Source: Arcobacter defluvii (GTDB lineage Bacteria > Campylobacterota > Campylobacteria > Campylobacterales > Arcobacteraceae). From it: a stretch of DNA of 64,000 nt. The DNA lies in NCBI RefSeq assembly GCF_013201725.1, contig NZ_CP053835.1:496001-560000 (forward strand), given 5' to 3'. Every line of letters begins with the position of its first letter. The stretch's first letter is position 1. A program made the translations under genes and the position numbers. Shown one piece after another: positions 1 through 64,000 of the stretch. The notes under the pieces were generated by a model. It had not been told where the DNA came from and searched no databases. It saw only the letters and a list, made by a program, of their open reading frames with translations.

Positions 1-1
1 A

Positions 2-1567
2 AGGTTTAATGACAATCGAGGCTATTTTTATATAAATACAATGGAAGGAAAGTCAATTTTACATCCTTTATATCCTCAGTTTGAAAATAAAAGTATTTTA
101 GATTTTGAGGATAATTATGGTTCTAAATTTATTGAAAATGTAATCAATGATTTAAAAATAAAAAAAGAATCTTATAATGAATATTATTGGAAGAAACCAG
201 AAGCTTTTAATAAATTAAAACAGTATAAGAAAATTACTTTCAATAAAGTTTTTGAACCATACAATTGGTATATAGGAACAGGAGAGTATTTAGAAGATTT
301 TGAAGAAAAAATAAAAAAAGAGATTTTGGAATATATAAGCAGTATAAAATACTCTAAAAATGGATATATTTTTGTAATAGATGAAAAAGGAGTTTATTTA
401 ACTCATATTGAAAAATCATATATTGGAGTTAATAGAATAACTCTAAAAGACGCAAATGGATTTATGATTACAAAAGAGATTATGAATTTGGCAAATAAAG
501 GTGAAGGTTTTTTAAAATATGTAGGAACAATAAAGCCTGATACAAAGCTTCCTTCTGAAAAAATCACTTTTGTTAAAGGATTTAAAGATTGGGATTGGGC
601 AATTGCAACTGGTTTTTATACTGATGAATTAGCAGAACAAATAAAAACTAAACAATATGAATATAAACAAAATTATTTACATAATCTGTTAAGTCTTTTT
701 ACTGTTAGTGGATTGATAACTATAGTATTTCTATTTTTATCTTTTTATATATCAAAAAGATTAGAAAGAAGATTTTATAAATATAAACAACAAGTATTAA
801 GTTATATTAAAAAAAGTAGAGAAAAAGATAATTTATTAGCTCAACAATCGAAAATGGCTGCAATGGGAGAAATGTTAGAAAATATTGCTCATCAATGGAG
901 ACAACCTTTAAGTTCTATTTCGACTCTTTCAACTGGAATAAAACTTCAATACCAATATGGAGAAATAAATAAAGAAGAGATTCTTCGTTCAATGGATGCT
1001 ATTACAACTACCACAAAATATTTGTCTCAAACAATAGATGATTTTAGAGATTATTTTAATCCAAACAAAGAAGCTTATTATTTTAATCTCAAAAAGGTTT
1101 TCCAAAAAGCTTTTGATTTGTTAGAAATACAATTTAATTTAAGAAATATAATCTTTATAAAAAATTTAGATGATGTTTATATTTATGGTTTTGAAAATGA
1201 ATTTTTACAAGTAATAATAAATATTTTAAATAATGCAAAAGATGAATTTGAAAAAAAAGAGTTAGATCAAAAATATATTTTTGTTGATATTAGAAAAGAA
1301 GAAAATAGGGTAAAAATTTTTATAAAAGATAATGCAGGTGGAATAGCAGAAAATATTTTAGAAAAAGTTTTCGAGCCATATTTTACAACAAAATTCAAAT
1401 CTCAAGGTACAGGAATAGGGCTTTATATGTCAAAAGAGATTATTGAAAAACATATGAAAGGAAGAATATCAGTATATAATGAAGATTATATTTATGAGAA
1501 TAGTGGGCATAAAGGCGCAGTTTTTGAGATAATCTTTTTAGCAGAAGAGGCAAAAAAAGTTATTTAA
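2..1567 (+). CDS. Cache-domain sensor histidine kinase, 5' end cut by window
   Basis: Membrane sensor kinase. The reading frame is open from base 2; the residues before the first ATG at 41 (GYFYINT) are typical Cache-domain sequence, so the ATG is internal and the true start lies before the window. Two Cache-like units follow, each ending in a W-[DY]-W-type strand (NWYIGTGEY, DWAIATGFY). A single membrane helix comes next (bases about 670-760) and then a HisKA/HATPase core. The H-box AHQWRQPL (His codon at 890), N-box NILNNAKDEF, G1 DNAGGI, F-box FEPYFTTK and G2 GTGIGLYMSK are all intact, so it should be active. No response regulator is adjacent. It converges with the next gene and overlaps it by 8 bases. 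The ligand is unknown. Confidence 0.9.
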   Translation, partial: RFNDNRGYFYINTMEGKSILHPLYPQFENKSILDFEDNYGSKFIENVINDLKIKKESYNEYYWKKPEAFNKLKQYKKITFNKVFEPYNWYIGTGEYLEDFEEKIKKEILEYISSIKYSKNGYIFVIDEKGVYLTHIEKSYIGVNRITLKDANGFMITKEIMNLANKGEGFLKYVGTIKPDTKLPSEKITFVKGFKDWDWAIATGFYTDELAEQIKTKQYEYKQNYLHNLLSLFTVSGLITIVFLFLSFYISKRLERRFYKYKQQVLSYIKKSREKDNLLAQQSKMAAMGEMLENIAHQWRQPLSSISTLSTGIKLQYQYGEINKEEILRSMDAITTTTKYLSQTIDDFRDYFNPNKEAYYFNLKKVFQKAFDLLEIQFNLRNIIFIKNLDDVYIYGFENEFLQVIINILNNAKDEFEKKELDQKYIFVDIRKEENRVKIFIKDNAGGIAENILEKVFEPYFTTKFKSQGTGIGLYMSKEIIEKHMKGRISVYNEDYIYENSGHKGAVFEIIFLAEEAKKVI

Positions 1568-4500
1568 ACTCTTTTATAAACTTTATAAAATCCTCTTCTC
1601 TTAAAGCTTTTGAATATAACCAACCTTGAATTTCATCGCAACCTGCATTTTGTAAGAACTCTTTTTGTTCATTCTTCTCTACACCTTCTGCAATTGTTTT
1701 TATTTCAAGTCCATTTCCTAAAGCTAAAATAGTTTTTGCAATAGCAACATCTTTTTTATTAAAAGGAAGACCATTTGCAAATGATTTATCAATTTTTAAT
1801 TTATCAATTGGAAATTGTTTTAAATAATTCAAAGAAGAATATCCTGTTCCAAAATCATCAATTGCAAGTTTAATTCCTAGATTTTTTAAATTTTCAAGAA
1901 TAGTTAAAGATTCTTCAATATCTTCCATGATATAACTTTCAGTTAATTCTATTTCTAAATTTGCAGGATTTAACTTCGTTTCTTCTAATTCTTTTATTAT
2001 TGATTTTTGAATATCGCTATATTTTATTTGAATATTTGAGATATTAACTGCAACAATTCCATCTTCTAATAATTTTGTATCATTTAGATATTTCATAAAA
2101 GTACAAGCTTTTTTTAGAACAAATTCCCCAATTGGAATAATTAATTTTGTTTCTTCTGCATGTGAAATAAAATCATTTGGAAAAACAACTCCTAAAGTTT
2201 TATGATTCCATCTAATAAGAGCTTCTGCTCCTACTATTTTATTCATTTTTATATCAATTTGTGGTTGATAATATACTTCAAATTCATTGTTTTTTAAAGC
2301 ATCAGTTAATTCTTGTTTCATTATGATTTTCTCAAAAATTTCACTTGTCATTTCATTTTTATAAAATTGATATTGATTTCTTCCTGCATTTTTTGCACTA
2401 TACATAGCTGTATCAGCATGTTTTATTAAATCTTCTGCATTTAAACCATTATTTGGAAAAATAGAGATACCAACACTAACTGTTGTATCAAAAAGATACT
2501 CTTCCATTTTTATTGGTTCTTTAAAATCACTTACAATTTTTTTTGCTAATTTTTCTATATCTTTATTATCAACATCTTCAATTACAATTATAAATTCATC
2601 TCCACCAATTCTAGAAATTGTGTCGTTTTTTCTTATATTTTTTTGTAATCTATTTGCTACAAGTGAAATAATATTATCACCAATTGAGTGACCATAAGTA
2701 TCATTTATCAATTTAAAGTTATCAATATCAATAAAAAAGATTGCTAATCTATATTTTAATTCATTTGCTTTTTCTATTGATTTTATAAGTCTCGCTTTTA
2801 ATAATAAACGATTTGGAAGATTTGTTAGTGGATCATGATGTGCTAAAAACTCTATTTTTGCATTTGAATTTTTTATTTTTGTAATATCAGAAAATAAAGC
2901 TACATAATTTAAAATATTTCCTTCAGAATCTTTTACTAAGCTTAAATTTAGCCATTCAGGATAAATCTCACCACTTTTTTTACGATTCCAAATTTCACCT
3001 TTCCAAGCACCTTTTTTTATTAACTCTTCCCAAAGGATTTGATAAAATTCTATATTATGTTTTCCAGATTTTAGAATTTTAGGATTTTGTCCCTTTATCT
3101 CTTCAAAACTATAACCTGTAATTTTACTAAACGCACTATTTACTGAAATTATTTCACCTCTTTCATTTGTGATAATAATACCTTCAGTTGTATTTTCAAA
3201 TACTATATCAGAAAGTTGTAATTTCTTTTGGATTTTTTCTTCTTCAGTTATATCTTTGAAAATACAGTGAGTTCTAATTTCACCATTTATATTTGAAATA
3301 TTTCCTGTAAAACTCGCAAGTATAATTTCGTTATTTTTCTTTTTTATTCTTAGAATAATATTTTCAATATGTTTATGTTGCATAAACTTTGAAAATAAAT
3401 TTTGTAGAATCTCAGGTTTTTCAACTGTAAAAGATGCAAACTTTTGTCCTATTACATCATTTTTATCATAACCTGTAATTTCTAGCCATTTTTTATTTAC
3501 ATTAGTGATTAAACCTTTCGCATCTAGTGACTGATAAGGATAAGGTACTTCTTCATATAGATATTTAAAGTTAGTTTCTATTTTTTTATTTGCATCTGTA
3601 ATTTCTGAAATATTTGTAAAAAGAAGTTTTATTATAGAGTTTTCTAAAATTTTGCTATATATTATAGTTAATTGGAAGGTATTTTTATCAATTTCAATAA
3701 TCTCTTTTTCATTAAAATTATTTGTTTTTATTTTTTCATAAATTAAATTCCATCTTGCTTTTGGAATTAAAGTTGTAATATCTTCATCAATTTTTATATC
3801 AAATAATTTATTTGCTTTTTGATTAAACCAATATATTATTTGTTCATCATCATTATCAAAAACTTCAATAACTGCTTCATTAAGTGAATTAAAAGTATTT
3901 TTAACATCTTTTAGTTTTGATTCTAAAAATAAATTGTAGTTTCCTTTTATATTATTCAAAATCTCTTTTGAAGTAATTACATAATAAGAAGAACTATTCT
4001 TATCAAAAATTATAGCTCTTCTTATGTCTTTTTTTCTCATTGTATTTACAATACTAAATAAAGACTCTTCACTATCAAAAGTTATTAAATTTTTGTAACT
4101 AAAGTTTTCTACATTTAAAGTTGTATCAATATGTTTTTGTGCAAGATTAATAACATCACTTTCTGTTAATATTCCAATTGGAGTAAGATTATCAAATACT
4201 AAAGCTGAACCTATATTCTTTTCGCTCATTAAGTCTAAAGTAGTTTGAATAGTGGCATCTTTTTGTACAAAAAAAGCTTTTGATTTGTCTTTTATTAAAT
4301 CTTTTGCTTTTATATTTGTTTTAAATATATCTTGTTCAAATTCAAAAATAAGATTTTCTTGTAAAATAGAACCTAAATAGTTATTTTCTTTATCTAAAAC
4401 AATGATTCTTCTTATTTTATTATTTAGCATTAATCCTAAAACATAGTTTATTTTTCTATTTGACTTCGTTGTAATTAGTTCTTTATTTGCAAAATCAATT

Positions 4501-4697
4501 GCTTTTGAATTTAAATCAATATGTTTTGCATATGAAAATAAAATATCTCTTTCAGTTATAATTCCAACAGCTTTTTGCCCATCAAGTAAAACAAAATGTT
4601 TCGTACGATTTTTTATCATTGAATCTAAAATTTCTTGTAAAGAAACATCTTTACTTATAGAATCTTTTATTTCAGAAATTAGTTTAGTTAAACCCAT
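1560..4697 (-). CDS. CBS-CBS-PAS-GGDEF-EAL cyclic-di-GMP turnover protein
   Basis: Soluble 1045-residue protein that likely makes and/or degrades cyclic-di-GMP. Domain order: two CBS pairs (about 1-250), a weak PAS-like stretch (about 265-370), two clear PAS domains (about 375-610), GGDEF (about 620-780) and EAL (about 795-1040). The GGDEF motif is intact and is preceded five residues upstream by an RKND inhibitory site. The EAL signature (EALIRW), DDFGTGYSS and the late E of AEGVE are also intact, so both activities are possible. No membrane segment is seen. The CBS modules suggest an adenine-nucleotide or metal-responsive input. The start has a good ribosome site (AGGAAAACA before ATG). Such CBS-linked bifunctional proteins are unusual; the net activity cannot be read from sequence. 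Confidence 0.9.
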   Translation of the reverse strand: MGLTKLISEIKDSISKDVSLQEILDSMIKNRTKHFVLLDGQKAVGIITERDILFSYAKHIDLNSKAIDFANKELITTKSNRKINYVLGLMLNNKIRRIIVLDKENNYLGSILQENLIFEFEQDIFKTNIKAKDLIKDKSKAFFVQKDATIQTTLDLMSEKNIGSALVFDNLTPIGILTESDVINLAQKHIDTTLNVENFSYKNLITFDSEESLFSIVNTMRKKDIRRAIIFDKNSSSYYVITSKEILNNIKGNYNLFLESKLKDVKNTFNSLNEAVIEVFDNDDEQIIYWFNQKANKLFDIKIDEDITTLIPKARWNLIYEKIKTNNFNEKEIIEIDKNTFQLTIIYSKILENSIIKLLFTNISEITDANKKIETNFKYLYEEVPYPYQSLDAKGLITNVNKKWLEITGYDKNDVIGQKFASFTVEKPEILQNLFSKFMQHKHIENIILRIKKKNNEIILASFTGNISNINGEIRTHCIFKDITEEEKIQKKLQLSDIVFENTTEGIIITNERGEIISVNSAFSKITGYSFEEIKGQNPKILKSGKHNIEFYQILWEELIKKGAWKGEIWNRKKSGEIYPEWLNLSLVKDSEGNILNYVALFSDITKIKNSNAKIEFLAHHDPLTNLPNRLLLKARLIKSIEKANELKYRLAIFFIDIDNFKLINDTYGHSIGDNIISLVANRLQKNIRKNDTISRIGGDEFIIVIEDVDNKDIEKLAKKIVSDFKEPIKMEEYLFDTTVSVGISIFPNNGLNAEDLIKHADTAMYSAKNAGRNQYQFYKNEMTSEIFEKIIMKQELTDALKNNEFEVYYQPQIDIKMNKIVGAEALIRWNHKTLGVVFPNDFISHAEETKLIIPIGEFVLKKACTFMKYLNDTKLLEDGIVAVNISNIQIKYSDIQKSIIKELEETKLNPANLEIELTESYIMEDIEESLTILENLKNLGIKLAIDDFGTGYSSLNYLKQFPIDKLKIDKSFANGLPFNKKDVAIAKTILALGNGLEIKTIAEGVEKNEQKEFLQNAGCDEIQGWLYSKALREEDFIKFIKEFK

Positions 4698-4801
4698 TGT
4701 TTTCCTATTTTACATCGTTTTTAAAAATAGATTTTATCAAAAAAATACCTAATTAAAACTAATATCCTTTTTTGTACTATATAAATTTACTATAAATTAG
4801 A

Positions 4802-4807
4802 TATAAT
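4802..4807 (+). promoter_or_regulatory. Candidate -10 element of aroK-hisD
   Basis: A perfect TATAAT lies only 8 bases before the aroK ATG, in a very AT-rich stretch. If used, transcription would start within a few bases of the ATG, giving a leaderless or nearly leaderless message. No AGGA-type ribosome site precedes the ATG, which fits. An upstream promoter is also possible. Confidence 0.4.
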
Positions 4808-4815
4808 CCACCACT

Positions 4816-5325
4816 ATGAAAAAGAATAATATTATACTAATTGGTTTTATGGGTGTTGGTAAAGGTACAGTTGCAAGGGCTTTAGTTGAAAAATCTGATA
4901 TGTTTGCAATTGATACTGATGATTTAATCGAAAGTATGGAAAACAGAAAAATCAAAAAAATTTTTGAAGTTGAAGGTGAACCATATTTTAGAGCTTTAGA
5001 GAAAAAAACTGCTTTATGGTTAGAAAAAAGTGTAGATAACACAATCATTTCCACAGGTGGTGGGTTTTATAAACAAGAAAACATAAATAAAATAGGAAAA
5101 GTTGTTTATTTAAAATCATCATTTCAAGGTATCTTAGATAGAATAAATAATGCTCCAAATGCTGCAAATAAATTGAAAAAAAGACCACTTTTACAAAATA
5201 TGGAAGAAGCTTTAAAACTTTATAATTCAAGAGTTAGTGATTATGAAAATGTTGCAAAAATAGTGGTTGATGTTGAGAAAAAAGATTTAAATGATATTGT
5301 AAAAGAGATTTTAGGAAAAATATAA
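4816..5325 (+). CDS. aroK: Shikimate kinase
   Basis: Phosphorylates shikimate to shikimate-3-phosphate in the chorismate pathway (cytosolic, 169 residues, normal length). The P-loop is GFMGVGKGT (residues 10-18), followed by the shikimate-binding DTDD, the Arg of GEPYFRALE, the TGGG loop, the RPLL lid and the late R-x-x-x-Y (SRVSDY). The P-loop has Gly where most shikimate kinases have Ser or Thr directly after Lys (GKST). The KGT order is known from adenylate kinases, so activity is probably kept. No ribosome site is visible before the ATG. The next gene, hisD, starts on the base after the aroK stop, so the two are co-transcribed. Confidence 0.92.
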   Translation: MKKNNIILIGFMGVGKGTVARALVEKSDMFAIDTDDLIESMENRKIKKIFEVEGEPYFRALEKKTALWLEKSVDNTIISTGGGFYKQENINKIGKVVYLKSSFQGILDRINNAPNAANKLKKRPLLQNMEEALKLYNSRVSDYENVAKIVVDVEKKDLNDIVKEILGKI

Positions 5326-6618
5326 ATGAAAATAATAAATACAAAAGATACGAACTTTCAAAGTGAATTTGATTCTATTTTAGCAAGAGCTAAAAGTGAT
5401 ATAAAAGGCGTTTCATCAATTGTTATGAATATTATTGACGAAATAGTAGCAGAAGGAAATGTTGCTTTAAAAAGACATATTGAAAAGTTTGATAAATGGG
5501 AAGTTAAATCAGATGATGATTTATTGATTTCTCAAGAAGATATGAAAAAAGCATATGAAAATATTGATGAGAAACTAAGACTTGCTCTTCATACAGCATA
5601 TGATAGAATCAAAACATATCATGAAAAACAACTTCCAAAATCTTGGCTTGATTTTGAATCAAATGGAACAATTTTAGGACAAAAAGTTACTCCTGTCGAT
5701 AAAGCTGGGCTTTATATTCCTGGTGGAAAAGCTGCATATCCTAGTTCACTTTTGATGAATGCAGTTCCAGCAATTGTTGCTGGAGTTAAAGAAATAGTTG
5801 TATGTACACCGACTCCAAATAATGAAGTAAATGAACTTTTACTTGCTGCTTGCCACTTATGTAAAGTTTCAAAAGTTTATAAAGTTGGAGGAGCAAGTGC
5901 AATTGCTGCTATGGCTTATGGAACACAAACTATTCCTAAAGTTGATGTAATAACTGGTCCTGGAAATATTTTTGTTGCAACTGCTAAAAAACTTGTATTT
6001 GGTGAAGTTAATATTGATATGATAGCAGGTCCTTCTGAAATTGGAATTTTAGCTGATGCAACAGCAAAACCTCACTATTTAGCAATTGATTTATTATCTC
6101 AAGCTGAACATGATGAAATGGCAAGTTCTATTATGATTACAACTTGTGATGAAGTTGCTAGTTTAACAAGTAAAGAAGTTGAAGAGTATTTAAAAACTCT
6201 AAGTAGAGAAGCAATTGCTAGAAAATCAATAGATGAAAGAGGAGCAATAATTGTTGCTTCAAATATGGAAGAAGCAATCTCTTTAATGAATGAAATAGCA
6301 CCTGAACACTTAGAAGTTATGACACAAAATCCTTTTGAATTGTTACCTTATATCAAACATGCAGGTGCAATTTTCTTAGGTGAAAATACTCCTGAACCAA
6401 TTGGAGATTATATAGCAGGTCCTAATCATACTCTTCCAACAGGAAGTACAGCTAAGTTTTATAGTCCATTAAATGTAGAAAATTTTATGAAAAAAAGTTC
6501 AATTATAAATTTCTCAAAAAATGCTATAAATGAATTAGGTGAAGCTTGTGCATTATTAGCGGATACAGAAGGTCTTACAGCTCATGCTAAATCTGTAAGA
6601 GTTAGATTAGAAAAATAG
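5326..6618 (+). CDS. hisD: Histidinol dehydrogenase
   Basis: Zinc enzyme that oxidises histidinol twice to histidine using NAD+, the last step of histidine synthesis. At 430 residues it has the family length. Signatures are visible in order: PVDKAGLYIPGGKAAYPSS, ITGPGNIFVATAKKLVFG, the AGPSE loop, SQAEHDE (zinc ligands Gln and His), APEHLE (catalytic Glu-His) and GPNHTLPT (His ligand). The ATG abuts the aroK stop codon with no gap, implying translational coupling. A hairpin-rich gap follows. Other his genes are not in the window, so the pathway is scattered. Confidence 0.97.
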   Translation: MKIINTKDTNFQSEFDSILARAKSDIKGVSSIVMNIIDEIVAEGNVALKRHIEKFDKWEVKSDDDLLISQEDMKKAYENIDEKLRLALHTAYDRIKTYHEKQLPKSWLDFESNGTILGQKVTPVDKAGLYIPGGKAAYPSSLLMNAVPAIVAGVKEIVVCTPTPNNEVNELLLAACHLCKVSKVYKVGGASAIAAMAYGTQTIPKVDVITGPGNIFVATAKKLVFGEVNIDMIAGPSEIGILADATAKPHYLAIDLLSQAEHDEMASSIMITTCDEVASLTSKEVEEYLKTLSREAIARKSIDERGAIIVASNMEEAISLMNEIAPEHLEVMTQNPFELLPYIKHAGAIFLGENTPEPIGDYIAGPNHTLPTGSTAKFYSPLNVENFMKKSSIINFSKNAINELGEACALLADTEGLTAHAKSVRVRLEK

Positions 6619-6627
6619 ATATGTATA

Positions 6628-6660
6628 GGCTTTATTCTTAAAGCCCTTTAGGTTTTTGTT
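6628..6660 (+). terminator. Candidate terminator after hisD
   Basis: A perfect 7-bp hairpin (GGCTTTA, loop TTCT, TAAAGCC at 6628-6645) follows the hisD stop by 9 bases, with GGTTTTTG a few bases downstream. The T-run is not immediate, so termination may be partial. Confidence 0.4.
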
Positions 6661-6668
6661 ACTTTTTA

Positions 6669-6736
6669 AGGATTTTTTATAAATCCTGCTAAAAAAGTAG
6701 AAATTAAACAAAATAGGTTCCCTTTTAAAGAGGAAC
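6669..6736 (+). other. Two further hairpins in the leader of the DUF2018 operon
   Basis: After the hisD hairpin come a perfect 7-bp stem (AGGATTT/AAATCCT, 6669-6687, 5-nt loop) and a GTTCC/GGAAC stem (6717-6736). The second ends 5 bases before the GAAAGGAAA ribosome site of the gene at 6756. The 137-base gap is thus unusually structured. It could be an untranslated leader with regulatory folding or a processed 3' end; no known riboswitch class is recognised. Confidence 0.35.
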
Positions 6737-6755
6737 GATTTGAAAGGAAATATAG

Positions 6756-7058
6756 ATGTCGATGTTTAGTGATTGGTTTACTGAAGACGAAGATGATATT
6801 TTTATGGGAAGTCCAAAATCTAAGTTTTTTGACGTTACAAGAGAAGCTTCAAAAGAAGTTGTAGAAGATGAAATAGATAAAATTATAGAAAAATTGGCTG
6901 TACTTGAAATGATAATAAGTGAAAATAAAGATGAAAATTTTGATATTAATGAATTTATTAAAGAGTATACTTTAGAAAACGCAGAAAAAGTTAAAGCTAT
7001 GAAAAAAGGTCTTTATGTTGAATTTACTGGTGAAATTATCTGTAGATTAGATTCATAA
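6756..7058 (+). CDS. DUF2018 family protein (HP0242-like)
   Basis: Small acidic helical protein of 100 residues. The pattern FMGSPKSKFFDVTREASK followed by EKLAVLEMII matches my memory of Helicobacter pylori HP0242 (DUF2018), known for an intertwined, knotted homodimer. The synteny also fits: in H. pylori the family lies beside the polyprenyl synthase, hemA and proS genes, exactly as here. The ribosome site GAAAGGAAA precedes the ATG. The cellular role is unknown. It is the first gene of a tightly packed four-gene operon; the next gene starts 10 bases after its stop. Confidence 0.75.
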   Translation: MSMFSDWFTEDEDDIFMGSPKSKFFDVTREASKEVVEDEIDKIIEKLAVLEMIISENKDENFDINEFIKEYTLENAEKVKAMKKGLYVEFTGEIICRLDS

Positions 7059-7068
7059 AGGTTTAGAC

Positions 7069-7968
7069 GTGGAAGAATTAGAACAAGTTAAAAATCAGAT
7101 AAAAGAGTTTGTAAAAGTTTGTAATCATCAAAAAAGTTTAGAACTTTTAGATAAATTAGCAACAGGTAAGATGTTGCGTTCTAAACTTATACTTAAAATT
7201 GCAGGAGTAAGTGAAGAAAGTGTTAGACTTTGTGCAATTGTAGAAATGATTCATGCAGCATCACTTTTACATGATGATGTTATTGATGAAGCAGATACTA
7301 GACGTGGAAAACCAAGTGTAAATGCACTTTATGATAATAAAACTTCTATAATGTTTGGAGATATTTTATACTCACGTGCATTTACTGAACTTTCACAAAT
7401 GGATAAAAGAATCGCATATACAATCTCAAATGCTGTAACACTTTTAAGTATTGGTGAGATGATGGATGTAGATTTAACTGAAAACTTCAATACTTCTTAT
7501 GATTTATATCTTGATATGATTTATAAAAAAACAGCTTCTTTAATAGAAGCAAGTGCGAAAGCAGCTGCAATATTAGCTGGACTTGATGAAAATAAATATG
7601 CACTTTATGGTAAAAATCTTGGACTTGCATTTCAAATGGTAGATGATATTTTAGATATTACACAAGATAGTGCAACTTTAGGAAAACCAGCAATGCTTGA
7701 TTTTGTTGAAGGGAAAGTAACTATTCCATATTTATTTTTATATGAAAGAGTTGAAGATAAAACTAAACTTGCTTCATTATATAAAAAAGAGTTAAGTGCA
7801 GAAGAGAGTGCTTGGATTAAAGAACAAATGAAAATAACAAAAGCTTTAGAAGATTCTATCTTACAAGCTAAAGAGATTGGAAATGAAGCAATTAGTGCTG
7901 TAATAGATGAAAAAGATAGCCAAACTCTTGTTATGATAATGAAAGCAATGATTGAAAGAGAGTTTTAA
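7069..7968 (+). CDS. ispB: Polyprenyl diphosphate synthase (octaprenyl type)
   Basis: Trans-prenyltransferase that extends farnesyl diphosphate with isopentenyl units to form the quinone side chain. Both aspartate-rich motifs are present: DDVIDEADTRR (first, about residues 70-80) and DDILD (second, within FQMVDDILDIT). At 299 residues it is slightly short for the family but complete. The start is GTG, with AAAGG eight bases upstream. Its stop overlaps the hemA start by one base (TAATG), so translation is coupled. The product feeds menaquinone, whose last step (ubiE/menG) is encoded at 62113. The exact chain length cannot be read. Confidence 0.88.
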   Translation: MEELEQVKNQIKEFVKVCNHQKSLELLDKLATGKMLRSKLILKIAGVSEESVRLCAIVEMIHAASLLHDDVIDEADTRRGKPSVNALYDNKTSIMFGDILYSRAFTELSQMDKRIAYTISNAVTLLSIGEMMDVDLTENFNTSYDLYLDMIYKKTASLIEASAKAAAILAGLDENKYALYGKNLGLAFQMVDDILDITQDSATLGKPAMLDFVEGKVTIPYLFLYERVEDKTKLASLYKKELSAEESAWIKEQMKITKALEDSILQAKEIGNEAISAVIDEKDSQTLVMIMKAMIEREF

Positions 7969-9266
7969 TGAGTTACTTAATAATTAGTTTTTCTCATAAA
8001 AATATAGATATTAAAATGAGAGAAAAACTGGCTTTTAATAGTGATGAAGATAAAGATAGATTTATAAAACAACTTATAGAAAATGAAGCTACAAAAGAGG
8101 TAGTTTTATTATCAACTTGTAATAGAGTTGAAATAATCACTAGATCTTCAAATGTAAAACAAAGTGCTAGAAATATTATAGAAAAATTAGCAAGTTATTC
8201 TGGGCTTGATTTTGAACTTTTATATGATAGAGCTGATATTTATGATAATGACGGAGCAGTTCATCATCTATTTTCAGTGGCTTCTGCACTTGATTCACTT
8301 GTAATTGGTGAGACACAAATTGTTGGACAATTAAAAGATGCTTTTAGATTTTCTCAAGCAAAAGGTTATTGTGGCTCAAATATAACAAGAGTTATGCACT
8401 ATGCTTTTAAATGTGCTGCACAAGTAAGAAATGCAACAAGTTTAGGAACAGGTTCTGTTTCTGTTGCTTCAACAGCAGTTGCAAAAGCAAAAGATATTAT
8501 TGGAAATACAAAAGGTATTAAAGCTTTAGTAATTGGTGCAGGTGAGATGAGTGAGCTTACAGTTAAACATCTTATTTCATCAGGTTTTGATGTAACAATA
8601 ATAAGTAGAGATACAAAAAAAGCTCAAAATTTAGCAACCACATTTGAAGTTCATGTAAATGTTGAACCTTATAATGAATTATCAAACCTACTTGAAAAAA
8701 TACCAGTTATGATAACAGCAACTTCTGCACCTTATCCAATAATTACAAAAGATAATGCTCCAAATTCAAGTATAAATAGATATTGGTTTGATATTGCAGT
8801 TCCTAGAGATATAGATGAAGATATATCTATGCCAAATTTAGAAATTTATTCGGTTGATGATTTACAAGATATTGTAAATGAAAATATGAGTTTAAGAGCA
8901 GAACAAGCAAAAACAGCTTATGGAATAGTAAGTCGTATGTCGTTAGAGTTTTTTGAATGGCTTAAATCACTTGAAATTGAGCCAATAGTAAAAAATCTTT
9001 ATGTAAAAGGTAATGATATTATCGATAAAAAAATAAAAAAAGCAATAAAAAAAGGCTTTATAAATTCTAGTGATGAAGAAAATATTAGAAAACTTTGTCA
9101 AACTGTAATAACTGAATATTTACATCAACCATCAAAACAACTAAAAGATATTTCAAAAAATATGGAATGTGATTTAGTTGTAGGAACAGTTCAAAATATG
9201 TTTGGATTTAATAATGATTCAAATATTGCAACTAAATATAAATGCGACCATTTAGCAAAAAATTAG
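7968..9266 (+). CDS. hemA: Glutamyl-tRNA reductase
   Basis: NADPH-dependent reduction of glutamyl-tRNA to glutamate-1-semialdehyde, the first committed step of C5-pathway heme synthesis. The catalytic Cys51 sits in STCNRVEI. The substrate-binding block LDSLVIGETQIVGQLK and the nucleotide-binding segment ALVIGAGEMSEL are clear. At 432 residues it is of family length. It is coupled to the upstream prenyl synthase by a TAATG overlap and followed 28 bases later by proS. This order matches Helicobacter and Campylobacter. Confidence 0.97.
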   Translation: MSYLIISFSHKNIDIKMREKLAFNSDEDKDRFIKQLIENEATKEVVLLSTCNRVEIITRSSNVKQSARNIIEKLASYSGLDFELLYDRADIYDNDGAVHHLFSVASALDSLVIGETQIVGQLKDAFRFSQAKGYCGSNITRVMHYAFKCAAQVRNATSLGTGSVSVASTAVAKAKDIIGNTKGIKALVIGAGEMSELTVKHLISSGFDVTIISRDTKKAQNLATTFEVHVNVEPYNELSNLLEKIPVMITATSAPYPIITKDNAPNSSINRYWFDIAVPRDIDEDISMPNLEIYSVDDLQDIVNENMSLRAEQAKTAYGIVSRMSLEFFEWLKSLEIEPIVKNLYVKGNDIIDKKIKKAIKKGFINSSDEENIRKLCQTVITEYLHQPSKQLKDISKNMECDLVVGTVQNMFGFNNDSNIATKYKCDHLAKN

Positions 9267-9294
9267 AAATAAATTAAATACAGGAAAATAATCA

Positions 9295-11016
9295 ATGAAA
9301 TTTAGTAAAATGTTTATTCCAACAACAAAAGAGACACCAAATGATGCAACATTACCATCTCATCAATATTTAGTAAGAGGTGGATTTATTGCTCAAACTG
9401 GAGCTGGAATTTATGATTTTATGCCTTTAGGAAAAATTGTTTTAGAAAAAATCAGAGCAATTGTAAAAGAAGAGATGGATGAAGCTGGTGCAAACGAAGT
9501 TCAATTTGGTTTTGTAACACCTTTATCATTATGGCAAGAATCAGGGCGAGCTACAACTATGGGAGCAGAAATGCTTCGATTTAAAGATAGAAAAAATGGT
9601 GAGTTTGTGTTAAGTCCAACAAATGAAGAAGCTGTTGTAAATATGGTAAAAAATAGAATCACTTCATACAAAGATTTACCAGTTCATCTTTATCAAATAA
9701 ATACAAAATTTAGAGATGAAGCAAGACCTAGATTTGGGCTTATGAGAGGAAGAGAGTTCTTGATGAAAGATGGATACTCTTTCCATTCAAGTGAAGAGGA
9801 TTTGGTTCGAGAATTTAATCTTATGGAAGCAACTTATAAAAAAATTTATACAAAATTAGGTTTAGATTTTAGAGTAGTTGCAGCTGATTCAGGAGCAATT
9901 GGTGGAAGTGGTTCAAAAGAGTTTCACGTAATTGCAGATTCAGGTGAAGATACGATTGTTATTTGTGATTCTTGTGATTATGGTGCAAATATTGAAGCAG
10001 CGAATCGAAAACCAAGACATTTTACAGCTTGGTTTGAAAATACAAACACACCAGCTTCAATGGAAAAAGTTTTAACACAAGATTTAAAAACTATTGAAGA
10101 AGTTTCAAATTTCTTAAGTATCTCAAAAGCTCAAACAATCAAAGCAGTTATTAAAAGAGCAATTTTTGAAGAAAAAACTCAAATAGTTGTATTTTTTGTA
10201 AGAGGTGATGATGAGCTTGAGGAAACAAAAGCTTGTAATGCAGTTAACGCTTTAGAATTAACTGACGCAACAGAAGATGATATAAAAGAAGCTGGATTAG
10301 TTGTTGGTTATTGTGGACCATTTAATCTTCCATCAAATATAAATTTCTTTGTTGATTTAGAAATAAAAGATGAGATAGGACTTGCATGTGGAGCTAATGA
10401 GGAGCACTATCACTTAATAAATACAGATTTATCAACTTTAAAAGATGTAAAATATTTTGATTTAGTAGCTGTTCAAGAAGGTGACATATGTGCTTGTTGT
10501 GGTGGAAAACTTTCATACACTAAAGGAATTGAAGCAGGGCATATTTTCCAACTTGGAACTAAATATTCAGCTGCTATGAATGCAAACTTTTTAGATGAAA
10601 ATGGAAAAGCAAAACCATTTGTTATGGGATGTTATGGAATTGGAGTTTCAAGATTAGTTGCAGCTGTAATTGAACAAAATCATGATGAAAAAGGTTGTAT
10701 TTGGACAAAAGCTACAACTCCATTTATGGTAGATATTATTGTTTCAAACTCTAAAAAAGAGGATGAAGCGCAAGTTGGTGAAGAACTTTATGCTAAATTA
10801 AAACACGCTGGAATTAGCACAATTTTAGATGATAGAATAAATGCCAGATTTGGTTTTAAAATGAGTGATTTTGAACTTTTAGGTTTCCCATATGCAGTTG
10901 TAATTGGTAAAAAATTAGCTGAAGGTTTTGTAGAAATCGTAGATAGAAAAACATTAGAAAAAATCGATGTTAAAGTTGAAGATGTTTTAGGAAAAATAGT
11001 AGAACTAACTAAATAA
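9295..11016 (+). CDS. proS: Prolyl-tRNA synthetase
   Basis: Class II synthetase charging tRNA-Pro, 573 residues, the bacterial type with an inserted editing domain. Visible are motif 2 ([21 protein letters not shown]), the YbaK-like editing insert (about residues 225-385) and motif 3 in the [10 protein letters not shown] region, followed by the anticodon-binding domain. The ribosome site ACAGGAAAA lies 8 bases before the ATG. It ends the hemA operon, or is continuous with the mechanosensitive channel gene 20 bases on. Confidence 0.97.
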
Positions 11017-11036
11017 TTAAGTATTAAGGAGTTATT

Positions 11037-11897
11037 TTGGAAAAAGAATTAGAAAAGAATATTGAAACTATTACAAAAGATATTAGTTCATATATTCCAG
11101 ATAATATAGTAGAAATTATTGGTGGATATGCATTTTCTTTATTAATGGCATTATTAATTTTTGTTATAGGAAAATGGTTTGTAAATAAAATAGTATCTTT
11201 ACTTGGAAAAGTTCTAAGAAAAGTTAATGGTATGGATGAAACTTTAGTTAGATTTCTAGAAAATATTGTTTATTATGTACTTTTAATCGTTGTAATTCTT
11301 ACAGCACTTGGAAAATTGGGAGTTGAAACAACTTCATTCTTAGCTATTTTAGGAGCTGCTGGTTTAGCTGTTGGTTTAGCATTAAAAGATTCTCTTGGAA
11401 ATTTTGCTTCAGGGGTTATGATAATTTTATTTAAACCTTTTAAAGTTGGTGATTTAGTTACAGCAGCTGGAGTTACAGGAAGTGTAAGTGAAGTTGGAAT
11501 TTTTAATTCAGTTTTTATAACTGCTGATAATCAAAAAATTATAGTTCCAAATGGTGCAATAACAAGTGGAACAATCACAAATGTAAATGCTTTTGATACA
11601 AGAAGAGTTGATTTGATTGTTGGAATTTCATATGATGATGATATTAAAAAAGCAAAAGATATTTTAACTTCTATTATCTCTTCAAATGAAAAAGTAATAC
11701 TAGATAAAGGAATTACAGTTGCAGTTTCAGAATTAGCTGATTCTTCAGTTAATTTTGTAGTTCGAGCTTGGACAAAAACACCTGATTATTGGGATGTAAA
11801 ATTTGGATTAACTGAAACTATTAAAACAACATTTGATAAAGAAGGAATTTCTATTCCTTATCCGCAACAAGATGTTCACCACTACAACAAAGATTAA
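11037..11897 (+). CDS. mscS: Small-conductance mechanosensitive channel
   Basis: MscS-family inner-membrane channel that opens on osmotic downshock. It has 286 residues, the same length as E. coli MscS. Three N-terminal membrane helices end in the pore helix GAAGLAVGLALKDSLGNFASG. The beta domain (FKVGDLV ... GSVSEVGIFNSVF, VPNGAI) and the conserved end IPYPQQDV follow. The start is TTG with a strong AAGGAG site five bases upstream, and no ATG is better placed. The 3' end overlaps the cca start by 26 bases. Confidence 0.93.
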   Translation: MEKELEKNIETITKDISSYIPDNIVEIIGGYAFSLLMALLIFVIGKWFVNKIVSLLGKVLRKVNGMDETLVRFLENIVYYVLLIVVILTALGKLGVETTSFLAILGAAGLAVGLALKDSLGNFASGVMIILFKPFKVGDLVTAAGVTGSVSEVGIFNSVFITADNQKIIVPNGAITSGTITNVNAFDTRRVDLIVGISYDDDIKKAKDILTSIISSNEKVILDKGITVAVSELADSSVNFVVRAWTKTPDYWDVKFGLTETIKTTFDKEGISIPYPQQDVHHYNKD

Positions 11898-13269
11898 TAT
11901 ACCTAAAATCTTAAGTGATATATTAGTAAGTTTACAAGAATTAGGAGCTAGACCAATTCTTGTAGGTGGTTGTGTACGTGATTATTTTTTAAATAAAGAA
12001 GTTAAAGATTTTGATATAGAAATCTTTGATTTTAACTCACTTGAAGAAATTGAAAAATCTTTAAAAAAATTTGGAAATGTTAAACTTGTTGGAAAATCTT
12101 TTGGTGTTTTAACATTAAAAGTTGATGGATATGATTTTGATTTTGCACTTCCAAGAATTGAAAAAAAAGTTGGAAACTCTCATACTGATTTTGAAGTTAT
12201 TACAAATTCAAATTTGAGTTTTGAAGAAGCAGCAATACGAAGAGATTTTACAATAAATGCAATTGGTTATGATTATTTTAAAGATGAATTTATTGACCCT
12301 TTTAATGGAATCGATGATTTAAAAAACAAAATTTTAAAACATATAAATGAAAAAACTTTTGTTGAAGATAGTTTAAGGGTTTATCGAGCAGTTCAGTTCG
12401 CAGCAAGATTTGAATTTAATCTTGATAAAAAAACAAAAAAATTATGCAAAAAAATAGTTTTAAGTGATGAACTTTTGTATTTACCAAAAGAGAGAGTTTA
12501 TGAAGAGTTCAAAAAATTATTTTTAAAATCTTCTAAACCATCAATTGGATTTGAACTTCTCCATGAATTAGGTATTCTAAAATATTTTCCTGAATTAGAA
12601 GTTTTGATAGGCTGTGAACAAGATCCAATTTATCATCCTGAAGGTGATGTTTGGATTCATACTTTAATGTGTTTAGATGAATTAGTAGAAATTATAGAAG
12701 AGAAAAAAGTAACTAATGAGTATAAAAAACTATGTCTTTTTTATGCTATTTTGTGTCATGATTTAGGAAAACCTTTTTCTACAAAAGAGATAAATGGAAA
12801 AATAACTTCATATAAACATGAATCTTTAGGAATCAAACCAACTATATCTTTATTATCTAGATTAACAAATGAAAAAAAATTTGTAGATATTGTTTGTTCT
12901 TTAGTCAAAAATCATTTAGCTCCATTTCAATTATATTTAGCAGAGAGCTCATTAAAAGCTATAAAAAGGCTATCTTTGAAAGTTAATATTGAAGATTTAT
13001 GTTTAGTTTGTCTTGCTGATTGTTTGGGAAGAGATATAGAAAATAAAAATAAATGTTTTGAAGCTACAAATTGGCTATTGGCTCAAGCAAAAGAGTTAGA
13101 TATAGAAAATAAAGCTATTGTTCCATTAATTCTTGGAAGAGATTTAATAGCTTTAGGTTTTAAACCATCAAAAAAATTTAAAGAGATTTTGGAGTTTGCC
13201 TTTGATTTACAACTTGATTTTCATTTATCAAAAGAAGAAATTATAAATAAAATAATGCTAAAGTATTAA
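11872..13269 (+). CDS. cca: CCA tRNA nucleotidyltransferase with HD domain
   Basis: Class II nucleotidyltransferase that adds or repairs the 3' CCA of tRNA. The head has LVGGCVRDYF and the catalytic DFDIEIF, followed by RRDFTINAIGYD and RVYRAVQFAARF. The C-terminal half holds an HD hydrolase domain (HTLMCLDEL ... CHDLGKP), as in the E. coli enzyme. I start at the ATG at 11872 (465 residues), which overlaps mscS by 26 bases. A TTG at 11833 is in frame but adds residues not expected in the family. Neither start has an ideal ribosome site, so translation is probably coupled to mscS. Confidence 0.9.
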   Translation: MFTTTTKINIPKILSDILVSLQELGARPILVGGCVRDYFLNKEVKDFDIEIFDFNSLEEIEKSLKKFGNVKLVGKSFGVLTLKVDGYDFDFALPRIEKKVGNSHTDFEVITNSNLSFEEAAIRRDFTINAIGYDYFKDEFIDPFNGIDDLKNKILKHINEKTFVEDSLRVYRAVQFAARFEFNLDKKTKKLCKKIVLSDELLYLPKERVYEEFKKLFLKSSKPSIGFELLHELGILKYFPELEVLIGCEQDPIYHPEGDVWIHTLMCLDELVEIIEEKKVTNEYKKLCLFYAILCHDLGKPFSTKEINGKITSYKHESLGIKPTISLLSRLTNEKKFVDIVCSLVKNHLAPFQLYLAESSLKAIKRLSLKVNIEDLCLVCLADCLGRDIENKNKCFEATNWLLAQAKELDIENKAIVPLILGRDLIALGFKPSKKFKEILEFAFDLQLDFHLSKEEIINKIMLKY

Positions 13270-13339
13270 AATAGTTATTTTTTTAAGTCCATATTTACTA
13301 TAAACATAATAAAATCAAGCAAATTTTTAAGGAGATGAA

Positions 13340-13777
13340 ATGAAAAAAATTATTGGTTTAATAGCTGCACTTGGTTTAACAGCTTCAGTTTATGCAAATG
13401 AAAATACAGGATGTGGACTTGGTTCTTTAGTTATTAAAAATCAAAACACAGTAGTATTACAGGTATTAGCTGCAACTACAAATGGAACTTCAGGTAACCA
13501 AACTTTTGGTATTACAAGTGGTACTTCAAATTGTGATAAACCTTCAAACTTTGTATCAAATGATAAATTAAATAAATTTGTTGCTGAAAATATGGACGAA
13601 TTAGCTTTAGATATTTCAGCTGGTCATGGTGAAACTTTACAAACAGTTGCAAAATTAATGAATGTAGAAAATACAGATGCATTTTCTGCTAAATTACAAG
13701 CAAACTTTTCAAATATTTATTCAAACCAAGATGTAACTTCAGCAAACGTTATTGACTCAATTGCTAAATATATGTAA
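13340..13777 (+). CDS. DUF3015 periplasmic protein
   Basis: Secreted 145-residue protein with a signal peptide ending in ASVYA. The mature part opens with GCGLGSLVIKN and continues with VLQVLAATTNGTSGNQTFGITSGTSNC, the hallmark of DUF3015, with two conserved cysteines probably forming a disulfide. The strong ribosome site AAGGAG is followed by ATG. The function is unknown. A DUF4105 envelope protein starts inside its 3' end, and these two families are often neighbours, so they may act together at the cell envelope. Confidence 0.85.
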   Translation: MKKIIGLIAALGLTASVYANENTGCGLGSLVIKNQNTVVLQVLAATTNGTSGNQTFGITSGTSNCDKPSNFVSNDKLNKFVAENMDELALDISAGHGETLQTVAKLMNVENTDAFSAKLQANFSNIYSNQDVTSANVIDSIAKYM

Positions 13778-15551
13778 TCTTTTTAATAGAAAGTTTAAGT
13801 ATTTAATACTTAGCTTTCTATTTTGCACTTATTCTTATTCTTCTGAATTAAATGCTTTTGTTGAACAAACAAAACTTTATGAAAATCCTTATTGGGCAAA
13901 ATTATTACATTATCGAAATGGTGAAAGTGAAATAGATTCAACTAACTTTTTTATATCAAAAAATGGAAAATATGATTTAAAAGAAGAGTTATTTGAGACT
14001 ATTACTTCCTTAAAAAATGGAACAAATAATGTTTTATGTAGATTTCCATTAAGAGTAAAATGGTTAAAACAAAATCTTCCTGATTTAAAGATTGCAGAGT
14101 ATTCTTGTGAAGAGTTAGATAAATTTATAACTTCAATAGATGCAAAATCTATAACAATGGTTTTCCCAACTGCTCATATAAATTCACCTGCTTCTATGTA
14201 TGGACATACTTTTATAAGAATTAGTTCTGATGAAAAAACTCCACTTATTTCAAATGCAGTAAATTATGCTGCTGCAACAACAGATACAAATGGTTTGATT
14301 TTTGCTTATAAAGGTTTGTTTGGTGAATATGAAGGAAGATATTCAATTTTGCCTTATTATGAAAAAATCAAAGAATATAACAACCTTGAACAAAGAGATA
14401 TTTGGGAATATGATTTAGATTTAAATCAAGAAGAAATAGATAGATTAGTTTTACATACTTATGAGTTGAAAGATTCATATTCTGATTATTTTTTCTTTAA
14501 AGAAAATTGTTCATATAATGTTTTATGGCTTTTAGAAGTAGCAAGGCCAAGTTTGGATTTAGTTAGTCAATTTGATTTTAAAACAGTTCCTCTTGATTCT
14601 ATTAAAGTTTTACAAAAATATGATTTGATTAAAAACACAAACTTTAGATACTCATCAATGAGAAAAATGAAATTTATTTTAAATGAAAAGATACAAAATA
14701 AAGAGTATTTAAAAGATTTTGTTTATAAAAATGAAGCTTTAGATGACTCATTAAGCACTGAAGATAAAATCTCTTATTTGGATTTTAAAATTTCTTATTT
14801 ACAGTATCAAAGAGCAAATAATGAGTATGAAAAGGATGAATATTTAAAAAAATATTTAAAACTTTTAAAACAAAGAAGTTCTTACAAACAAGCTTCAACT
14901 TATGATATAAAAACTCCTTTTGACCCACTTTATTCACATGATTCAGCAAGATTCTCTTTTTTTTATAATAGTAATGATAGTTTTGAACTTTCTGCAAAAC
15001 CAGTTTACAATGACATCTATGACATAAGTGATGGTTATTTACAAGGTGCATATATTGATTTCTTTGATTTAAATATTAAAAAAGAGAAAAATGAAAATGC
15101 AAGATTAGATAGATTCACTCTTTTAAAAATAAAATCACTTGCTCCTCAAGATTTATTTTTTAAACCAATATCATGGGGAATAGATGTTGGTTATGAGCAA
15201 TTTAAACAAAGAAGTGATTATTTAAAAGTAAAACCAGAAGTTGGTGTTACTTTTGGCGAGAACAAAGATTTTATATATTTGATGTTAGGTTCAAATTTAT
15301 ATTATAAAAATAGTGAGCAATTATATTCTATTGGTTCAACTATTGGTGCTGTTACAAATAGATTTGATAATATAAAGCTAGGGATAAATTATAGTTATGA
15401 TAAATATAATAAAGATTTAGAAAATAATCTATTTGAAGTTTTTTCAACATATAAACTTGATAGAAATTTAGCTTTAAATATTAGATATATAAATGATGAT
15501 TTAAATGAAAAAGAGGATATTTTAAAAGTAGGAGTTTCCTACTACTTTTAA
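13752..15551 (+). CDS. DUF4105 (Lnb-type) envelope protein with C-terminal barrel
   Basis: 599-residue exported protein. A signal-like segment (KFKYLILSFLFCTYSYS) precedes a DUF4105 domain with FPTAHINSPASMYGHTFIRI and a later FFKENCSYN, which carry the conserved His and Cys of this cysteine-peptidase-like family. From about residue 390 the sequence alternates like beta strands and ends in LKVGVSYYF; a terminal Phe is typical of outer-membrane barrels. There is no in-frame ATG: the start must be TTG at 13752 or 13761, overlapping the DUF3015 gene and probably coupled to it. The convergent lnt gene overlaps its stop by 4 bases. The substrate is unknown. Confidence 0.82.
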   Translation: MTQLLNICNLFNRKFKYLILSFLFCTYSYSSELNAFVEQTKLYENPYWAKLLHYRNGESEIDSTNFFISKNGKYDLKEELFETITSLKNGTNNVLCRFPLRVKWLKQNLPDLKIAEYSCEELDKFITSIDAKSITMVFPTAHINSPASMYGHTFIRISSDEKTPLISNAVNYAAATTDTNGLIFAYKGLFGEYEGRYSILPYYEKIKEYNNLEQRDIWEYDLDLNQEEIDRLVLHTYELKDSYSDYFFFKENCSYNVLWLLEVARPSLDLVSQFDFKTVPLDSIKVLQKYDLIKNTNFRYSSMRKMKFILNEKIQNKEYLKDFVYKNEALDDSLSTEDKISYLDFKISYLQYQRANNEYEKDEYLKKYLKLLKQRSSYKQASTYDIKTPFDPLYSHDSARFSFFYNSNDSFELSAKPVYNDIYDISDGYLQGAYIDFFDLNIKKEKNENARLDRFTLLKIKSLAPQDLFFKPISWGIDVGYEQFKQRSDYLKVKPEVGVTFGENKDFIYLMLGSNLYYKNSEQLYSIGSTIGAVTNRFDNIKLGINYSYDKYNKDLENNLFEVFSTYKLDRNLALNIRYINDDLNEKEDILKVGVSYYF

Positions 15552-16780
15552 GGTCTATAAATTCTATTAGGACTTCCATTTACTTCATGGAATATTGTAA
15601 TTCCATATTTTTTAGAATAATATTTAAAAAGTAAATGTTGAAGGGTCGGTTCAATTGATGGCGTAAACCAAGCATTGTTTGATATAACTATCATATATCT
15701 TGTATCTTTTATATCTTCAAATATTTTATCTGTTGTTCCTTCATAGCAAATAGCATTTCTAAATTTTTCACCTTTTATTATAAAATCAGTAGGTTTTGAT
15801 GCTTTTGAGTAATCTTGTGCACCATTGTAGAATACTTTATTTATAAAATCAACTAAAAATTTAGGAAAAGGTATCTCCTCACCAAAAGGAACTAATACGA
15901 CTTTTTTAGCAATTTGAATTTCACCTTTACTGAAAAAATATGAAGCATTAAATATTTGGTCATCTTCAACATATAAAGCGCCAGTTATAATATCTATATC
16001 ATTAGAAAAATCTTTTAATCTTTCTAATATCTCAGCATTTCTATTTAAAACTGTTGTGAAAGCTGTTTCTGGTAAAAGTATTAAATCTTTTTTCATTTCA
16101 ACAGCTTTTGCAATTTCCTCAAAATTCTTTTCATGTAAAGTAGTTCTATACTCTTTTTGCCATTTTAGGTTTTGTTCTACATTCATTTGAGGCATATAAA
16201 TTTTTGCAATAGGATTATCAATATACTCACCTTTTTCAAAAGATAATGTAAATAGTAAAGGTATTAATGCAATAATTTTGTGTTTCTTTAGTTTAATTAT
16301 TAGATAAAAAGAAAAAAGTATTAAAGCAAAATCAGTTTTTGAAATTCCAATATATGAATCAATAAATAAAAGTTCGAATTTCATCCAATTGAAACCTAAA
16401 GGAGCAAAAAAAGTAAATGCAAATATCATTGCAATTCTAATAGTTAATCTATCATAAAAAGCAAAAAGATAAAAAATTATTGCATAAACTAAACCAATTC
16501 CAATTAATAAAATAGGTGCAATATAAGTTAAGTCGTAGTATTGCAAGCTAACAGCCATCCAATTACACCATAATATTCCAGTTAAAAATCCTGTAATTAA
16601 TAAAGAACGTTTTGGAATTATCAATAAAAAATAAATAGCAAATAATCCTAAAAAGGTGTTCAGAATTTTATATTCAATATTAAAATAACTTAAGTAAATG
16701 AAAGAACTCAATAAAATAGAAGTAATCAAGCCTTTTATTATAAAGTTTTTGTTAGAATAATCGCGTTTTAGTAAAAACAT
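15548..16780 (-). CDS. lnt: Apolipoprotein N-acyltransferase
   Basis: Inner-membrane enzyme that adds the third acyl chain to lipoproteins. Several N-terminal membrane helices (about residues 1-180) lead into a nitrilase-like domain. The catalytic triad is visible: Glu in LLPETAF, Lys in the KKVVLVPFGEE region and Cys in NAICYEG. At 410 residues it is somewhat shorter than E. coli Lnt, as is usual in this phylum. Only 28 bases separate it from the divergent yajC, so promoters for both must overlap that gap or the genes. This lnt/yajC-secDF arrangement is conserved in Campylobacter, from memory. Confidence 0.93.
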   Translation of the reverse strand: MFLLKRDYSNKNFIIKGLITSILLSSFIYLSYFNIEYKILNTFLGLFAIYFLLIIPKRSLLITGFLTGILWCNWMAVSLQYYDLTYIAPILLIGIGLVYAIIFYLFAFYDRLTIRIAMIFAFTFFAPLGFNWMKFELLFIDSYIGISKTDFALILFSFYLIIKLKKHKIIALIPLLFTLSFEKGEYIDNPIAKIYMPQMNVEQNLKWQKEYRTTLHEKNFEEIAKAVEMKKDLILLPETAFTTVLNRNAEILERLKDFSNDIDIITGALYVEDDQIFNASYFFSKGEIQIAKKVVLVPFGEEIPFPKFLVDFINKVFYNGAQDYSKASKPTDFIIKGEKFRNAICYEGTTDKIFEDIKDTRYMIVISNNAWFTPSIEPTLQHLLFKYYSKKYGITIFHEVNGSPNRIYRP

Positions 16781-16808
16781 AATAAACTACTTTTAAAAAG
16801 GAAATTTG

Positions 16809-17084
16809 ATGGAAGGTTCAAGTACAGATTTAATAAGCTCATTGTTACCCTTAGTTGCATTATTTGCAATTTTCTACTTTTTAATTATCAGACCACAACA
16901 AAAACAAGCGAAAGCTCATAAAGAGATGGTTTCTAATTTAAAAAAAGGTGATAAGATTGTAACAAATGGTGGCTTAATCGTAGAAGTTGTTAAAGTAGAA
17001 GATACATATTTTCTAGTAAAAAATAACGATGGAACTGAAATGAAGCTTGTTAGAGAGTTTGTTGCAAAACTTTTAGAAGACTAA
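16809..17084 (+). CDS. yajC: Preprotein translocase subunit YajC
   Basis: Single-span inner-membrane subunit of the SecDF-YajC complex. The membrane helix (about residues 6-28, SSLLPLVALFAIFYFLII) is followed directly by the family motif RPQQKQ and the soluble GDKIVTNGG part. I use the ATG at 16809 (91 residues) rather than the TTG three bases earlier; AAGGAAA lies upstream. secD follows after a 79-base gap that contains an imperfect AT-rich inverted repeat. Confidence 0.95.
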   Translation: MEGSSTDLISSLLPLVALFAIFYFLIIRPQQKQAKAHKEMVSNLKKGDKIVTNGGLIVEVVKVEDTYFLVKNNDGTEMKLVREFVAKLLED

Positions 17085-17163
17085 AATTTTTCAAATATTT
17101 AAGATATGTATTTTTACATATCTTATTCTCAAAATTTCTAAAACCCTAATTTAAGGAAAAGAA

Positions 17164-18729
17164 TTGAAAATCTTTAATTATAGACTCGTAATATTTATAC
17201 TTAGTATTATTTTTGGTATTGTTTTTTCAATTCCATCATTATTACAAACAGATACAGGAAAAAAAATCTCTTTAGGACTTGACCTTCAAGGTGGATTACA
17301 CATGCTTTTGGGTGTAAATACACATGAAGCTGTAACTTCAAAAATAAAAACAGTTGCAACTTCTATTAAATATTTTTCTGATGATGAAGAACTTTTAATT
17401 GATGGTTTATCAATTGAAAATGATAGTGTTGTTTTTACTGTTTTAGATGCAGATGAAATGCCTAAAATGGATGAAATGTTAAAACAGATAAAAGGTTTAG
17501 ATATTTCAAAAGAAGATTTAAAATATACATTAAAACTAACTGCTGAAGATATTGCAAAAACAAAAGATTTATCAGTTGCTCAAGCAGTCGAAACTATAAG
17601 AAATAGACTTGATCAATTTGGTTTATCTGAACCAACAGTTGTAAGACAAGGTCAAACTGATATAGTAGTTGAACTTCCTGGAATAAAAACACAAGAAGAT
17701 GAAAAAGCAGCACGTGAACTTATTTCAAAACCTGCAAATTTAGAATTAATGGCAGTTGACGAAGAAAGGGCTGATCAAGTTTATACTATGACTTCATCTC
17801 AAGCAGCAGCTTATGGTGACGTGATTTTAGAAGATACAAATAATGATAAAGTTAAATATCTTGTAAAAGAGATTCCTATTTTAAATGGAAGTCAAGTAGT
17901 TGATGCACAAGTAGGATTTGATCAATCAAATCAACCAATTATTAATTTTACATTAAACTCAACTGGAGCTAGAATTTTTGGTGAATTTACAGGTAAAAAT
18001 GTAGGAAAAAGATTAGCTGTAGTTTTAGATGGTAAAGTTTATTCTGCTCCAAATATAAGAGAAAGAATTGGTGGTGGAAGTGGACAAATTTCTGGTGGAT
18101 TTACAATGATTGAAGCTGGAAATATTGCAATTGCACTAAGAAGTGGAGCTCTTCCTGCAACTGTAACATTACTTGAAAAAAGAAGTGTAGGACCATCTTT
18201 AGGAGCTGATTCAATTCAAGCATCAATGATTGCACTTATTTCTGGGTTCTCTTTAGTATTTATTTTTATGGTTATTTATTATAGACGTGCAGGTGTTATT
18301 GCAAATATTGCTTTAATTACAAATGTTTTTATAATAATTGCAGTAATGGCAATGTTTGGAGCAACTTTAACGCTTCCAGGAATGGCAGGTATTGTTCTTA
18401 CAGTTGGTATGGCAGTTGATGCAAATGTTATTATTACTGAAAGAATTAGAGAATTAATAAGAGAAGGTAGTTCAATACCAAAAGCAATAGAAGATGGTTA
18501 TTCAAACGCAATGAGAGCAATTTTAGATGCAAATATAACTACACTTTTAGTTGCAGTTCTTTTATATGCTTATGGTACAGGACCAATAAAAGGATTTGCT
18601 ATTACTATTTCTATTGGTATTTTAGCTTCAATGTTAACAGCAATTTTAGGAACACATGGTATTTATGAAGCTTTAATGTCAAGAATATCAAGAGATAAAG
18701 ATAGTAAAAAATGGTTTGGAGTTAAATAA
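17164..18729 (+). CDS. secD: Protein translocase subunit SecD
   Basis: Inner-membrane, proton-driven helper of Sec export. The N-terminal helix and LGLDLQGG motif, a large periplasmic domain (about 40-330) and the block of five membrane helices with GMAVDANVIITERIRE, which carries the conserved Asp used for proton movement, are all present. At 521 residues it is the normal short form. The start is TTG with AAGGAAAAG upstream. Its stop overlaps the secF ATG by one base. Confidence 0.97.
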   Translation: MKIFNYRLVIFILSIIFGIVFSIPSLLQTDTGKKISLGLDLQGGLHMLLGVNTHEAVTSKIKTVATSIKYFSDDEELLIDGLSIENDSVVFTVLDADEMPKMDEMLKQIKGLDISKEDLKYTLKLTAEDIAKTKDLSVAQAVETIRNRLDQFGLSEPTVVRQGQTDIVVELPGIKTQEDEKAARELISKPANLELMAVDEERADQVYTMTSSQAAAYGDVILEDTNNDKVKYLVKEIPILNGSQVVDAQVGFDQSNQPIINFTLNSTGARIFGEFTGKNVGKRLAVVLDGKVYSAPNIRERIGGGSGQISGGFTMIEAGNIAIALRSGALPATVTLLEKRSVGPSLGADSIQASMIALISGFSLVFIFMVIYYRRAGVIANIALITNVFIIIAVMAMFGATLTLPGMAGIVLTVGMAVDANVIITERIRELIREGSSIPKAIEDGYSNAMRAILDANITTLLVAVLLYAYGTGPIKGFAITISIGILASMLTAILGTHGIYEALMSRISRDKDSKKWFGVK

Positions 18730-19697
18730 TGGAAATTTTTAAAACAAATGTAATATATGATTTTATGGGTAAAAGATTACCTTTTTTAGGTTTGTCTTCT
18801 ATTTTATTTATTGCTTCAATAGTTTTACTTTTAACAAAAGGCTTAAATTTTGGTATTGATTTTGCAGGTGGTACAATAGTTCAAGTAAAATATGAACAAG
18901 CAGCACCAATTGATAAAATTAGAGAGACTTTAAAAACTACAAAATATGGCAATTCGGTAATTACAAAATTTGGAAGTGATGAAGAAGTTATCATTAGAAT
19001 AACAGGAAGTAGTTCAGATCTAACAAATGATATTGGTGATGAAATGCATAAAATTTTAGTACCAACTGGAAATTTTGAAATTAGAAGAATAGATATGGTT
19101 GGAGCTAAAGTCGGTGGTGAATTAAGAGAAAAAGGTTTAATGGCATTATCTTTATCTTTACTTGTAATGTTAATTTATTTATCTGTAAGATTTGAATGGA
19201 GATTTGCACTTGCCTCAGTTTTTGCATTGGTACATGATATTACTATTGCAATGGGTGCAATATCTTTATTTAGTGTAGAAGTTAACTTAGATATTTTAGC
19301 GGCAATTCTTACTCTTTTAGGATATTCTTTAAATGATACAATTATTGTATTTGATAGAATTAGAGAAGGAATACAAAGTTCTAAAGGTACAGATTTAAAA
19401 GGGATAATAAATGAATCTGTTAGTAAAACTTTATCAAGAACAACATTAACTTCTTTAACTACTTTATTTGTTGTTGCAACATTGTATTTCTTTGGTGGAG
19501 AAATAATAAGTGGGTTTTCATTTACTTTACTTGTAGGAATTATTGTAGGAACGTATTCTTCAATATTTATTGCTGCATCATTTTTAGTACAATTAAAATT
19601 CTCAGTTGATGATTTTAAAACAAAAGAAGCAGAAAAAGTAAAAAGACAAAAAGAAAAAGAAAAATTAAGAGCTATGTATGAACAAGGTACAGTTTGA
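18729..19697 (+). CDS. secF: Protein translocase subunit SecF
   Basis: Partner of SecD. The motif LNFGIDFAGGT lies after the first helix, and the conserved LGYSLNDTIIVFDRIRE segment with its Asp lies in the C-terminal membrane bundle (322 residues). It is coupled to secD by a one-base stop/start overlap. A strong intrinsic terminator lies 35 bases after the stop and closes the yajC-secDF unit. Confidence 0.97.
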   Translation: MEIFKTNVIYDFMGKRLPFLGLSSILFIASIVLLLTKGLNFGIDFAGGTIVQVKYEQAAPIDKIRETLKTTKYGNSVITKFGSDEEVIIRITGSSSDLTNDIGDEMHKILVPTGNFEIRRIDMVGAKVGGELREKGLMALSLSLLVMLIYLSVRFEWRFALASVFALVHDITIAMGAISLFSVEVNLDILAAILTLLGYSLNDTIIVFDRIREGIQSSKGTDLKGIINESVSKTLSRTTLTSLTTLFVVATLYFFGGEIISGFSFTLLVGIIVGTYSSIFIAASFLVQLKFSVDDFKTKEAEKVKRQKEKEKLRAMYEQGTV

Positions 19698-19731
19698 TAA
19701 GTAAGTAGTTTTTAATAAATTATGTTTTTAT

Positions 19732-19767
19732 AAAAGGGGAAGAGTTTTTACTCTTCTCCTTTTTTTT
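19732..19767 (+). terminator. Intrinsic terminator after secF
   Basis: GGGGAAGAG (19736-19744) pairs with CTCTTCTCC (19751-19759), with one G-U pair, across a 6-nt loop. Flanking A and T runs extend the stem and supply the U-tract. It is a clear rho-independent terminator. Confidence 0.88.
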
Positions 19768-19832
19768 ATTAAGTAAAAAATAAAAAATAATTTATAAAAG
19801 CTTCTATTCAAGCCTTATTTAAGAAGTAGTTT

Positions 19833-19841
19833 TGATATAAT
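19833..19841 (+). promoter_or_regulatory. Extended -10 promoter for the gene at 19882
   Basis: TGATATAAT is a TG-extended -10 (TATAAT at 19836-19841) 40 bases before the ATG and downstream of the secF terminator, so the next gene has its own promoter. Confidence 0.55.
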
Positions 19842-19881
19842 AAGAATTAAATTAATTAAAAATACTTATAAAGAAGAGATA

Positions 19882-20376
19882 ATGGAAGAAGATATTAAAA
19901 ATAATTCTATATATAAAAATTTAAAATATAAATTTGATTTGATTACATCGAATGGTGGAAAAAGTTGGCTTTTAGCTTTAAATTGGATTTTAGTTTTAGA
20001 GTTTTTATCTTCGATTATTGAATATGAATTTTTGGATATATCGAAAAAATATATTGAGTATGTTCCTGATGGATTATTAAAAGAATTATTAGTTGCTCTT
20101 ATGATAGTTCTTTTTATTTGGTATAGTATATATAACTTTATTTTTATGAAAAAAGAACAATTCTTCGTTTTTACACTTTATTTATCAGTATGTTTTTATC
20201 TTTTAGTTACACATGATTTATCTTTTAACCTCCTATTTCATAATTTAAATATTTTAGAAATTTTAAAAGATGGTTTTGGTTTTTATGTAATTATTCAAAT
20301 ATTATTGAAAGTTATAATATTTTATCTTATATATAAAATGATAATTGCTTTAAAAAATAGAAATAAGATTCTTTAA
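19882..20376 (+). CDS. Four-helix membrane protein of unknown function
   Basis: 164 residues with four predicted membrane helices (about 20-45, 65-90, 93-112, 128-152) and a lysine-rich start and end, typical of an inner-membrane protein with cytoplasmic termini. I recognise no family. GAAGAGATA precedes the ATG. It has its own promoter after the secF terminator and interrupts what in relatives is a continuous secF-leuS run. It could be a sensor-less membrane protein or a small transporter partner; nothing in the sequence decides. Confidence 0.7.
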   Translation: MEEDIKNNSIYKNLKYKFDLITSNGGKSWLLALNWILVLEFLSSIIEYEFLDISKKYIEYVPDGLLKELLVALMIVLFIWYSIYNFIFMKKEQFFVFTLYLSVCFYLLVTHDLSFNLLFHNLNILEILKDGFGFYVIIQILLKVIIFYLIYKMIIALKNRNKIL

Positions 20377-20453
20377 CAAAGTTACTATAACAGCATTTTT
20401 TTATCATTTTTTAGCTAATATATTTGCCTTAATAAAAAGCAAAAAGGATAAAA

Positions 20454-20798
20454 ATGGATTGGGGTAAAGTAACCTATATTTTCTTTTCACTAATGTCTTT
20501 AACTACAACAGCAGGGTTTTTATACGAACCAAATGCTATAGCATTATTTATTGCAGCTGGTGTAAATGTTATTTCAACAATACTTAAACTTGGTGTTAAA
20601 AATTTACTTGCAGCAGAATTGCTAGCTAGTTCATTGGTTGCTGATTTACACCTAATTCCAGCCTTTATGGTATTAACATTTACAGATAATTTAGCACTAA
20701 CAATTTCACTTGCAATTGGTGCAATAGTTGCGAATATTTTTTCAATTGCTTTAGCTTTAATTGAAAGTGCAAAAAGTCAAGACAAGGAAGATTTTTAA
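20454..20798 (+). CDS. DUF6394-like small membrane protein
   Basis: 114-residue hydrophobic protein with three to four membrane helices (about 5-25, 28-48, 58-80, 84-104), rich in Ala, Leu and Thr. The pattern [23 protein letters not shown] fits what I recall of the Campylobacterota family DUF6394. The function is unknown. The ribosome site AAAAAGGATAAAA is strong. Its stop overlaps the leuS ATG by one base, so it is coupled to leuS and likely expressed at housekeeping level. Confidence 0.7.
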
Positions 20799-23263
20799 TG
20801 GAATATAATTCAAAAGATATTGAAAAAAAATGGCAAAATTTTTGGAGTGAGAATCAATCTTTTGAGCCAAGTGATGATTTAACAAAAGAAAAAAAATATA
20901 TTTTAAGTATGTTTCCTTATCCAAGTGGAAGAATACATATGGGACATGTTAGAAATTATTGTTTAGGTGATGCTTTTGCTAGACATTTTAGAAAAAATAA
21001 TTTCAATGTTTTACACCCAATTGGATGGGATAGTTTTGGAATGCCTGCTGAAAATGCAGCTATAAAACATAAACTTCATCCAAAAAAATGGACTTATGAA
21101 AATATAGATTATATGAGAGATGAATTGAAATCTTTAGGATTATCTTTTTCTGAAACTAGAGAATTTGCAACAAGTGATGAACTTTATACAAGATGGGAAC
21201 AAGAATTTATCATCAAAATGTACGAAGCAGGAATAATCTATAGAAAATCAGCAACAGTAAACTGGTGTCCACATGATTTAACAGTTCTAGCAAATGAACA
21301 GCTTGAAGATGGATGCTGTTGGAGATGTGGAACTGAAGTTGTGCAAAAAGAGATGCCTGGATATTATATAGCTATTACAAAATATGCACAAGAATTACTT
21401 GATGATTTACAATTATTAAAAAATGATTGGCCTTCTCAAGTTTTAACAATGCAAGAAAATTGGATAGGAAGAAGTGAAGGTTTAGAGTTTAAGTTTGAAT
21501 TATCAAACGAATCAAAAGCAAAATTAGAAAGATCATTTAGCAAATATTTTGTATTTACAACAAGACCTGATACGATTTATGGAGTTTCTTATTCAGCACT
21601 TGCACCAGAACATCCAATTGTAAAATATATAGTTGAAAAAAATCTTTTACCAGAAAATAAAATAAAAGCTATAAAAGATATGCAAAAAATTCCAGAAAGG
21701 GATAGAGCAACTCAAGAAAAAGAGGGAGTTTCTTTAGAAATTGATGTTATGCATCCATTAACAGGAGAAAGAATACCTGTTTGGGTTGCAAATTTTGTAT
21801 TAAGCTCTTATGGTGGTGGTGCTGTTATGGCAGTTCCAGCTCATGATCAAAGAGATTTTGAATTTGCAAAAAAATATAATTTACCAATTAAACAAGTAAT
21901 AGTTGGAAGTGAAGGAATTATTGAAAATTTAACTGAAGCATTTACAGGTGAAGGTACACTAATTGATAGTGAAAGTTTTACAGGACTTCCTAATACAAAA
22001 GCTAAAAAAGCAATAATTTATCATTTTGAACAGAATTCTTCAGGAATTAAACAAATTAACTATAAATTAAGAGATTGGGGAGTTTCAAGACAAAGATATT
22101 GGGGAGCTCCAATTCCATTTGTTCATTGTCCTGATTGTGGATTAGTTCCTGAAAAATCTGAAAATCTTCCTATTGCATTACCTGAAGATGTAGAAATTAC
22201 AGGAGAAGGAAATCCACTTGATTCTCATCCAACATGGAAACATTGTTCTTGTCCAAAATGTGGGAAACCAGCAGTTAGAGAAACAGATACTTTAGATACA
22301 TTTGTTCAATCATCTTGGTACTTCTTAAGATATGCAACTAATCCAAAAGTTTGGAATGAAGTTGGTATTTCTAAATCTGATAGTGATTATTGGATGGATG
22401 TTGACCAATATATTGGTGGAATTGAACATGCAATTTTACATCTTTTATATGCAAGATTTTTTACAAAAGTATTAAATGATTTAGGATATACAAATTCAAG
22501 AGAACCTTTTAAAAGATTACTTACTCAAGGAATGGTTCTTAAAGATGGTGCAAAAATGTCTAAATCAAAAGGAAATGTTGTAGATCCTGATTCAATTATT
22601 GATAAATATGGTGCTGATACAGCAAGATTATTTATGATGTTTGCAGCTCCTCCAACAAAAGAGTTAGAATGGAATGATAGTGCTGTTGATGGTGCTTATA
22701 GATTTATTAAAAAGTTCTTTGAAAGAGCAGAAAATGTAACTGAAAATGGATTGAAAAACTTTAAATCAATAAATCATTCTTCATTAAACAAAGAAGAAAA
22801 AGAAGCTAGAAAAAAAGTTTATGAAGCTTTAGTAAAATCAAATGAAGTATTTACAAAAACTTATACATTTAATACTTTAATTGCTTCTTCAATGGAAGCT
22901 TTAAATGCACTTCAAGCACAAAAAAATGAAGCTGTTTGGACAGAAGGATATTATATTTTAACAAATATTTTAGAACCAGTTATTCCACATACTTCTTGGG
23001 AATTATCAAACGAGTTATTTAAACTTGAGAATTTTGATGGAAAACTTGAAGTTAAAGAAGAAGTATTTAAATTAGAATCTATTGTTTTAGCAGTTACAAT
23101 TAATGGTAAAAAAAGATGTGAAATCGAAGTTACACCTGATGCTTCAAAAGAAGAGATTTTAGCTCAAGCAAAAATTGCCTCTGCTAAATGGTTAGGTGAT
23201 TCTGAATTAATTAAAGAAATAGTTGTTCCAAATAAATTGGTTAACTTTGTAATAAAAGGATAA
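20798..23263 (+). CDS. leuS: Leucyl-tRNA synthetase
   Basis: Class I synthetase, 821 residues. The HIGH-type site is [15 protein letters not shown] and the KMSKS loop is [14 protein letters not shown]. The CP1 editing domain has TTRPDTIYG and a later [10 protein letters not shown] cysteine cluster in the zinc domain (CPDCG ... CPKCG) is intact. Its start overlaps the DUF6394 stop. lptE follows after 8 bases, the conserved leuS-lptE pairing. Confidence 0.97.
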
Positions 23264-23271
23264 TAACAATC

Positions 23272-23796
23272 ATGTATATTTCTAAAAATTTGCTATTTTT
23301 TGTTTTTACAATTAGTTTAGCTTTTTTATTTAATGCTTGTGGATACAAACCATCAAGTTATTATGCAAAAAAAGAGATGGATGGAAATGTTTTTGTAAAA
23401 TTGGATGTTAGTTTAGAAGATCCTAAAAACTCTGTATTAGTAAAAGATGCTGTAAATAAAATTTTAATTCAAAAACTTGATTCAAAATTAGTAAATGATG
23501 AAAAAGATGCAGATGTTATTATGAATTTAGGTATTAATTCTGTAAGAATATCTACACTTCAATATGATAAAGAGGGGTATAATAAATTATATAAAGCTGA
23601 AGTGGTTATAAAAATAAATTATTATAGAAAAGATGATGGAAAAAGAAAATCATTTACTGTTGATGGAGAGTATGATTTCGCTATTGATAAAGATACAACG
23701 ATAACAGATACTAATAGATTTGAAGCAATTACAAATGCTTCAAGTAAAGCAGTTGATGAAATATTATCAAAAATAGCAGTTTCATCTTTTAGATAA
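23272..23796 (+). CDS. lptE: LPS-assembly lipoprotein LptE
   Basis: Outer-membrane lipoprotein that plugs LptD during lipopolysaccharide insertion. The signal peptide ends in LFNAC, a lipobox with Cys23; the mature protein begins CGYKPSSYYAKK, as in LptE homologues. At 174 residues the length is normal. Sequence conservation in this family is low, so the call rests on the lipobox, the CGYKP start and the position directly after leuS. folC begins one base after its stop. Confidence 0.82.
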   Translation: MYISKNLLFFVFTISLAFLFNACGYKPSSYYAKKEMDGNVFVKLDVSLEDPKNSVLVKDAVNKILIQKLDSKLVNDEKDADVIMNLGINSVRISTLQYDKEGYNKLYKAEVVIKINYYRKDDGKRKSFTVDGEYDFAIDKDTTITDTNRFEAITNASSKAVDEILSKIAVSSFR

Positions 23797-23797
23797 A

Positions 23798-24970
23798 ATG
23801 ATGGTTGATTTAAAAAAAGCAAATTTAGAAGAGTTTTTAAAATATAAAACTCTTTATTATGACAAGATAGATTTTACAGTTGTAAAATCTTCTTGGGATA
23901 AACTTTCAACTAAAATAAAACTTCCTTTTGTTATTCATATTGTTGGAACAAATGGAAAAGGAAGCACTGGAAGATTCTTATCACATTATTTATATAAAAA
24001 AGATTACAAAGTTTTACACTACAGTTCGCCTCATATTTTAAAATTCAATGAAAGAATTTGGATAAATGGAAGTGATGTTAGTGATGAAAATTTGGAACTT
24101 GCCCATAAATTTTTACAAGAACTATTTGATATAGAGCTTTTACAAAAATTAACTTATTTTGAATATACAACACTATTGGCTTTTTATTTATCAAAAGATT
24201 TTGATTATTTAGTTTTAGAAGCTGGACTTGGTGGAGAATTTGATGCAACAAATGTTGTTCCAAATGATATTTCACTTATAACAACAATAGGACTTGACCA
24301 TCAAAGTTTTTTAGGAAATACAGTTGAAGAAATTGCAGCTACAAAAATGCGTTCAGTTGATAATAAAATGATTGTAGGTTATCAAGTTTTTGATGAAGTT
24401 TCTAAAACTGCTTATAAAGTTAAAGAGCAAATAAAACAACAAAGAAATAGAGATATTGAAATCATTGAAGTTAAAGAGTTTGATAAATACTCTTTAAATG
24501 ATAAGTTTGCTTCATATTTAAAAAGAAATTTACATTTAGTGATAGCTTGTTTGAATGAGTTGAAAATACCGCTTGACTTAAAACTTTTTGATGATACACC
24601 ACTTTTTGGAAGATGTCAAAAAATTTTGCCAAATATAACTATTGATGTTGGGCATAATCCACTAGCAGCACAAGTTATCGTAAATGAATTTAAAGATAAA
24701 AAAGTAAATCTTATTTATAACTCTTATGGTGATAAAGATTATGAAACAGTTTTAAAAATATTAAAACCTATAATAAAAAAAATAACAATCATAGAACTTA
24801 ATGATAAAAGAATAGTAAAAAAAGAAGAGTTAGAAAAAGTTATTAAACAATTAAATTTGATGAAAGAAGAAACTATTAAAATAGAAGAAAATGAAGAGTA
24901 TTTAGTTTTTGGTTCATTTTTAGTTGTTGAAAAATTTTTATCTTTGATTGGTTATGATGGAAACGCTTGA
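23798..24970 (+). CDS. folC: Folylpolyglutamate / dihydrofolate synthase
   Basis: Mur-ligase-fold enzyme that adds glutamate to dihydropteroate and folates. Visible are the P-loop HIVGTNGKGST, SSPHILKFNERIWING, the EAGLGGEFDATNVV block and DHQSFLGNTVEEIAATK. The 390 residues are slightly under the usual 420. Two adjacent ATGs (23798, 23801) make the first residue uncertain. The 3' end overlaps the following primase-helicase gene by 17 bases. Confidence 0.93.
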   Translation: MMVDLKKANLEEFLKYKTLYYDKIDFTVVKSSWDKLSTKIKLPFVIHIVGTNGKGSTGRFLSHYLYKKDYKVLHYSSPHILKFNERIWINGSDVSDENLELAHKFLQELFDIELLQKLTYFEYTTLLAFYLSKDFDYLVLEAGLGGEFDATNVVPNDISLITTIGLDHQSFLGNTVEEIAATKMRSVDNKMIVGYQVFDEVSKTAYKVKEQIKQQRNRDIEIIEVKEFDKYSLNDKFASYLKRNLHLVIACLNELKIPLDLKLFDDTPLFGRCQKILPNITIDVGHNPLAAQVIVNEFKDKKVNLIYNSYGDKDYETVLKILKPIIKKITIIELNDKRIVKKEELEKVIKQLNLMKEETIKIEENEEYLVFGSFLVVEKFLSLIGYDGNA

Positions 24971-27080
24971 AAAAAGATTAGAAGAACTTTATATTCAAAA
25001 AAATAAAATTGAAGAAGAAATTGAACTTTTAAAAGAACAAATTAAAGAAAAAGAAATATTCAAAAATAGAAAAAGAACATTTTCAAAAGATGAAAAAATA
25101 GAACTTTTTAAATCTTTATTTGTTTCAAGATTTGATATTTATGCAAAAAAATGGATAAGTAAAGATGGTCTAAAGCAAGGATTTTTCCCTGTTACAAAAA
25201 CTTTTCAAGGTGAAGATTATCTACCTTTAACTAATTATGAAATTGAAGAGCATTTAAGAGGAAATATTTTTTTAGCTACATATGCAATAAATCAAAAAAA
25301 TATGTCAAAGTTTGTCGTTTTTGAAATAGCTGATGAAGATAAATTTAAACTTCAAATAACACTAAATTCTTTAAATATAAAAGCTTATTATGAGTTGAGT
25401 TCGTATAACTCTTTACTTGTATGGATATTTTTAGAAGAAGAAATTTCTTCTAAAATAGTTTTTAACTTTTCTTTATATATTTTAAAAAAAGCAAATATTA
25501 GTGCAAAAACTTATCCAAATAAAGAGTTTGCGACAAAAGAAAATTTAGGAAATTCTCTTGAACTTCCACTCCATTTAAAGCATAGAGATAAAAATAGAAC
25601 AATTTTTATTGATATGAATACAAATAAAATCTATGAAGATCAATGGAATATTTTAGCAAATGTCTCTAAAGTTTCAAAACAAGTAATAGCTAATTTTGCA
25701 GATGTTCCAAGTTCTTCAAGTGTAGAAAAGAACTTAAAGAAGATTGATTTCCCACTTCAAAATATTGAGATGATTTTAGAAGATTATATTTATATTCCAA
25801 CTTATAATCTATCAAAATCTTTAATTAGTAAATTAAAATCTTTTGCAACTTTTGAAAATCCACAAATAAAAGTGTTATTGAGTTTAAGAAAACCACTTTA
25901 TAATACTCCAAAATATATAAAATCTTATGAAGAAAATGAAAAATATTTACTTCTTCCTCGAGGATTAAAAGAACAAATTATTGATTTTTTTAATGAAAAT
26001 GCAGTTTCATTTTCATTTACAGATAAAAGAGTTCTAAATAAAATTGAAACAAAAAAAGTAACTTTTAATTTAAGACCAGAACAAAATGATGCAATAAAAG
26101 AGATAAAAAAATCTGATTATTCTATTTGTGTTGCACCTCCTGGCTTTGGAAAAACTTTACTTGGAGCAAAAATATTTGAATTAAGAGCTTGCTCAACGCT
26201 TATTATTGTAAACAAAAATATGCTTTTAAATCAGTGGATTGAAAGATTTGTGGATTATTTTGGATACTCTAAAAAGGATATAGGATACTTAGGAAAAGGT
26301 CATAATAAATTAAATGGTCAAATTGATGTTGCAACAATGCAAAGTTTAAAGAATGATCCAAAAATTATAGAAAATTACTCTTTTGTGATTGTTGATGAAT
26401 GTCATCATATTCCAGCACTTACTTTTGAACAAATAATAAAAGCATTTAAAGGTAGATATATTTTAGGACTTAGTGCAACTCCTAATAGAAAAGATGAATT
26501 ACAACCAATTTTATATCAACAATTAGGTGAAATATCTTATGAATATAAAAAGAAAAGAACTCACACTAATAAACTACAAATAATCAGAACAGAGTTTGTA
26601 AGTAATGCTGATAACTATGGAACTATAATAAATGAACTATGTTTGGATGAAAATAGAAATAATTTAATAATTGATGCAATAAAAACTAATATTGAAAGAA
26701 AAATTTTAGTTTTAACTGATAGAATAGAACATATAAATATTTTAGAAAATTTATTGCAAAAAAATAATATTGACTATATTTGTGTTCATGGAAGCCAAAA
26801 TAAAAAAGAACAAGTTGAAAATATGAATTTAGTAAAATCCAAATCTTTGATACTTGCAACCACATCATATTTTGGTGAAGGAATAGATTTTCCACATTTA
26901 AATACTATTATGTTTGCCACACCAATCTCTTATTATGGAAGATTAATACAATATTTAGGACGAATTGGACGTGGAAATCAAGAGTGTATAGCAATAGATT
27001 TTTTAGATTCAAAAAATGCGATGTTAAATTCAGCCTATAAAAAAAGATTAGAAGGCTATAAACAAATGCATTATAAATAG
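24954..27080 (+). CDS. TOTE-type primase-like / SF2 helicase protein
   Basis: 708-residue fusion. An N-terminal coiled coil (about 1-40) leads into a domain resembling the archaeo-eukaryotic primase of TOTE conflict systems: FVSRFDIYAKKW near 50, YLPLTNYEIEEHLRG near 85 and NRTIFIDMNTNKIYEDQW near 215. The catalytic Asp pair expected in this fold appears as E124 and A126 (FEIADED), and the expected His before VWIF is L155, so primase activity is doubtful. The C-terminal half is an intact SF2 helicase: PPGFGKT (K400), DECH (481-484), SATPNR and QYLGRIGRG. The start is the ATG at 24954; the TTG at 24948 is less likely. It overlaps folC and sits in a housekeeping run, not a transposon. Confidence 0.78.
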   Translation: MMETLEKRLEELYIQKNKIEEEIELLKEQIKEKEIFKNRKRTFSKDEKIELFKSLFVSRFDIYAKKWISKDGLKQGFFPVTKTFQGEDYLPLTNYEIEEHLRGNIFLATYAINQKNMSKFVVFEIADEDKFKLQITLNSLNIKAYYELSSYNSLLVWIFLEEEISSKIVFNFSLYILKKANISAKTYPNKEFATKENLGNSLELPLHLKHRDKNRTIFIDMNTNKIYEDQWNILANVSKVSKQVIANFADVPSSSSVEKNLKKIDFPLQNIEMILEDYIYIPTYNLSKSLISKLKSFATFENPQIKVLLSLRKPLYNTPKYIKSYEENEKYLLLPRGLKEQIIDFFNENAVSFSFTDKRVLNKIETKKVTFNLRPEQNDAIKEIKKSDYSICVAPPGFGKTLLGAKIFELRACSTLIIVNKNMLLNQWIERFVDYFGYSKKDIGYLGKGHNKLNGQIDVATMQSLKNDPKIIENYSFVIVDECHHIPALTFEQIIKAFKGRYILGLSATPNRKDELQPILYQQLGEISYEYKKKRTHTNKLQIIRTEFVSNADNYGTIINELCLDENRNNLIIDAIKTNIERKILVLTDRIEHINILENLLQKNNIDYICVHGSQNKKEQVENMNLVKSKSLILATTSYFGEGIDFPHLNTIMFATPISYYGRLIQYLGRIGRGNQECIAIDFLDSKNAMLNSAYKKRLEGYKQMHYK

Positions 27081-27097
27081 ATTATAAAAGGAGTTCT

Positions 27098-28729
27098 ATG
27101 TTAGGGATTATTGTTACAGCAACATCAATTGCACTTATATTAAATTTGATATTAAAAAAAGTTCATTTACCAACAATTATAGGTTATATATTAACAGGAA
27201 CAATTATTGCTTATACTTTTAATCTTCATGAAGCTGTAAATAATCATGATTTAAGAGAAATAGCTGAGTTTGGTGTAGTATTTTTGATGTTTACAATAGG
27301 TTTAGAGTTCTCTTTAAGTCATTTAAAAAAGATGAAAAGAGAAGTATTTTTTACAGGAAGTTTACAAATAATAATAACAGCGTTTTTCGTTTTTTTAATT
27401 GCAAAGTATATTCTTGGATTTGAAACACAAACTTCTTTGATAATAGGTACAGCACTTTCTTTATCTTCAACAGCAATAGTTTTAAAAACATTTAATGAAA
27501 CAAAAGAGATAACAAAACCTTATGGACGAAGAGTTTTAGGTATTTTAATTATGCAAGATATTGCAGTAATTCCTATTTTACTTATGATTTCATTTTTTTC
27601 TATGACAGATGAAGGTTCTTTAGTTTTTGCTATCAGTAAAACAGTAATTGCAGCAGCAGTTTTATTAGCTTTATTATATTTTAGTGGTAAATATTTACTT
27701 GAACCATTTTTAAGATATGTATCTGCAACTAGATCAGATGAATTATTTGTAGCTTCAGTTTTATTATTAGCTGTTGGTTCTGCTTATTTAGCTTATTATT
27801 TTGGCTTTTCATATTCACTTGGAGCATTTATAGCAGGTATGATGATAGCTGAAACGAAATTTAAACATCAAGTTGAAGCGGATTTGATTCCATTTAGAAA
27901 TATTCTTTTAGGAGTTTTCTTTATTACTGTTGGTATGCAAATAAACTTTAAAATAATTTCAGATTACATCTTAATAATTTTAGTTTTATTACCTCTTGTT
28001 ATGGCTTTAAAATTTGCAGTTATTTATGTGTTAGTACGATATGAAGATAATAAAAGAGTTGCTTTTAAAACAGCACTATCTTTGATTCAAATAGGAGAAT
28101 TTTCACTTGCAATCTTAGAATTAGCAAGAAGTCAAAGTTTGATTGACCCAACATATTCTCAAATATTGATTGTTACAATTGTAATATCTATGATTTTAAC
28201 ACCAATTATTTTGAAGAATTTATCAAAAGCTGCAGCAAAATTAATTCCTGAAGATGTTATGATGATAACAAATACTTATAACGTTTCAGAAGATACAGAA
28301 AATCACGTAATTGTTTTAGGATACGGAAGATTTGGACAAGCAATAGTTGATGAATTAAAAGCATTCGGACAAAAATATGTTATTTTAGAACACAATGTAA
28401 AATTTTATCAAGTAGGAAAAGACAAAGGTGAACCAATAGTTTTTGGAAATGCTGCACAAAAACATATTTTAAATTCTTTAAATATTACAAAAGCATCGGC
28501 TGTAATTGTTGCAGTTAATAATCCTGAGATTTTACATTTAATATGTGAAGCAGTTGGTGAGTTAACACATAATAGTAAAACTATAGTAAACGTTACAACA
28601 CAAGATGAAAAAGAATCTTTAGAAAATCTAAATTTAGAACATATAATAGTAGCTACAAATCAGATAGCAAAAGCTGTTGTTGATGAAGTTATGTATTGTA
28701 GATTGGACAATAGTAAAGATTACTATTAA
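27098..28729 (+). CDS. Kef-type monovalent cation:proton antiporter with TrkA-N domain
   Basis: CPA2-family inner-membrane antiporter, 543 residues. About eleven membrane helices (1-385) include LPTIIGYILTGT and SLSSTAIVLK, family landmarks. A cytosolic RCK/TrkA-N domain follows, with the nucleotide-binding VIVLGYGRFGQAIVDEL (about 405-420). It probably moves K+ or Na+ against protons under nucleotide control. The ribosome site AAAGGAG is strong. There is no KefF/G-type partner nearby, so glutathione gating is not indicated. Confidence 0.88.
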   Translation: MLGIIVTATSIALILNLILKKVHLPTIIGYILTGTIIAYTFNLHEAVNNHDLREIAEFGVVFLMFTIGLEFSLSHLKKMKREVFFTGSLQIIITAFFVFLIAKYILGFETQTSLIIGTALSLSSTAIVLKTFNETKEITKPYGRRVLGILIMQDIAVIPILLMISFFSMTDEGSLVFAISKTVIAAAVLLALLYFSGKYLLEPFLRYVSATRSDELFVASVLLLAVGSAYLAYYFGFSYSLGAFIAGMMIAETKFKHQVEADLIPFRNILLGVFFITVGMQINFKIISDYILIILVLLPLVMALKFAVIYVLVRYEDNKRVAFKTALSLIQIGEFSLAILELARSQSLIDPTYSQILIVTIVISMILTPIILKNLSKAAAKLIPEDVMMITNTYNVSEDTENHVIVLGYGRFGQAIVDELKAFGQKYVILEHNVKFYQVGKDKGEPIVFGNAAQKHILNSLNITKASAVIVAVNNPEILHLICEAVGELTHNSKTIVNVTTQDEKESLENLNLEHIIVATNQIAKAVVDEVMYCRLDNSKDYY

Positions 28730-28773
28730 AAAAATGTATAATTTGTATTAATAAAATTAATATAAGTATTTAT

Positions 28774-28779
28774 TATAAT
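28774..28779 (+). promoter_or_regulatory. Candidate -10 element for the rhodanese gene
   Basis: TATAAT lies 75 bases before the ATG at 28855, giving a leader of about 68 bases. That leader holds a 6-bp hairpin (TTACTG/CAGTAA, 28814-28829) just upstream of the AAGGAGAG ribosome site. Confidence 0.4.
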
Positions 28780-28854
28780 TTAAACTAAGTTCATATAGAC
28801 TCTATTTAACTAATTACTGAAATCAGTAAGAGGTTTTTATATAAGGAGAGAGAT

Positions 28855-29370
28855 ATGAAATTAGGAAAAGTTTTATTAACAGCTGGATTTTTAGCATCAA
28901 CTATGTTTGCTGCTGATTTTGTTAATTATCATAATTTAACAACAAAATTAAAAGAAGAAGCAAAAAAAGATGGACTTTATGCAACTACTCAAGAAGTAAA
29001 AGATGCATTAACAAAAAGTGATTGGGCTGTTGTTGATGTAAGAACTATGGAAGAGTGGTCAGCAGCTGCTATTAAAGGTTCTCAAAGAGTAGGACGTGAA
29101 GCACCTGAAAAAGCTTTAGAAAATATTGTTTTAGATGACAATGAAAAGTTTGTAAAAACAAATTTAATAGTTGTTTGTAATACAGCGGCAAGAGCATCGC
29201 TTGAAGCTCAAGCTTTTAGACAAATGGGATTTAACACTGTAAAAATTTATGGAATTAATAAATGGATAGATGAGTGTAATCCTGTAGTTACAAAATATAC
29301 ATCAGGTGAAGATAAAGAAGGAACAAAAACTAAGTTTGGTAATTATTACGCTGAACACTGTAAAAAATAG
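28855..29370 (+). CDS. Periplasmic rhodanese-like protein
   Basis: 171 residues. A signal peptide ends in STMFA. The rhodanese fold shows WAVVDVRTMEEW, then the active-site loop CNTAARAS with Cys108 and the C-terminal GINKWIDECNPV. Cys108 would carry a persulfide. The export signal places it in the periplasm, where such proteins handle thiosulfate or polysulfide sulfur. A strong AAGGAGAG site precedes the ATG. It is monocistronic with a good terminator. The physiological sulfur donor is not readable. Confidence 0.87.
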   Translation: MKLGKVLLTAGFLASTMFAADFVNYHNLTTKLKEEAKKDGLYATTQEVKDALTKSDWAVVDVRTMEEWSAAAIKGSQRVGREAPEKALENIVLDDNEKFVKTNLIVVCNTAARASLEAQAFRQMGFNTVKIYGINKWIDECNPVVTKYTSGEDKEGTKTKFGNYYAEHCKK

Positions 29371-29380
29371 TTAGAAGAGT

Positions 29381-29411
29381 AGAAAAAGAGTGAAAATATT
29401 ACTCTTTTTCT
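29381..29411. terminator. Bidirectional terminator between the rhodanese and acyltransferase genes
   Basis: A perfect 11-bp stem AGAAAAAGAGT/ACTCTTTTTCT spans a 9-nt loop, with A and T runs on either arm, between two convergent genes. It overlaps the last codons of the minus-strand gene. Confidence 0.78.
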
Positions 29412-31111
29412 ATATATCTTTGTTTTGCACTCTCTTTTATTTTCTCAACTTCAACTAAAATAAATCCATCAACACAATCTGCAAAATTTGTATCAATATT
29501 AAAATCTAAAAATTTAACGCCATTATCTTCTGCTATTTCACTATATTGTTTATATAAAGTTGGAATAGATACGCCAATATTTGATAAGGCTGATTTTAAA
29601 AATTTAAAATCTTTTCTTTTATCATTTAAATCAAAAAGCTCTTTTATATCATTTATATTATTTGAATATTGATATGGAGTTTTAGCTTCAACTAATTTTT
29701 CATTTGTTCCATAATAATGATTATAATAAAAAATTAACATATCTTTAGCAACAGCTGGGAAAGTTGCACTAAGAGAAACTGGACCAAACATATATTTTAT
29801 ATTTGGATTATTTTTTAAATAAGCACCAATTCCAAACCAAAGATAATCTAAAGCTCTCGTTCCCCAATATTTAGGTTGAACAAAACTTCTTCCTAATTCA
29901 ATAGAATCATGTAAATAAGGAATAAATTCTTCTGTGTATCTAAAAAGAACATTAGAATAAAAACCTTTTACGCCAATATTTTTAAAAATAAAATTTGAAT
30001 TTCCAATTCTATAAGAACCCACAATTTCTAGCTCATTTTCATCCCATAAAATAATATGTTGATAATAAATATCATATTTATCGGTATCTCTTTTTTTATT
30101 TACACCTTCACCAACTTTTCTAAAAGATAATTCTCTTAATCTTCCTAATTCTTTTAAAACTATTGAATCTTCTGTGTAATCATATAAATAAATCTTTTTT
30201 CCATCGTTTGTTTGTCCAATAAGTTTTGATTTTTTTAATTCATTTAACAAATCAATTCTACTAACAGGATGTGCAATAGCACTTTGGGTTTCAAAAAAAG
30301 ATTTTTTTCCTTTTTTTAGACTATACAGATGTTTTCTATATAAATTTAGTAAAAACTTTTTATCTATTCCTTTTGGAGTGATATTTTCATTTGGAATAAT
30401 TTGTCCAACTTTTATATTTATTCTTTTTGATTTCTTTTTGAACATTTCATGAGATAATAAAAGTGTTGAAAATGTTTTGTTAATTATAGATATTGTGTAA
30501 AATGTTTTCGAATTTTTAGCATCTAAATAAATTGGTAAAATAGGTGAATTTGTATTTTGTGCAAATTTTAAAAAACCTCTATTCCAAATAGGGTCTTTTA
30601 TCCCCTTTGTTGTAGCTCGGCTAACTTCTCCTGCTGGAAAAATAATAACTGCTTCTTCATTGTTTAAAGCTTCGTAAATTTTTTTTATATCAGTTTTTGA
30701 TTGTCTTATTTTATAGTTGTCTATTGGAATAAGTAAAGAATTTAAAGCTTCAAAACCAGCTAAAAAATCATTTGCTACTATTTTTACATCTTTTCTAATT
30801 TGTGAAATAAGTCTTAATAAACATAAAGCATCAAGTCCACCAAGAGGATGGTTTGCAATAATTACAACTTTTCCACTTGTTGGGATATTTTGCAAATCAT
30901 TACTTGAAGTTGTATAGTCAAAATCAAAATAGTCTAAAACAGCATCAACAAATTCAAATCCTTTTAAATGCGAATTTTGTGATAAAAATTGATTTATTGA
31001 ATCTTCATGAACTATTTTTTTTGCAATTTTAAATAAAGATTTTTTTAGAAAATTCTCTTTTTCTTTTATTTTTGGGAATTTTTTTTCTATCTCTTTTTGA
31101 ATGTCTATCAT
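29399..31111 (-). CDS. Fused O-acyltransferase / GNAT N-acyltransferase (OlsF-like)
   Basis: 570-residue two-domain protein. The N-terminal half is a lysophospholipid-acyltransferase-like domain with NHPLGGLD (87-94) and IIFPAGEVSRA, the variant motifs of the hemolysin-like O-acyltransferases. The C-terminal half (about 300-500) resembles OlsB-type acyl-ACP N-acyltransferases: GSYRIG, ELGRSFVQPKYWG and FGPVSLS. This order matches the bifunctional ornithine-lipid synthase OlsF, where the C-terminal part N-acylates the amino acid and the N-terminal part adds the second chain. The acceptor could be ornithine, glycine or another amino acid. The ribosome site TAGGAG precedes the ATG. Single gene, inner-membrane face. 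Confidence 0.78.
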   Translation of the reverse strand: MIDIQKEIEKKFPKIKEKENFLKKSLFKIAKKIVHEDSINQFLSQNSHLKGFEFVDAVLDYFDFDYTTSSNDLQNIPTSGKVVIIANHPLGGLDALCLLRLISQIRKDVKIVANDFLAGFEALNSLLIPIDNYKIRQSKTDIKKIYEALNNEEAVIIFPAGEVSRATTKGIKDPIWNRGFLKFAQNTNSPILPIYLDAKNSKTFYTISIINKTFSTLLLSHEMFKKKSKRINIKVGQIIPNENITPKGIDKKFLLNLYRKHLYSLKKGKKSFFETQSAIAHPVSRIDLLNELKKSKLIGQTNDGKKIYLYDYTEDSIVLKELGRLRELSFRKVGEGVNKKRDTDKYDIYYQHIILWDENELEIVGSYRIGNSNFIFKNIGVKGFYSNVLFRYTEEFIPYLHDSIELGRSFVQPKYWGTRALDYLWFGIGAYLKNNPNIKYMFGPVSLSATFPAVAKDMLIFYYNHYYGTNEKLVEAKTPYQYSNNINDIKELFDLNDKRKDFKFLKSALSNIGVSIPTLYKQYSEIAEDNGVKFLDFNIDTNFADCVDGFILVEVEKIKESAKQRYIEKE

Positions 31112-31187
31112 TTATACTCCTAATTTATAAAATTATAAAAAGGTTTGATTACAAAAAGGTGACAGAAAAAAATAAAAAATGTAAAAA

Positions 31188-31221
31188 TAGTTATTGAATT
31201 GTAATAGATATTTTTTATAAT
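31188..31221 (+). promoter_or_regulatory. Pho-box-like promoter 1 (diheme lipoprotein)
   Basis: TAGTTAT-TGAA-TTGTAAT is a 7-4-7 direct repeat with an 11-base period. Ten bases later comes TATAAT (31216-31221). The layout is that of a PhoB-type box replacing the -35 element. The first half-site is the weakest of the three copies in this block. Confidence 0.55.
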
Positions 31222-31267
31222 AATGCAAATTCTAAACTTTTTTAAATATTTTAAAGTAGGAGAAAAA

Positions 31268-33574
31268 ATGTTTAAGAAAGTCTTATTAAGTACAATTGCT
31301 GCGTATTTTTTAGTTGGATGTGGAGGAGGAAGTTCTTCAAATTCTTCCGATACATCAACAACAATTATTGTTGAAAGGGGAGCTGTTTTAAATGCAACAG
31401 TAAAAGATGCTTTAAATCAAATAGCTATTTGGAATAAGGGAACAAATAGTTATGTTTTTAAAAATAGTATAACTTATCCAATTAGTGTAATTGGTGGTTT
31501 TGTTGATATTAATAACGATGGAATAAAAAATGATTCAGATTTTGATTTAGATATTGAATTAAAATCTAGTAGTGGAAAAAATGTTACATTAATTTCAACT
31601 ATTATTTATAATCAAGATAAAATAAGAGAAAAAAATAATCTAAATATTTTAAGTAAAGAGTTTTCTTTAAGTGAAGAAGAGTTATTAAACTTGCCATCTT
31701 CAAAAAAAGAGTTAGCACTTTTATCAAATGTTATTTATAAAAATTTAGAGTTAAACTCTGCTATAACTTTAGAAAATATTGTTGAATTAATCTCTTTAAA
31801 TAAAATAGATTTAAAACAAGAATATGAAAAAATAGATTTACAAAACTATACAAATTTAAGTTCAAAAGAGTTTTTAGAAAAAAATGAATTAGAAACAATA
31901 GATGAAATAAAAGATATTAAAATTCTAAGAGAAAAACTACCAAGTTATATAGGAACAGATTTGACTTCAACTGAAGTTTTAAATGAAAAATCAGCTTATA
32001 TTTCACCTCAATGTTATACCAAAACACAAGATGAAAATCTAAATGTTTATAATCCTTGTTATTCTTGTCATATAAATTCTGATGAACCAAATTATATAGA
32101 TGATTGGGATTTACAAGAGAGTTATGCTTTTAGTGAAAATAGTTATAAAAATCCTTTTACAAATAGTTTTAAAGATAGAACAACTTTAGTAAATGCAATA
32201 AATGATAATCAAATTCTTGAATATATAAATCAAGATAACTATAAAGATGAAAATGGAAATATTATTTTAAATACAAAACTAAAATATGATTTACCAAAAG
32301 AGTGGGATTTTGCATATGATGGTGTAAAAGATAGTGTTTGGAGTGGATATGTACCTGATTGTTATTTTAACTTTGATGATGAAGGTTTTGATAAAGATAA
32401 AAAAGGTGAGTTTACAGGTTGGAGAGTTTTTGCATATAGTCCATTTTTAGGAACTTTTTGGCCAACAAATGGAAGTACAGATGATGTATTAATTAGACTT
32501 CCAAAATCTATGATGTTAGATGAAAATGGTGATTTTTCAAAAGAGATTTATAAAATCAATTTAGCAATTGTTGAATCTATGATTAAAAGAAAAGATATAG
32601 ATTTGGGTTTTGAAGTTGATGAGAGTAAATATGGAGTTGATTTAAATCATAATAATATTTTAGATAAAACTTCAACAATAGTTTATAAATGGATTACTCC
32701 TGATGCAATTAGTAATTATCCAAAGATAATATATTATAACTATTATGTTGGTCTTGCAAAAAGTAAACTTGAAACAAATGAACTTAATATTGCTCCAGGA
32801 CTTTATCCAAATGGAACAGAGTTTTTACACTCAGTTAGATATATTGGAATTAAAGATGATAAAAGTGGAATAAAATTAGCCAATAGGATGAAAGAGTTAA
32901 GATACGCAAAAAAAACAACTTGGAATACCTATGCTCAACTTAGTAATGCAGCATTAAGTGAGATAAAGGAAAAAGATACTTTTCCTGATAGATTAAGAAC
33001 TATTAAGGGAAATATTGAAACAGGATTGACAACTGGTTTAGGTTGGAATTATCAAGGATTTATAGAAGATATAAATGGAAATTTAAGACCACAAAGTTAT
33101 GAAGAAACTCTTTCTTGTATAGGTTGTCATTCAGGAATTGGTGCAATTACAGATTCAACTTTTGCTTTCCCTAGAAAATTTGATAGTGCAGATAGTTGGT
33201 ATCATTGGAGTAAGAAAGATTTAACTGGAACAAAAGATAGAACTCTTTCAAACTCAAAAGGTGAATTTGCTTTTTATTTAGAACAAAATAAAGCTGGAGA
33301 TGAGTTTAGAGCAAATGATGAAATAAAAAATTTATTTTTTGATGCAAATGGAAATTTAATTCAAAGTGAAGTGGATAAAGTTGCAAATGACATCACATAT
33401 TTAATCTATCCTAGTGTACAAAGAGCAATACAACTTAATAAAGCATATAAAATAATAGTAAATGAACAAAGTTATATTTATGGTAAAGATGCACATATTA
33501 AACCTTTAAATGCAACAGTTTATGATGAGGTAGAAATAGATAAAAAAACAGGAATAAGTGCTATTAAATTTTAA
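31268..33574 (+). CDS. Diheme c-type cytochrome lipoprotein, unknown family
   Basis: 768-residue lipoprotein. The signal peptide ends in LVGC followed by GGGSSS. An N-terminal extension (about 20-230) has a calcium-loop-like DINNDGIKNDSDFD. The rest is a module shared with the next gene: CYSCH (264-268), conserved WRVFAYSPFLGTFWPTNGS, CIGCH (617-621), GWYHW-like SWYHW, and RANDEI near the end. Two CxxCH motifs imply two covalent hemes. I start at the ATG at 31268, which has an AGGAG site; an ATG at 31223 lies right after the -10 and cannot be used. Probably a surface or periplasm-facing redox protein. I do not recognise the family. Confidence 0.8.
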   Translation: MFKKVLLSTIAAYFLVGCGGGSSSNSSDTSTTIIVERGAVLNATVKDALNQIAIWNKGTNSYVFKNSITYPISVIGGFVDINNDGIKNDSDFDLDIELKSSSGKNVTLISTIIYNQDKIREKNNLNILSKEFSLSEEELLNLPSSKKELALLSNVIYKNLELNSAITLENIVELISLNKIDLKQEYEKIDLQNYTNLSSKEFLEKNELETIDEIKDIKILREKLPSYIGTDLTSTEVLNEKSAYISPQCYTKTQDENLNVYNPCYSCHINSDEPNYIDDWDLQESYAFSENSYKNPFTNSFKDRTTLVNAINDNQILEYINQDNYKDENGNIILNTKLKYDLPKEWDFAYDGVKDSVWSGYVPDCYFNFDDEGFDKDKKGEFTGWRVFAYSPFLGTFWPTNGSTDDVLIRLPKSMMLDENGDFSKEIYKINLAIVESMIKRKDIDLGFEVDESKYGVDLNHNNILDKTSTIVYKWITPDAISNYPKIIYYNYYVGLAKSKLETNELNIAPGLYPNGTEFLHSVRYIGIKDDKSGIKLANRMKELRYAKKTTWNTYAQLSNAALSEIKEKDTFPDRLRTIKGNIETGLTTGLGWNYQGFIEDINGNLRPQSYEETLSCIGCHSGIGAITDSTFAFPRKFDSADSWYHWSKKDLTGTKDRTLSNSKGEFAFYLEQNKAGDEFRANDEIKNLFFDANGNLIQSEVDKVANDITYLIYPSVQRAIQLNKAYKIIVNEQSYIYGKDAHIKPLNATVYDEVEIDKKTGISAIKF

Positions 33575-33610
33575 GATTAAAAGAGAATTATATTTTATCA
33601 ATATGGATAA

Positions 33611-33644
33611 CTGTTATCAATTTGTAATAAAGCCAAAGTAAAAT
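33611..33644 (+). promoter_or_regulatory. Pho-box-like promoter 2 (second diheme cytochrome)
   Basis: CTGTTAT-CAAT-TTGTAAT (33611-33628) is followed, again after exactly ten bases, by TAAAAT (33639-33644). The left part also forms a near-palindrome, TGGATAA-CTG-TTATCAA (33604-33620), close to the 7-1-7 Fur-box pattern. Confidence 0.55.
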
Positions 33645-33670
33645 TGTGAAAATAAAAAAGGTTACTATTT

Positions 33671-35425
33671 ATGATAAAAAGAAGTTTTTTACTAGGAAAT
33701 ATGATTTTATTTTCTTCAATATTTGCAAATGAATTGGATTTAAAATCTACAAATGCACTAAATACAACGGCATATATTCCTAGTCAATGTTATACAAAAA
33801 CAGTGGATGAAAAAAATGAAAATATTCTTTATAATCCCTGTTTTTCCTGTCATACTTTAAATAAAGAACCAAATTTCACTCTAAGCGATGCTGATTTACA
33901 AGAAGGTTATGATTTTCCAAAAGATGCTTTAAAAAATCCTTGGACAAATCTTTTTAAAGATAGAACAAATGAAGTAGCTAAGATTAGTGATGAAGAGATT
34001 TTAAAATATATTAAAGTTGATAATTATAAAAATCAAAATGGTGAAATTATATTAAAATCAAAACTTGAAGATTTAAATGAAACTTGGGATGCTAATAACA
34101 ATAAAAAATGGGATGGTTATATTCCTGATATTTATTTTAATTTTAATGAAGAGGGTTTTGATTTAGATAACAGTGGAAAATTCACAGGTTGGAGAGTTTT
34201 TGCTTATCAGCCATTTTTAGGAACATTTTGGCCAACAAATGGAAGTACTGATGATGTGATGATTAGACTTTCAAAGCCATTTCAAAGTAATGAAAAAGGT
34301 GATTTTGATTTAGAAACTTATAAATTAAATCTTTCAATTATTGAAGCTTTAATCAAACAAAAAACTATAAATATAGATGAAATAGATGAAAAAAAATTTG
34401 GAGTAGATTTAAATCAAAATGGAATTTTAGATAAAACAACACAAATAGTTTTCAAATGGCTTAAACCTAAATACGATTTTGATTCAAAGAAATTTAAAAA
34501 TTTTTCTATGAGTTATGTAGGTTTGGCAAAAGAATTACTTGAAAAAAATGAACTTTTAATTGCACCTGGTTTATATCCAATTGGAACAGAATTTACTCAT
34601 ACCGTTAGATATCTTGATATTGACAAAAATGATGAAATTAAAATGTCAAGTAGATTAAAAGAATTTAGATATGCAAAAAAAACATCTTGGAATACATATT
34701 CTCAACTTAGTAATCTAGGCTTAGCTGATATAAAAGAAAAACATGATTTTCCCGATAGATTAGATGTTTATAAAGGAAATTTAGAAACAGGATTAAATAA
34801 TAAAAGAGGATGGTTTTATCAAGGTTTTATAGAAGATTCTAATGGAGATTTAAGGCCTCAAAGTTATGAAGAAACACTTTCTTGTATGGGCTGTCATAGT
34901 AATATTGGCTCAACTGCTGATTCAACTTTTGTATATCAAAGAAAATTTGAAAAAGATAGTTTTAATTCTGGTTGGTATCATTGGAGTAAAAAGGGATTTA
35001 AAAATATTCCAGATAAAAAACTAGAAAATGGTCAAACTGAGTATGTAAGATATTTAAAAGAAAATAGTGCAGGAGATGAATTTAGAGCAAATGATGAAAT
35101 TATGGATAAATTCTTCAAAAAAGATTGGCAAAAAGATACAAAAAATATAGAAAAAGATTTGATTTTTAAACTTGAAAATCCACAACTTGAACTAACTCAA
35201 GAATGGAAATTTAAACTAGAAGAATTAGAAAAAATCAAAAATGATATTTCATATTTGATTCTTCCTTCAAAACAAAGAGCTTTAGAATTAAATAAAGCAT
35301 ATAAAATAATAGTAAATGAACAAAGTTATATTTATGGAAAAGATATTCATATAAAACCTACACAAAATGTTCATAAAGAGATAAAAAAAGGAACAATGAC
35401 TAATCTTCAAAAGGTTTTAAAATGA
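33671..35425 (+). CDS. Diheme c-type cytochrome, paralogue of preceding gene
   Basis: 584 residues with a cleavable signal peptide (ending SSIFA) rather than a lipobox, so probably soluble in the periplasm. It aligns along its length with the C-terminal two thirds of the upstream lipoprotein: PSQCYTKT, CFSCH (57-61), GWRVFAYQPFLGTFWPTNGSTDDV, RPQSYEETLSCMGCH (second heme at 405-409), GWYHWSKK, RANDEI and the nearly identical tail KAYKIIVNEQSYIYGKD. The pair is a tandem duplication. Its stop overlaps the NicO gene by 4 bases, tying it to metal transport genes. The substrate and partners are unknown. Confidence 0.8.
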   Translation: MIKRSFLLGNMILFSSIFANELDLKSTNALNTTAYIPSQCYTKTVDEKNENILYNPCFSCHTLNKEPNFTLSDADLQEGYDFPKDALKNPWTNLFKDRTNEVAKISDEEILKYIKVDNYKNQNGEIILKSKLEDLNETWDANNNKKWDGYIPDIYFNFNEEGFDLDNSGKFTGWRVFAYQPFLGTFWPTNGSTDDVMIRLSKPFQSNEKGDFDLETYKLNLSIIEALIKQKTINIDEIDEKKFGVDLNQNGILDKTTQIVFKWLKPKYDFDSKKFKNFSMSYVGLAKELLEKNELLIAPGLYPIGTEFTHTVRYLDIDKNDEIKMSSRLKEFRYAKKTSWNTYSQLSNLGLADIKEKHDFPDRLDVYKGNLETGLNNKRGWFYQGFIEDSNGDLRPQSYEETLSCMGCHSNIGSTADSTFVYQRKFEKDSFNSGWYHWSKKGFKNIPDKKLENGQTEYVRYLKENSAGDEFRANDEIMDKFFKKDWQKDTKNIEKDLIFKLENPQLELTQEWKFKLEELEKIKNDISYLILPSKQRALELNKAYKIIVNEQSYIYGKDIHIKPTQNVHKEIKKGTMTNLQKVLK

Positions 35426-36153
35426 TAGAACTATATAATACTTTTTTAAACTTTGTTATAGGAACTCAACAAAAAATAAATCTTCAAATAAGCGATTATT
35501 TTGATAGATTAGAAACAGGTGATGAAAGTATGTTTATTTATATTTTAGCTGTTTCTTTTCTTTATGGATTAATTCATGCTTTAGGACCAGGTCATGGGAA
35601 AATGGTAATCGCAAGTTATTTTTTAACAAAAAATACAAAAATAAAAGAGGCTTTTAAAGCAGGATTTTTAACTTCTATTATTCATACAATTTCTGCTTTA
35701 TTAATAACTTTTACTTTATATATCTTTTTTGAAAATACAATCACAAAATATTTTTCAGATATAAATACAAATATGTATAAAGTTTCAGCTATTTTTATAA
35801 TTTTAATCGCCTTATTTTTATTCTATGAAACTTATAAAGATAGAAATGAAGAAGAAAAAATACAAAAAATTGGAAATAAAAGTTTATTGGCTGTGACTTT
35901 GTCAATAGGAATAGTTCCTTGTCCTGGAGTTATGTCAATAGTTTTGTTTTCTATAATTTTAGGATATATAAATCTTGGAATTTTAAGTGCAATTTTTATG
36001 AGTATTGGAATGGGATTGACAATCTCACTTGCTGCAATTATCTCTTCTCAACTAAAATCTTCAGAAAATAAAAACTTGCAAGCAATAATAAATAAGATTA
36101 GCTATTTAGGAATTTTATTGTTATTTAGTATGGGAATTATTTTATTGGTATGA
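35422..36153 (+). CDS. NicO-family nickel/cobalt transporter
   Basis: 243-residue inner-membrane protein with about six helices. The family motif GLIHALGPGHGKMVIASYF lies in helix 1 (about 48-66), with a second conserved patch VPCPGVMSIVLF. NicO proteins move nickel or cobalt, but some act on other metals. An ATGA overlap with the upstream diheme cytochrome and another with the downstream DUF1007 gene place it inside a single operon. The metal and direction of transport cannot be told from the sequence. Confidence 0.85.
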   Translation: MIELYNTFLNFVIGTQQKINLQISDYFDRLETGDESMFIYILAVSFLYGLIHALGPGHGKMVIASYFLTKNTKIKEAFKAGFLTSIIHTISALLITFTLYIFFENTITKYFSDINTNMYKVSAIFIILIALFLFYETYKDRNEEEKIQKIGNKSLLAVTLSIGIVPCPGVMSIVLFSIILGYINLGILSAIFMSIGMGLTISLAAIISSQLKSSENKNLQAIINKISYLGILLLFSMGIILLV

Positions 36154-36632
36154 AAAAGAAAGTAGCTCTATTTTTTTGTGGTTTAAATTTATATGCCCAT
36201 CCTCACTATTTTTTAGATTCAAGTTTACAAATAGATGAAAATATAGTTAAAAATTTTTGGAAATTTGATGCTTTAAATTCGAAGATTTTAATGTTTGATT
36301 TTGATAAAAATAAAAATAAAATTTTGGATAAAGATGAAAAAGAAGAATTTCTAAAAGCAAATTTTTATAAGTTAAAAGCAAATAATTACAATATTTTTTT
36401 ACAAAACGAAGAAAAAGAGTTTGAAATTATTCCTCAAAATGTAGAGGTACTTTATGAAAATAGAAAATTAACTATATATTTTGATTTCCCTTATGAATTA
36501 AAAGGTGAAACTACTTTTTGTACTATGGATGAAAAAATTTATTTAGCTTATAAATTAGAAGATTTAAAAACCAATTTAAAAACAGATATTCAAAAAAGTG
36601 AATATGATTATTGTATAGGAGTTACAAAATGA
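36150..36632 (+). CDS. DUF1007 periplasmic protein
   Basis: 160 residues. A signal-like start leads to AHPHYFLD, the His-rich beginning typical of DUF1007, and KNFWKFDALNSKIL follows as in the family. A loop DFDKNKNKILDKDE looks like an EF-hand. DUF1007 proteins commonly pair with NicO transporters and are thought to be periplasmic metal partners. It is coupled to both neighbours through ATGA overlaps. Confidence 0.8.
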   Translation: MKKKVALFFCGLNLYAHPHYFLDSSLQIDENIVKNFWKFDALNSKILMFDFDKNKNKILDKDEKEEFLKANFYKLKANNYNIFLQNEEKEFEIIPQNVEVLYENRKLTIYFDFPYELKGETTFCTMDEKIYLAYKLEDLKTNLKTDIQKSEYDYCIGVTK

Positions 36633-36940
36633 AAAAAGGATTAATATTGATTGGACTAATGAGTTATAATTTAGTTGCTCATCCTGTAAATTATACAATT
36701 GAATTAGAAGTTTCTTATAATGAAAATACAAAAGAAGCAAAGGTAATTTGCCAAAGTAATAGTAAAAATAAATGTGGTTTATATAATGTAAATTTATTAA
36801 ATGAGAAAGATGAAACTTTAGTAGATGTAAAATTTCCCTTTTTAAAAGATTTTATTTTAATAAAAACTGATATAAAACCCACAAAATTGGACTTTTATTT
36901 AAGACAAACTCCTGAACATAAGTATAGTAAAGTCTTTTAA
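36629..36940 (+). CDS. Small secreted protein of unknown function
   Basis: 103 residues from the ATG at 36629, which overlaps the DUF1007 stop (ATGA). A signal peptide ends near NLVA, and the mature protein starts HPVNYTIELEVSY. Two cysteines (ICQSNSKNKC) may form a disulfide. The rest looks beta-rich. I recognise no family. As last gene of the diheme/NicO operon it may be an accessory metal or redox partner. Confidence 0.65.
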   Translation: MKKGLILIGLMSYNLVAHPVNYTIELEVSYNENTKEAKVICQSNSKNKCGLYNVNLLNEKDETLVDVKFPFLKDFILIKTDIKPTKLDFYLRQTPEHKYSKVF

Positions 36941-36944
36941 TCAA

Positions 36945-37041
36945 GATACCACTTCTAGTTTTTAATATATTTATTTTTTTCTAAGAAGTCCTTTGTAAAG
37001 GTCTTTCTAATAAGTTAATTTTTTTTCTTTGGATACCACTT
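36945..37041 (+). repeat. Intergenic block with GATACCACTT repeat and hairpin
   Basis: GATACCACTT occurs at 36945-36954 and again at 37032-37041, 87 bases apart. Between them lies an imperfect hairpin (36985-37007, core CCTTT/AAAGG) followed at a distance by a T-run, possibly the terminator of the upstream operon. The second copy touches the regulatory site of the next gene. Confidence 0.4.
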
Positions 37042-37081
37042 TGATAAATGTTATCAATTTGTAATTTGTTGTTTTTATAAT
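37041..37081 (+). promoter_or_regulatory. Pho-box-like promoter 3 plus perfect palindrome (phoX-like gene)
   Basis: ATGTTAT-CAAT-TTGTAAT (37048-37065) lies ten bases upstream of TATAAT (37076-37081), as at the other two promoters of this block. Overlapping it is a perfect palindrome TTGATAA-ATG-TTATCAA (37041-37057), which matches the Fur 7-1-7 pattern at 12 of 14 positions. The controlled gene encodes a PhoX-type phosphatase, which supports the Pho-box reading. Confidence 0.6.
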
Positions 37082-37115
37082 TATCCGGTTTTAAAAACTC
37101 TAAAAGGAAATATAA

Positions 37116-40100
37116 ATGAAGAAAAAATACTTAAGTTTGAGTGCATGTTCTTTATTGGCTGCATTTACATTTATTGGTTGTGGAAGTTCATCTTCTTCTG
37201 ATAATAATACTCCTACCACTACAACAAGTACAGGGACTTTACAATTAAATCCATATTTAGCAAATATTGATTATACATGTGGTTCTATTGTTGGGACAAC
37301 TACATCAGAAGGTAAATTTACTTACGAAGATAATGGAACTTGTACATTTGTTATTGGGGGAAAATCTTTAACTGCAACACCTAGTTCAAATCTTACAATT
37401 GCTCAATTAGCAAATCAAAATGAAGGCGTATCAAGTGAAGTGCTTTCAGCTTATATTATTGCTAAAATGTCACAAAAAACTGGAATTACTTATGATATAA
37501 ATAATTTACCAGAAACTTTTGAATTACCAGATGATATAGAAGGAAGTACAACAAATCCTTTAGTATTTGATACATTTGATAATTTAAAAGCAAAATTAGG
37601 TACAGATTCAATAGTTTCAAAAATTGATAATATTAAATTTGATGTAGCAAATAGATTTGCAAAAAAAGTATCTTTATCATTTCAAGAGTTAGCAACTCCT
37701 ATTACAAATGAAGAACAATTAACTCAACAAGTTTCAAGTAAAGCTTATGTAAATGGTGAAGCTCAAAATATTTCATATACAGAAATTATGAAAACTACAA
37801 TGACTGGAAATAGTGAAATCTTAGGTCAATCAAAAGATTATTTAGATAATCCAATCACATTTGGTGATGGAAGTCCTTATATTTGTAATGGAACAAATGC
37901 AGGTGAAGGTTCAGGTATGGACTTTACATCTTTACACAATGTTGATGGAAAACTTTTTGCTATTTCTCAATTTGAATGTGCATTGGGTTCTATGTATATG
38001 GTTGAATTAAATCAAGATACATCAACAGGTAAATTAACACCTAAAACAGATACTTTAAAATATATTTCACAAAAAGCAGGATTTGGAGGATTTGTACACT
38101 GCGCTGGTCAAAAAACTCCTTGGAATTCTCATTTAAGTTCAGAAGAGTATGAGCCAGATGCAAAATCTCCAGATGGAAACTCTTATTATACAGAATTAGC
38201 AAAATATTGGGGTGAAAAATCATATAGTGCATATTATTATGGATGGACACCTGAAGTTAAAATTGAAAATAATGAACCAGTATATTCAAAACATTATGCT
38301 ATGGGAAGATTTTCTCATGAGTTAGCTTATGTAATGCCAGATAATAAAACTGTATATCTTTCTGATGATGGAACAAATGTAGGACTATTTATGTTTGTTG
38401 CAGATGTTGAAAAAGATTTAAGTTCAGGAACTTTATACGCAGCAAAATGGAATCAAACATCAGAAGCTGGTGTTGGAACAGGAAGTGCTGATTTAACTTG
38501 GATTAACTTAGGACATGCAACAAATGATGAAATTAAAAATATCTTAGACCCAGATGGAGATTTGACAACAAATGATGCTCCAACTTTTGCTGATATTTTT
38601 GATTCAGTATCTGCAACAAATGGAACTTGTGATTCAGGATTTACTTCAATCAACACAAGTGCTGGACAAGAGTGTTTAAAAATTAAATCAGGAATGGAAA
38701 AAGCTGCTTCTAGATTAGAAGTAAGAAGATATGCTGCATTAAAAGGTGCAACAACTGAGTTTAATAAAGAAGAAGGTATTACTTTTGATAAAAATGCAGG
38801 AAAACTATATGTTTCTATAAGTGATGCTAGAAAAGGTATGGAAGATAATAGTTCATACGATGTAGGTGGAAGTAACGATATTAAAATTGCTGCAAACAAA
38901 TGTGGTGCAGTTTATTCTTTAGATGTTTCAACTTCAGAAGTTAAAGATACTTCAAATACAGCAATTGCATCAACTTATGTTGTTAAAAATATGCAAGGTA
39001 TAGTTGCAGGTATCCCAACATCATATGACAGCTCATCTGCTTATGCAGGAAATTCTTGTGATGTAAATGCAATAGCAAGTCCAGATAATTTATCTTTCTT
39101 AGAAAATTCAAATACTTTAGTTATTGGAGAAGATACTTCTTATCACAAAAACAACGTAGTTTGGACTTATAATACAAAAACAACTGAATTAACAAAAACA
39201 TTTACTACACCACTTGGTGCAGAAACAACATCAGCATTCTGGTTCCCAAATCTTGCAAATGGATTTAGTTATTTAGGAGTTGTAACTCAACATCCAGATT
39301 TAAATACAACTGATGGTGGAGAATCTGCTTATGGATATGTTGGACCATTTAAAAACTTAACTGATTTAAAAGATAGTACACCACAAGTATTTAAAAATGG
39401 AGCGTCATTACCTTATACAGTATTAAGAAATGATTTAACAGATGGTTTAGGAAATAGTTTTGAAATAAGAAATGGTGGTTATGGTTCAGCTATGTCAGCA
39501 GATCCTGCTGATGCAAATAGTTTCTATGCAATAACAGATAGAGGACCAAATGCAGATTTTACAGGAGCAGAAGGAAAAGGTAAAAAATTCCCATTACCTG
39601 ATTATACTCCAAGAATTGGACATTTTAAAGTAACTTCAACTGGGGAAGTAGTTAAAACAAAAGAGATTTTACTAAAAGATAGAGATGGAAATAACATCAC
39701 AGGTTTACCAAATACAAGTGCTTTAGGTGGAACTGGTGAAATTCCTTATGATATAAATGGAAATGTAATTGTTGATTCAAAAGGAAATATGAGATTAGAT
39801 GATTATGGTTTAGATAGTGAAGGATTAGCTGTATTGAAAGATGGAACTTTCTGGATTAGTGATGAATATGGACCACATATTGTTCATTATGATGCAACAG
39901 GAAAAGAGATAGAAAGAATCAATCCATTTGCAAGTGATTCAAGAAACAAATATACTTTACCAGCAGAATTTGCAAATAGAAGAGCAAATAGAGGAATGGA
40001 AGGTTTAGCAATAACACCTGATCAAAAAACTTTAGTTGGAATTATGCAATCAACAATGTATAATCCATCAAGTTCAGTTAAAAATCTTGATATTACAAGA

Positions 40101-40667
40101 ATTGTAGCTATTAACTTAGAAGATGGAACAGTAAAACAATATTTATACAAACAAGAGAAAAAACAAAATGCAAACTCTGAATTAGTAGCAATTGATAATG
40201 ATACTTTCTTAGTATTAGAAAGAGATGAAAATTTCTTACAAGATTCAGGTGTTGAAAATACTCAAAAAAATGTATATAAAATCAAATTAAGTTCAGGTAC
40301 TGAACTTGAAAATGTTACATTAGGTACAAATATGGTTCAAGATGCAACTTTAGGATTAACAATTGATGGAAGTACATTAGAAGAGTATGTATTAGCAAAT
40401 GGTTGGTCTGGATTAGAATCAAAAGGAATCAAACCAGTTGAAAAAACTTTAGTGTTAGATATGGTTGCAAAAACAAACTATCCTCATGATAAAATGGAAG
40501 GTTTATGGCTTATTAATAACTCAACACTTGGTGTTTTAAATGATGATGATTTTGCTGTAACAGCAACAGATGGTATTTTAGAACAAAAATATCTTGATAC
40601 AAATAAATTAGTAATTGATAGTAATGTTTTATATATTATTAATGGTTTGGATTTAAGTGCAAATTAA
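37116..40667 (+). CDS. PhoX-type phosphatase fused to phytase-like esterase, lipoprotein
   Basis: 1183-residue lipoprotein; the signal ends FIGC (Cys22) and a Ser-rich linker follows. The middle part (about 230-740) is PhoX-like (DUF839): MGRFSHELAYVMPDNKTVYLSDDG, LFMFVADVEK and the later GITFDKNAGKLYVSISD. PhoX enzymes are calcium- and iron-dependent phosphomonoesterases. The last third (about 760-1180) matches the phytase-like esterase family: GGYGSAMSADPADANSFYAITDRGP, DSEGLAVLKDGTFWISDEYG and NRGMEGLAITPDQ. It probably releases phosphate from organic esters outside the inner membrane. The Pho-box-like promoter suggests induction by phosphate starvation. Confidence 0.85.
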   Translation: MKKKYLSLSACSLLAAFTFIGCGSSSSSDNNTPTTTTSTGTLQLNPYLANIDYTCGSIVGTTTSEGKFTYEDNGTCTFVIGGKSLTATPSSNLTIAQLANQNEGVSSEVLSAYIIAKMSQKTGITYDINNLPETFELPDDIEGSTTNPLVFDTFDNLKAKLGTDSIVSKIDNIKFDVANRFAKKVSLSFQELATPITNEEQLTQQVSSKAYVNGEAQNISYTEIMKTTMTGNSEILGQSKDYLDNPITFGDGSPYICNGTNAGEGSGMDFTSLHNVDGKLFAISQFECALGSMYMVELNQDTSTGKLTPKTDTLKYISQKAGFGGFVHCAGQKTPWNSHLSSEEYEPDAKSPDGNSYYTELAKYWGEKSYSAYYYGWTPEVKIENNEPVYSKHYAMGRFSHELAYVMPDNKTVYLSDDGTNVGLFMFVADVEKDLSSGTLYAAKWNQTSEAGVGTGSADLTWINLGHATNDEIKNILDPDGDLTTNDAPTFADIFDSVSATNGTCDSGFTSINTSAGQECLKIKSGMEKAASRLEVRRYAALKGATTEFNKEEGITFDKNAGKLYVSISDARKGMEDNSSYDVGGSNDIKIAANKCGAVYSLDVSTSEVKDTSNTAIASTYVVKNMQGIVAGIPTSYDSSSAYAGNSCDVNAIASPDNLSFLENSNTLVIGEDTSYHKNNVVWTYNTKTTELTKTFTTPLGAETTSAFWFPNLANGFSYLGVVTQHPDLNTTDGGESAYGYVGPFKNLTDLKDSTPQVFKNGASLPYTVLRNDLTDGLGNSFEIRNGGYGSAMSADPADANSFYAITDRGPNADFTGAEGKGKKFPLPDYTPRIGHFKVTSTGEVVKTKEILLKDRDGNNITGLPNTSALGGTGEIPYDINGNVIVDSKGNMRLDDYGLDSEGLAVLKDGTFWISDEYGPHIVHYDATGKEIERINPFASDSRNKYTLPAEFANRRANRGMEGLAITPDQKTLVGIMQSTMYNPSSSVKNLDITRIVAINLEDGTVKQYLYKQEKKQNANSELVAIDNDTFLVLERDENFLQDSGVENTQKNVYKIKLSSGTELENVTLGTNMVQDATLGLTIDGSTLEEYVLANGWSGLESKGIKPVEKTLVLDMVAKTNYPHDKMEGLWLINNSTLGVLNDDDFAVTATDGILEQKYLDTNKLVIDSNVLYIINGLDLSAN

Positions 40668-40683
40668 ATAATTATTGATATTT

Positions 40684-40707
40684 AGTTTATGAAACACTTC
40701 ATAAACT
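40684..40707 (+). terminator. Perfect 10-bp hairpin after the phoX-like gene
   Basis: AGTTTATGAA and TTCATAAACT pair perfectly around a 4-nt loop (ACAC), 16 bases after the stop. There is no following U-tract, so it is either a weak terminator, a 3'-end stabiliser, or part of the leader structure of the next gene. Confidence 0.4.
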
Positions 40708-40751
40708 TATGATAAAATCTTCCTTATTTACATAAGGAAGATTTATCATGA
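40707..40751 (+). promoter_or_regulatory. Long hairpin masking the ribosome site and AUG of the DUF445 gene
   Basis: A stem of about 20 pairs (13 perfect, then one bulged A, then 7 more including one G-U) has the loop TTAC at 40728-40731. Its 3' arm contains the AAGGAAG ribosome site (40734-40740) and the ATG (40748-40750). In RNA this would hide the whole translation start, as in RNA thermometers or leader-controlled genes. Confidence 0.6.
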
Positions 40752-41455
40752 ACAGAACTGACATAACGAATATAATCACCGTTTTAATCATGGCTTATGG
40801 TTATTCAAATGACAACAATGTGATTTATATGATTGGGATTTTTGCTTTAAGTGGAGCAGTGACAAATACACTTGCAATTCATATGTTGTTTGAAAAAGTT
40901 CCTTTTTTATATGGAAGTGGAGTAATAGAAAGTAAATTTTCTACTTTTAAACAATCAATTCATAATCTTTTGATGAACCAATTTTTTACACCTGAAAACC
41001 TTACAAAATTTTTTCAAGAAGAAGTATCTAGTGCAAAAAAAACAATAGACTTTGAAAAAATCTTAAATAAAACAGATTTTTCACCAGCATATGAATCTTT
41101 AAAAGAATCTGTTATGCAGTCATCTTTTGGTGGAATGTTAGGTATGTTTGGAGGTGAAGCAGCTTTAGAACCTCTTAGAGAACCTTTTACAAAAAAACTT
41201 CAAGCTTCAATAATCTCAATAACTGCTAGTGATACTTTTCAAGAAGTAGTAAATGAAGCTTTAAAATCAGAAGATTTAAGTGCTGATATATATGAAAAAC
41301 TAAGCAAAATAGTAAATGCAAGACTTGAAGAGCTTACTCCTAAAATGGTAAAAGAGTTAGTTCAAAATTTAATCAAAGAACATTTAGGTTGGTTAGTTAT
41401 TTGGGGAGCTGTTTTTGGTGGATTAATTGGATTGGTTAGTGCCTTAGTTGCTTAA
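40748..41455 (+). CDS. DUF445 family membrane protein
   Basis: 235 residues. A first hydrophobic segment (about 20-45) contains SGAVTNTLAIHMLFEKVPFLYGSG, typical of DUF445, then a helical region and a C-terminal membrane helix (about 212-233). DUF445 proteins are widespread inner-membrane proteins of unknown role; some are linked to envelope or host interaction. Its start codon is buried in a long hairpin, so its translation is probably conditional. A terminator follows directly. Confidence 0.83.
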   Translation: MNRTDITNIITVLIMAYGYSNDNNVIYMIGIFALSGAVTNTLAIHMLFEKVPFLYGSGVIESKFSTFKQSIHNLLMNQFFTPENLTKFFQEEVSSAKKTIDFEKILNKTDFSPAYESLKESVMQSSFGGMLGMFGGEAALEPLREPFTKKLQASIISITASDTFQEVVNEALKSEDLSADIYEKLSKIVNARLEELTPKMVKELVQNLIKEHLGWLVIWGAVFGGLIGLVSALVA

Positions 41456-41458
41456 AAT

Positions 41459-41482
41459 GTGAGGATTTATTTTAATCCTCAC
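41459..41482. terminator. Hairpin between convergent genes
   Basis: GTGAGGATT and AATCCTCAC form a perfect 9-bp stem with a 6-nt loop rich in T. It lies four bases after the DUF445 stop and overlaps the stop codon of the minus-strand gene. Probably a shared terminator. Confidence 0.55.
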
Positions 41483-41715
41483 GAATAGTAAGTAAAATGT
41501 TCTTTTTGCTTTTCTTCTTTAAATTCTAAAGCATTTTTATATGCTTCTATATCTTTTTCTAAACTTTGTTTCTCTTCTTCAAGTTTTTTTATTTTTAAAT
41601 TAAGAGTTTCAATCTCATTGTGTAATATTTCATTTCTTTTTTTTAAGATTAGAGCTTCATTTTTATATTTTTCTGCTTCTTCCATAGAAAGTTTACTCAA
41701 TAATTCATAGTTCAT
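41479..41715 (-). CDS. Small coiled-coil protein
   Basis: 78 residues, almost entirely a charged heptad-type coiled coil (KKRNEILHNEIETLNLKIKK and onward), with no signal or membrane segment. The ribosome site AAGGATTTAAA precedes the ATG, which supports a real gene. I recognise no family. It stands alone between convergent and divergent neighbours. It could be a structural or cell-division-type small protein, but that is a guess. Confidence 0.65.
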   Translation of the reverse strand: MNYELLSKLSMEEAEKYKNEALILKKRNEILHNEIETLNLKIKKLEEEKQSLEKDIEAYKNALEFKEEKQKEHFTYYS

Positions 41716-41844
41716 TTTAAATCCTTTGAAATGAAATTAATAATATATATCTTATTATAAAGAATATTATTTAAATATAATTTTACATTAAATTTATAAT
41801 TTTTGCTAATGTTTATTACAATCAATAACAAAACTTTTATATGT

Positions 41845-41850
41845 TAGAAT
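41845..41850 (+). promoter_or_regulatory. Candidate -10 element upstream of the mfd operon
   Basis: TAGAAT lies about 27 bases before the ATG at 41877. It overlaps an upstream in-frame ATG (41841), which argues that this earlier ATG is not the start. Confidence 0.35.
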
Positions 41851-41876
41851 TATCCAAAAATTTTTTGGGGATATTT

Positions 41877-42182
41877 ATGGATGGAATAGAAGTATTAGTT
41901 TTACTTGATGTTGGTGGATTGGAAGATAAAGAAAAGTTTGAAAAACATGTAAAAAAAGAGGGCTTTAAACCAGTTGAAGGTGAAGATTTTGTTTATACAG
42001 CTCACTCTAAAACTACAACATTTTCTACAAAAGCATATATTTTAGAAATTTTTAAAAAAGGGCTTCAAAAAAATAAATTTAATGATGCAAATTTGATTTT
42101 TTTATTAAATGAAACACCTTATCCTACATATTATTATGATAAAGAAACAAATGATTTTGAGTTAGTACAAGTAGAAAAATAG
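41877..42182 (+). CDS. Conserved small protein of unknown function upstream of mfd
   Basis: 101 residues from the ATG at 41877, preceded by TGGGGATATTT. It begins MDGIEVLVLLDVGG and looks like a compact alpha/beta domain with a beta-alpha-beta start (CRISPR Cas2-like or ferredoxin-like in outline only, with no supporting residues). Its TAG overlaps the mfd GTG start by one base, so it is co-translated with mfd. I recognise no family. Confidence 0.65.
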   Translation: MDGIEVLVLLDVGGLEDKEKFEKHVKKEGFKPVEGEDFVYTAHSKTTTFSTKAYILEIFKKGLQKNKFNDANLIFLLNETPYPTYYYDKETNDFELVQVEK

Positions 42183-45169
42183 TGAAAAATATTTATGAAT
42201 TTTTAAAAAATTTAAAAGATGAAAAACGACTAAAAGAGTGCCAACTTTTAATTGTAAATGATGATAGACAAGCTCAAATAGCTTCTGATATAGTTTCTTA
42301 CTTAGGATTTAAACCTTTTTTATTAGCTGATTTTAGAGCAAATTTTGGAGATGATTTACTCTCTTTTAGTGAAGAATTACATGAAATAACTAAAACTTTA
42401 GGTGATTATTATTCATATAAAAAACAAGATAAAATATTAATTTCTCCAATACGAACTATCTCTTATCCTCTTCCAAAAGAAAAATGTTTTGAAAGTTTTA
42501 CAATAAATTTTGTAGATACTTTACATTTAGAAGAATTAAAATCAAAACTTTACAATTGGGGATATTATTTTGTAGATATTGTAACAAGTGAAGCAGAAGT
42601 ATCAATTCGTGGTGATATTATTGATATTTGTCCACTTGGAAGTGATTTTGGATATCGGGTGAGTTTATTTGATGATGAAGTTGAAAGTATTAGAAAATTC
42701 GATATTGAAGACCAAAAGTCTTCTAAAGAAGAGATTGAAAGTTTTTCTATAAATCCTGCATTTTTAGCACTTGATGAAGCATCTTTTGAAGAGATAAATG
42801 AACAAGTTCAAACAGTATCAAGTGATGCTTTTATAAAAGATATTCACTCTTTAGGATTTTGGTATTTAAATGATTTAGGTGAATATTTACCTCAAAATTT
42901 AAGTTCATTTATCACTCAAGAAGCTTTAGAAGAGTTAGATGAAGTTTATGTTTTTGAAGAAAAAAGAATAAATAAAGATAAATTTTTATTAACTCCACAA
43001 ATTTATAATAGTAAAAAGTATCAAGAGATAAATCCAGCAAATGTAAAAGAGTTTATCTCTTTTCATAAAGATAAAAAAATCACTATTATTTCAGGAACTG
43101 AAGCCAAAGTAAAAGGTTATGATTTAGATTTAAATGATAAAAATATCAAATATGTTTTTGATAATCAAATCATAAATCTTGTAAGTGATGAAGAAGTCAT
43201 AATCTCTTTAAATAAAGAGATAAAAAAACGAAGAAAGAAAAAAGTAAAACTTGTACTTGATGAACTTCAATACAATGATTTTGTAGTACATGAAAAACAT
43301 GGTATTGGTCAATACAAAGGAATTGAACCTGTTACTGTTATGGGGGCTAAAAGAGATTTTGTTATTGTTCAATATCAAGGTGAAGATAAACTTTTAATTC
43401 CTGTTGAAAATATCGATTTAATAGATAGATATGTTGCTGATGGAAACTCTTATGCAGTTGTTGATAAACTTGGTAAGGGAAGCTTTGCAAAACTAAAAGA
43501 AAAAGTCAAAGATAGACTTTTTGCAATTGCAAATGATATTATAAAACTTGCAGCTGCAAGAGAACTTGTAAATGGTATAAAAATCAATACAGATAAAAAA
43601 ATTCTTGAAGATTTTCCAAAAAGTGCTGGATTTGAATATACAAAAGACCAAAAAAGAAGTATCAAAGAGATATTTAATGATTTAAGTAGTGGTCGAGTTA
43701 TGGATAGACTTCTTTCAGGTGATGTTGGTTTTGGAAAAACAGAAGTTGCTATGAATGCATTATTAGCAGTTATTTTAGATGGTTATCAAGCAATATTTGT
43801 ATGCCCTACAACACTTCTTGCAACGCAACACTATCATAGTATTCAAAAAAGACTTGATAGTTTTGGAATAAGAGTTGCTAAACTTGATGGAAAAACAACA
43901 GCCAAAGAGAAAACAAGTATTAAAAAAGGTTTAGAAAACGGTGATATAAAACTTGTTATTGGAACTCACTCTTTACTTGATATAAAAACTTCTAATTTAG
44001 CTTTAGTTATCATCGATGAAGAGCATAAATTTGGTGTAAAACAAAAAGAAAAATTAAAACATTTAAGAGAAGATGTACATATTTTTTCTATGAGTGCAAC
44101 TCCAATCCCAAGAACTCTAAATCTAGCTTTATCAAAACTAAAAGGTATGAGTTCACTTCTAACACCTCCAAGTGAAAGACTAGGTGTTAGAACTTATGTA
44201 AAAGAGTATAGTGAAAAACTAATCAAAGAGATAATCTTAAGAGAAAAAAGAAGAGGTGGACAACTATTTTATGTTCACAATAATATAGCTTCAATTGAAG
44301 CAAAAAAAGCTGATATTGAAGCTATTGCTCCAAATATCAAAATAGATATTATTCACTCTCAAATAAAACCTGAAAATGCTGAAAAAATTATCGAAGCCTT
44401 TGAAAATAAAGAGTTCGATATTTTACTTGCAACTTCAATAGTTGAATCAGGAATCCATTTGCCAAATGCAAATTCAATCATAATTGATGGTGCAGATAGA
44501 TTTGGAATTGCAGATTTACATCAGCTTCGAGGAAGAGTTGGACGAAGTAATAAAGAAGGATATTGTTACTACATAGTTGATGATAAAAAATCAATAACTG
44601 ATGATGCTGTAAAAAGACTTGTTGCCCTTGAATCAAACTCATACTTAGGAAGTGGAACAGCCTTAGCTCACCAAGATTTAGAAATCAGAGGTGGTGGAAA
44701 TATCATAGGCGAAGCCCAAAGTGGACATATAAAACAAATAGGATATGGTTTATATTTAAAAATGTTAGAAGATGCACTTGCTAGTCTTAGTGGAGATGAT
44801 AAACCAGAGAAAAAATCAGTTGATATTAAGTTAGCAATTTCTGCTTATATTAGTGATGATTATATCCATGAAGATAGAGTAAGACTTGAACTTTATAGAA
44901 GATTGAGTAAGGCAACTGATATTCAAGAGGTTTATAGTATCGAAGAAGAGATGGAAGATAGATTTGGAAAACCTGATGTTGTAACAAAACAGTTTATAGA
45001 GTTAATTATCATAAAAATTTTAGCTTTAAAACTTGGAATTCAAACAATTAGTTCATATGAAATGAATATTACATTCACAAAAGCTGATGATACAAAAGAG
45101 AGTATAAAATCACCAAGTAAAGATGATGACGATATTATAAATACAACTTTGAAGTATTTGAGAAAGTAA
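42182..45169 (+). CDS. mfd: Transcription-repair coupling factor
   Basis: Translocase that removes stalled RNA polymerase and recruits UvrA. At 995 residues it is shorter than E. coli Mfd (about 1150), as usual in this phylum. The N-terminal UvrB-like part is followed by the RNA-polymerase-interacting domain (YNDFVVHEKHGIGQYKGIEP, about 361-380) and RecG-like motor motifs: GDVGFGKTEVAM, DEEH, SATPIPRT, QLRGRVGRS. The start is GTG (42182), coupled to the upstream small gene. A GNAT gene follows 11 bases later. Confidence 0.96.
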   Translation: MKNIYEFLKNLKDEKRLKECQLLIVNDDRQAQIASDIVSYLGFKPFLLADFRANFGDDLLSFSEELHEITKTLGDYYSYKKQDKILISPIRTISYPLPKEKCFESFTINFVDTLHLEELKSKLYNWGYYFVDIVTSEAEVSIRGDIIDICPLGSDFGYRVSLFDDEVESIRKFDIEDQKSSKEEIESFSINPAFLALDEASFEEINEQVQTVSSDAFIKDIHSLGFWYLNDLGEYLPQNLSSFITQEALEELDEVYVFEEKRINKDKFLLTPQIYNSKKYQEINPANVKEFISFHKDKKITIISGTEAKVKGYDLDLNDKNIKYVFDNQIINLVSDEEVIISLNKEIKKRRKKKVKLVLDELQYNDFVVHEKHGIGQYKGIEPVTVMGAKRDFVIVQYQGEDKLLIPVENIDLIDRYVADGNSYAVVDKLGKGSFAKLKEKVKDRLFAIANDIIKLAAARELVNGIKINTDKKILEDFPKSAGFEYTKDQKRSIKEIFNDLSSGRVMDRLLSGDVGFGKTEVAMNALLAVILDGYQAIFVCPTTLLATQHYHSIQKRLDSFGIRVAKLDGKTTAKEKTSIKKGLENGDIKLVIGTHSLLDIKTSNLALVIIDEEHKFGVKQKEKLKHLREDVHIFSMSATPIPRTLNLALSKLKGMSSLLTPPSERLGVRTYVKEYSEKLIKEIILREKRRGGQLFYVHNNIASIEAKKADIEAIAPNIKIDIIHSQIKPENAEKIIEAFENKEFDILLATSIVESGIHLPNANSIIIDGADRFGIADLHQLRGRVGRSNKEGYCYYIVDDKKSITDDAVKRLVALESNSYLGSGTALAHQDLEIRGGGNIIGEAQSGHIKQIGYGLYLKMLEDALASLSGDDKPEKKSVDIKLAISAYISDDYIHEDRVRLELYRRLSKATDIQEVYSIEEEMEDRFGKPDVVTKQFIELIIIKILALKLGIQTISSYEMNITFTKADDTKESIKSPSKDDDDIINTTLKYLRK

Positions 45170-45180
45170 AAAGGAAATCA

Positions 45181-45705
45181 TTGAATTTAGAGTTTAAAGA
45201 ACTACAAAAAGAAGATATAAAAGAAGTTATTGTTTTAATAAATCAAGCTTATAGAGCAGAAAAAAAAGATAATGCTTGGACTACTGAATCTCATTTACTA
45301 AGTGGAATTAGAGTAAATGAGAATATGATGAAAGAAATTTTAGAAGAAAAAGATACAAAAACATATATTGCAAAAATTGATAATAAAATAGTTGGAACTA
45401 TTCAAGCCAAACTTGAAGGTGAAAATATTCACATTGGACTATTTGCAGTTGATACTAAATCTCAAGCAAGTGGAATAGGAAAAAAACTTTTAGAATTTGC
45501 AGAAAATAGCTCATCTAAACTTTGGAAAAAATCTACTTTTATAATGGAAGTAATATCTACAAGAACAGAACTAATGCAATATTATATTAGAAGAGGATAT
45601 TTAAATACAAATAGTTTCATAGAGTTCCCAAAATCAGAGTATTGGAAAGAAAATACAAATGAAGAACTTAAACTTTTAGTATTGAAAAAAATTATTCAGA
45701 AGTAA
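45181..45705 (+). CDS. GNAT-family acetyltransferase
   Basis: 174 residues with the acetyl-CoA binding signature FAVDTKSQASGIGKKLLEFAE (Q/R-x-x-G-x-G/A form). The N-terminal part (VLINQAYRAEK) and the C-terminal YYIRRGYLNT also fit GNAT enzymes. The start is TTG with AAAAGGAAA upstream. The substrate is unknown. A terminator hairpin follows within 15 bases. Confidence 0.83.
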   Translation: MNLEFKELQKEDIKEVIVLINQAYRAEKKDNAWTTESHLLSGIRVNENMMKEILEEKDTKTYIAKIDNKIVGTIQAKLEGENIHIGLFAVDTKSQASGIGKKLLEFAENSSSKLWKKSTFIMEVISTRTELMQYYIRRGYLNTNSFIEFPKSEYWKENTNEELKLLVLKKIIQK

Positions 45706-45716
45706 TTTATATAAAG

Positions 45717-45755
45717 TTAGAGATTTTAATAAATTTTATTTAAATCTCTAATTTT
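45717..45755. terminator. Intrinsic terminator between convergent genes
   Basis: TTAGAGATTT pairs perfectly with AAATCTCTAA (10 bp), and the enclosed AATAA/TTATT can extend the stem, followed by TTTTAA. It serves the GNAT gene and perhaps the cowN-like gene on the other strand. Confidence 0.65.
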
Positions 45756-45761
45756 AACTAT

Positions 45762-46076
45762 TTAACAACACTCCAACTCACAAACACTCAAAGCTTTCAT
45801 TCCCTTTTCGTCATTTGCTTTTTCAAAAAGTTCATCAAGATAAAAAGAATTTGAACATACAAGATATAAAACAGCCTCTTTTTCATCATCTTTTGGGTCT
45901 CTTGTATAATATGCTTTTGGAATCATTGGAACTATTTTTTTCCAATAGATATTCATATTCTTTGGCTTTTCTAATACCCTAAGCATATTATCAATCACAC
46001 AACAAGCATTTTCAAAACAATTTATATTTTTAAAGCTTATATACCTTTCATCTATTCTAATATCATTATTTGACAT
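45762..46076 (-). CDS. cowN: CowN-like nitrogenase-protection protein
   Basis: 104 residues. The pattern RYISFKNINCFENACCVIDNM near the start, a central Y/W-rich part (NIYWKKIVP), FYLDELFEKANDEKGM and the terminal CELECC match the CowN family as I recall it. CowN shields nitrogenase from carbon monoxide and is found in diazotrophs, so its presence suggests the strain fixes nitrogen. The ribosome site is GGGGGA six bases upstream. No nif genes lie in this window. An AraC regulator is divergent to it. No sigma-54 promoter is visible upstream. Confidence 0.72.
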   Translation of the reverse strand: MSNNDIRIDERYISFKNINCFENACCVIDNMLRVLEKPKNMNIYWKKIVPMIPKAYYTRDPKDDEKEAVLYLVCSNSFYLDELFEKANDEKGMKALSVCELECC

Positions 46077-46135
46077 AAAAAATCCCCCTACAATTATTTT
46101 ATATACAATTTTACTTTTATTAAAAAAATTCCCTA

Positions 46136-46144
46136 TGTTATAAT
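46136..46144 (+). promoter_or_regulatory. Extended -10 promoter of the AraC regulator
   Basis: TGTTATAAT is a TG-extended -10 (TATAAT 46139-46144), 39 bases before the ATG at 46184, in the 107-base divergent gap shared with the cowN-like gene. Confidence 0.5.
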
Positions 46145-46183
46145 GTGAAGAATTAGTGACATTTTACGAAAATAAAGGTAAAT

Positions 46184-47176
46184 ATGACAGAATTATCAAC
46201 TGTTACATTTCATTATGTATTAAAAGCTTTAGAAAAAATAACAAATATTTCAATAGAAAATATGTTAGAACAAGTTAATTTACCAATAAATGATTTAACT
46301 AAAATAGATGGAAAAATAGATAGTAAAAATTTATCTTGCATATTTAAATATTGTATGAAAAAATCAAATAATAAAGCATTAGCTTTACATATTGGACAAG
46401 CTGTTTCTTATCAATCTTTGGGATTATTAGGTTATTTACTTTTAAATACAAATAATTTAAAAGAGATGATTGAAAAATTTAATGCTTATCAAAAACTGAT
46501 TAGTGGATATTTTAAATTTCATTTTTTTGAAGATGAGGTTTATTATAAATTAGCAATTTATATAAATGAAAATCCAATGATTCCAGTTCCTAGTTTTCAT
46601 GCACAAGTTCATTTATCTTCGATAGTTTCAATTTTAACTCAGATTTTAGGAGAAAAGGTATTTCCAGAATTTACATATTTTTCACAAAGTATTGATGAAA
46701 ATGTAAATGAATATAAAGAAATCTTTGGAGAAAATATATTTTTTAGTAAAGATGAAAATGCAATATTTTTTAAAAAAAATAATTTGGATATTCCTGTTAA
46801 AAATTCAAACTCTTCAATGCTTGAATATTTTGAAAATGAAGCAAAAAAGATTTTAGATGAGCAAGAGTTAAAATCTTGGTATTCAAAAGTTGAAAAAGAG
46901 ATTTTTAAGAATATTGGAGAAAAAGAGATAACTATAAATTTAATCTCATCAAATTTGGGAACAACTCCAAGAACTTTACAAAACTATCTAAAAGCTGAAA
47001 ATAAAACTTTTAGAGATGCATTAAATAAAATCAGACAAAAATTAGCTGAACATTACATACATAATACAAAAATGGATTTATCAAATATCTCTTTTATGTT
47101 GGGGTATAGTGAACCTAGCTCATTTTTTAGAGCATACAAAAAATGGAATAAAAAAACACCAAAAGAAAAAAAATAA
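46184..47176 (+). CDS. AraC-family transcriptional regulator
   Basis: 330 residues. The N-terminal two thirds resemble the arabinose-binding-like/OruR sensing domain (YQSLGLLGYLLLNTNNLKEM). The C-terminal AraC DNA-binding domain has two helix-turn-helix units, with INLISSNLGTTPRTLQNYL and ISFMLGYSEPSSFFRAYKKW. The effector is unknown. Its divergent position to the cowN-like gene allows, but does not prove, control of that gene. A strong terminator starts right at its stop. Confidence 0.88.
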   Translation: MTELSTVTFHYVLKALEKITNISIENMLEQVNLPINDLTKIDGKIDSKNLSCIFKYCMKKSNNKALALHIGQAVSYQSLGLLGYLLLNTNNLKEMIEKFNAYQKLISGYFKFHFFEDEVYYKLAIYINENPMIPVPSFHAQVHLSSIVSILTQILGEKVFPEFTYFSQSIDENVNEYKEIFGENIFFSKDENAIFFKKNNLDIPVKNSNSSMLEYFENEAKKILDEQELKSWYSKVEKEIFKNIGEKEITINLISSNLGTTPRTLQNYLKAENKTFRDALNKIRQKLAEHYIHNTKMDLSNISFMLGYSEPSSFFRAYKKWNKKTPKEKK

Positions 47177-47210
47177 AAAAAGAGAAAGAAAGCACACTTT
47201 CTCTTTTTTT
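47175..47210 (+). terminator. Intrinsic terminator after the AraC gene
   Basis: A 14-bp stem AAAAAAAGAGAAAG / CTTTCTCTTTTTTT closes an 8-nt loop (AAAGCACA) and provides its own U-tract. The rest of the gap to 47330 holds only AT-rich sequence with a loose AATAATAAA/TTTATTATT dyad. Confidence 0.85.
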
Positions 47211-47330
47211 AATTAGGAAGAGCTTGAACGAGTTAAAGTAGTTTATATCTATAAAAATGCCCTTAATAATAAACTATTAAAAATTTATTATTTGGAATTA
47301 TACTAAATAGAAGTGTATAAAAAGTGTCTA

Positions 47331-48335
47331 TTATTGATTTATTTCAATTTCACATACAATTTGTGCATGATCACTTTTTAAAAGTGAGCCATTTTGATTT
47401 TTTTGTAAATGTTCATCAAAAATTTCATAAGATGTAACTTTTCCTATATGAAATTTATTGTTTTTATCAAAATGCTTAGAAACAAATACATAATCTAAAA
47501 CATTTCCTTTTCCAGCAAAATAACTTGTTGGAGTTCTTTTTACACCTTTAAACTCAGGATGGGGATTTATTACTTTTATTTTATGTAGATGATAAGCATC
47601 TAAAAGTAAAAAATCATCTTTTTTTAGATTTTCCTCATGATATCTTTTATTTGTTAAAGCATCAATTGTTAAAGAAAATTCTTTATCATTTAAATCACAT
47701 ACTAAAATAGAAGGATTTCTATTTGTTTTTATATCTGAGTATAAAGAACTTGCTTCACAAAGTCTTTGTTTTAAAGATAAAGAGTAGTTATTTTTTAAAG
47801 CAACTTCAACTTTTTTTAGTTTATCTTCTAATTTATCAGTTTTTGTAAAAATATATTCAAATTCATTTTCTCTATTTGATTTTAAATGACAAACGTAAAA
47901 ATTTATCTCTTTTTGATTTGGTAAAATAATAGTAGCTTTTATTGGTTCTCTTGCAAATCTGAAAAAGCCTTCAATATTATGTTTTTTTAATGTTGAAAAA
48001 TCTGTTTCAACTTTTTTTAAATTTTTAATAGGAAATTTTGAAGCAAGAGCAACAGTTGTACTTATATAAATTAAGTCGTTCTTTTTATCAATTTTTGCTT
48101 TATCAATAGTTTTAAAGTATTTAAAACCTAATTCTAATAATAACTCTTTTAAAGCATTTTTGGAAAAAACTTCTTGAAAACCAATAATATCACAGTTCAT
48201 AACTTGAATTTGTTTTTTTATCCAAGCTGTTTTTTCTTCCCACTCTTTATCTGTAAATTTCTCTTTTTTTGTATACCAAGAAAAAGGAGGTTCAACAAAC
48301 TGAAAAAGATTAAATGTTCCTATTCTTATTTTCAT
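47331..48335 (-). CDS. Endonuclease/exonuclease/phosphatase family protein
   Basis: 334 residues, no signal peptide. The EEP-fold motifs appear in order: GTFNLFQF, IIGFQEVF (metal-binding Glu), FYVCHLKSNR (His), VCDLND (Asp-x-Asn) and the terminal SDHAQIV (Asp-His). It is a metal-dependent phosphodiesterase or phosphatase; DNA, lipid or nucleotide could be the substrate. It overlaps the upstream diguanylate cyclase by 4 bases (ATGA), so the two are co-transcribed, which makes a signalling link possible but not shown. Confidence 0.85.
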   Translation of the reverse strand: MKIRIGTFNLFQFVEPPFSWYTKKEKFTDKEWEEKTAWIKKQIQVMNCDIIGFQEVFSKNALKELLLELGFKYFKTIDKAKIDKKNDLIYISTTVALASKFPIKNLKKVETDFSTLKKHNIEGFFRFAREPIKATIILPNQKEINFYVCHLKSNRENEFEYIFTKTDKLEDKLKKVEVALKNNYSLSLKQRLCEASSLYSDIKTNRNPSILVCDLNDKEFSLTIDALTNKRYHEENLKKDDFLLLDAYHLHKIKVINPHPEFKGVKRTPTSYFAGKGNVLDYVFVSKHFDKNNKFHIGKVTSYEIFDEHLQKNQNGSLLKSDHAQIVCEIEINQ

Positions 48336-50053
48336 TTATCTTCATTATAGTGAATTGAATTTCTACCTTGTTTTTTTGCTATATAAAGGTTATCATCAGC
48401 TTCTTTATAAAGTTTATCACTATTTTCTATATCTATTGCATATTTTGAAACTAATCCAATAGAAATAGTTAAGTGTTTTGAGATAGTACTTGATTTGTGT
48501 TCAATTTTAAGCTCTTCAATATCATTTCTTATAACTTCAGCAAATTCAATAGCTTTTTCTTTTTCTAAAGTAGTTATTATTGCAAACTCTTCTCCACCTA
48601 ATCTAAATGCAAAATCACTTGCTCTATTTGTTCTATTTTTTAAAACTGATGCAACTTTTTCTAATATAACATCTCCTTGTTGATGACCATAAGTATCATT
48701 ATATTGTTTGAAATAATCAACATCAATGATGAGTAAAGATAGATAATTCTTTTCTCTTTTTGCTCTATTCATCTCTTCAAGGATTTTAGTATTAAAAAAT
48801 CTTCTATTATAAAGATGAGTTAATTCATCAGTAATAGAGAGTTGTTCGATATATTTTTTGTTTGTAATATTTGATCTAATTGCTGTAAAACCACGAATTT
48901 CTTTGTTTTTTATAACAGGTTTTATAATTGCATAAACCCAATAATCATTTCCAGATTTATTTTTATTTTTTATTTCACCGTTCCAACTCTTTCCACTTAA
49001 TAAAGTATTCCACATCTCTTCATAAAATTCATTTGGTGTATCTGGATGTCTTACTATATTATGGCTTTTCCCAATTAACTCTTTTCTTGAAAAACCTGAA
49101 ATATCACAAAAAGCTTCACTTACATCTGTAATAATTCCTTCTTTTGTTGTTGAAGAAATAATTACATTTTGATTTACAATTTGGATGTAATCTTGAAGTC
49201 TTTTTTCTACTTTATTTTTATTCTCTAAAATACTATTTAAATTATTCGCAAGAAGTATAAACTCTTTGTATGTTAAATCATTTGTATTTATTTTTTCATT
49301 GTTTTTTGAAGCTTTTTTGAAAGAATAAATAAGCGTATCTATATTGTTATTAATATATTTTGATATTTTTTCTGAAATAAAATAGATAGAAATTAGAATT
49401 AAAATAAAAATTACTAGAATAGATTTTATTTGATAATTAATTGTTTGATTAAATACTTCTTCTTTTCTATTTAATTCTTTTTGAACTTCATCTAAATAAA
49501 CTCCACAGCCAATAATCCAATCATATTTTTCATATTTTTTTACAAATGATACTTTATCAAATTCTTCAACTGTATTTAACTTTTTAAATTTATATGAAAA
49601 AAAACCTTCATTATGATTTATTGCTTCAATTTGTTGTTTGAAAAGATTAGGATAAGGATGCGCTTTTGGATTATCTACTTTTTTACCTTCAAAAACTAAA
49701 GTTTTACCATCTGTTGAATTTACAAAAATATAACCACTATTTTCAAATCTTAGTGAAGCTATCCAATCAAGAAGTTCATCCTGATTTTTTTTTCTTAATT
49801 CTTCAAACTCTTCTGCTGATAATTTTTCTTTTGATTTATTTAATAAACTCTCTCTATATTCAATTAGTTTATAAACAGTTAATACTTCTTGTTTTATTTC
49901 TCTTTTTTTTAATTCAGTTAATTCATTTTTGATATGTAGGCTGTCATTCTCAAAATTATTGTATTGATAAAGAATTGATATTAAAAAAGCTAATAAAGCT
50001 GATGTAAAGGCAGTAATAAAGATAAATCTTCTTATAAATTTTGATAATTTCAC
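48332..50053 (-). CDS. Cache-PAS diguanylate cyclase
   Basis: 573-residue membrane protein. Helix 1 (about 10-30), a periplasmic Cache domain with ENSGYIFVNSTDGK and YDWIIGCGVYLDEV, helix 2 (about 210-228), and a PAS domain (about 295-405) with the RHPDTP motif common in Aer-like PAS. The GGDEF domain (about 410-570) has the active GGEEF and an upstream RASD inhibitory site, so it should make cyclic-di-GMP and be feedback inhibited. There is no EAL domain. It is followed by the EEP-family gene with a 4-base overlap. Confidence 0.9.
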   Translation of the reverse strand: MKLSKFIRRFIFITAFTSALLAFLISILYQYNNFENDSLHIKNELTELKKREIKQEVLTVYKLIEYRESLLNKSKEKLSAEEFEELRKKNQDELLDWIASLRFENSGYIFVNSTDGKTLVFEGKKVDNPKAHPYPNLFKQQIEAINHNEGFFSYKFKKLNTVEEFDKVSFVKKYEKYDWIIGCGVYLDEVQKELNRKEEVFNQTINYQIKSILVIFILILISIYFISEKISKYINNNIDTLIYSFKKASKNNEKINTNDLTYKEFILLANNLNSILENKNKVEKRLQDYIQIVNQNVIISSTTKEGIITDVSEAFCDISGFSRKELIGKSHNIVRHPDTPNEFYEEMWNTLLSGKSWNGEIKNKNKSGNDYWVYAIIKPVIKNKEIRGFTAIRSNITNKKYIEQLSITDELTHLYNRRFFNTKILEEMNRAKREKNYLSLLIIDVDYFKQYNDTYGHQQGDVILEKVASVLKNRTNRASDFAFRLGGEEFAIITTLEKEKAIEFAEVIRNDIEELKIEHKSSTISKHLTISIGLVSKYAIDIENSDKLYKEADDNLYIAKKQGRNSIHYNEDK

Positions 50054-50180
50054 GTACTATTATTCTTTTATTTTTTTTATGTGTATTCTATCTAAAGTTA
50101 CATTATTTTCTGATATTAGAATTTTTTATTATTCATTAAAAAATCGTTAAGATAAAATTTAAAAATGGTTAAATTCACTC

Positions 50181-50189
50181 TGTCATAAT
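50181..50189 (+). promoter_or_regulatory. Extended -10 promoter of the Spy-ArsRS-like operon
   Basis: TGTCATAAT is a TG-extended -10 (CATAAT) 28 bases before the ATG at 50218. The 164-base divergent gap also has GTTAAGATAAA and GGTTAAA stretches upstream (about 50150-50172) that could bind the encoded response regulator. Confidence 0.45.
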
Positions 50190-50217
50190 TTCATATATCA
50201 AATATAAAGGATTTAAA

Positions 50218-50697
50218 ATGAAAATTAAAAATAAGATAGTTTCAGGATTAGTGATAGCTTCACTTTTTACAGGTGGATTATATGCAGCAAATGGTGAAAT
50301 GAGTAAAAAAGATGATATGAGAAAAGGTGATTTTAAATGTATGATGGGAAAAGGTAAATTTTCTAAAAATGGACTAAGAGGTGAAAATCATATTTTTGGA
50401 ATATTTAAAGAGCTAAACTTAACAGCAGATCAAGAAAATCAAATCAAAAAAATCATTGAAAATAGCAGAAAAAATGATAAAACTTTTGACGAAGCATTTA
50501 CAAAAGAAGGTTTTGATAAAGCTAAATATATTCAGATTATGAGTGAAAAAAGAGATAATATGTTAAAATCTCAAGCAGATGTAATTGAAAAATCATATGC
50601 TGTATTAACTTCTAAACAAAAAGAACAATTAAAAGTTCTAATGGATTTAAGAAAAGAAAAAATGGAACAAAGATTCCAAGATAGAATTAAAGGGTAA
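50218..50697 (+). CDS. Spy/CpxP-like periplasmic protein
   Basis: 159 residues with a signal peptide ending in GGLYA. The mature part is charged and helical, with a LNLTADQENQIKKII segment and a later LTSKQKEQLKVL, the two LTxxQ repeats that define the Spy/CpxP family of periplasmic chaperones and stress sensors. It is followed 3 bases later by a response regulator and kinase. That layout suggests feedback on the kinase, as CpxP does on CpxA. Confidence 0.87.
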   Translation: MKIKNKIVSGLVIASLFTGGLYAANGEMSKKDDMRKGDFKCMMGKGKFSKNGLRGENHIFGIFKELNLTADQENQIKKIIENSRKNDKTFDEAFTKEGFDKAKYIQIMSEKRDNMLKSQADVIEKSYAVLTSKQKEQLKVLMDLRKEKMEQRFQDRIKG

Positions 50698-50700
50698 ATT

Positions 50701-51381
50701 TTGATAAAAATTGCAATGATAGAGGATGATTTAGAATTAGCAGAAGTTCTATGCCAGTATTTAAAGCAATTTAATATGGAAGTTACTAATTTCGAAGAGC
50801 CATATTTGGCTCTTTCGGCTTTAAAAATAAACAAATATGATTTGATTATTTTAGATTTAACACTTCCTGGAATGGATGGATTAGATGTTTGTAAAGCAAT
50901 AGTAAAAGATTTTGATATCCCAATTATCATTTCAAGTGCAAGAAGTGATATCACTGATAAAGTAACGGCACTTAAAATGGGAGCAGATGATTATTTACCA
51001 AAACCTTATGATCCAAGAGAATTGGAAGTTAGAATAAAAACTATTTTACGAAGATTTAATCACTCAAATATTCAAGAAGATGAATCGAAAAATAAAATAT
51101 TTGTACTTAATGAAGAAAAAAAAGAGATTACAAAAAATGGTAAATATATAAAACTAACAGCTGGTGAGTTTGAAGTATTATCACTTTTATTAAAAAGAGA
51201 AGGTTTTGTAATAAGTAGAGAAGATATTTTTGAAAATTCAGATATATTAAATCAAGATTATGAAAGTTCTGGTTCTTTGGCAGTAATAATAAATAGAATT
51301 AGACATAAAATAGAAGAGAATCCAAAAGAACCACAATATTTACATACAATTAGAGGAATGGGATATAAATTTATACAATGA
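50701..51381 (+). CDS. OmpR-family response regulator (ArsR/CpxR-like)
   Basis: 226 residues. The receiver domain has the acidic pair (IEDD, 8-10), phosphoacceptor Asp52 in ILDLTLPGMDG, and Lys in LPKPYDP. The C-terminal winged helix (about 128-225) ends IRGMGYKFIQ. The start is TTG with AAAGGGTAAATT upstream. It overlaps the kinase gene by 4 bases (ATGA). It pairs with the kinase that follows and probably controls the Spy-like gene. Confidence 0.93.
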   Translation: MIKIAMIEDDLELAEVLCQYLKQFNMEVTNFEEPYLALSALKINKYDLIILDLTLPGMDGLDVCKAIVKDFDIPIIISSARSDITDKVTALKMGADDYLPKPYDPRELEVRIKTILRRFNHSNIQEDESKNKIFVLNEEKKEITKNGKYIKLTAGEFEVLSLLLKREGFVISREDIFENSDILNQDYESSGSLAVIINRIRHKIEENPKEPQYLHTIRGMGYKFIQ

Positions 51382-52625
51382 ATAGACAATCAATATTTTT
51401 TACAATAGCAGTAAGTTTTATAATATCGATACTTTTAGTAGGTATCAGTTTTTTAATACTTTTAACTCATGATTTTAGGATGAAAGAGGGACGTCTTTTA
51501 GATAAATATATGCCTGTTTCAAAAATGGTAAATAGACAAGATTTTAAATTTGATGATATTTTTATAAAAAATTTAACTGAAATGAATTATAGCCTTTTGA
51601 CAGAAATGTCAGATATAAATAGTATTACATATAATCATAAAACAAAAGTTTTATTTGAAAGAATCCATCCAAAAAGTAATGATGTTTTTAGAATCTTAAA
51701 TCTAAATGATACGAATTATGTTTATATGAAAAGAAAAGGTGATACAGTTTTAATAAAAGATGAAAATACTATAAACAGCAACAGTCATATCTATATTATT
51801 TTAGTATTTACGATTTTATTGATAACTATTATTTTAATTTATTTAATCACTTTACGAAAACTGATGCCTTTGAAAATATTAAAAGACAAAGTAAAAACTT
51901 TAGGTGATGAGAACTTTGATTTTGAGTGCTGTAATCTTAAAGGTAAAGATGAAGTTTCTCTTTTGGCCAATGAATTTAAAAAGTCAGCAGAAAAATTAAA
52001 AAGTCTAAAAGAAGCTAGAAATATCTTTATTAGAAATATTATGCATGAATTAAAAACTCCAATAACAAAAGGTAAATTTTTAACTTCATTAGAACAAAAT
52101 GAACAAAATAATGAAAAATTAAAATCTGTATTTAATCGATTGGAATCATTGATCAATGAATTTGCTTCCATAGAAGAATTGATTTCAAGTTCAAAAAACA
52201 TAGAGAAAAAATTTTATTTTTTAGATGATATTGTAGATAATGCAAAAGATATTTTAATGATTGAAGATGAGCATATTATTTCAAAATATGAAAATAAAAA
52301 ATTAGAGGTTAATTTTAAATTATTCTCAATTGCAATTAAGAATTTAATAGATAATGCCGTTAAATATTCACCAAATAAAGAAGTTATTATAAAAAATGAA
52401 GATGAAAATATAATCTTTGAAAATGAAGGAAAAGCTTTAGACGAACCATTTGAAAGATACTTTGAACCATTTTTCTCAAATGAAGATAAATCAAAAGACT
52501 CTTTTGGTTTAGGATTATATATAGTTCATAATATTTTAAAAGCAAATGGATATATTTTAGAATATGAATATGTTGATGGAATAAATAGATTTATTTGTAA
52601 AAAGGATAAATCATCTACGATATAG
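51378..52625 (+). CDS. Sensor histidine kinase (ArsS-like)
   Basis: 415 residues with two membrane helices (about 8-30 and 138-158) around a small periplasmic domain, then a HAMP-like segment. The H-box is RNIMHELKTPITKGKF with His223, closely resembling what I recall of Helicobacter ArsS, an acid-responsive kinase. The N-box NLIDNAVKYSP and G2 FGLGLYIV are intact; the G1 region is short (NEGKAL), as in ArsS-type kinases. The periplasmic part and the Spy-like neighbour suggest an envelope-stress or pH signal. Confidence 0.9.
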   Translation: MNRQSIFFTIAVSFIISILLVGISFLILLTHDFRMKEGRLLDKYMPVSKMVNRQDFKFDDIFIKNLTEMNYSLLTEMSDINSITYNHKTKVLFERIHPKSNDVFRILNLNDTNYVYMKRKGDTVLIKDENTINSNSHIYIILVFTILLITIILIYLITLRKLMPLKILKDKVKTLGDENFDFECCNLKGKDEVSLLANEFKKSAEKLKSLKEARNIFIRNIMHELKTPITKGKFLTSLEQNEQNNEKLKSVFNRLESLINEFASIEELISSSKNIEKKFYFLDDIVDNAKDILMIEDEHIISKYENKKLEVNFKLFSIAIKNLIDNAVKYSPNKEVIIKNEDENIIFENEGKALDEPFERYFEPFFSNEDKSKDSFGLGLYIVHNILKANGYILEYEYVDGINRFICKKDKSSTI

Positions 52626-53761
52626 CAATTATTGGAGCAGGAGCAAGTGCTTTGATGCTTGCTTCAAATTTAAATAAAAAAAAATATAAAAATATCTGTT
52701 TAATTGATACAAGTCTAAAACTTGCTCCTAAAGTAAAAGTAAGTGGTGGAGCAAAATGTAATATCACAAATGAGCTAGTAACATATAAAAACTATTTAGG
52801 TGATGAAGAGTTTGTAAAAGAGTTACTAAAAAAATTCTCAAAAGATGATTTATTAGCTTTTTTAAATAAAAATCAAGTCTTTCCCAAAATTAATCCAAAA
52901 ATTGTAAAAGGAACATATTTTTGTAATTCTAGTCAAGATGTTATTGATATGTTTACAAAACTCACTACCCATGTAAAAAAATATTTAGGAACAACAGTTT
53001 TAGATGTAGATTTTGATGAAGTTTATAAAATAAAAACAGATTCAAAAATAATAGAAGCAAAAAAACTTGTAGTTGCAAGTGGAGGTTTGTCTTATCCAGT
53101 TTTAGGAGCTAGTTCTATTGGTTTTGATATTGCAAAAAAATTTGGACACTCTATTATAAAACTTGAACCTGCACTTGTGGGATTTACTGTACAAAAAGAG
53201 CAGTTTTGGTTTAAAAATCTAGCAGGTATTTCTACAAATGTTATAACTTCTGTTGAAGGAAAATATTTTGAAGGTTCACTTTTATTTGCACATAAAGGTT
53301 GTTCAGGTCCTGTTATTTTGACTACTTCTTTGTATTGGAAAAAAGGAAAAATAGTTATAGATTTTTTACCTAAAAAAAGATTAGAGAGTTTTTTAGTTGG
53401 AAATAAAAATATCTCTTCAGCTTTACCTCTTCCAAAAAGATTTATCCAAGAATTTTTAAACTCTATTGAACTTGAAGATAAAGCAACTTCAAAATTAACA
53501 AGTTTAGAATTAGAAAAATTAAAGTTATTAAAAAATTATGAATTTTCACCTGCTGGTAATTTTGGTTATTCAAAGGCTGAGGTTACAAAAGGTGGAATAA
53601 ATACAGATGAAATAAATCATAACACTTTTGAAAGCTTAAAACAAAAAAATCTTTATTTTATTGGTGAATGTTTAAATATAACTGGTGAATTAGGTGGCTT
53701 TAATTTTCAAATAGCTTTTAGTGAAGCGATTGTTTGTGTAAAACAACTAAATAGTATTTAA
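52613..53761 (+). CDS. BaiN/YhiN-type FAD-dependent oxidoreductase with non-standard start
   Basis: Flavoprotein of about 382 residues. The dinucleotide-binding motif DIAIIGAGASAL lies upstream of the first in-frame TTG/ATG (52652/52655) and must be translated in a functional protein. The frame is closed by TAA at 52607-52609, and no ATG, GTG or TTG lies between. The ATC at 52613 sits 7 bases after AAAGGA and would give MYDIAIIGAGAS, which looks natural. The rest fits the family: KVSGGAKCNITN, ASGGLSYPVLGASSIGFDIAKKFGH and GECLNITGELGGFNFQIAFSEA. The start overlaps the kinase gene by 13 bases. It may use a rare start codon, or the base may be a sequence error. The substrate is unknown. Confidence 0.8.
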   Translation: MYDIAIIGAGASALMLASNLNKKKYKNICLIDTSLKLAPKVKVSGGAKCNITNELVTYKNYLGDEEFVKELLKKFSKDDLLAFLNKNQVFPKINPKIVKGTYFCNSSQDVIDMFTKLTTHVKKYLGTTVLDVDFDEVYKIKTDSKIIEAKKLVVASGGLSYPVLGASSIGFDIAKKFGHSIIKLEPALVGFTVQKEQFWFKNLAGISTNVITSVEGKYFEGSLLFAHKGCSGPVILTTSLYWKKGKIVIDFLPKKRLESFLVGNKNISSALPLPKRFIQEFLNSIELEDKATSKLTSLELEKLKLLKNYEFSPAGNFGYSKAEVTKGGINTDEINHNTFESLKQKNLYFIGECLNITGELGGFNFQIAFSEAIVCVKQLNSI

Positions 53762-53833
53762 CGTTATTTTTAGTATATATTTATAGAATTTTAGTTATTA
53801 TATTTATTAAATCACTGTGTATTGAGGTTTGGT

Positions 53834-55243
53834 ATGTTTTTTGGTAATAAGAATTTGGAAGATAAAATTATTCGTTTAGAAAAAGAGGTTGAAGAATTAA
53901 AAAATCAACTAGAAAAAAAAGATTCAGAAATTGCAAAAATTTCAGATATTGAACAAAGTAATTCTGAAAGAATAAAAGATTTAACAAACAATAATGAAAA
54001 ATCTATTCAATTATTCAAAGAAATAGCTTCTTTTTCACAAGAAGAAGGTTTAGTTGTTTTTGATGAAAAAAATGAACTATTTTTTGCAAACAAATTAGCA
54101 AGTTCAAATATCAAAGATTATTCAATTGTTTTAGAAGCAGTTCTAAATGGAAGTAATCGTTTGATTATGGAAGATTGTGAAGCAAATATTGAAGTAAAAA
54201 ATTATGAGAATTATAAAATAGTTTCATTACGAAAAACTTCTATTCATGATAATAAAGATGGTGGTTTATTATCAAGACACAATAAAAATATGACAAAATC
54301 ATTAGATACAACTCAACAAACTTATTTAAGTTTATTGGATGAATTACAAGAAATGTCAAAAGAATCTAAAGAAACAGCAAATGGTTCAACTGAAGGTTTA
54401 AATTTAATTAACGAAATAGTTGTTGATACAAATAATTTACATAAAGAAATAGAAGTTGAAAATGATGTTGTTACATCATTAGTTACAAAAAGTAAAGATA
54501 TTGCGCAAGTTATTAATATAATTCAAGAAATTGCATTTCAAACAAATATTCTATCTTTAAATGCAGCAGTTGAAGCAGCAACAGCAGGAGAAGCAGGAAA
54601 AGGATTTGCTGTAGTTGCTGCTGAAGTACGAAATCTTGCAACAAGAAGTGCCGATGCTGCAAAACAAATAAAAGATGTAGTTACTTCAATTCAAAATGAA
54701 ACTGAAAAGATAAAAAGTAGTTCTGAAACTGTATCTGATGTTGTAAATGTTACTAAATCAAGAATTGATATTTTAAGTAAACTAATGAATACTTTCCAAA
54801 AAAATTCAAATAGATCAGTTTATGAAGTAGAAAGTATTTCAAATAAAATATTTATAAACCTTGCAAAATTAGACCACGTTATTTATAAAAATAATTTATA
54901 CCAATTGATTTTTGGTGGAGAACATAACTTTAAACCAGTTGACCATCATAGTTGTAGATTAGGAAAATGGTATGATACAGGTTTAGGAAAAGAACAATTT
55001 AGTTATGTTCCATCATATAAAGGATTAGAAAAACATCATCATATTGTTCATCATGAAGCAAATCTTTTAGCAAAAGAGTGTTCAGGACATAGTGTTTCTT
55101 GTTCAAAACAATTAATTGAAGATAAAATAGAATTGGTAGAACAAGGAAGTGAACAAGTATTTATCTATTTAGATAAGATTTTAGAAGAAAAAAATGACTT
55201 GGTTATGAAAGAAGCCGCAAAAAAATTATTTGAAGGAAAATAA
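53834..55243 (+). CDS. Cytoplasmic chemoreceptor with CZB zinc-binding domain (TlpD-like)
   Basis: About 469 residues, no membrane helix, so a soluble receptor. The N-terminal coiled coil (about 5-60) is followed by a PAS-like stretch with [18 protein letters not shown]. The signalling hairpin [20 protein letters not shown] ... [15 protein letters not shown] is well conserved. The C-terminal CZB domain has the metal ligands in [20 protein letters not shown] and [15 protein letters not shown] receptors such as H. pylori TlpD respond to redox stress through zinc. I choose the ATG at 53834 over the TTG at 53822. It heads a four-gene signalling cluster. Confidence 0.88.
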
Positions 55244-55244
55244 G

Positions 55245-55619
55245 ATGAGTAAAAGATATTCAATAGCAATTATTGATGATGAAACAGAAATTTTAAATGT
55301 GCTAAGTAGATTTCTGGCAAGAAATCCAAATTTTTCTGTATCAACATATTCAAATCCTGTTTCAGCTTTGGGCTCTATTGAAACAAATAATTTTGATGTA
55401 ATCCTTTTGGATATTATGATGCCTCAAATGAATGGATTGGAAGTATTAGAAAAAATCAAAGCAAAAGATGATTCTCAAAAAGTTATCATGATGACGGCAT
55501 ATTCAACATTAGATAAAGTTCTAAAATCTCATAAAGAAGGTGCTACAAACTATGTAATGAAACCTTTTGATTCTTTACAACTTTTAGAAAAAAAGATAAT
55601 AGAAGTTTTAGAGTCATAA
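55245..55619 (+). CDS. Single-domain response regulator
   Basis: 124 residues from the ATG at 55245 (AAGGAAAA site), a lone receiver domain. The acidic pair (IIDDE), Asp56 in LLDIMMP, Thr in MMTAYS and Lys in MKPF are all present, so it can be phosphorylated. There is no output domain, so it acts through protein contacts, like CheY or a phosphorelay shuttle. It lies one base after the chemoreceptor and three before a kinase gene, which suggests that it links them. Confidence 0.92.
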   Translation: MSKRYSIAIIDDETEILNVLSRFLARNPNFSVSTYSNPVSALGSIETNNFDVILLDIMMPQMNGLEVLEKIKAKDDSQKVIMMTAYSTLDKVLKSHKEGATNYVMKPFDSLQLLEKKIIEVLES

Positions 55620-55622
55620 TAA

Positions 55623-57680
55623 ATGAATAATAAAAACCTAAAAATTAGGTATTTTTTTTATTTTATACTCTCTTTTTTTTTACTTATATTAACTTTAAAT
55701 AATTTTGAGGAAAAGAAGTTTGAAGACTCTTTGGAAAATTATAAAAAGTTTGTAAGTAAAGAATATTCAATATATTTTAATAATTATAAAAATAATTCTG
55801 AATTAATTTATTTCAATGAATTTATCAAAGAGAAAAAACTTATTGAAATTTTAAAGAATAAAAATAATTTGGATTTAACCCTTTTATCAAATGAAATTTA
55901 TAAGAATTTTGAAAATAGTTTCATATTTTATAAAACTTTAGGTTTAGAAGAAGCTAGTTTTTACTCTACTAATAATGATTTAATTTTAAGTATGAAAGAA
56001 AATTCAAAAGATAATTTTACTTCAAAAACTGTGGAAAATGTAATAAAAAATAAAAAAGAATTATCAAATTATAAATTACAAAATAACAAAATTTTTTTAC
56101 AATTTTCTAAACCAATTTTTGATGAAAAATTAGAATTTATTGGAGTAATAAATTTAGAGTTTAATTTTGATTTATTGATTAAAGAATTGGAAAAAGAGAC
56201 AAATCTAAACTATAGAGAAGTAATCTCTGATAATTTTCATTTAAACGAAGATTTTTTCTTTAATATTTCAAAAAATAAAAAAGAAAAATTGTTTTTAGAT
56301 TTAAATAATAAAAAAGAAATTCTATTTTTTTTAAAAGAGAATCAAACTAAAATACCAATTATTTTTATACCATTATACAGTTCAGATTTTTATAAAAATA
56401 ATATCTATTTATTAGCATATGACAAAGATAAAAATAATGAATTAGCACAAATAGATGAATATGTTAATAACTTATTGTTAATCCTAATTTTGGTACTTCT
56501 ATTCATATTTTTTCTTCTTTTTAGAGCAAATTATTTAAAAATGCAAAGAAATATTTCAAACAAAAAATATCAAGAATTATTTAATCAAATAGATAATTAT
56601 ATTATCAAAGTTGAAACTGATTTAGATGGAAATATAATTTTTGCAACAAAACCTTTCTACAAATTATCAGGTTATTCAAAAGAAGAAGTTATAGGAAAAA
56701 ATATAAATATTTTAAAACACTCAGATGTCTCAAAAATATTTTTTGAAAATTTATGGAAAGATTTAAAAATAAGTAAAATTTGGGAAGGTGAAATAAAAAA
56801 CCAAGATAAGTTTGGAAATTCTTATTGGGTAAAAGCAGTAATTTTTCCAAGATATGATAACAATAATGAAATTGAAGGTTATAGTTCAATTAGAGTTAAT
56901 ATTACAGATACAAAACAACTTGAAAAAATAAATAGATTGTTAAAAGAAGATTTATCAAATAAATTAAATGATATAAAAATTAAAGATAAATCTTTAGTTG
57001 ATACAACAAAAGTTCAATTAATGTCAAAAATTTTAGATTCTCTTGCTCATCAATGGAAAATCCCAATTTCTAAAATATCTTTTGAGATTCAAAAATTAAA
57101 TAAAATAAAAAATATTAATTTAGATAAAAATTCATTATTTAATATTGAAAAAAATGTTGAAACTGAATTAAAAAATTTATCAGATATGTTAAATGAAATC
57201 AAATATCTTTTTAGTACAAGAAATAGAGAAAAAACAAATCTTTTATCAGTTGTAAGTGAATCAATTTTTAGTTTGAAAGAAGAATTGAAAAATCAAAATA
57301 TTAAAGTTAAATTTGATATTAAACCAGAAATAAATATGAATATTTCTTTTAATGAATTAAAAAATATCATAATGAATATAATAAAAAATACAATTGAATA
57401 TTCAAAGTTAAACAGTGAAGATAATGTAACAATATATATAACAGCAATTTTTGAAAATACAGATAAACAAAACGATGTTATAATAAAAATTGAAGATAAT
57501 ATAAAAGGGATAAATAAAAAAAATATTATAAATGAAATTTTAAATTCTGAAGAAAAATATTTTGATACACCTTTATATTTATCAAAACTTTTTATAGAAA
57601 AAAACAAAGGTTTATTTTGGTGTAATAACAATGAATATTACACAATTTATTACATAAAATTAGATAAAGAAGAAAATTAA
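55623..57680 (+). CDS. PAS sensor kinase with degenerate ATP lid
   Basis: 685 residues. Helix 1 (about 8-24), a large extracytoplasmic double-Cache-like domain, helix 2 (about 283-303), and a PAS domain (about 320-435) with LSGYSKEEVIGKNINILKHSD. The H-box LAHQWKIPISK (His476) is present and so is an N-box-like NIIKNTIEYSK. The G1 box is reduced to DNIKGI, and the usual glycine-rich G2 loop reads FDTPLYLSK with no glycine. ATP binding may be weak or lost. It may be a pseudokinase or a phosphoacceptor for the next gene's kinase. Confidence 0.85.
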   Translation: MNNKNLKIRYFFYFILSFFLLILTLNNFEEKKFEDSLENYKKFVSKEYSIYFNNYKNNSELIYFNEFIKEKKLIEILKNKNNLDLTLLSNEIYKNFENSFIFYKTLGLEEASFYSTNNDLILSMKENSKDNFTSKTVENVIKNKKELSNYKLQNNKIFLQFSKPIFDEKLEFIGVINLEFNFDLLIKELEKETNLNYREVISDNFHLNEDFFFNISKNKKEKLFLDLNNKKEILFFLKENQTKIPIIFIPLYSSDFYKNNIYLLAYDKDKNNELAQIDEYVNNLLLILILVLLFIFFLLFRANYLKMQRNISNKKYQELFNQIDNYIIKVETDLDGNIIFATKPFYKLSGYSKEEVIGKNINILKHSDVSKIFFENLWKDLKISKIWEGEIKNQDKFGNSYWVKAVIFPRYDNNNEIEGYSSIRVNITDTKQLEKINRLLKEDLSNKLNDIKIKDKSLVDTTKVQLMSKILDSLAHQWKIPISKISFEIQKLNKIKNINLDKNSLFNIEKNVETELKNLSDMLNEIKYLFSTRNREKTNLLSVVSESIFSLKEELKNQNIKVKFDIKPEINMNISFNELKNIIMNIIKNTIEYSKLNSEDNVTIYITAIFENTDKQNDVIIKIEDNIKGINKKNIINEILNSEEKYFDTPLYLSKLFIEKNKGLFWCNNNEYYTIYYIKLDKEEN

Positions 57681-57681
57681 A

Positions 57682-60099
57682 ATGAAAATCTCTTTTTATA
57701 TAAAACTTTTTTTAGCCTTCATTGTTTTTGCAGTTTTATTACTGGGATTTTCGAGTTTTGCATTTAATAACTTTTATAAATATCATAATGAAAAAAAAGA
57801 TAAAAAAGAAACAATTGATATATTAAATCAAGAAGAGAAATTTTTCAATTATTATTTAGAAAGTTATGACGAAAAAATAGCTTTGATGCAAAGTAATATT
57901 GCTAAAGCAAAAAATAAAGAAGAAATAATAGAGTTTGTTGAAAATAGTGTTTTTAACGATGAAAATATTTACACTTTTAAAATAATAGGATTAGATTCAA
58001 AAGAAAAATTTCGAATTGAAAAGATTTCTGATGGCATCAAAGTTATAAATGAAGAGAAATTAAAAAGTATTTTTACAAAAAAATATTTTAAAGATATGAG
58101 AGTTTTAAAACCAAAAGAGATTCTTCATTACAACTCAAATTTAGAAAATATTTCACAAATAGATTTTATTCTAAGAAATGAGAATAATTTTTATGTTTTT
58201 AAAATAAATTTTGCCCAAGTTTTTAATAAAATCGAAAATGATTTTTTGAAAAAAACATCAATAATAAATCCTAGTGATTCTTCAATAAATAAAAATCTAA
58301 ATTTAAGAAATAATATCATTTCAAAAAAAATTTATCTCAATGATAATCAATATTTTGAGTTTATAATTAAAAATGAAGATTTTACTAACGATTATATTAA
58401 AGATTATTATAAATCAATAATTATAGTTGGATTTTGTATAGCTTTATTTTTATCTTTATTATTTTCAGGTCCAATTGCAAAGTTAAATACAGAAGTTGAA
58501 GAAAAAAATAAAAAATTAGATTTAAGTATCAAAAAGAATTTTTTAGAATTAAATGAAAATCAAAAAGTAATAGATAAACATATTATGTTTGTACGACTTA
58601 CAAAAGATAATATTATAATTGATGCAAGTTATGCATTTTGTTATTTTTTAGGCTATTCAAAAGGCGAATTAATAGGTTATAACTACAATATCTTAATTCA
58701 TAAAGATATGAAAAAAAAGGAACAAAAAAGAATTTGGAAACAGATAAAAAGTGGTCAATCTTATGTCGGAGAAATAAAAGGAAGTAAAAAAGATTCTGAA
58801 GCATTTTGGATTGATTTATTTGTTGAAGGAATATTTGAAAATAAAAAACTTGTAGGATATACAGTAATTTGTACGGATATTACAAATAAAAAGAAAATTG
58901 AAGAATTGTATGTAGATTTAAATAAGCAAGTTGAACAATATAATGCAATTTTTGAGAATGTAAATAGTGGAATCTCTTTAATTGATTCAACTGGAAATTT
59001 TGTGAAGTTAAATGGTAATTTTAGTAAATTTTTAGGATATAACAGTAAAGAACTTTTGAGTATGAACTGTACAGATATTATAACTGAAGATTCGAGAAAG
59101 ATTTTACAGAAGATTTTACAAGAAGTAAGAGAAATAGGAAATATTTCCAATTTAGAAAAAATTTTTGTAAGAAAAAATGGTACATTTATTCATCTTGAGT
59201 TGTCTTTGAGTATTTTGTCTTCTGATAAAGAACATCTAGTTTTTGTGGTAAATTCTTTGGAAGATAAAAGAAAGTTACAAGAATTGAATCAAAATCTAGA
59301 ACAAAGAATAAATCAAGAAGTTGAAAAAAATATCCAAAAAGATAAACTTCATCAACAAGAACAAATAAAAAATGCAAAATTAACTTCAATTGGTTCACTA
59401 GCAGCTGGAATAGCTCACGAAATAAATACTCCTTTAACATATATAAAAGGAAATCTTGAACTTATGTATTATGATATTTTAGATTTACCTGAAGATGAAA
59501 TTAGAAATAGAATGAAATATGATAGTGAGAAAATGAAAGAAGGAATAAATCGAATTGCAAATATAGTTGAATCAATGAGAGAAATGTCACAAAGTAGCAA
59601 AGAGATAAAAGAACGTACTAATATTTATGGTACATTGATTACTTCATTAACAATGGCATATAATCGTTCAAGACAAGTTTGTAAAATATATTTAAATGAA
59701 AAACTTTTTGATATAGATTCTATAAATAAAAATGAATTTGTATTTTGTAGTAAAGTTCAAAAACAAAGAATTGAACAAGTTTGGATAATAGTTATTAATA
59801 ATGCGTTAGATGAATTAATAAAAGTCGAAGATTATGAAAAAAGAGTCTTAAATATCTTACTATTTGAGGAAAAAGAACAAATAATTATAAAGTTCAAAGA
59901 TAGTGCAGGTGGAATAAAAGAAGAAATTATAAATGATATTTTTGAACCATTTGTTTCTTCAAAAGAACATAGTGGAATGGGTGTTGGATTAAATATAGCA
60001 AAAAAAATAATTGATGAACAAGAAGGAATTATAAAAGCTTATAATGAAGAAAATGGTGCTGTATTTGAAATAAGATTAAAAAAATGTGAAGAAGAATAA
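57682..60099 (+). CDS. PAS-PAS sensor histidine kinase
   Basis: 805 residues. Helix 1 (about 8-28), an extracytoplasmic sensing region, helix 2 (about 250-270), PAS 1 (about 300-410, LGYSKGELIGYNYNILIHKDM), PAS 2 (about 418-540, FLGYNSKELLSM), a coiled coil, then an intact kinase core. The H-box is GIAHEINTPLTYIKG (His579), with N-box VIINNALDEL, G1 DSAGGI, F FEPFVSSK and G2 GMGVGLNIAKKI. Begins two bases after the degenerate kinase and shares its overall layout. Likely the active kinase of the cluster. Confidence 0.92.
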   Translation: MKISFYIKLFLAFIVFAVLLLGFSSFAFNNFYKYHNEKKDKKETIDILNQEEKFFNYYLESYDEKIALMQSNIAKAKNKEEIIEFVENSVFNDENIYTFKIIGLDSKEKFRIEKISDGIKVINEEKLKSIFTKKYFKDMRVLKPKEILHYNSNLENISQIDFILRNENNFYVFKINFAQVFNKIENDFLKKTSIINPSDSSINKNLNLRNNIISKKIYLNDNQYFEFIIKNEDFTNDYIKDYYKSIIIVGFCIALFLSLLFSGPIAKLNTEVEEKNKKLDLSIKKNFLELNENQKVIDKHIMFVRLTKDNIIIDASYAFCYFLGYSKGELIGYNYNILIHKDMKKKEQKRIWKQIKSGQSYVGEIKGSKKDSEAFWIDLFVEGIFENKKLVGYTVICTDITNKKKIEELYVDLNKQVEQYNAIFENVNSGISLIDSTGNFVKLNGNFSKFLGYNSKELLSMNCTDIITEDSRKILQKILQEVREIGNISNLEKIFVRKNGTFIHLELSLSILSSDKEHLVFVVNSLEDKRKLQELNQNLEQRINQEVEKNIQKDKLHQQEQIKNAKLTSIGSLAAGIAHEINTPLTYIKGNLELMYYDILDLPEDEIRNRMKYDSEKMKEGINRIANIVESMREMSQSSKEIKERTNIYGTLITSLTMAYNRSRQVCKIYLNEKLFDIDSINKNEFVFCSKVQKQRIEQVWIIVINNALDELIKVEDYEKRVLNILLFEEKEQIIIKFKDSAGGIKEEIINDIFEPFVSSKEHSGMGVGLNIAKKIIDEQEGIIKAYNEENGAVFEIRLKKCEEE

Positions 60100-60145
60100 A
60101 AGTTTATTTTTATACAATAAGAAAAATTTTTTATAAAGAAGATAG

Positions 60146-60970
60146 ATGAGAATAGGATTTATAGGAGATATTGTAGGTCGTCCTGGAAGAAAAATTATAA
60201 AAGAGAATTTATCAAAAATCAAAGAAGAATATAATATTGATTTTGTTATTGCAAATGCAGAAAATGCAAGCCATGGTTTTGGATTAACTGTTGAAAGTGC
60301 AAAAGAGCTTTTTAAAGCAGGAATTGATTTAATTACGGGTGGAAACCATAGTTTTGATAAGAAAAAAGATATGATGGCTTTACTTGAAACAACAAATGTT
60401 TTAAGACCCGATAATTATCCCGAAGGTTTAGTTGGAAGTGGAGTTAAAATTTGTGAAGTAAATACCTCAAATGGTATAGAAAAATTAGCTGTTATAAATC
60501 TAATGGGACAATTTGGAATGCCAATAGTAGAAAATCCTTTTAATTGGGCTACAAAATTAATTACCAAACTTCATGAAGATGAAATTAAAAATATATTTAT
60601 TGACTTTCATGCAGAAGTTACAAGTGAAAAAAGAATTATGCTAATGATGTTTAAAAACCAAGTAAGTGCAATTTGTGGAACACATACTCATGTGGGAACA
60701 GATGATTTACAAATTTTTGAAAATACTGCATATTTAACTGATATTGGATTAACAGGTTGTAGAGATAATGTAATTGGAATGGATTCAAAAGTACCTATTC
60801 AAAAAGTGACAACAGGAATTGGTGGACATTTTGAAGTTCCAAATTCTTGTAAATCAATTTTACAAATTATGGTTACAGATATTGAAGATGGAAAAGCTAC
60901 GAATAGTTTTAAAATAAAAAAATATTGTAATAATCAAAAGCTAATAATAACAGAAGCTTTTACTGAATAA
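60146..60970 (+). CDS. ymdB: YmdB-family metallophosphoesterase
   Basis: 274 residues, the TIGR00282/YmdB family. Metal ligands are in GDIVGRPGR, NAENASHG, GGNHSFD, FHAEVTSEK and GTHTHVGTDD, all intact. YmdB proteins hydrolyse 2',3'-cyclic nucleotides and influence gene expression and biofilm in Bacillus. Soluble and cytosolic. AAAGAAGATAG precedes the ATG. Downstream, a 78-base gap with a TAAAAT-like element (about 61000) separates it from the ParA-like gene. Confidence 0.9.
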   Translation: MRIGFIGDIVGRPGRKIIKENLSKIKEEYNIDFVIANAENASHGFGLTVESAKELFKAGIDLITGGNHSFDKKKDMMALLETTNVLRPDNYPEGLVGSGVKICEVNTSNGIEKLAVINLMGQFGMPIVENPFNWATKLITKLHEDEIKNIFIDFHAEVTSEKRIMLMMFKNQVSAICGTHTHVGTDDLQIFENTAYLTDIGLTGCRDNVIGMDSKVPIQKVTTGIGGHFEVPNSCKSILQIMVTDIEDGKATNSFKIKKYCNNQKLIITEAFTE

Positions 60971-61048
60971 TGGTATGTGGAATTAATGAAAATTTCGATA
61001 AAATAAAATCACTTTATGACTATGAAACGAAATCCAAAGGTTTAATTG

Positions 61049-61840
61049 ATGATTATAATTCCACAAACAAAAGGTGGCGTAGGAAAATCTACTGTTGCTA
61101 TGCAAGTTATAGCTCCTTATTTATATAAAAAACATGGCAAAAAAGTTACTTATATCGAAATTGATGATGAAAATAATGATTCAAAATCATTTACAAGAAC
61201 AGAAATCGTAAACAAAAAAATGTTAGGAACGAACAAATTAAATGAACTTGATGAATTGATTTTGATGGATGATAATCATGAAGTTATAGTTGATGTTGGC
61301 GGAAATAAAACATCATCTTTAGTTCTTGATGAAATTAAAAAAGTAGGTTCTTTTGGAAATGTAAAATGGATTATTCCATTAGGTGATGGTGAACTTGATG
61401 GGAAAAATGCAATTGCAACTATGAAAAAAATTAGGAAGATTGAAAAGAATCCAGAAGAAAATATAATCTTTGCTTTAAATAGAGCAATTTCAATGGATGA
61501 AGATTATTATAGTGAACAATTTATAAACTTTTTTGGACATAAATATCTTGATTCAAACTCTGTAATTTGTGATTTTGTAAAAGATCCAAAATATTTTCCC
61601 GTAAAAAATGATAAAGTAATTACTATGAGTAGATACTTAGGAAGTACAGTTTGGGAAATGGCTTATAATAACACTGATTTTGCAGCAAAAGCTATGAAAG
61701 CAAAAGAAGTTGGAGATATTGAAAGTGCAAGAAAATATCTTTTCTTTAGAAGAATACAAACAGAAGCAAAAGATTATGTTTTAAATACTCTAAATAAAAT
61801 ATTTTGTGATTTAGATAGATGGATTGAAATCAAAAAATGA
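61049..61840 (+). CDS. ParA/MinD-like P-loop ATPase
   Basis: 263 residues from the ATG at 61049, with AAAGG eight bases upstream; a TTG at 61046 is less likely. It starts MIIIPQTKGGVGKST (deviant Walker A, residues 8-15), with IEIDDEN as a likely A' region and VIVDVGGN as the Walker B strand. It resembles plasmid-type ParA/TraL ATPases more than the chromosomal ParA or MinD, and no parB or plasmid genes are nearby. Its stop overlaps the next small membrane protein gene by 4 bases, so the pair probably works together at the membrane. Confidence 0.82.
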   Translation: MIIIPQTKGGVGKSTVAMQVIAPYLYKKHGKKVTYIEIDDENNDSKSFTRTEIVNKKMLGTNKLNELDELILMDDNHEVIVDVGGNKTSSLVLDEIKKVGSFGNVKWIIPLGDGELDGKNAIATMKKIRKIEKNPEENIIFALNRAISMDEDYYSEQFINFFGHKYLDSNSVICDFVKDPKYFPVKNDKVITMSRYLGSTVWEMAYNNTDFAAKAMKAKEVGDIESARKYLFFRRIQTEAKDYVLNTLNKIFCDLDRWIEIKK

Positions 61841-62085
61841 GTGATATGAGTTTTAAACAAGCTAAAGAGCTTGTTGAAAAAATGGAATTTTCAGAAATTG
61901 CTTTAAAAAAAGCTGTTGTTAATCTTGAAAAATCATCTCAAAATTTTGAAACAACTTTAAAACATCAAGAAGATATTATAAATAAACTTCCATATGCTGA
62001 TAAAAAACTTTCATATATGTATATTGCAGTTGCAGCTAATATTGGATTGATAGTTGGTTTATTAATTGGAAAATATCTTTTATAA
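61837..62085 (+). CDS. Tail-anchored small membrane protein, partner of the ParA-like ATPase
   Basis: 82 residues: a soluble helical, coiled-coil-like part (about 1-58) and a single C-terminal membrane helix (MYIAVAANIGLIVGLLIGKYLL). The ATGA overlap with the ATPase gene implies coupled production. No family recognised. It could anchor or regulate the ATPase at the membrane, in the manner of small MinD partners, but only the layout supports this. Confidence 0.72.
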   Translation: MSDMSFKQAKELVEKMEFSEIALKKAVVNLEKSSQNFETTLKHQEDIINKLPYADKKLSYMYIAVAANIGLIVGLLIGKYLL

Positions 62086-62112
62086 AAAATAAGAATTAGG
62101 AAAATAACTAAA

Positions 62113-62823
62113 ATGGGAAAACAAGAAAAAATTGTATCAATGTTTAACGACATTGCAGGAACTTATGATGTAGCAAATAGAATTTTGTCAATGGGAATAG
62201 ATAAATCATGGAGAAATAAAGCTTGTAATAAAACTTTTGAACTTTATGGAAAAAATAATATTGATAAAATTGTAGATGTTGCTTGTGGAACAGGAGATAT
62301 GATTTTATTTTGGAAACAAGTTGCAAGTGAAAATAAAATTGATTTAAAAAATATTATTGGAATTGACCCAAGTGTTGGAATGATGGAAGTAGGAAAGAAA
62401 AAACTTCCAGATGTTGAATTTATAGAAGCTTTTGCAACACAAATGCCTCTTGAAAGTGAAAATGCAGATATAGTTTCTATTTCATATGGAATTAGAAATG
62501 TTGTAGAAAGACAAGAAGCTTTTCATGAGTTTGCAAGAGTTCTTAAAAAAGATGGTTTAGTTGTAATAAATGAATTTACAAAAAATAAAAAAGAGAAATT
62601 ATTAGATCATGTAACAGATTTTTATATGAATAAAATCCTTCCAACTTTAGGTGGATTAATTTCAAAAAATAAAGAAGCTTATACATATTTACCAAACTCA
62701 ATTGATGAGTTTTTAACAACAGAAAATTTATGTAAAGAGTTAAAAGTTGCAGGACTTGAACCAATTCATGTTAAAGCTTTCTCTATGAATATTTCTACTT
62801 TAATTATTGCAAAAAAACTTTGA
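62113..62823 (+). CDS. ubiE: Demethylmenaquinone methyltransferase
   Basis: SAM-dependent C-methyltransferase, 236 residues, making menaquinone from demethylmenaquinone. FNDIAGTYDVANRILSMGIDKSWR near the start, the SAM loop VDVACGTGDMI, IGIDPSVGMM and SYGIRNV are all family signatures. ATTAGGAAAATAACTAAA precedes the ATG. xseA follows 23 bases later. It connects with the polyprenyl synthase at 7069 as part of quinone synthesis. Confidence 0.93.
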   Translation: MGKQEKIVSMFNDIAGTYDVANRILSMGIDKSWRNKACNKTFELYGKNNIDKIVDVACGTGDMILFWKQVASENKIDLKNIIGIDPSVGMMEVGKKKLPDVEFIEAFATQMPLESENADIVSISYGIRNVVERQEAFHEFARVLKKDGLVVINEFTKNKKEKLLDHVTDFYMNKILPTLGGLISKNKEAYTYLPNSIDEFLTTENLCKELKVAGLEPIHVKAFSMNISTLIIAKKL

Positions 62824-62846
62824 TTTTTTTGCAATAAGGTAAACTT

Positions 62847-64000
62847 TTGAATCCACCAATTTCTGTATCAACTTTAAATGTTCAAATAAAATCTTTACTT
62901 GAAACAACATTTATTCAAATTTATGTTGAAGGAGAGATTTCTAATCTTACTTATCATAATTCAGGACATATTTACTTTTCAATTAAAGATGAAAGCTCAA
63001 CAATTTCTTGTGTAATGTTCAAAGGAAATACAAAATATTTAAAATTTCAGCTTGAAAATGGTCTAAAAATTGTAATAACTGGAAGTTTAACTGTTTATGC
63101 GCCAAGGGGAAATTATCAAATTTTATGTAATAAAATTGAACCATCAGGGAAAGGTGCTTTAGCTTTTGCTTTTGAGCAATTAAAAAATAAACTTGAAGCA
63201 AAAGGTTATTTTGAATCAACTCATAAAAAGATTTTACCTAAGTATCCAAAAAGAATTGCCCTTGTTACAAGTCCAACGGGAGCTGCTATTGAAGATATGA
63301 AAAAAGTAGCATCACATAGATGGCCTTTAACAAAGTTTATTTTAGTCCCAACTTTAGTTCAAGGTGAAGGTTCAGCTTTTGATATAGTAAATTCAATAAA
63401 ATTTGCAGATAGTTTAAATTGTGATATTATGATTGTTGGTCGTGGTGGTGGAAGTGTAGAAGATTTATGGGCATTTAACGAAGAAATAGTTGCAAATGCT
63501 ATTTACACTGCTCGTACTCCAATTATTTCAGCTGTAGGTCATGAAATTGATTATATGATAAGTGATTTTGTTGCAGATATAAGAGCTGCAACTCCATCAA
63601 ATGCAATAGAAATTGCACTTCCAGATATAAATGAACATAGAATTTATTTAGATTCTTTGGCAAGTGAATATAATAATAGATTTAAAAATATTATATTTAA
63701 TAAACAACAAGAACTTCTAAATATGAAACGATTATTAGAACAAAATTCAATAGAAACAAAATTTACATTTATTCAAACAGAAATCAATCTTTTAAAATCT
63801 TCTTTTAAAACTGATTTATCTCAAAAAATCTTAAGTTCACAAAATGAGTTGAATTTGTTAGTTAGTAGTTTGAAAAATTCTTTTTCTTCAATTTTAGTGA
63901 AATCTCAAAATCAAATAGATTTATTAAAATCAAATTTTGAATTAAATCATCCAGATAAAAAAGATAAAAATGGCTTTGTTCAAATTTCTAAAAACAATAA
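62847..64000 (+). CDS. xseA: Exodeoxyribonuclease VII large subunit, 3' end cut by window
   Basis: The frame opens at TTG 62847, with AAGGT seven bases upstream, and stays open to the window end (about 384 codons). The N-terminal OB-fold (ISVSTLNVQIKSLLE, VEGEISNLTYHNSGHIYFSIKD) and the catalytic domain (RIALVTSPTGAAIEDM, IMIVGRGGGSVEDLWAFNEE, TPIISAVGHEIDY and DIRAATPSNA) are plain. The last part is coiled coil. The enzyme degrades single-stranded DNA together with XseB. No ATG is available at the start. The family is typically about 400-450 residues, so only the tail is missing. Confidence 0.95.
   Translation, partial: MNPPISVSTLNVQIKSLLETTFIQIYVEGEISNLTYHNSGHIYFSIKDESSTISCVMFKGNTKYLKFQLENGLKIVITGSLTVYAPRGNYQILCNKIEPSGKGALAFAFEQLKNKLEAKGYFESTHKKILPKYPKRIALVTSPTGAAIEDMKKVASHRWPLTKFILVPTLVQGEGSAFDIVNSIKFADSLNCDIMIVGRGGGSVEDLWAFNEEIVANAIYTARTPIISAVGHEIDYMISDFVADIRAATPSNAIEIALPDINEHRIYLDSLASEYNNRFKNIIFNKQQELLNMKRLLEQNSIETKFTFIQTEINLLKSSFKTDLSQKILSSQNELNLLVSSLKNSFSSILVKSQNQIDLLKSNFELNHPDKKDKNGFVQISKNN

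Follow-up and report, generated by a model that had tools for sequence, protein, structure and literature searches.

In Escherichia coli, PhoB boxes occupy the -35 position of promoters at pst and phosphatase genes, and the PhosR box of Campylobacter jejuni is a GTTTC repeat of the same 11-nt period. PhoB boxes at the phosphate genes of E. coli are built as 7-4-7 direct repeats with an 11-nt period (PMC4415409), and the two-component system PhosS/PhosR controls pst and phoX in C. jejuni (PMC3197622). Induction of olsF (VC0489) by low phosphate through PhoB has been described for Vibrio cholerae (PMC12186959). The known PhoX and PhoD phosphatases are exported in folded form via Tat, which is thought to permit iron loading in the cytoplasm (PMC4223295, PMC3197622). 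PhoX carries a cofactor of two ferric and three calcium ions, the iron of which is described as redox-inactive in a paper on PhoD (PMC4223295).

Here, a window (the whole stretch of DNA analyzed, 64,000 nucleotides of the Arcobacter defluvii genome, NZ_CP053835.1:496001-560000) was examined for promoters of this architecture. A sequence-only reading had proposed three 7-4-7 direct repeats lying exactly 10 nt 5' of TATAAT, TAAAAT and TATAAT, and all three 34-mers are present as described. The first putative Pho box (31188-31205, plus strand; 10-nt spacer; -10 TATAAT at 31216-31221) reads TAGTTAT TGAA TTGTAAT-N10-TATAAT and precedes the gene for a 768-aa diheme cytochrome. The second (33611-33628, plus strand; -10 TAAAAT at 33639-33644) reads CTGTTAT CAAT TTGTAAT-N10-TAAAAT and stands before the operon of a 584-aa cytochrome, while the third (37048-37065, plus strand; -10 TATAAT at 37076-37081) reads ATGTTAT CAAT TTGTAAT-N10-TATAAT and precedes a PhoX-phytase gene; an identical 17-mer is common to these two sites. 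A matrix built from the three sites located a fourth, overlooked earlier, on the minus strand (box 31148-31165, -10 at 31132-31137), which reads CTGTCAC CTTT TTGTAAT-N10-TATAAT and lies back-to-back with the site at 31188, 20 nt upstream of the divergent gene olsF (29399-31111). All four sites have 7-nt direct repeats with an 11-nt period, the arrangement by which a PhoB-type operator is recognized, and in 4/4 the box is in the predicted -35 position, 10 nt from the -10. The strict pattern GTNAYNNNNWTGTAAY-N10-TAHAMT has four exact matches in the window compared with 0.01 expected from dinucleotide shuffles, none of which reached four. This pattern was derived in part from the window sites themselves, and the independent tests are therefore those at pst, at phoD and in relatives.

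The genes downstream of the four sites were annotated from their predicted products. On the minus strand, olsF (29399-31111) encodes a bifunctional ornithine lipid synthase (NF052615, 829.5 bits, cut-off 620, positions 1-570 of 570); ornithine lipids are phosphorus-free. Both cytochromes named as targets in the sequence-only reading were found to be diheme c-type proteins and paralogous to each other. The gene for the 768-aa protein (31268-33574, plus strand; lipoprotein signal, two CxxCH motifs) most likely starts at 31268, where a lipoprotein signal and an upstream AGGAG are found, rather than at the first ATG at 31223. The 584-aa paralogue (33671-35425, plus strand) has a P460-like C-terminal domain and is followed on the same strand by genes for a NicO-family metal transporter (35422-36153; PF03824, 70.1 bits; 4-nt overlap with the cytochrome gene), a DUF1007 periplasmic protein that probably works with NicO (36150-36632; PF06226, 61.7 bits), and a small exported protein of no family, the last gene of the operon, whose position is conserved (36629-36940). 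The order of the cytochrome and NicO genes is the same in relatives G029 and G032. The presence of a secreted heme protein among genes preceded by the box was unexpected.

The third plus-strand target (37116-40667) encodes an 1183-aa protein in which a PhoX domain is combined with a phytase-like part. Its assignment as a PhoX-type phosphatase, suggested previously, is now backed by three agreeing lines of evidence: the family score (PF05787, 84.3 bits against a cut-off of 24), the predicted structure of the PhoX part (mean pLDDT 91; best match Pseudomonas fluorescens PhoX, 3zwu, E 8e-17), and a conserved iron-site Cys motif, the Cys being invariant in 26 sequences. The Tat signal that is typical of studied PhoX proteins, and lies outside the family model, is absent from the window PhoX, which by simple motif rules has a Sec lipoprotein signal instead.

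Pattern searches were extended to the complete genome (3.02 Mb, single contig). The strict pattern, allowing up to one mismatch, gave 22 matches (18 if five identical rRNA copies are counted once) compared with 3 for the reversed pattern; it was shaped on seven of its own matched sites, so the conservation tests in relatives weigh more. For the sequence-only reading, absence of the motif from pst/pho genes elsewhere in the genome would have counted against the Pho-box interpretation; pstS, pstC and a PhoD phosphatase gene carry it, with the box also kept in relatives. At the pst locus (221-231 kb), the same layout of 7-4-7 repeat, 10 nt and -10 is found upstream of pstS (TAGTAACCAAAATGTAAC-N10-TAAACT) and pstC (ATGTAACCATTATGTAAT-N10-TAAAAT). 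A pattern built from the three sites first reported picked out, blind, the site directly upstream of the PhoD gene; a phoD orthologue was sought in 40 genomes and none was found. Several other matches were set aside. Five identical matches 31 nt upstream of 16S in the rRNA operons are probably not Pho promoters, those at 105319 and 446820 are unsuitably positioned, at the start or end of a gene or close to it, and two overlapping triple repeats fall inside a coding sequence (window position 8107) and at a gene junction without the matching -10 layout (genome position 1482547). A loose pattern with one mismatch gave 353 genome matches against 213 reversed and was too weak to be used alone.

Conservation of the box was assessed at orthologous promoters. 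A box with the same spacing, scoring at least 14 bits, precedes olsF in 26 of 29 genomes (the source genome included) at 17-26 nt from the start codon, with box, spacing and position retained where the flanks have diverged. By comparison, 11.3 bits is reached by 1% of random 220-bp sequences, and the best of 3000 reaches 15.0. The pstS promoter has a box in 23/25 evaluable loci. For two PhoH-like paralogues, the box stands before 13/17 orthologues of one versus 0/8 of the other. PhoX or cytochrome genes with a box upstream occur in six relatives (G029, G011, G032, G004, G050 and G055). At the corresponding locus of G011, G029 and G004, the first gene is preceded by an equivalent of the box at 31188; the box at 33611 is kept in G029 and G032, and that at 37048 is kept in G011, G029 and G032. 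This conservation supports the earlier proposal that the regulon includes the cytochromes and, through its place in the operon, NicO. G011 is a congener of the source organism. In G017, olsF has the box and neither PhoX nor cytochrome is found at the olsF locus.

These comparisons also bear on what recognizes the sites. The guess in the sequence-only reading of a different regulator or a distinct class of site was not borne out: pst has the same box, and the half-site varies among orthologous promoters (GTTAT, GTAAC, GTCAC, GTTAC), which leaves no separate class and suggests that the window sites and the pst sites belong to one. Tandem repeats of 10-11 nt are used by many OmpR-family regulators, about 40 OmpR-type DNA-binding domains are encoded in the genome, and the window half-site GTTAT is unlike the GTTTC of C. 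jejuni PhosR; another regulator of this family with an 11-nt direct repeat might own the sites, with the PhoX gene a coincidental member. Given a box before pstS (23/25 relatives), olsF, phoD and a PhoH-like gene, which is classic Pho regulon content, together with the half-site variation, this explanation is considered very improbable. That the sites are chance matches in an AT-rich genome rich in TTGTAAT and TATAAT is hardly credible. The 17-mer alone with 3 mismatches is indeed barely enriched (5 matches versus 2.7 expected in the AT-rich window, which is not very unusual), and some genome matches, such as the five before 16S rRNA, are unlikely to be Pho promoters, but the 11-nt period and 10-nt offset are specific, four matches were obtained in the window where 0.01 were expected, and the fixed spacing persists in relatives with diverged flanks. 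The phosphate-starvation regulator of this Arcobacter-type bacterium very probably binds at the window repeats.

The pst operon encodes a PhoB-like response regulator and a PhoR-like kinase, and this response regulator is the likely binder of the boxes. It scores below the PhoB equivalog cut-off (TIGR02154, 176.4 versus 296.2 bits) and is therefore called PhoB/PhosR-like here, its identity as the binder resting on position and resemblance. In its recognition region (KEKTVNVAIKRLKAKI...SIRGEGY), the regulator resembles PhoB (EDRTVDVHIRRLRKAL...TVRGTGY). In the proposed mechanism, the two 7-nt direct repeats with their 11-nt period would stand in for a -35 element exactly 10 nt 5' of the -10. 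Under phosphate limitation, the pst-operon regulator would bind the repeats head to tail and recruit sigma-70 polymerase, switching on olsF, the PhoX-phytase gene and the two diheme cytochrome genes with NicO-DUF1007, and elsewhere in the genome pst, phoD and the PhoH-like gene. The boxes, their layout, their presence at pst, their conservation and the linkage of PhoX with the cytochrome are shown by sequence and comparison. While both regulator binding and the response to phosphate are inferred from sequence, we are highly confident that the four window sites represent Pho boxes through which this regulator activates these genes in low phosphate, a confidence that does not extend to the step between cytochrome and PhoX considered below.

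To place the cytochromes in a broader context, relatives were collected from one genome per species, yielding 185 loci, of which the best 80 were examined. These 80 come from Campylobacterota, gamma-, alpha- and delta-type Proteobacteria and a Caldithrix bin. Among them, a PhoX gene is adjacent or nearby in 77/77 evaluable loci, and in the other three the cytochrome gene directly follows a contig end; among the best 80 of 185, linkage from cytochrome to PhoX is complete wherever it can be assessed. The linkage is not reciprocal: in G004, PhoX has a box and the cytochrome is missing, which indicates that PhoX does not always need it. Among cytochrome-linked PhoX proteins, 69/70 have no Tat signal and 47/70 have a lipobox as judged by simple motif rules, and in the single Tat-flagged protein the RR lies upstream of the likely true start; these proteins look to be Sec-exported and mostly lipoproteins. 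An open-access literature search found no description of the pairing of PhoX with a diheme cytochrome.

Promoters of the pair were scanned with half-site matrices, E. coli sites being used outside Campylobacterota, and the -10 was excluded from the scan. At the 11-nt period, 20/23 phoX promoters of Campylobacterota scored at least 10 bits compared with 4 or fewer at any other period, a test that is partly circular in that group since its matrix includes sites from the window and relatives. For the other groups, 9/45 scored at least 12 bits at this period versus 1-4 at others, and a convincing box was present in under half of the promoters. The distance from the box to TANNNT is exactly 10 nt in 14/22 (Campylobacterota) and 9/22 (other groups), with at most 2 at any other offset, and this measure is free of the circularity. 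Of all the evidence, this offset argues most strongly for the boxes being real promoter elements in several groups.

The predicted structure of the cytochrome (mean pLDDT 88) suggests a second heme in a domain like that of cytochrome P460/c'-beta and an extra N-terminal c-type heme. The top fold matches of this heme domain are all P460/c'-beta, though the Z score is only 5.6 (Foldseek probability 0.90, rmsd 3.3 over 136 residues, TM by query length 0.13). A sequence search of the family against solved structures gave no match. Cytochromes of the P460/c'-beta families oxidize hydroxylamine or bind NO, and some members of the present family are fused to a cytochrome-D1-like propeller. Both features fit a cytochrome that is an enzyme in its own right, for instance a P460-type oxidase whose substrate under phosphate stress is a compound of nitrogen or phosphorus, which we hold to be a real possibility without calling it probable. 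Both window cytochromes fall below the Pfam cut-off of the P460 family (PF16694; 19.5 and 22.6 versus 27 bits), and the occurrence of PhoX at all 77 evaluable loci points to a function tied to PhoX, not to a free-standing enzyme. The cytochrome is a candidate extracytoplasmic redox partner of PhoX, perhaps putting or keeping its active-site iron ferric, a role proposed because the linked PhoX proteins appear to be Sec-exported rather than Tat-exported as known PhoX is. Under this proposal, the cytochrome would take electrons from ferrous iron in the exported PhoX, such that the ferric-calcium cofactor forms outside the cytoplasm. The complete linkage, the near absence of Tat signals and the retained iron-site Cys motif speak for it, whereas the G004 PhoX without a cytochrome and the description of PhoX iron as redox-inactive (PMC4223295) speak against it, and on balance this ferric-iron role is possible but doubtful. 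The pair might even form a two-gene system that is widespread and under phosphate control, with the Sec-exported PhoX depending on a diheme P460-like cytochrome of its own for assembly or upkeep of the cofactor outside the cytoplasm; on present evidence this is unlikely. If true, PhoX could mature by a second route alongside Tat export, and a need of PhoX for the cytochrome would link phosphate acquisition to redox state in microaerobic and sulfidic waters.

The Arcobacter-type Pho box may serve as a guide to the phosphate regulon of the group, including pst, olsF, PhoX, PhoD and the PhoH-like gene, and a diheme cytochrome accompanies PhoX in every evaluable locus among the best 80 of 185, across several bacterial groups. 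Compared with the E. coli PhoB box, the 7-4-7 repeat and 11-nt period are the same, the half-site differs (TGTWAY/TGTCAC here versus CTGTCAT in E. coli), and the targets include olsF and diheme cytochromes, unlike those of the E. coli Pho regulon. Control of olsF has been shown experimentally in V. cholerae, whereas here, in another phylum, the evidence is from the promoter. The C-terminal heme domain of the cytochrome may resemble the fold of P460/c'-beta, but the protein is much larger, has a second, N-terminal c-type heme, scores under the Pfam cut-off and has PhoX as a partner. P. fluorescens PhoX (3zwu) has the same fold (TM 0.57-0.59) and the same iron-site Cys motif as the PhoX described here, which differs in its approximately 16% identity, Sec rather than Tat export, fused phytase-like domain and adjacent diheme cytochrome. 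C. jejuni PhosS/PhosR, from the same phylum, likewise has pst and phoX as targets; its PhoX uses Tat, whereas the PhoX of A. defluvii appears to be a Sec-exported lipoprotein and has a cytochrome as its neighbor.

One of two genes for PhoH-like (PIN-PhoH) proteins in the Arcobacter defluvii genome is preceded by a Pho box, the predicted PhoB/PhosR-like operator (genome 2060814-2060851; loci L189, L119, and L299), while its paralogue lacks one. In the promoter of the boxed gene, the ATG lies just 5-6 nt past the end of the -10 element, and this arrangement is kept in relatives, suggesting from sequence that the mRNA would be leaderless.

Within the pst locus, a gene for an EAL-GGDEF-CBS protein (L095 9567-11297; genome 227566-229296) is located between pstS and pstC, and pstC has its own Pho box. 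A PsiE-like gene is found upstream of the response regulator gene. Elsewhere in the genome, an exact match to the box pattern, a candidate site, occurs 27 nt upstream of the pyruvate kinase gene (genome 382020; L104). Each of the five rRNA operons (L110-L114) also has an exact match 31 nt upstream of its 16S motif. These sites, one of them at genome 1006428, are identical to one another and probably represent either chance or an rRNA leader element.

In one relative (G029), an ORF of 1770 aa encoding a lipoprotein-like product (L182 2502-7814) intervenes between olsF, the ornithine lipid synthase gene, and the diheme cytochrome genes, and the divergent Pho box is its putative promoter. Domain fusions were observed in other genomes, with a cytochrome-D1-like or PD40 beta-propeller joined to the cytochrome in some and a choice-of-anchor I domain joined to PhoX in others (L205, L207, L215, L241, L248, L198, L201, and L213 for both types together). 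A NicO and DUF1007 gene pair (window 35422-36632) is positioned 3' of a cytochrome gene. The pair, possibly with a Pho-controlled role in metal supply, is similar to the ZevAB zinc transporter of Haemophilus.

Follow-up and report, generated by a model that had tools for sequence, protein, structure and literature searches.

The window, meaning the whole 64,000-nucleotide stretch of Arcobacter defluvii DNA analysed here, carries two dihaem protein genes together with the following genes and promoter features:

29399..31111, minus strand: olsF, bifunctional ornithine lipid synthase (NF052615 equivalog, 829.5 bits against a cut-off of 620)
31132..31163, minus strand: Pho-box-like repeat and -10 box upstream of olsF, which diverges from dih1 (refined pattern with 1 mismatch)
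31190..31221, plus strand: Pho-box-like repeat and -10 box before dih1 (exact match)
31268..33574, plus strand: dih1, dihaem lipoprotein of 768 aa (open reading frame; CYSCH at 264, CIGCH at 617; lipobox)
33613..33644, plus strand: Pho-box-like repeat and -10 box before dih2 (matches the refined pattern exactly and the first pattern with 1 mismatch)
33671..35425, plus strand: dih2, dihaem protein of 584 aa (open reading frame; CFSCH at 57, CMGCH at 405)
35422..36153, plus strand: NicO-family membrane transporter (Pfam PF03824, 2.6e-19; accessory)
36150..36632, plus strand: DUF1007 secreted protein (Pfam PF06226, 1.3e-16; predicted mature N-terminus HPH; accessory)
36629..36940, plus strand: small secreted protein of 103 aa (belongs to no family; mature N-terminus predicted to be HPV)
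37050..37081, plus strand: Pho-box-like repeat and -10 box before the PhoX-like gene (exact match)
37116..40667, plus strand: PhoX-like and phytase-like fusion (PF05787, 1.4e-23; PF13449, 5.7e-51; lipoprotein signal, no twin-arginine motif)

The preliminary description of this locus reported two secreted dihaem paralogues with CxxCH motifs about 350 residues apart, and the open reading frames agree, with spacings of 353 residues in dih1 and 348 in dih2 and 57% identity between the two proteins. The chained ATGA overlaps that it placed between dih2, NicO, DUF1007 and the small gene are likewise all exact (35422-35425, 36150-36153 and 36629-36632). The start of dih1 was placed at 31268, with AGGAG upstream; an alternative longer start at 31223 lies 1 nt past the -10 box. 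The dih1 product has an additional N-terminal domain of ~215 residues, which it shares with a 1770-aa nucleotidase protein at locus L077, and the dih2 product is, from its sequence, probably soluble and periplasmic. For the two proteins, the chance expectation from composition alone is 0.0005 CxxCH per protein. Both CxxCH motifs are kept in all 59 full-length relatives. These 59 remain from 66 matches after removal of seven: a 984-aa fusion (L042), the 1770-aa protein of L077, which has only the dih1 N-terminal domain in common, and the matches at L051, L052 (three fragments) and L067; hand-thinning of the 59 gave a set of 42 (A1). One relative, WP_308363490.1, is annotated as hypothetical, and one family member carries a cytochrome-d1-like propeller as a fusion. 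AlphaFold2 models were unusable both for dih2, built from three sequences (pLDDT 29.8), and for the P460-like domain (pLDDT 36.8), and no conclusion was drawn from them.

No Pfam or NCBIfam model scored above its cut-off for the dihaem proteins and no solved structure in the PDB search matched them, so the family appears to be unnamed, as had been suggested from the sequence. PHROGs gave no match, none was found in the viral contigs searched, and a pattern scan of genome contigs with poor patterns returned a single locus (L033). The nearest relationship is to cytochrome P460 (PF16694), which scores 22.6 and 19.5 bits, under the Pfam gathering score of 27 bits, and to which 34 of the 42 members give a match with E no higher than 0.01, the best being 1.4e-6. 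Aligned by hhalign, the C-terminal haem segment matches PF16694 with a probability of 93.4% (E 2.5e-7) over 41 columns. The dihaem cytochrome appears to be a new family whose C-terminal haem segment looks distantly P460-like. A conserved His distal ligand is possible for at most one of its haems, and at least one haem has no conserved His/Met distal ligand. His310 aligns with the P460 cross-link Lys (Lys78 in McP460) only once an insertion is trimmed, and 5 of 60 shuffles reach the same score.

A Pho box has been defined as two direct 11-nt repeats before a gene (PMC4415409), and such repeats lie upstream of dih1, dih2 and the PhoX-like gene. The Pho-like promoter noted earlier is real and better than claimed, with three copies. 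Across the genome, 19 sites lie within one mismatch of the refined pattern, compared with 3 in a reversed control; they include those of dih1, dih2, phoX, phoD, pstC and olsF, and also a repeat present five times, a gene resembling pyruvate kinase (assigned by eye) and positions in or near unrelated open reading frames. Ornithine lipid, the olsF product, is a phosphate-starvation membrane lipid. Among relatives, sites precede 33 of 58 PhoX-like genes, 9 of 12 olsF genes and 13 of 863 other genes, a count that takes in the upstream regions of all 66 dihaem matches, fragments included, and uses a consensus loosened after the relatives had been inspected; the other 25 PhoX-like genes have no site at up to two mismatches. 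Less biased models took a pattern from the three window sites or weights from five own-genome sites. The weights place 52 of 124 dihaem and PhoX-like upstream regions in the top 5% of the background, three training sites among them, and find no good Pho box before the pstS-like gene. The C. jejuni-style GTTTC repeat has one 1-mismatch site, at 40691 on the minus strand, and none before the dih or PhoX-like genes. The Pho-box-like sites are presumably bound by a regulator.

PhoX is a widespread iron-dependent phosphatase with a ferric-calcium cofactor whose site residues have known ligand roles; both cofactor and roles were reportedly described by Yong et al. in 2014. The PhoX-like protein reaches 84.3 bits against PF05787 (gathering score 24 bits), a model matched by 28 of the 29 proteins that were taken from the PhoX-like set as set A2 (E up to 0.001). 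A twin-arginine motif (RR within the first 60 residues) occurs in none of 60 divergent PhoX proteins, as against 14 of 15 canonical ones. In the metal-site comparison with PhoX (profile match 99.7%), the aligned positions are all kept, namely Cys179, Glu193/194, Glu251, Glu273, Asp292, Glu387 and Asp479, and C329, E343, E344, E380, E402, D418, E553 and D657 are invariant in all 60 divergent proteins. The catalytic residue Arg385, which contacts phosphate beside the active site, is replaced by Lys in 60 of 60, and Trp388 by Gly in the divergent group. Because of these two replacements phosphatase activity is not assured, and the divergent enzyme is a putative phosphoester hydrolase.

A link to phoX had been anticipated, and a neighbourhood survey of 397 Campylobacterota genomes identifies the PhoX-like gene as the partner of the dihaem gene nearly everywhere. 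The dihaem protein is present in 51 of 57 genomes with divergent PhoX and in 0 of 34 with canonical Tat-type PhoX only, a division drawn by hand from the scores; it also occurs in 2 of 306 genomes without a PhoX match. In one of these two blastp finds a PhoX-like protein, and the other has only gene fragments. Fisher's test on this co-occurrence, computed without phylogenetic correction, gives p 6e-55. Six divergent-PhoX genomes are free of the dihaem protein. Among the five inspected, L115 has a split PhoX open reading frame, L116 retains a dihaem remnant, L075 and L076 carry an apparently intact divergent PhoX, and L112 has an intact one whose N-terminus is extended. The PhoX-like gene lies within 300 nt for 49 of 56 paired dihaem genes and within 2 kb for 54, and the pair stays together amid unrelated flanking genes, including on Pseudoalteromonas megaplasmids. 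Neighbours and fusions include phytases, 5'-nucleotidases, ornithine-lipid synthase and TonB. Distances for the two proteins co-vary (r 0.855; reached in 0 of 1000 permutations); co-transfer without physical coupling would also produce such linkage and co-variation. The pair and its predicted regulation are well supported, and in the open-licence literature we found no paper joining PhoX to a dihaem or P460 cytochrome.

Building on the computed family, pairing, promoter sites, signal-peptide change and aligned metal-site residues, we tentatively propose a phosphate-starvation module built on a PhoX-like enzyme that is exported by Sec. The dihaem protein, for which we infer a redox role, would serve this enzyme alone, either as its redox partner or as the maturase of its cofactor. 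Under phosphate limitation, a PhoB/PhosR-like regulator acting on the Pho-box-like repeats would induce both dih genes together with the PhoX-like gene. The enzyme would leave the cytoplasm unfolded, via Sec, and its iron-calcium cofactor would therefore be assembled outside the cytoplasm. As a dedicated partner, the dihaem cytochrome could exchange electrons in either direction with the iron site, most likely so that the iron stays or becomes ferric, its active state, and would hand electrons on to the respiratory chain, while NicO, DUF1007 and the small protein may adjust periplasmic metal in some species. It is possible, if doubtful, that the activity of a phosphatase-family enzyme here requires, or is linked with, respiratory electron transfer by way of a dihaem cytochrome of its own, with oxidation of reduced phosphorus as one option.

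Four other explanations deserve consideration. The cytochrome may have a separate job, such as detoxification of NO, hydroxylamine or peroxide or plain electron transfer, and be merely co-regulated with PhoX. We regard this as unlikely: the P460-like haem segment agrees with it, P460 and c'-beta proteins acting on NH2OH and NO (PMC11928373, a paper in which the word 'diheme' does not occur), as does the propeller fusion, but the family is found with canonical PhoX in none of 34 genomes and elsewhere almost exclusively with divergent PhoX. Rather improbable is a MauG/MbnH-like arrangement, in which the dihaem protein would oxidatively modify residues of the PhoX-like protein and so build its active site. 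The pairing of a dihaem gene with the gene of a single target protein, the invariant Tyr, Trp and Cys in both partners and the CCP_MauG genes immediately downstream in L049 and L053 fit this arrangement; however, none of the 42 dihaem members matches CCP_MauG (PF03150) at E up to 0.01. Distinctly improbable is that the pair oxidises phosphite, hypophosphite or phosphonate to phosphate, the PhoX-like site binding the substrate and the dihaem protein accepting electrons. The Pho-like promoter, an obligate-looking partner cytochrome in which at least one haem has no conserved distal His/Met and the invariant Lys in place of Arg385 are compatible with such chemistry, whereas phosphoester hydrolases (phytase, 5'-nucleotidase) as fusions and neighbours, the preserved metal-site positions and the lack of any recognised phosphite or phosphonate gene among the recurring neighbours, most of them judged by eye, argue against it. 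Very improbable is the earlier view, which puts NicO/DUF1007 at the core of a periplasmic system for metal transport and redox reactions. The gene overlaps in the window and L080, where the dih2-NicO-DUF1007-small order is kept without PhoX, lend it some weight, but outside the window the module follows the dihaem gene at only 8 loci, against a PhoX-like partner in nearly all, and nicO has its own Pho-box-like site in 0 of 8 relatives, though it probably shares that of dih2. The 'periplasmic redox/metal system' is better described as a proposed phosphate-starvation module that has its own cytochrome, the metal module being an accessory.

The nearly constant placement of the dihaem family beside a divergent phosphatase, together with an apparent phosphate-starvation switch, suggests that some bacteria couple phosphorus scavenging to electron transfer beyond the cytoplasm. 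If the proposed phosphate-starvation module is correct, a Sec-exported PhoX branch with its own cytochrome would connect shortages of phosphorus and iron with respiration in microaerophilic and sulfidic bacteria, and extracytoplasmic assembly of an iron-calcium cofactor would become directly testable. Proteins now called hypothetical also receive a family that merits a name and whose regulon is predicted.

To our knowledge, redox-linked phosphate acquisition through a dedicated dihaem cytochrome has no described counterpart. Hydrazine synthase, another propeller and haem system, was rejected as a relative, PDB searches giving no supporting match. NicO/RcnA transporters with DUF1007 share the Pfam matches of the module, which here is accessory in some loci only. 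In the MauG and MbnH-MbnP pairs of enzyme and target, a dihaem protein likewise serves a single partner encoded nearby, but the present dihaem family has no Pfam CCP_MauG match. Cytochrome P460 and c'-beta (PF16694) share the haem segment GW...F...CxxCH...D..F.R, yet are proteins of about 150 aa with one haem, whereas the dihaem protein has about 580 aa and two haems, with an invariant His where the cross-link Lys may sit, in a register that is not significant. Among the closest known systems is also PhoX itself (P. fluorescens 3zwu/4amf; C. jejuni Cj0145, which is induced by low phosphate; PMC4148689), assigned to the same family by Pfam and by a PDB profile search (1.2e-22) and alike at the Cys179, Glu273, Asp292 and Glu387 positions. 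The PhoX-like protein differs from it in a Sec or lipoprotein signal in place of Tat, in the changes of Arg385 to Lys and Trp388 to Gly, in two additional invariant Cys and in its dihaem cytochrome partner.

The PhoX-like gene of this region and the dihaem genes upstream of it form a real, ordered and conserved pair, set among the following features:

29399-31111, reverse strand, olsF (ornithine lipid synthase), divergent to dih1, with its own Pho-box-like site at 31132-31163 (reverse strand)
31268-33574, forward strand, dih1, dihaem lipoprotein
33671-35425, forward strand, dih2, dihaem protein
35422-36153, forward strand, NicO
36150-36632, forward strand, DUF1007 protein
36629-36940, forward strand, small secreted protein
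37116-40667, forward strand, divergent PhoX-like domain fused to a phytase-like domain

Re-reading the sequence confirmed both dihaem open reading frames, each with its two CxxCH motifs, and all three ATGA overlaps exactly as first described, with dih1 starting at 31268; a whole-genome search found no further dihaem copy in the 3.02-Mb genome. Relatives were found in 53 of the 397 Campylobacterota genomes searched, spread over 21 of 68 genera, and, at about 36% identity, on three Pseudoalteromonas megaplasmids. A PhoX search of the same 397 genomes separated two populations: 34 genomes whose only PhoX is canonical, with strong scores, and 57 that carry a divergent one. The dihaem protein was present in 51 of the 57, in none of the 34 and in 2 of the 306 others (Fisher p 6e-55, uncorrected for phylogeny); one of these two has a PhoX-like gene by blastp (G310, locus L079) and the other gene fragments only (G257). 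Of 56 paired dihaem genes in the fetched loci, 49 have the PhoX-like gene no more than 300 nt away, 54 have it within 2 kb and 52 share its strand; genome G377 carries both genes far apart. Neighbour clustering recovered the pair alone as widely recurrent, with otherwise variable flanks. The preliminary description had suggested a neighbourhood survey for phoX and nicO, which finds the pair conserved in Campylobacterota, and had centred the system on NicO, which is not supported: the core is the Pho-box-associated PhoX-like/dihaem pair, itself well supported. One Arcobacteraceae locus (AH-541-O20, L033) reads PhoX-like, dihaem, NicO, and in Pseudoalteromonas an annotated 'alkaline phosphatase PhoX' adjoins a hypothetical protein that is a dihaem relative.

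Among the accessory genes, the predicted mature DUF1007 and small proteins (36150-36940) begin His-Pro in most loci by eye, possibly an N-terminal His metal site. Locus L080 has the dih2-NicO-DUF1007-small run without a PhoX-like neighbour; its genome (G304) holds a second dihaem-PhoX pair in L045.

The Pho-like promoter proposed earlier was substantiated. The repeat GTTAT-N4-TTGTAAT-N10-TATAAT stands unchanged before dih1 and phoX and with one mismatch before dih2, and its layout agrees with the two 11-nt direct repeats given for the Pho box (PMC4415409). At up to 3 mismatches the window holds 6 matches where 1.26 would be expected, and none of 100 shuffles reached 6. Across the genome, three of the four sites with at most one mismatch are those of dih1, dih2 and phoX; at up to 3 mismatches, 77 sites against 64 in the reversed control are a slight excess at most, so weight falls on close matches alone. 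The refined pattern GTWAY-N4-TTGTAAY-N10-TANNAT (at most one mismatch) gave 19 sites versus 3 in the reversed control, including dih1, dih2, the phoX-like gene, phoD (Pfam, 3e-95), pstC (TIGR02138, 282 bits, cut-off 196), olsF (NF052615) and a metallophosphoesterase gene matching below its family cut-off; a pstS-like gene has no good site. Among relatives the site precedes 33 of 58 PhoX-like genes (shuffled upstreams, mean 0.2 of 58), 9 of 12 olsF genes, 9 of 19 leading and 2 of 47 following dihaem genes, 0 of 8 nicO genes and 13 of 863 other genes. Predicted Pho-box regulation of the pair is well supported. Five identical promoter-like copies in the window's own genome (G000; L142, L146, L147, L148, L151) probably belong to a repeated element. 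Two tandem PhoX-like paralogues at L078:11148-19171 each have the Pho-box-like promoter site.

Gene fusions and neighbours vary. PhoX-like domains are fused to a phytase-like domain (window), a choice-of-anchor I domain (one of 29 PhoX-like proteins collected) or a 5'-nucleotidase (L078), and phytase-like genes adjoin PhoX-like genes in L091 and L044. An operon-like run of PhoX-like, dihaem, TonB receptor and beta-propeller phytase genes (L054:5718-12219; Pfam annotation from this locus only), matched in L055, suggests phytate use. A CCP_MauG dihaem peroxidase gene lies directly downstream of the dihaem gene at L049:10593-12092 and L053:1957-3555, and at L042:8836-11787 the dihaem protein is fused to a cytochrome-d1-like propeller (PF02239, 1.3e-68). 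The extra N-terminal domain of dih1 (residues 32-214) matches, at 40.5%, a 5'-nucleotidase protein of 1770 aa encoded upstream of the L077 cluster. Genes grouped with olsF by the neighbour clustering are present in 11 other fetched loci.

Both CxxCH motifs are invariant in 59 full-length dihaem relatives. In line with the preliminary description, which knew of no named family, the family appears unnamed: Pfam and NCBIfam gave no match above cut-off and the PDB none. Of 42 members, 34 match P460 (PF16694) with an E-value of 0.01 or less, the lowest being 1.4e-6; the C-terminal haem segment, distantly P460-like by sequence, aligned to it with 93.4% profile-profile probability over 41 columns, and hmmsearch reached 4.6e-8. 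Since H310 (59 of 59) is the sole His outside the haem motifs conserved in 75% or more of the sequences, and no Met is so conserved, at most one haem would have a conserved His distal ligand; the other would be open or bound by Cys, Lys or Tyr, and C40, Y41, K330 and K337 are invariant. H310 may occupy the position of the P460 cross-linking lysine, Lys78 in Table 2 of PMC11928373, in an alignment register that is not significant.

Compared with canonical PhoX, the divergent form aligns by profile with near certainty (99.7% over 478 columns) and retains the positions of Cys179, Glu193/194, Glu251, Glu273, Asp292, Glu387 and Asp479, whereas Arg385 and Trp388 become Lys and Gly and two extra invariant cysteines appear (C596, C648). 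An N-terminal RR occurs in 0 of 60 divergent versus 14 of 15 canonical proteins, and a simple lipobox fits 35 of the 60; Tat dependence is described for C. jejuni PhoX (PMC4148689). A cytoplasmically assembled metal cluster would not be expected on a Sec-exported protein, which would give the dihaem cytochrome a plausible job beside such a PhoX-like partner. The kinds already known here are PhoX and the P460-like haem segment; there is a real chance that the pair acquires phosphorus by a redox-linked route of a new kind.
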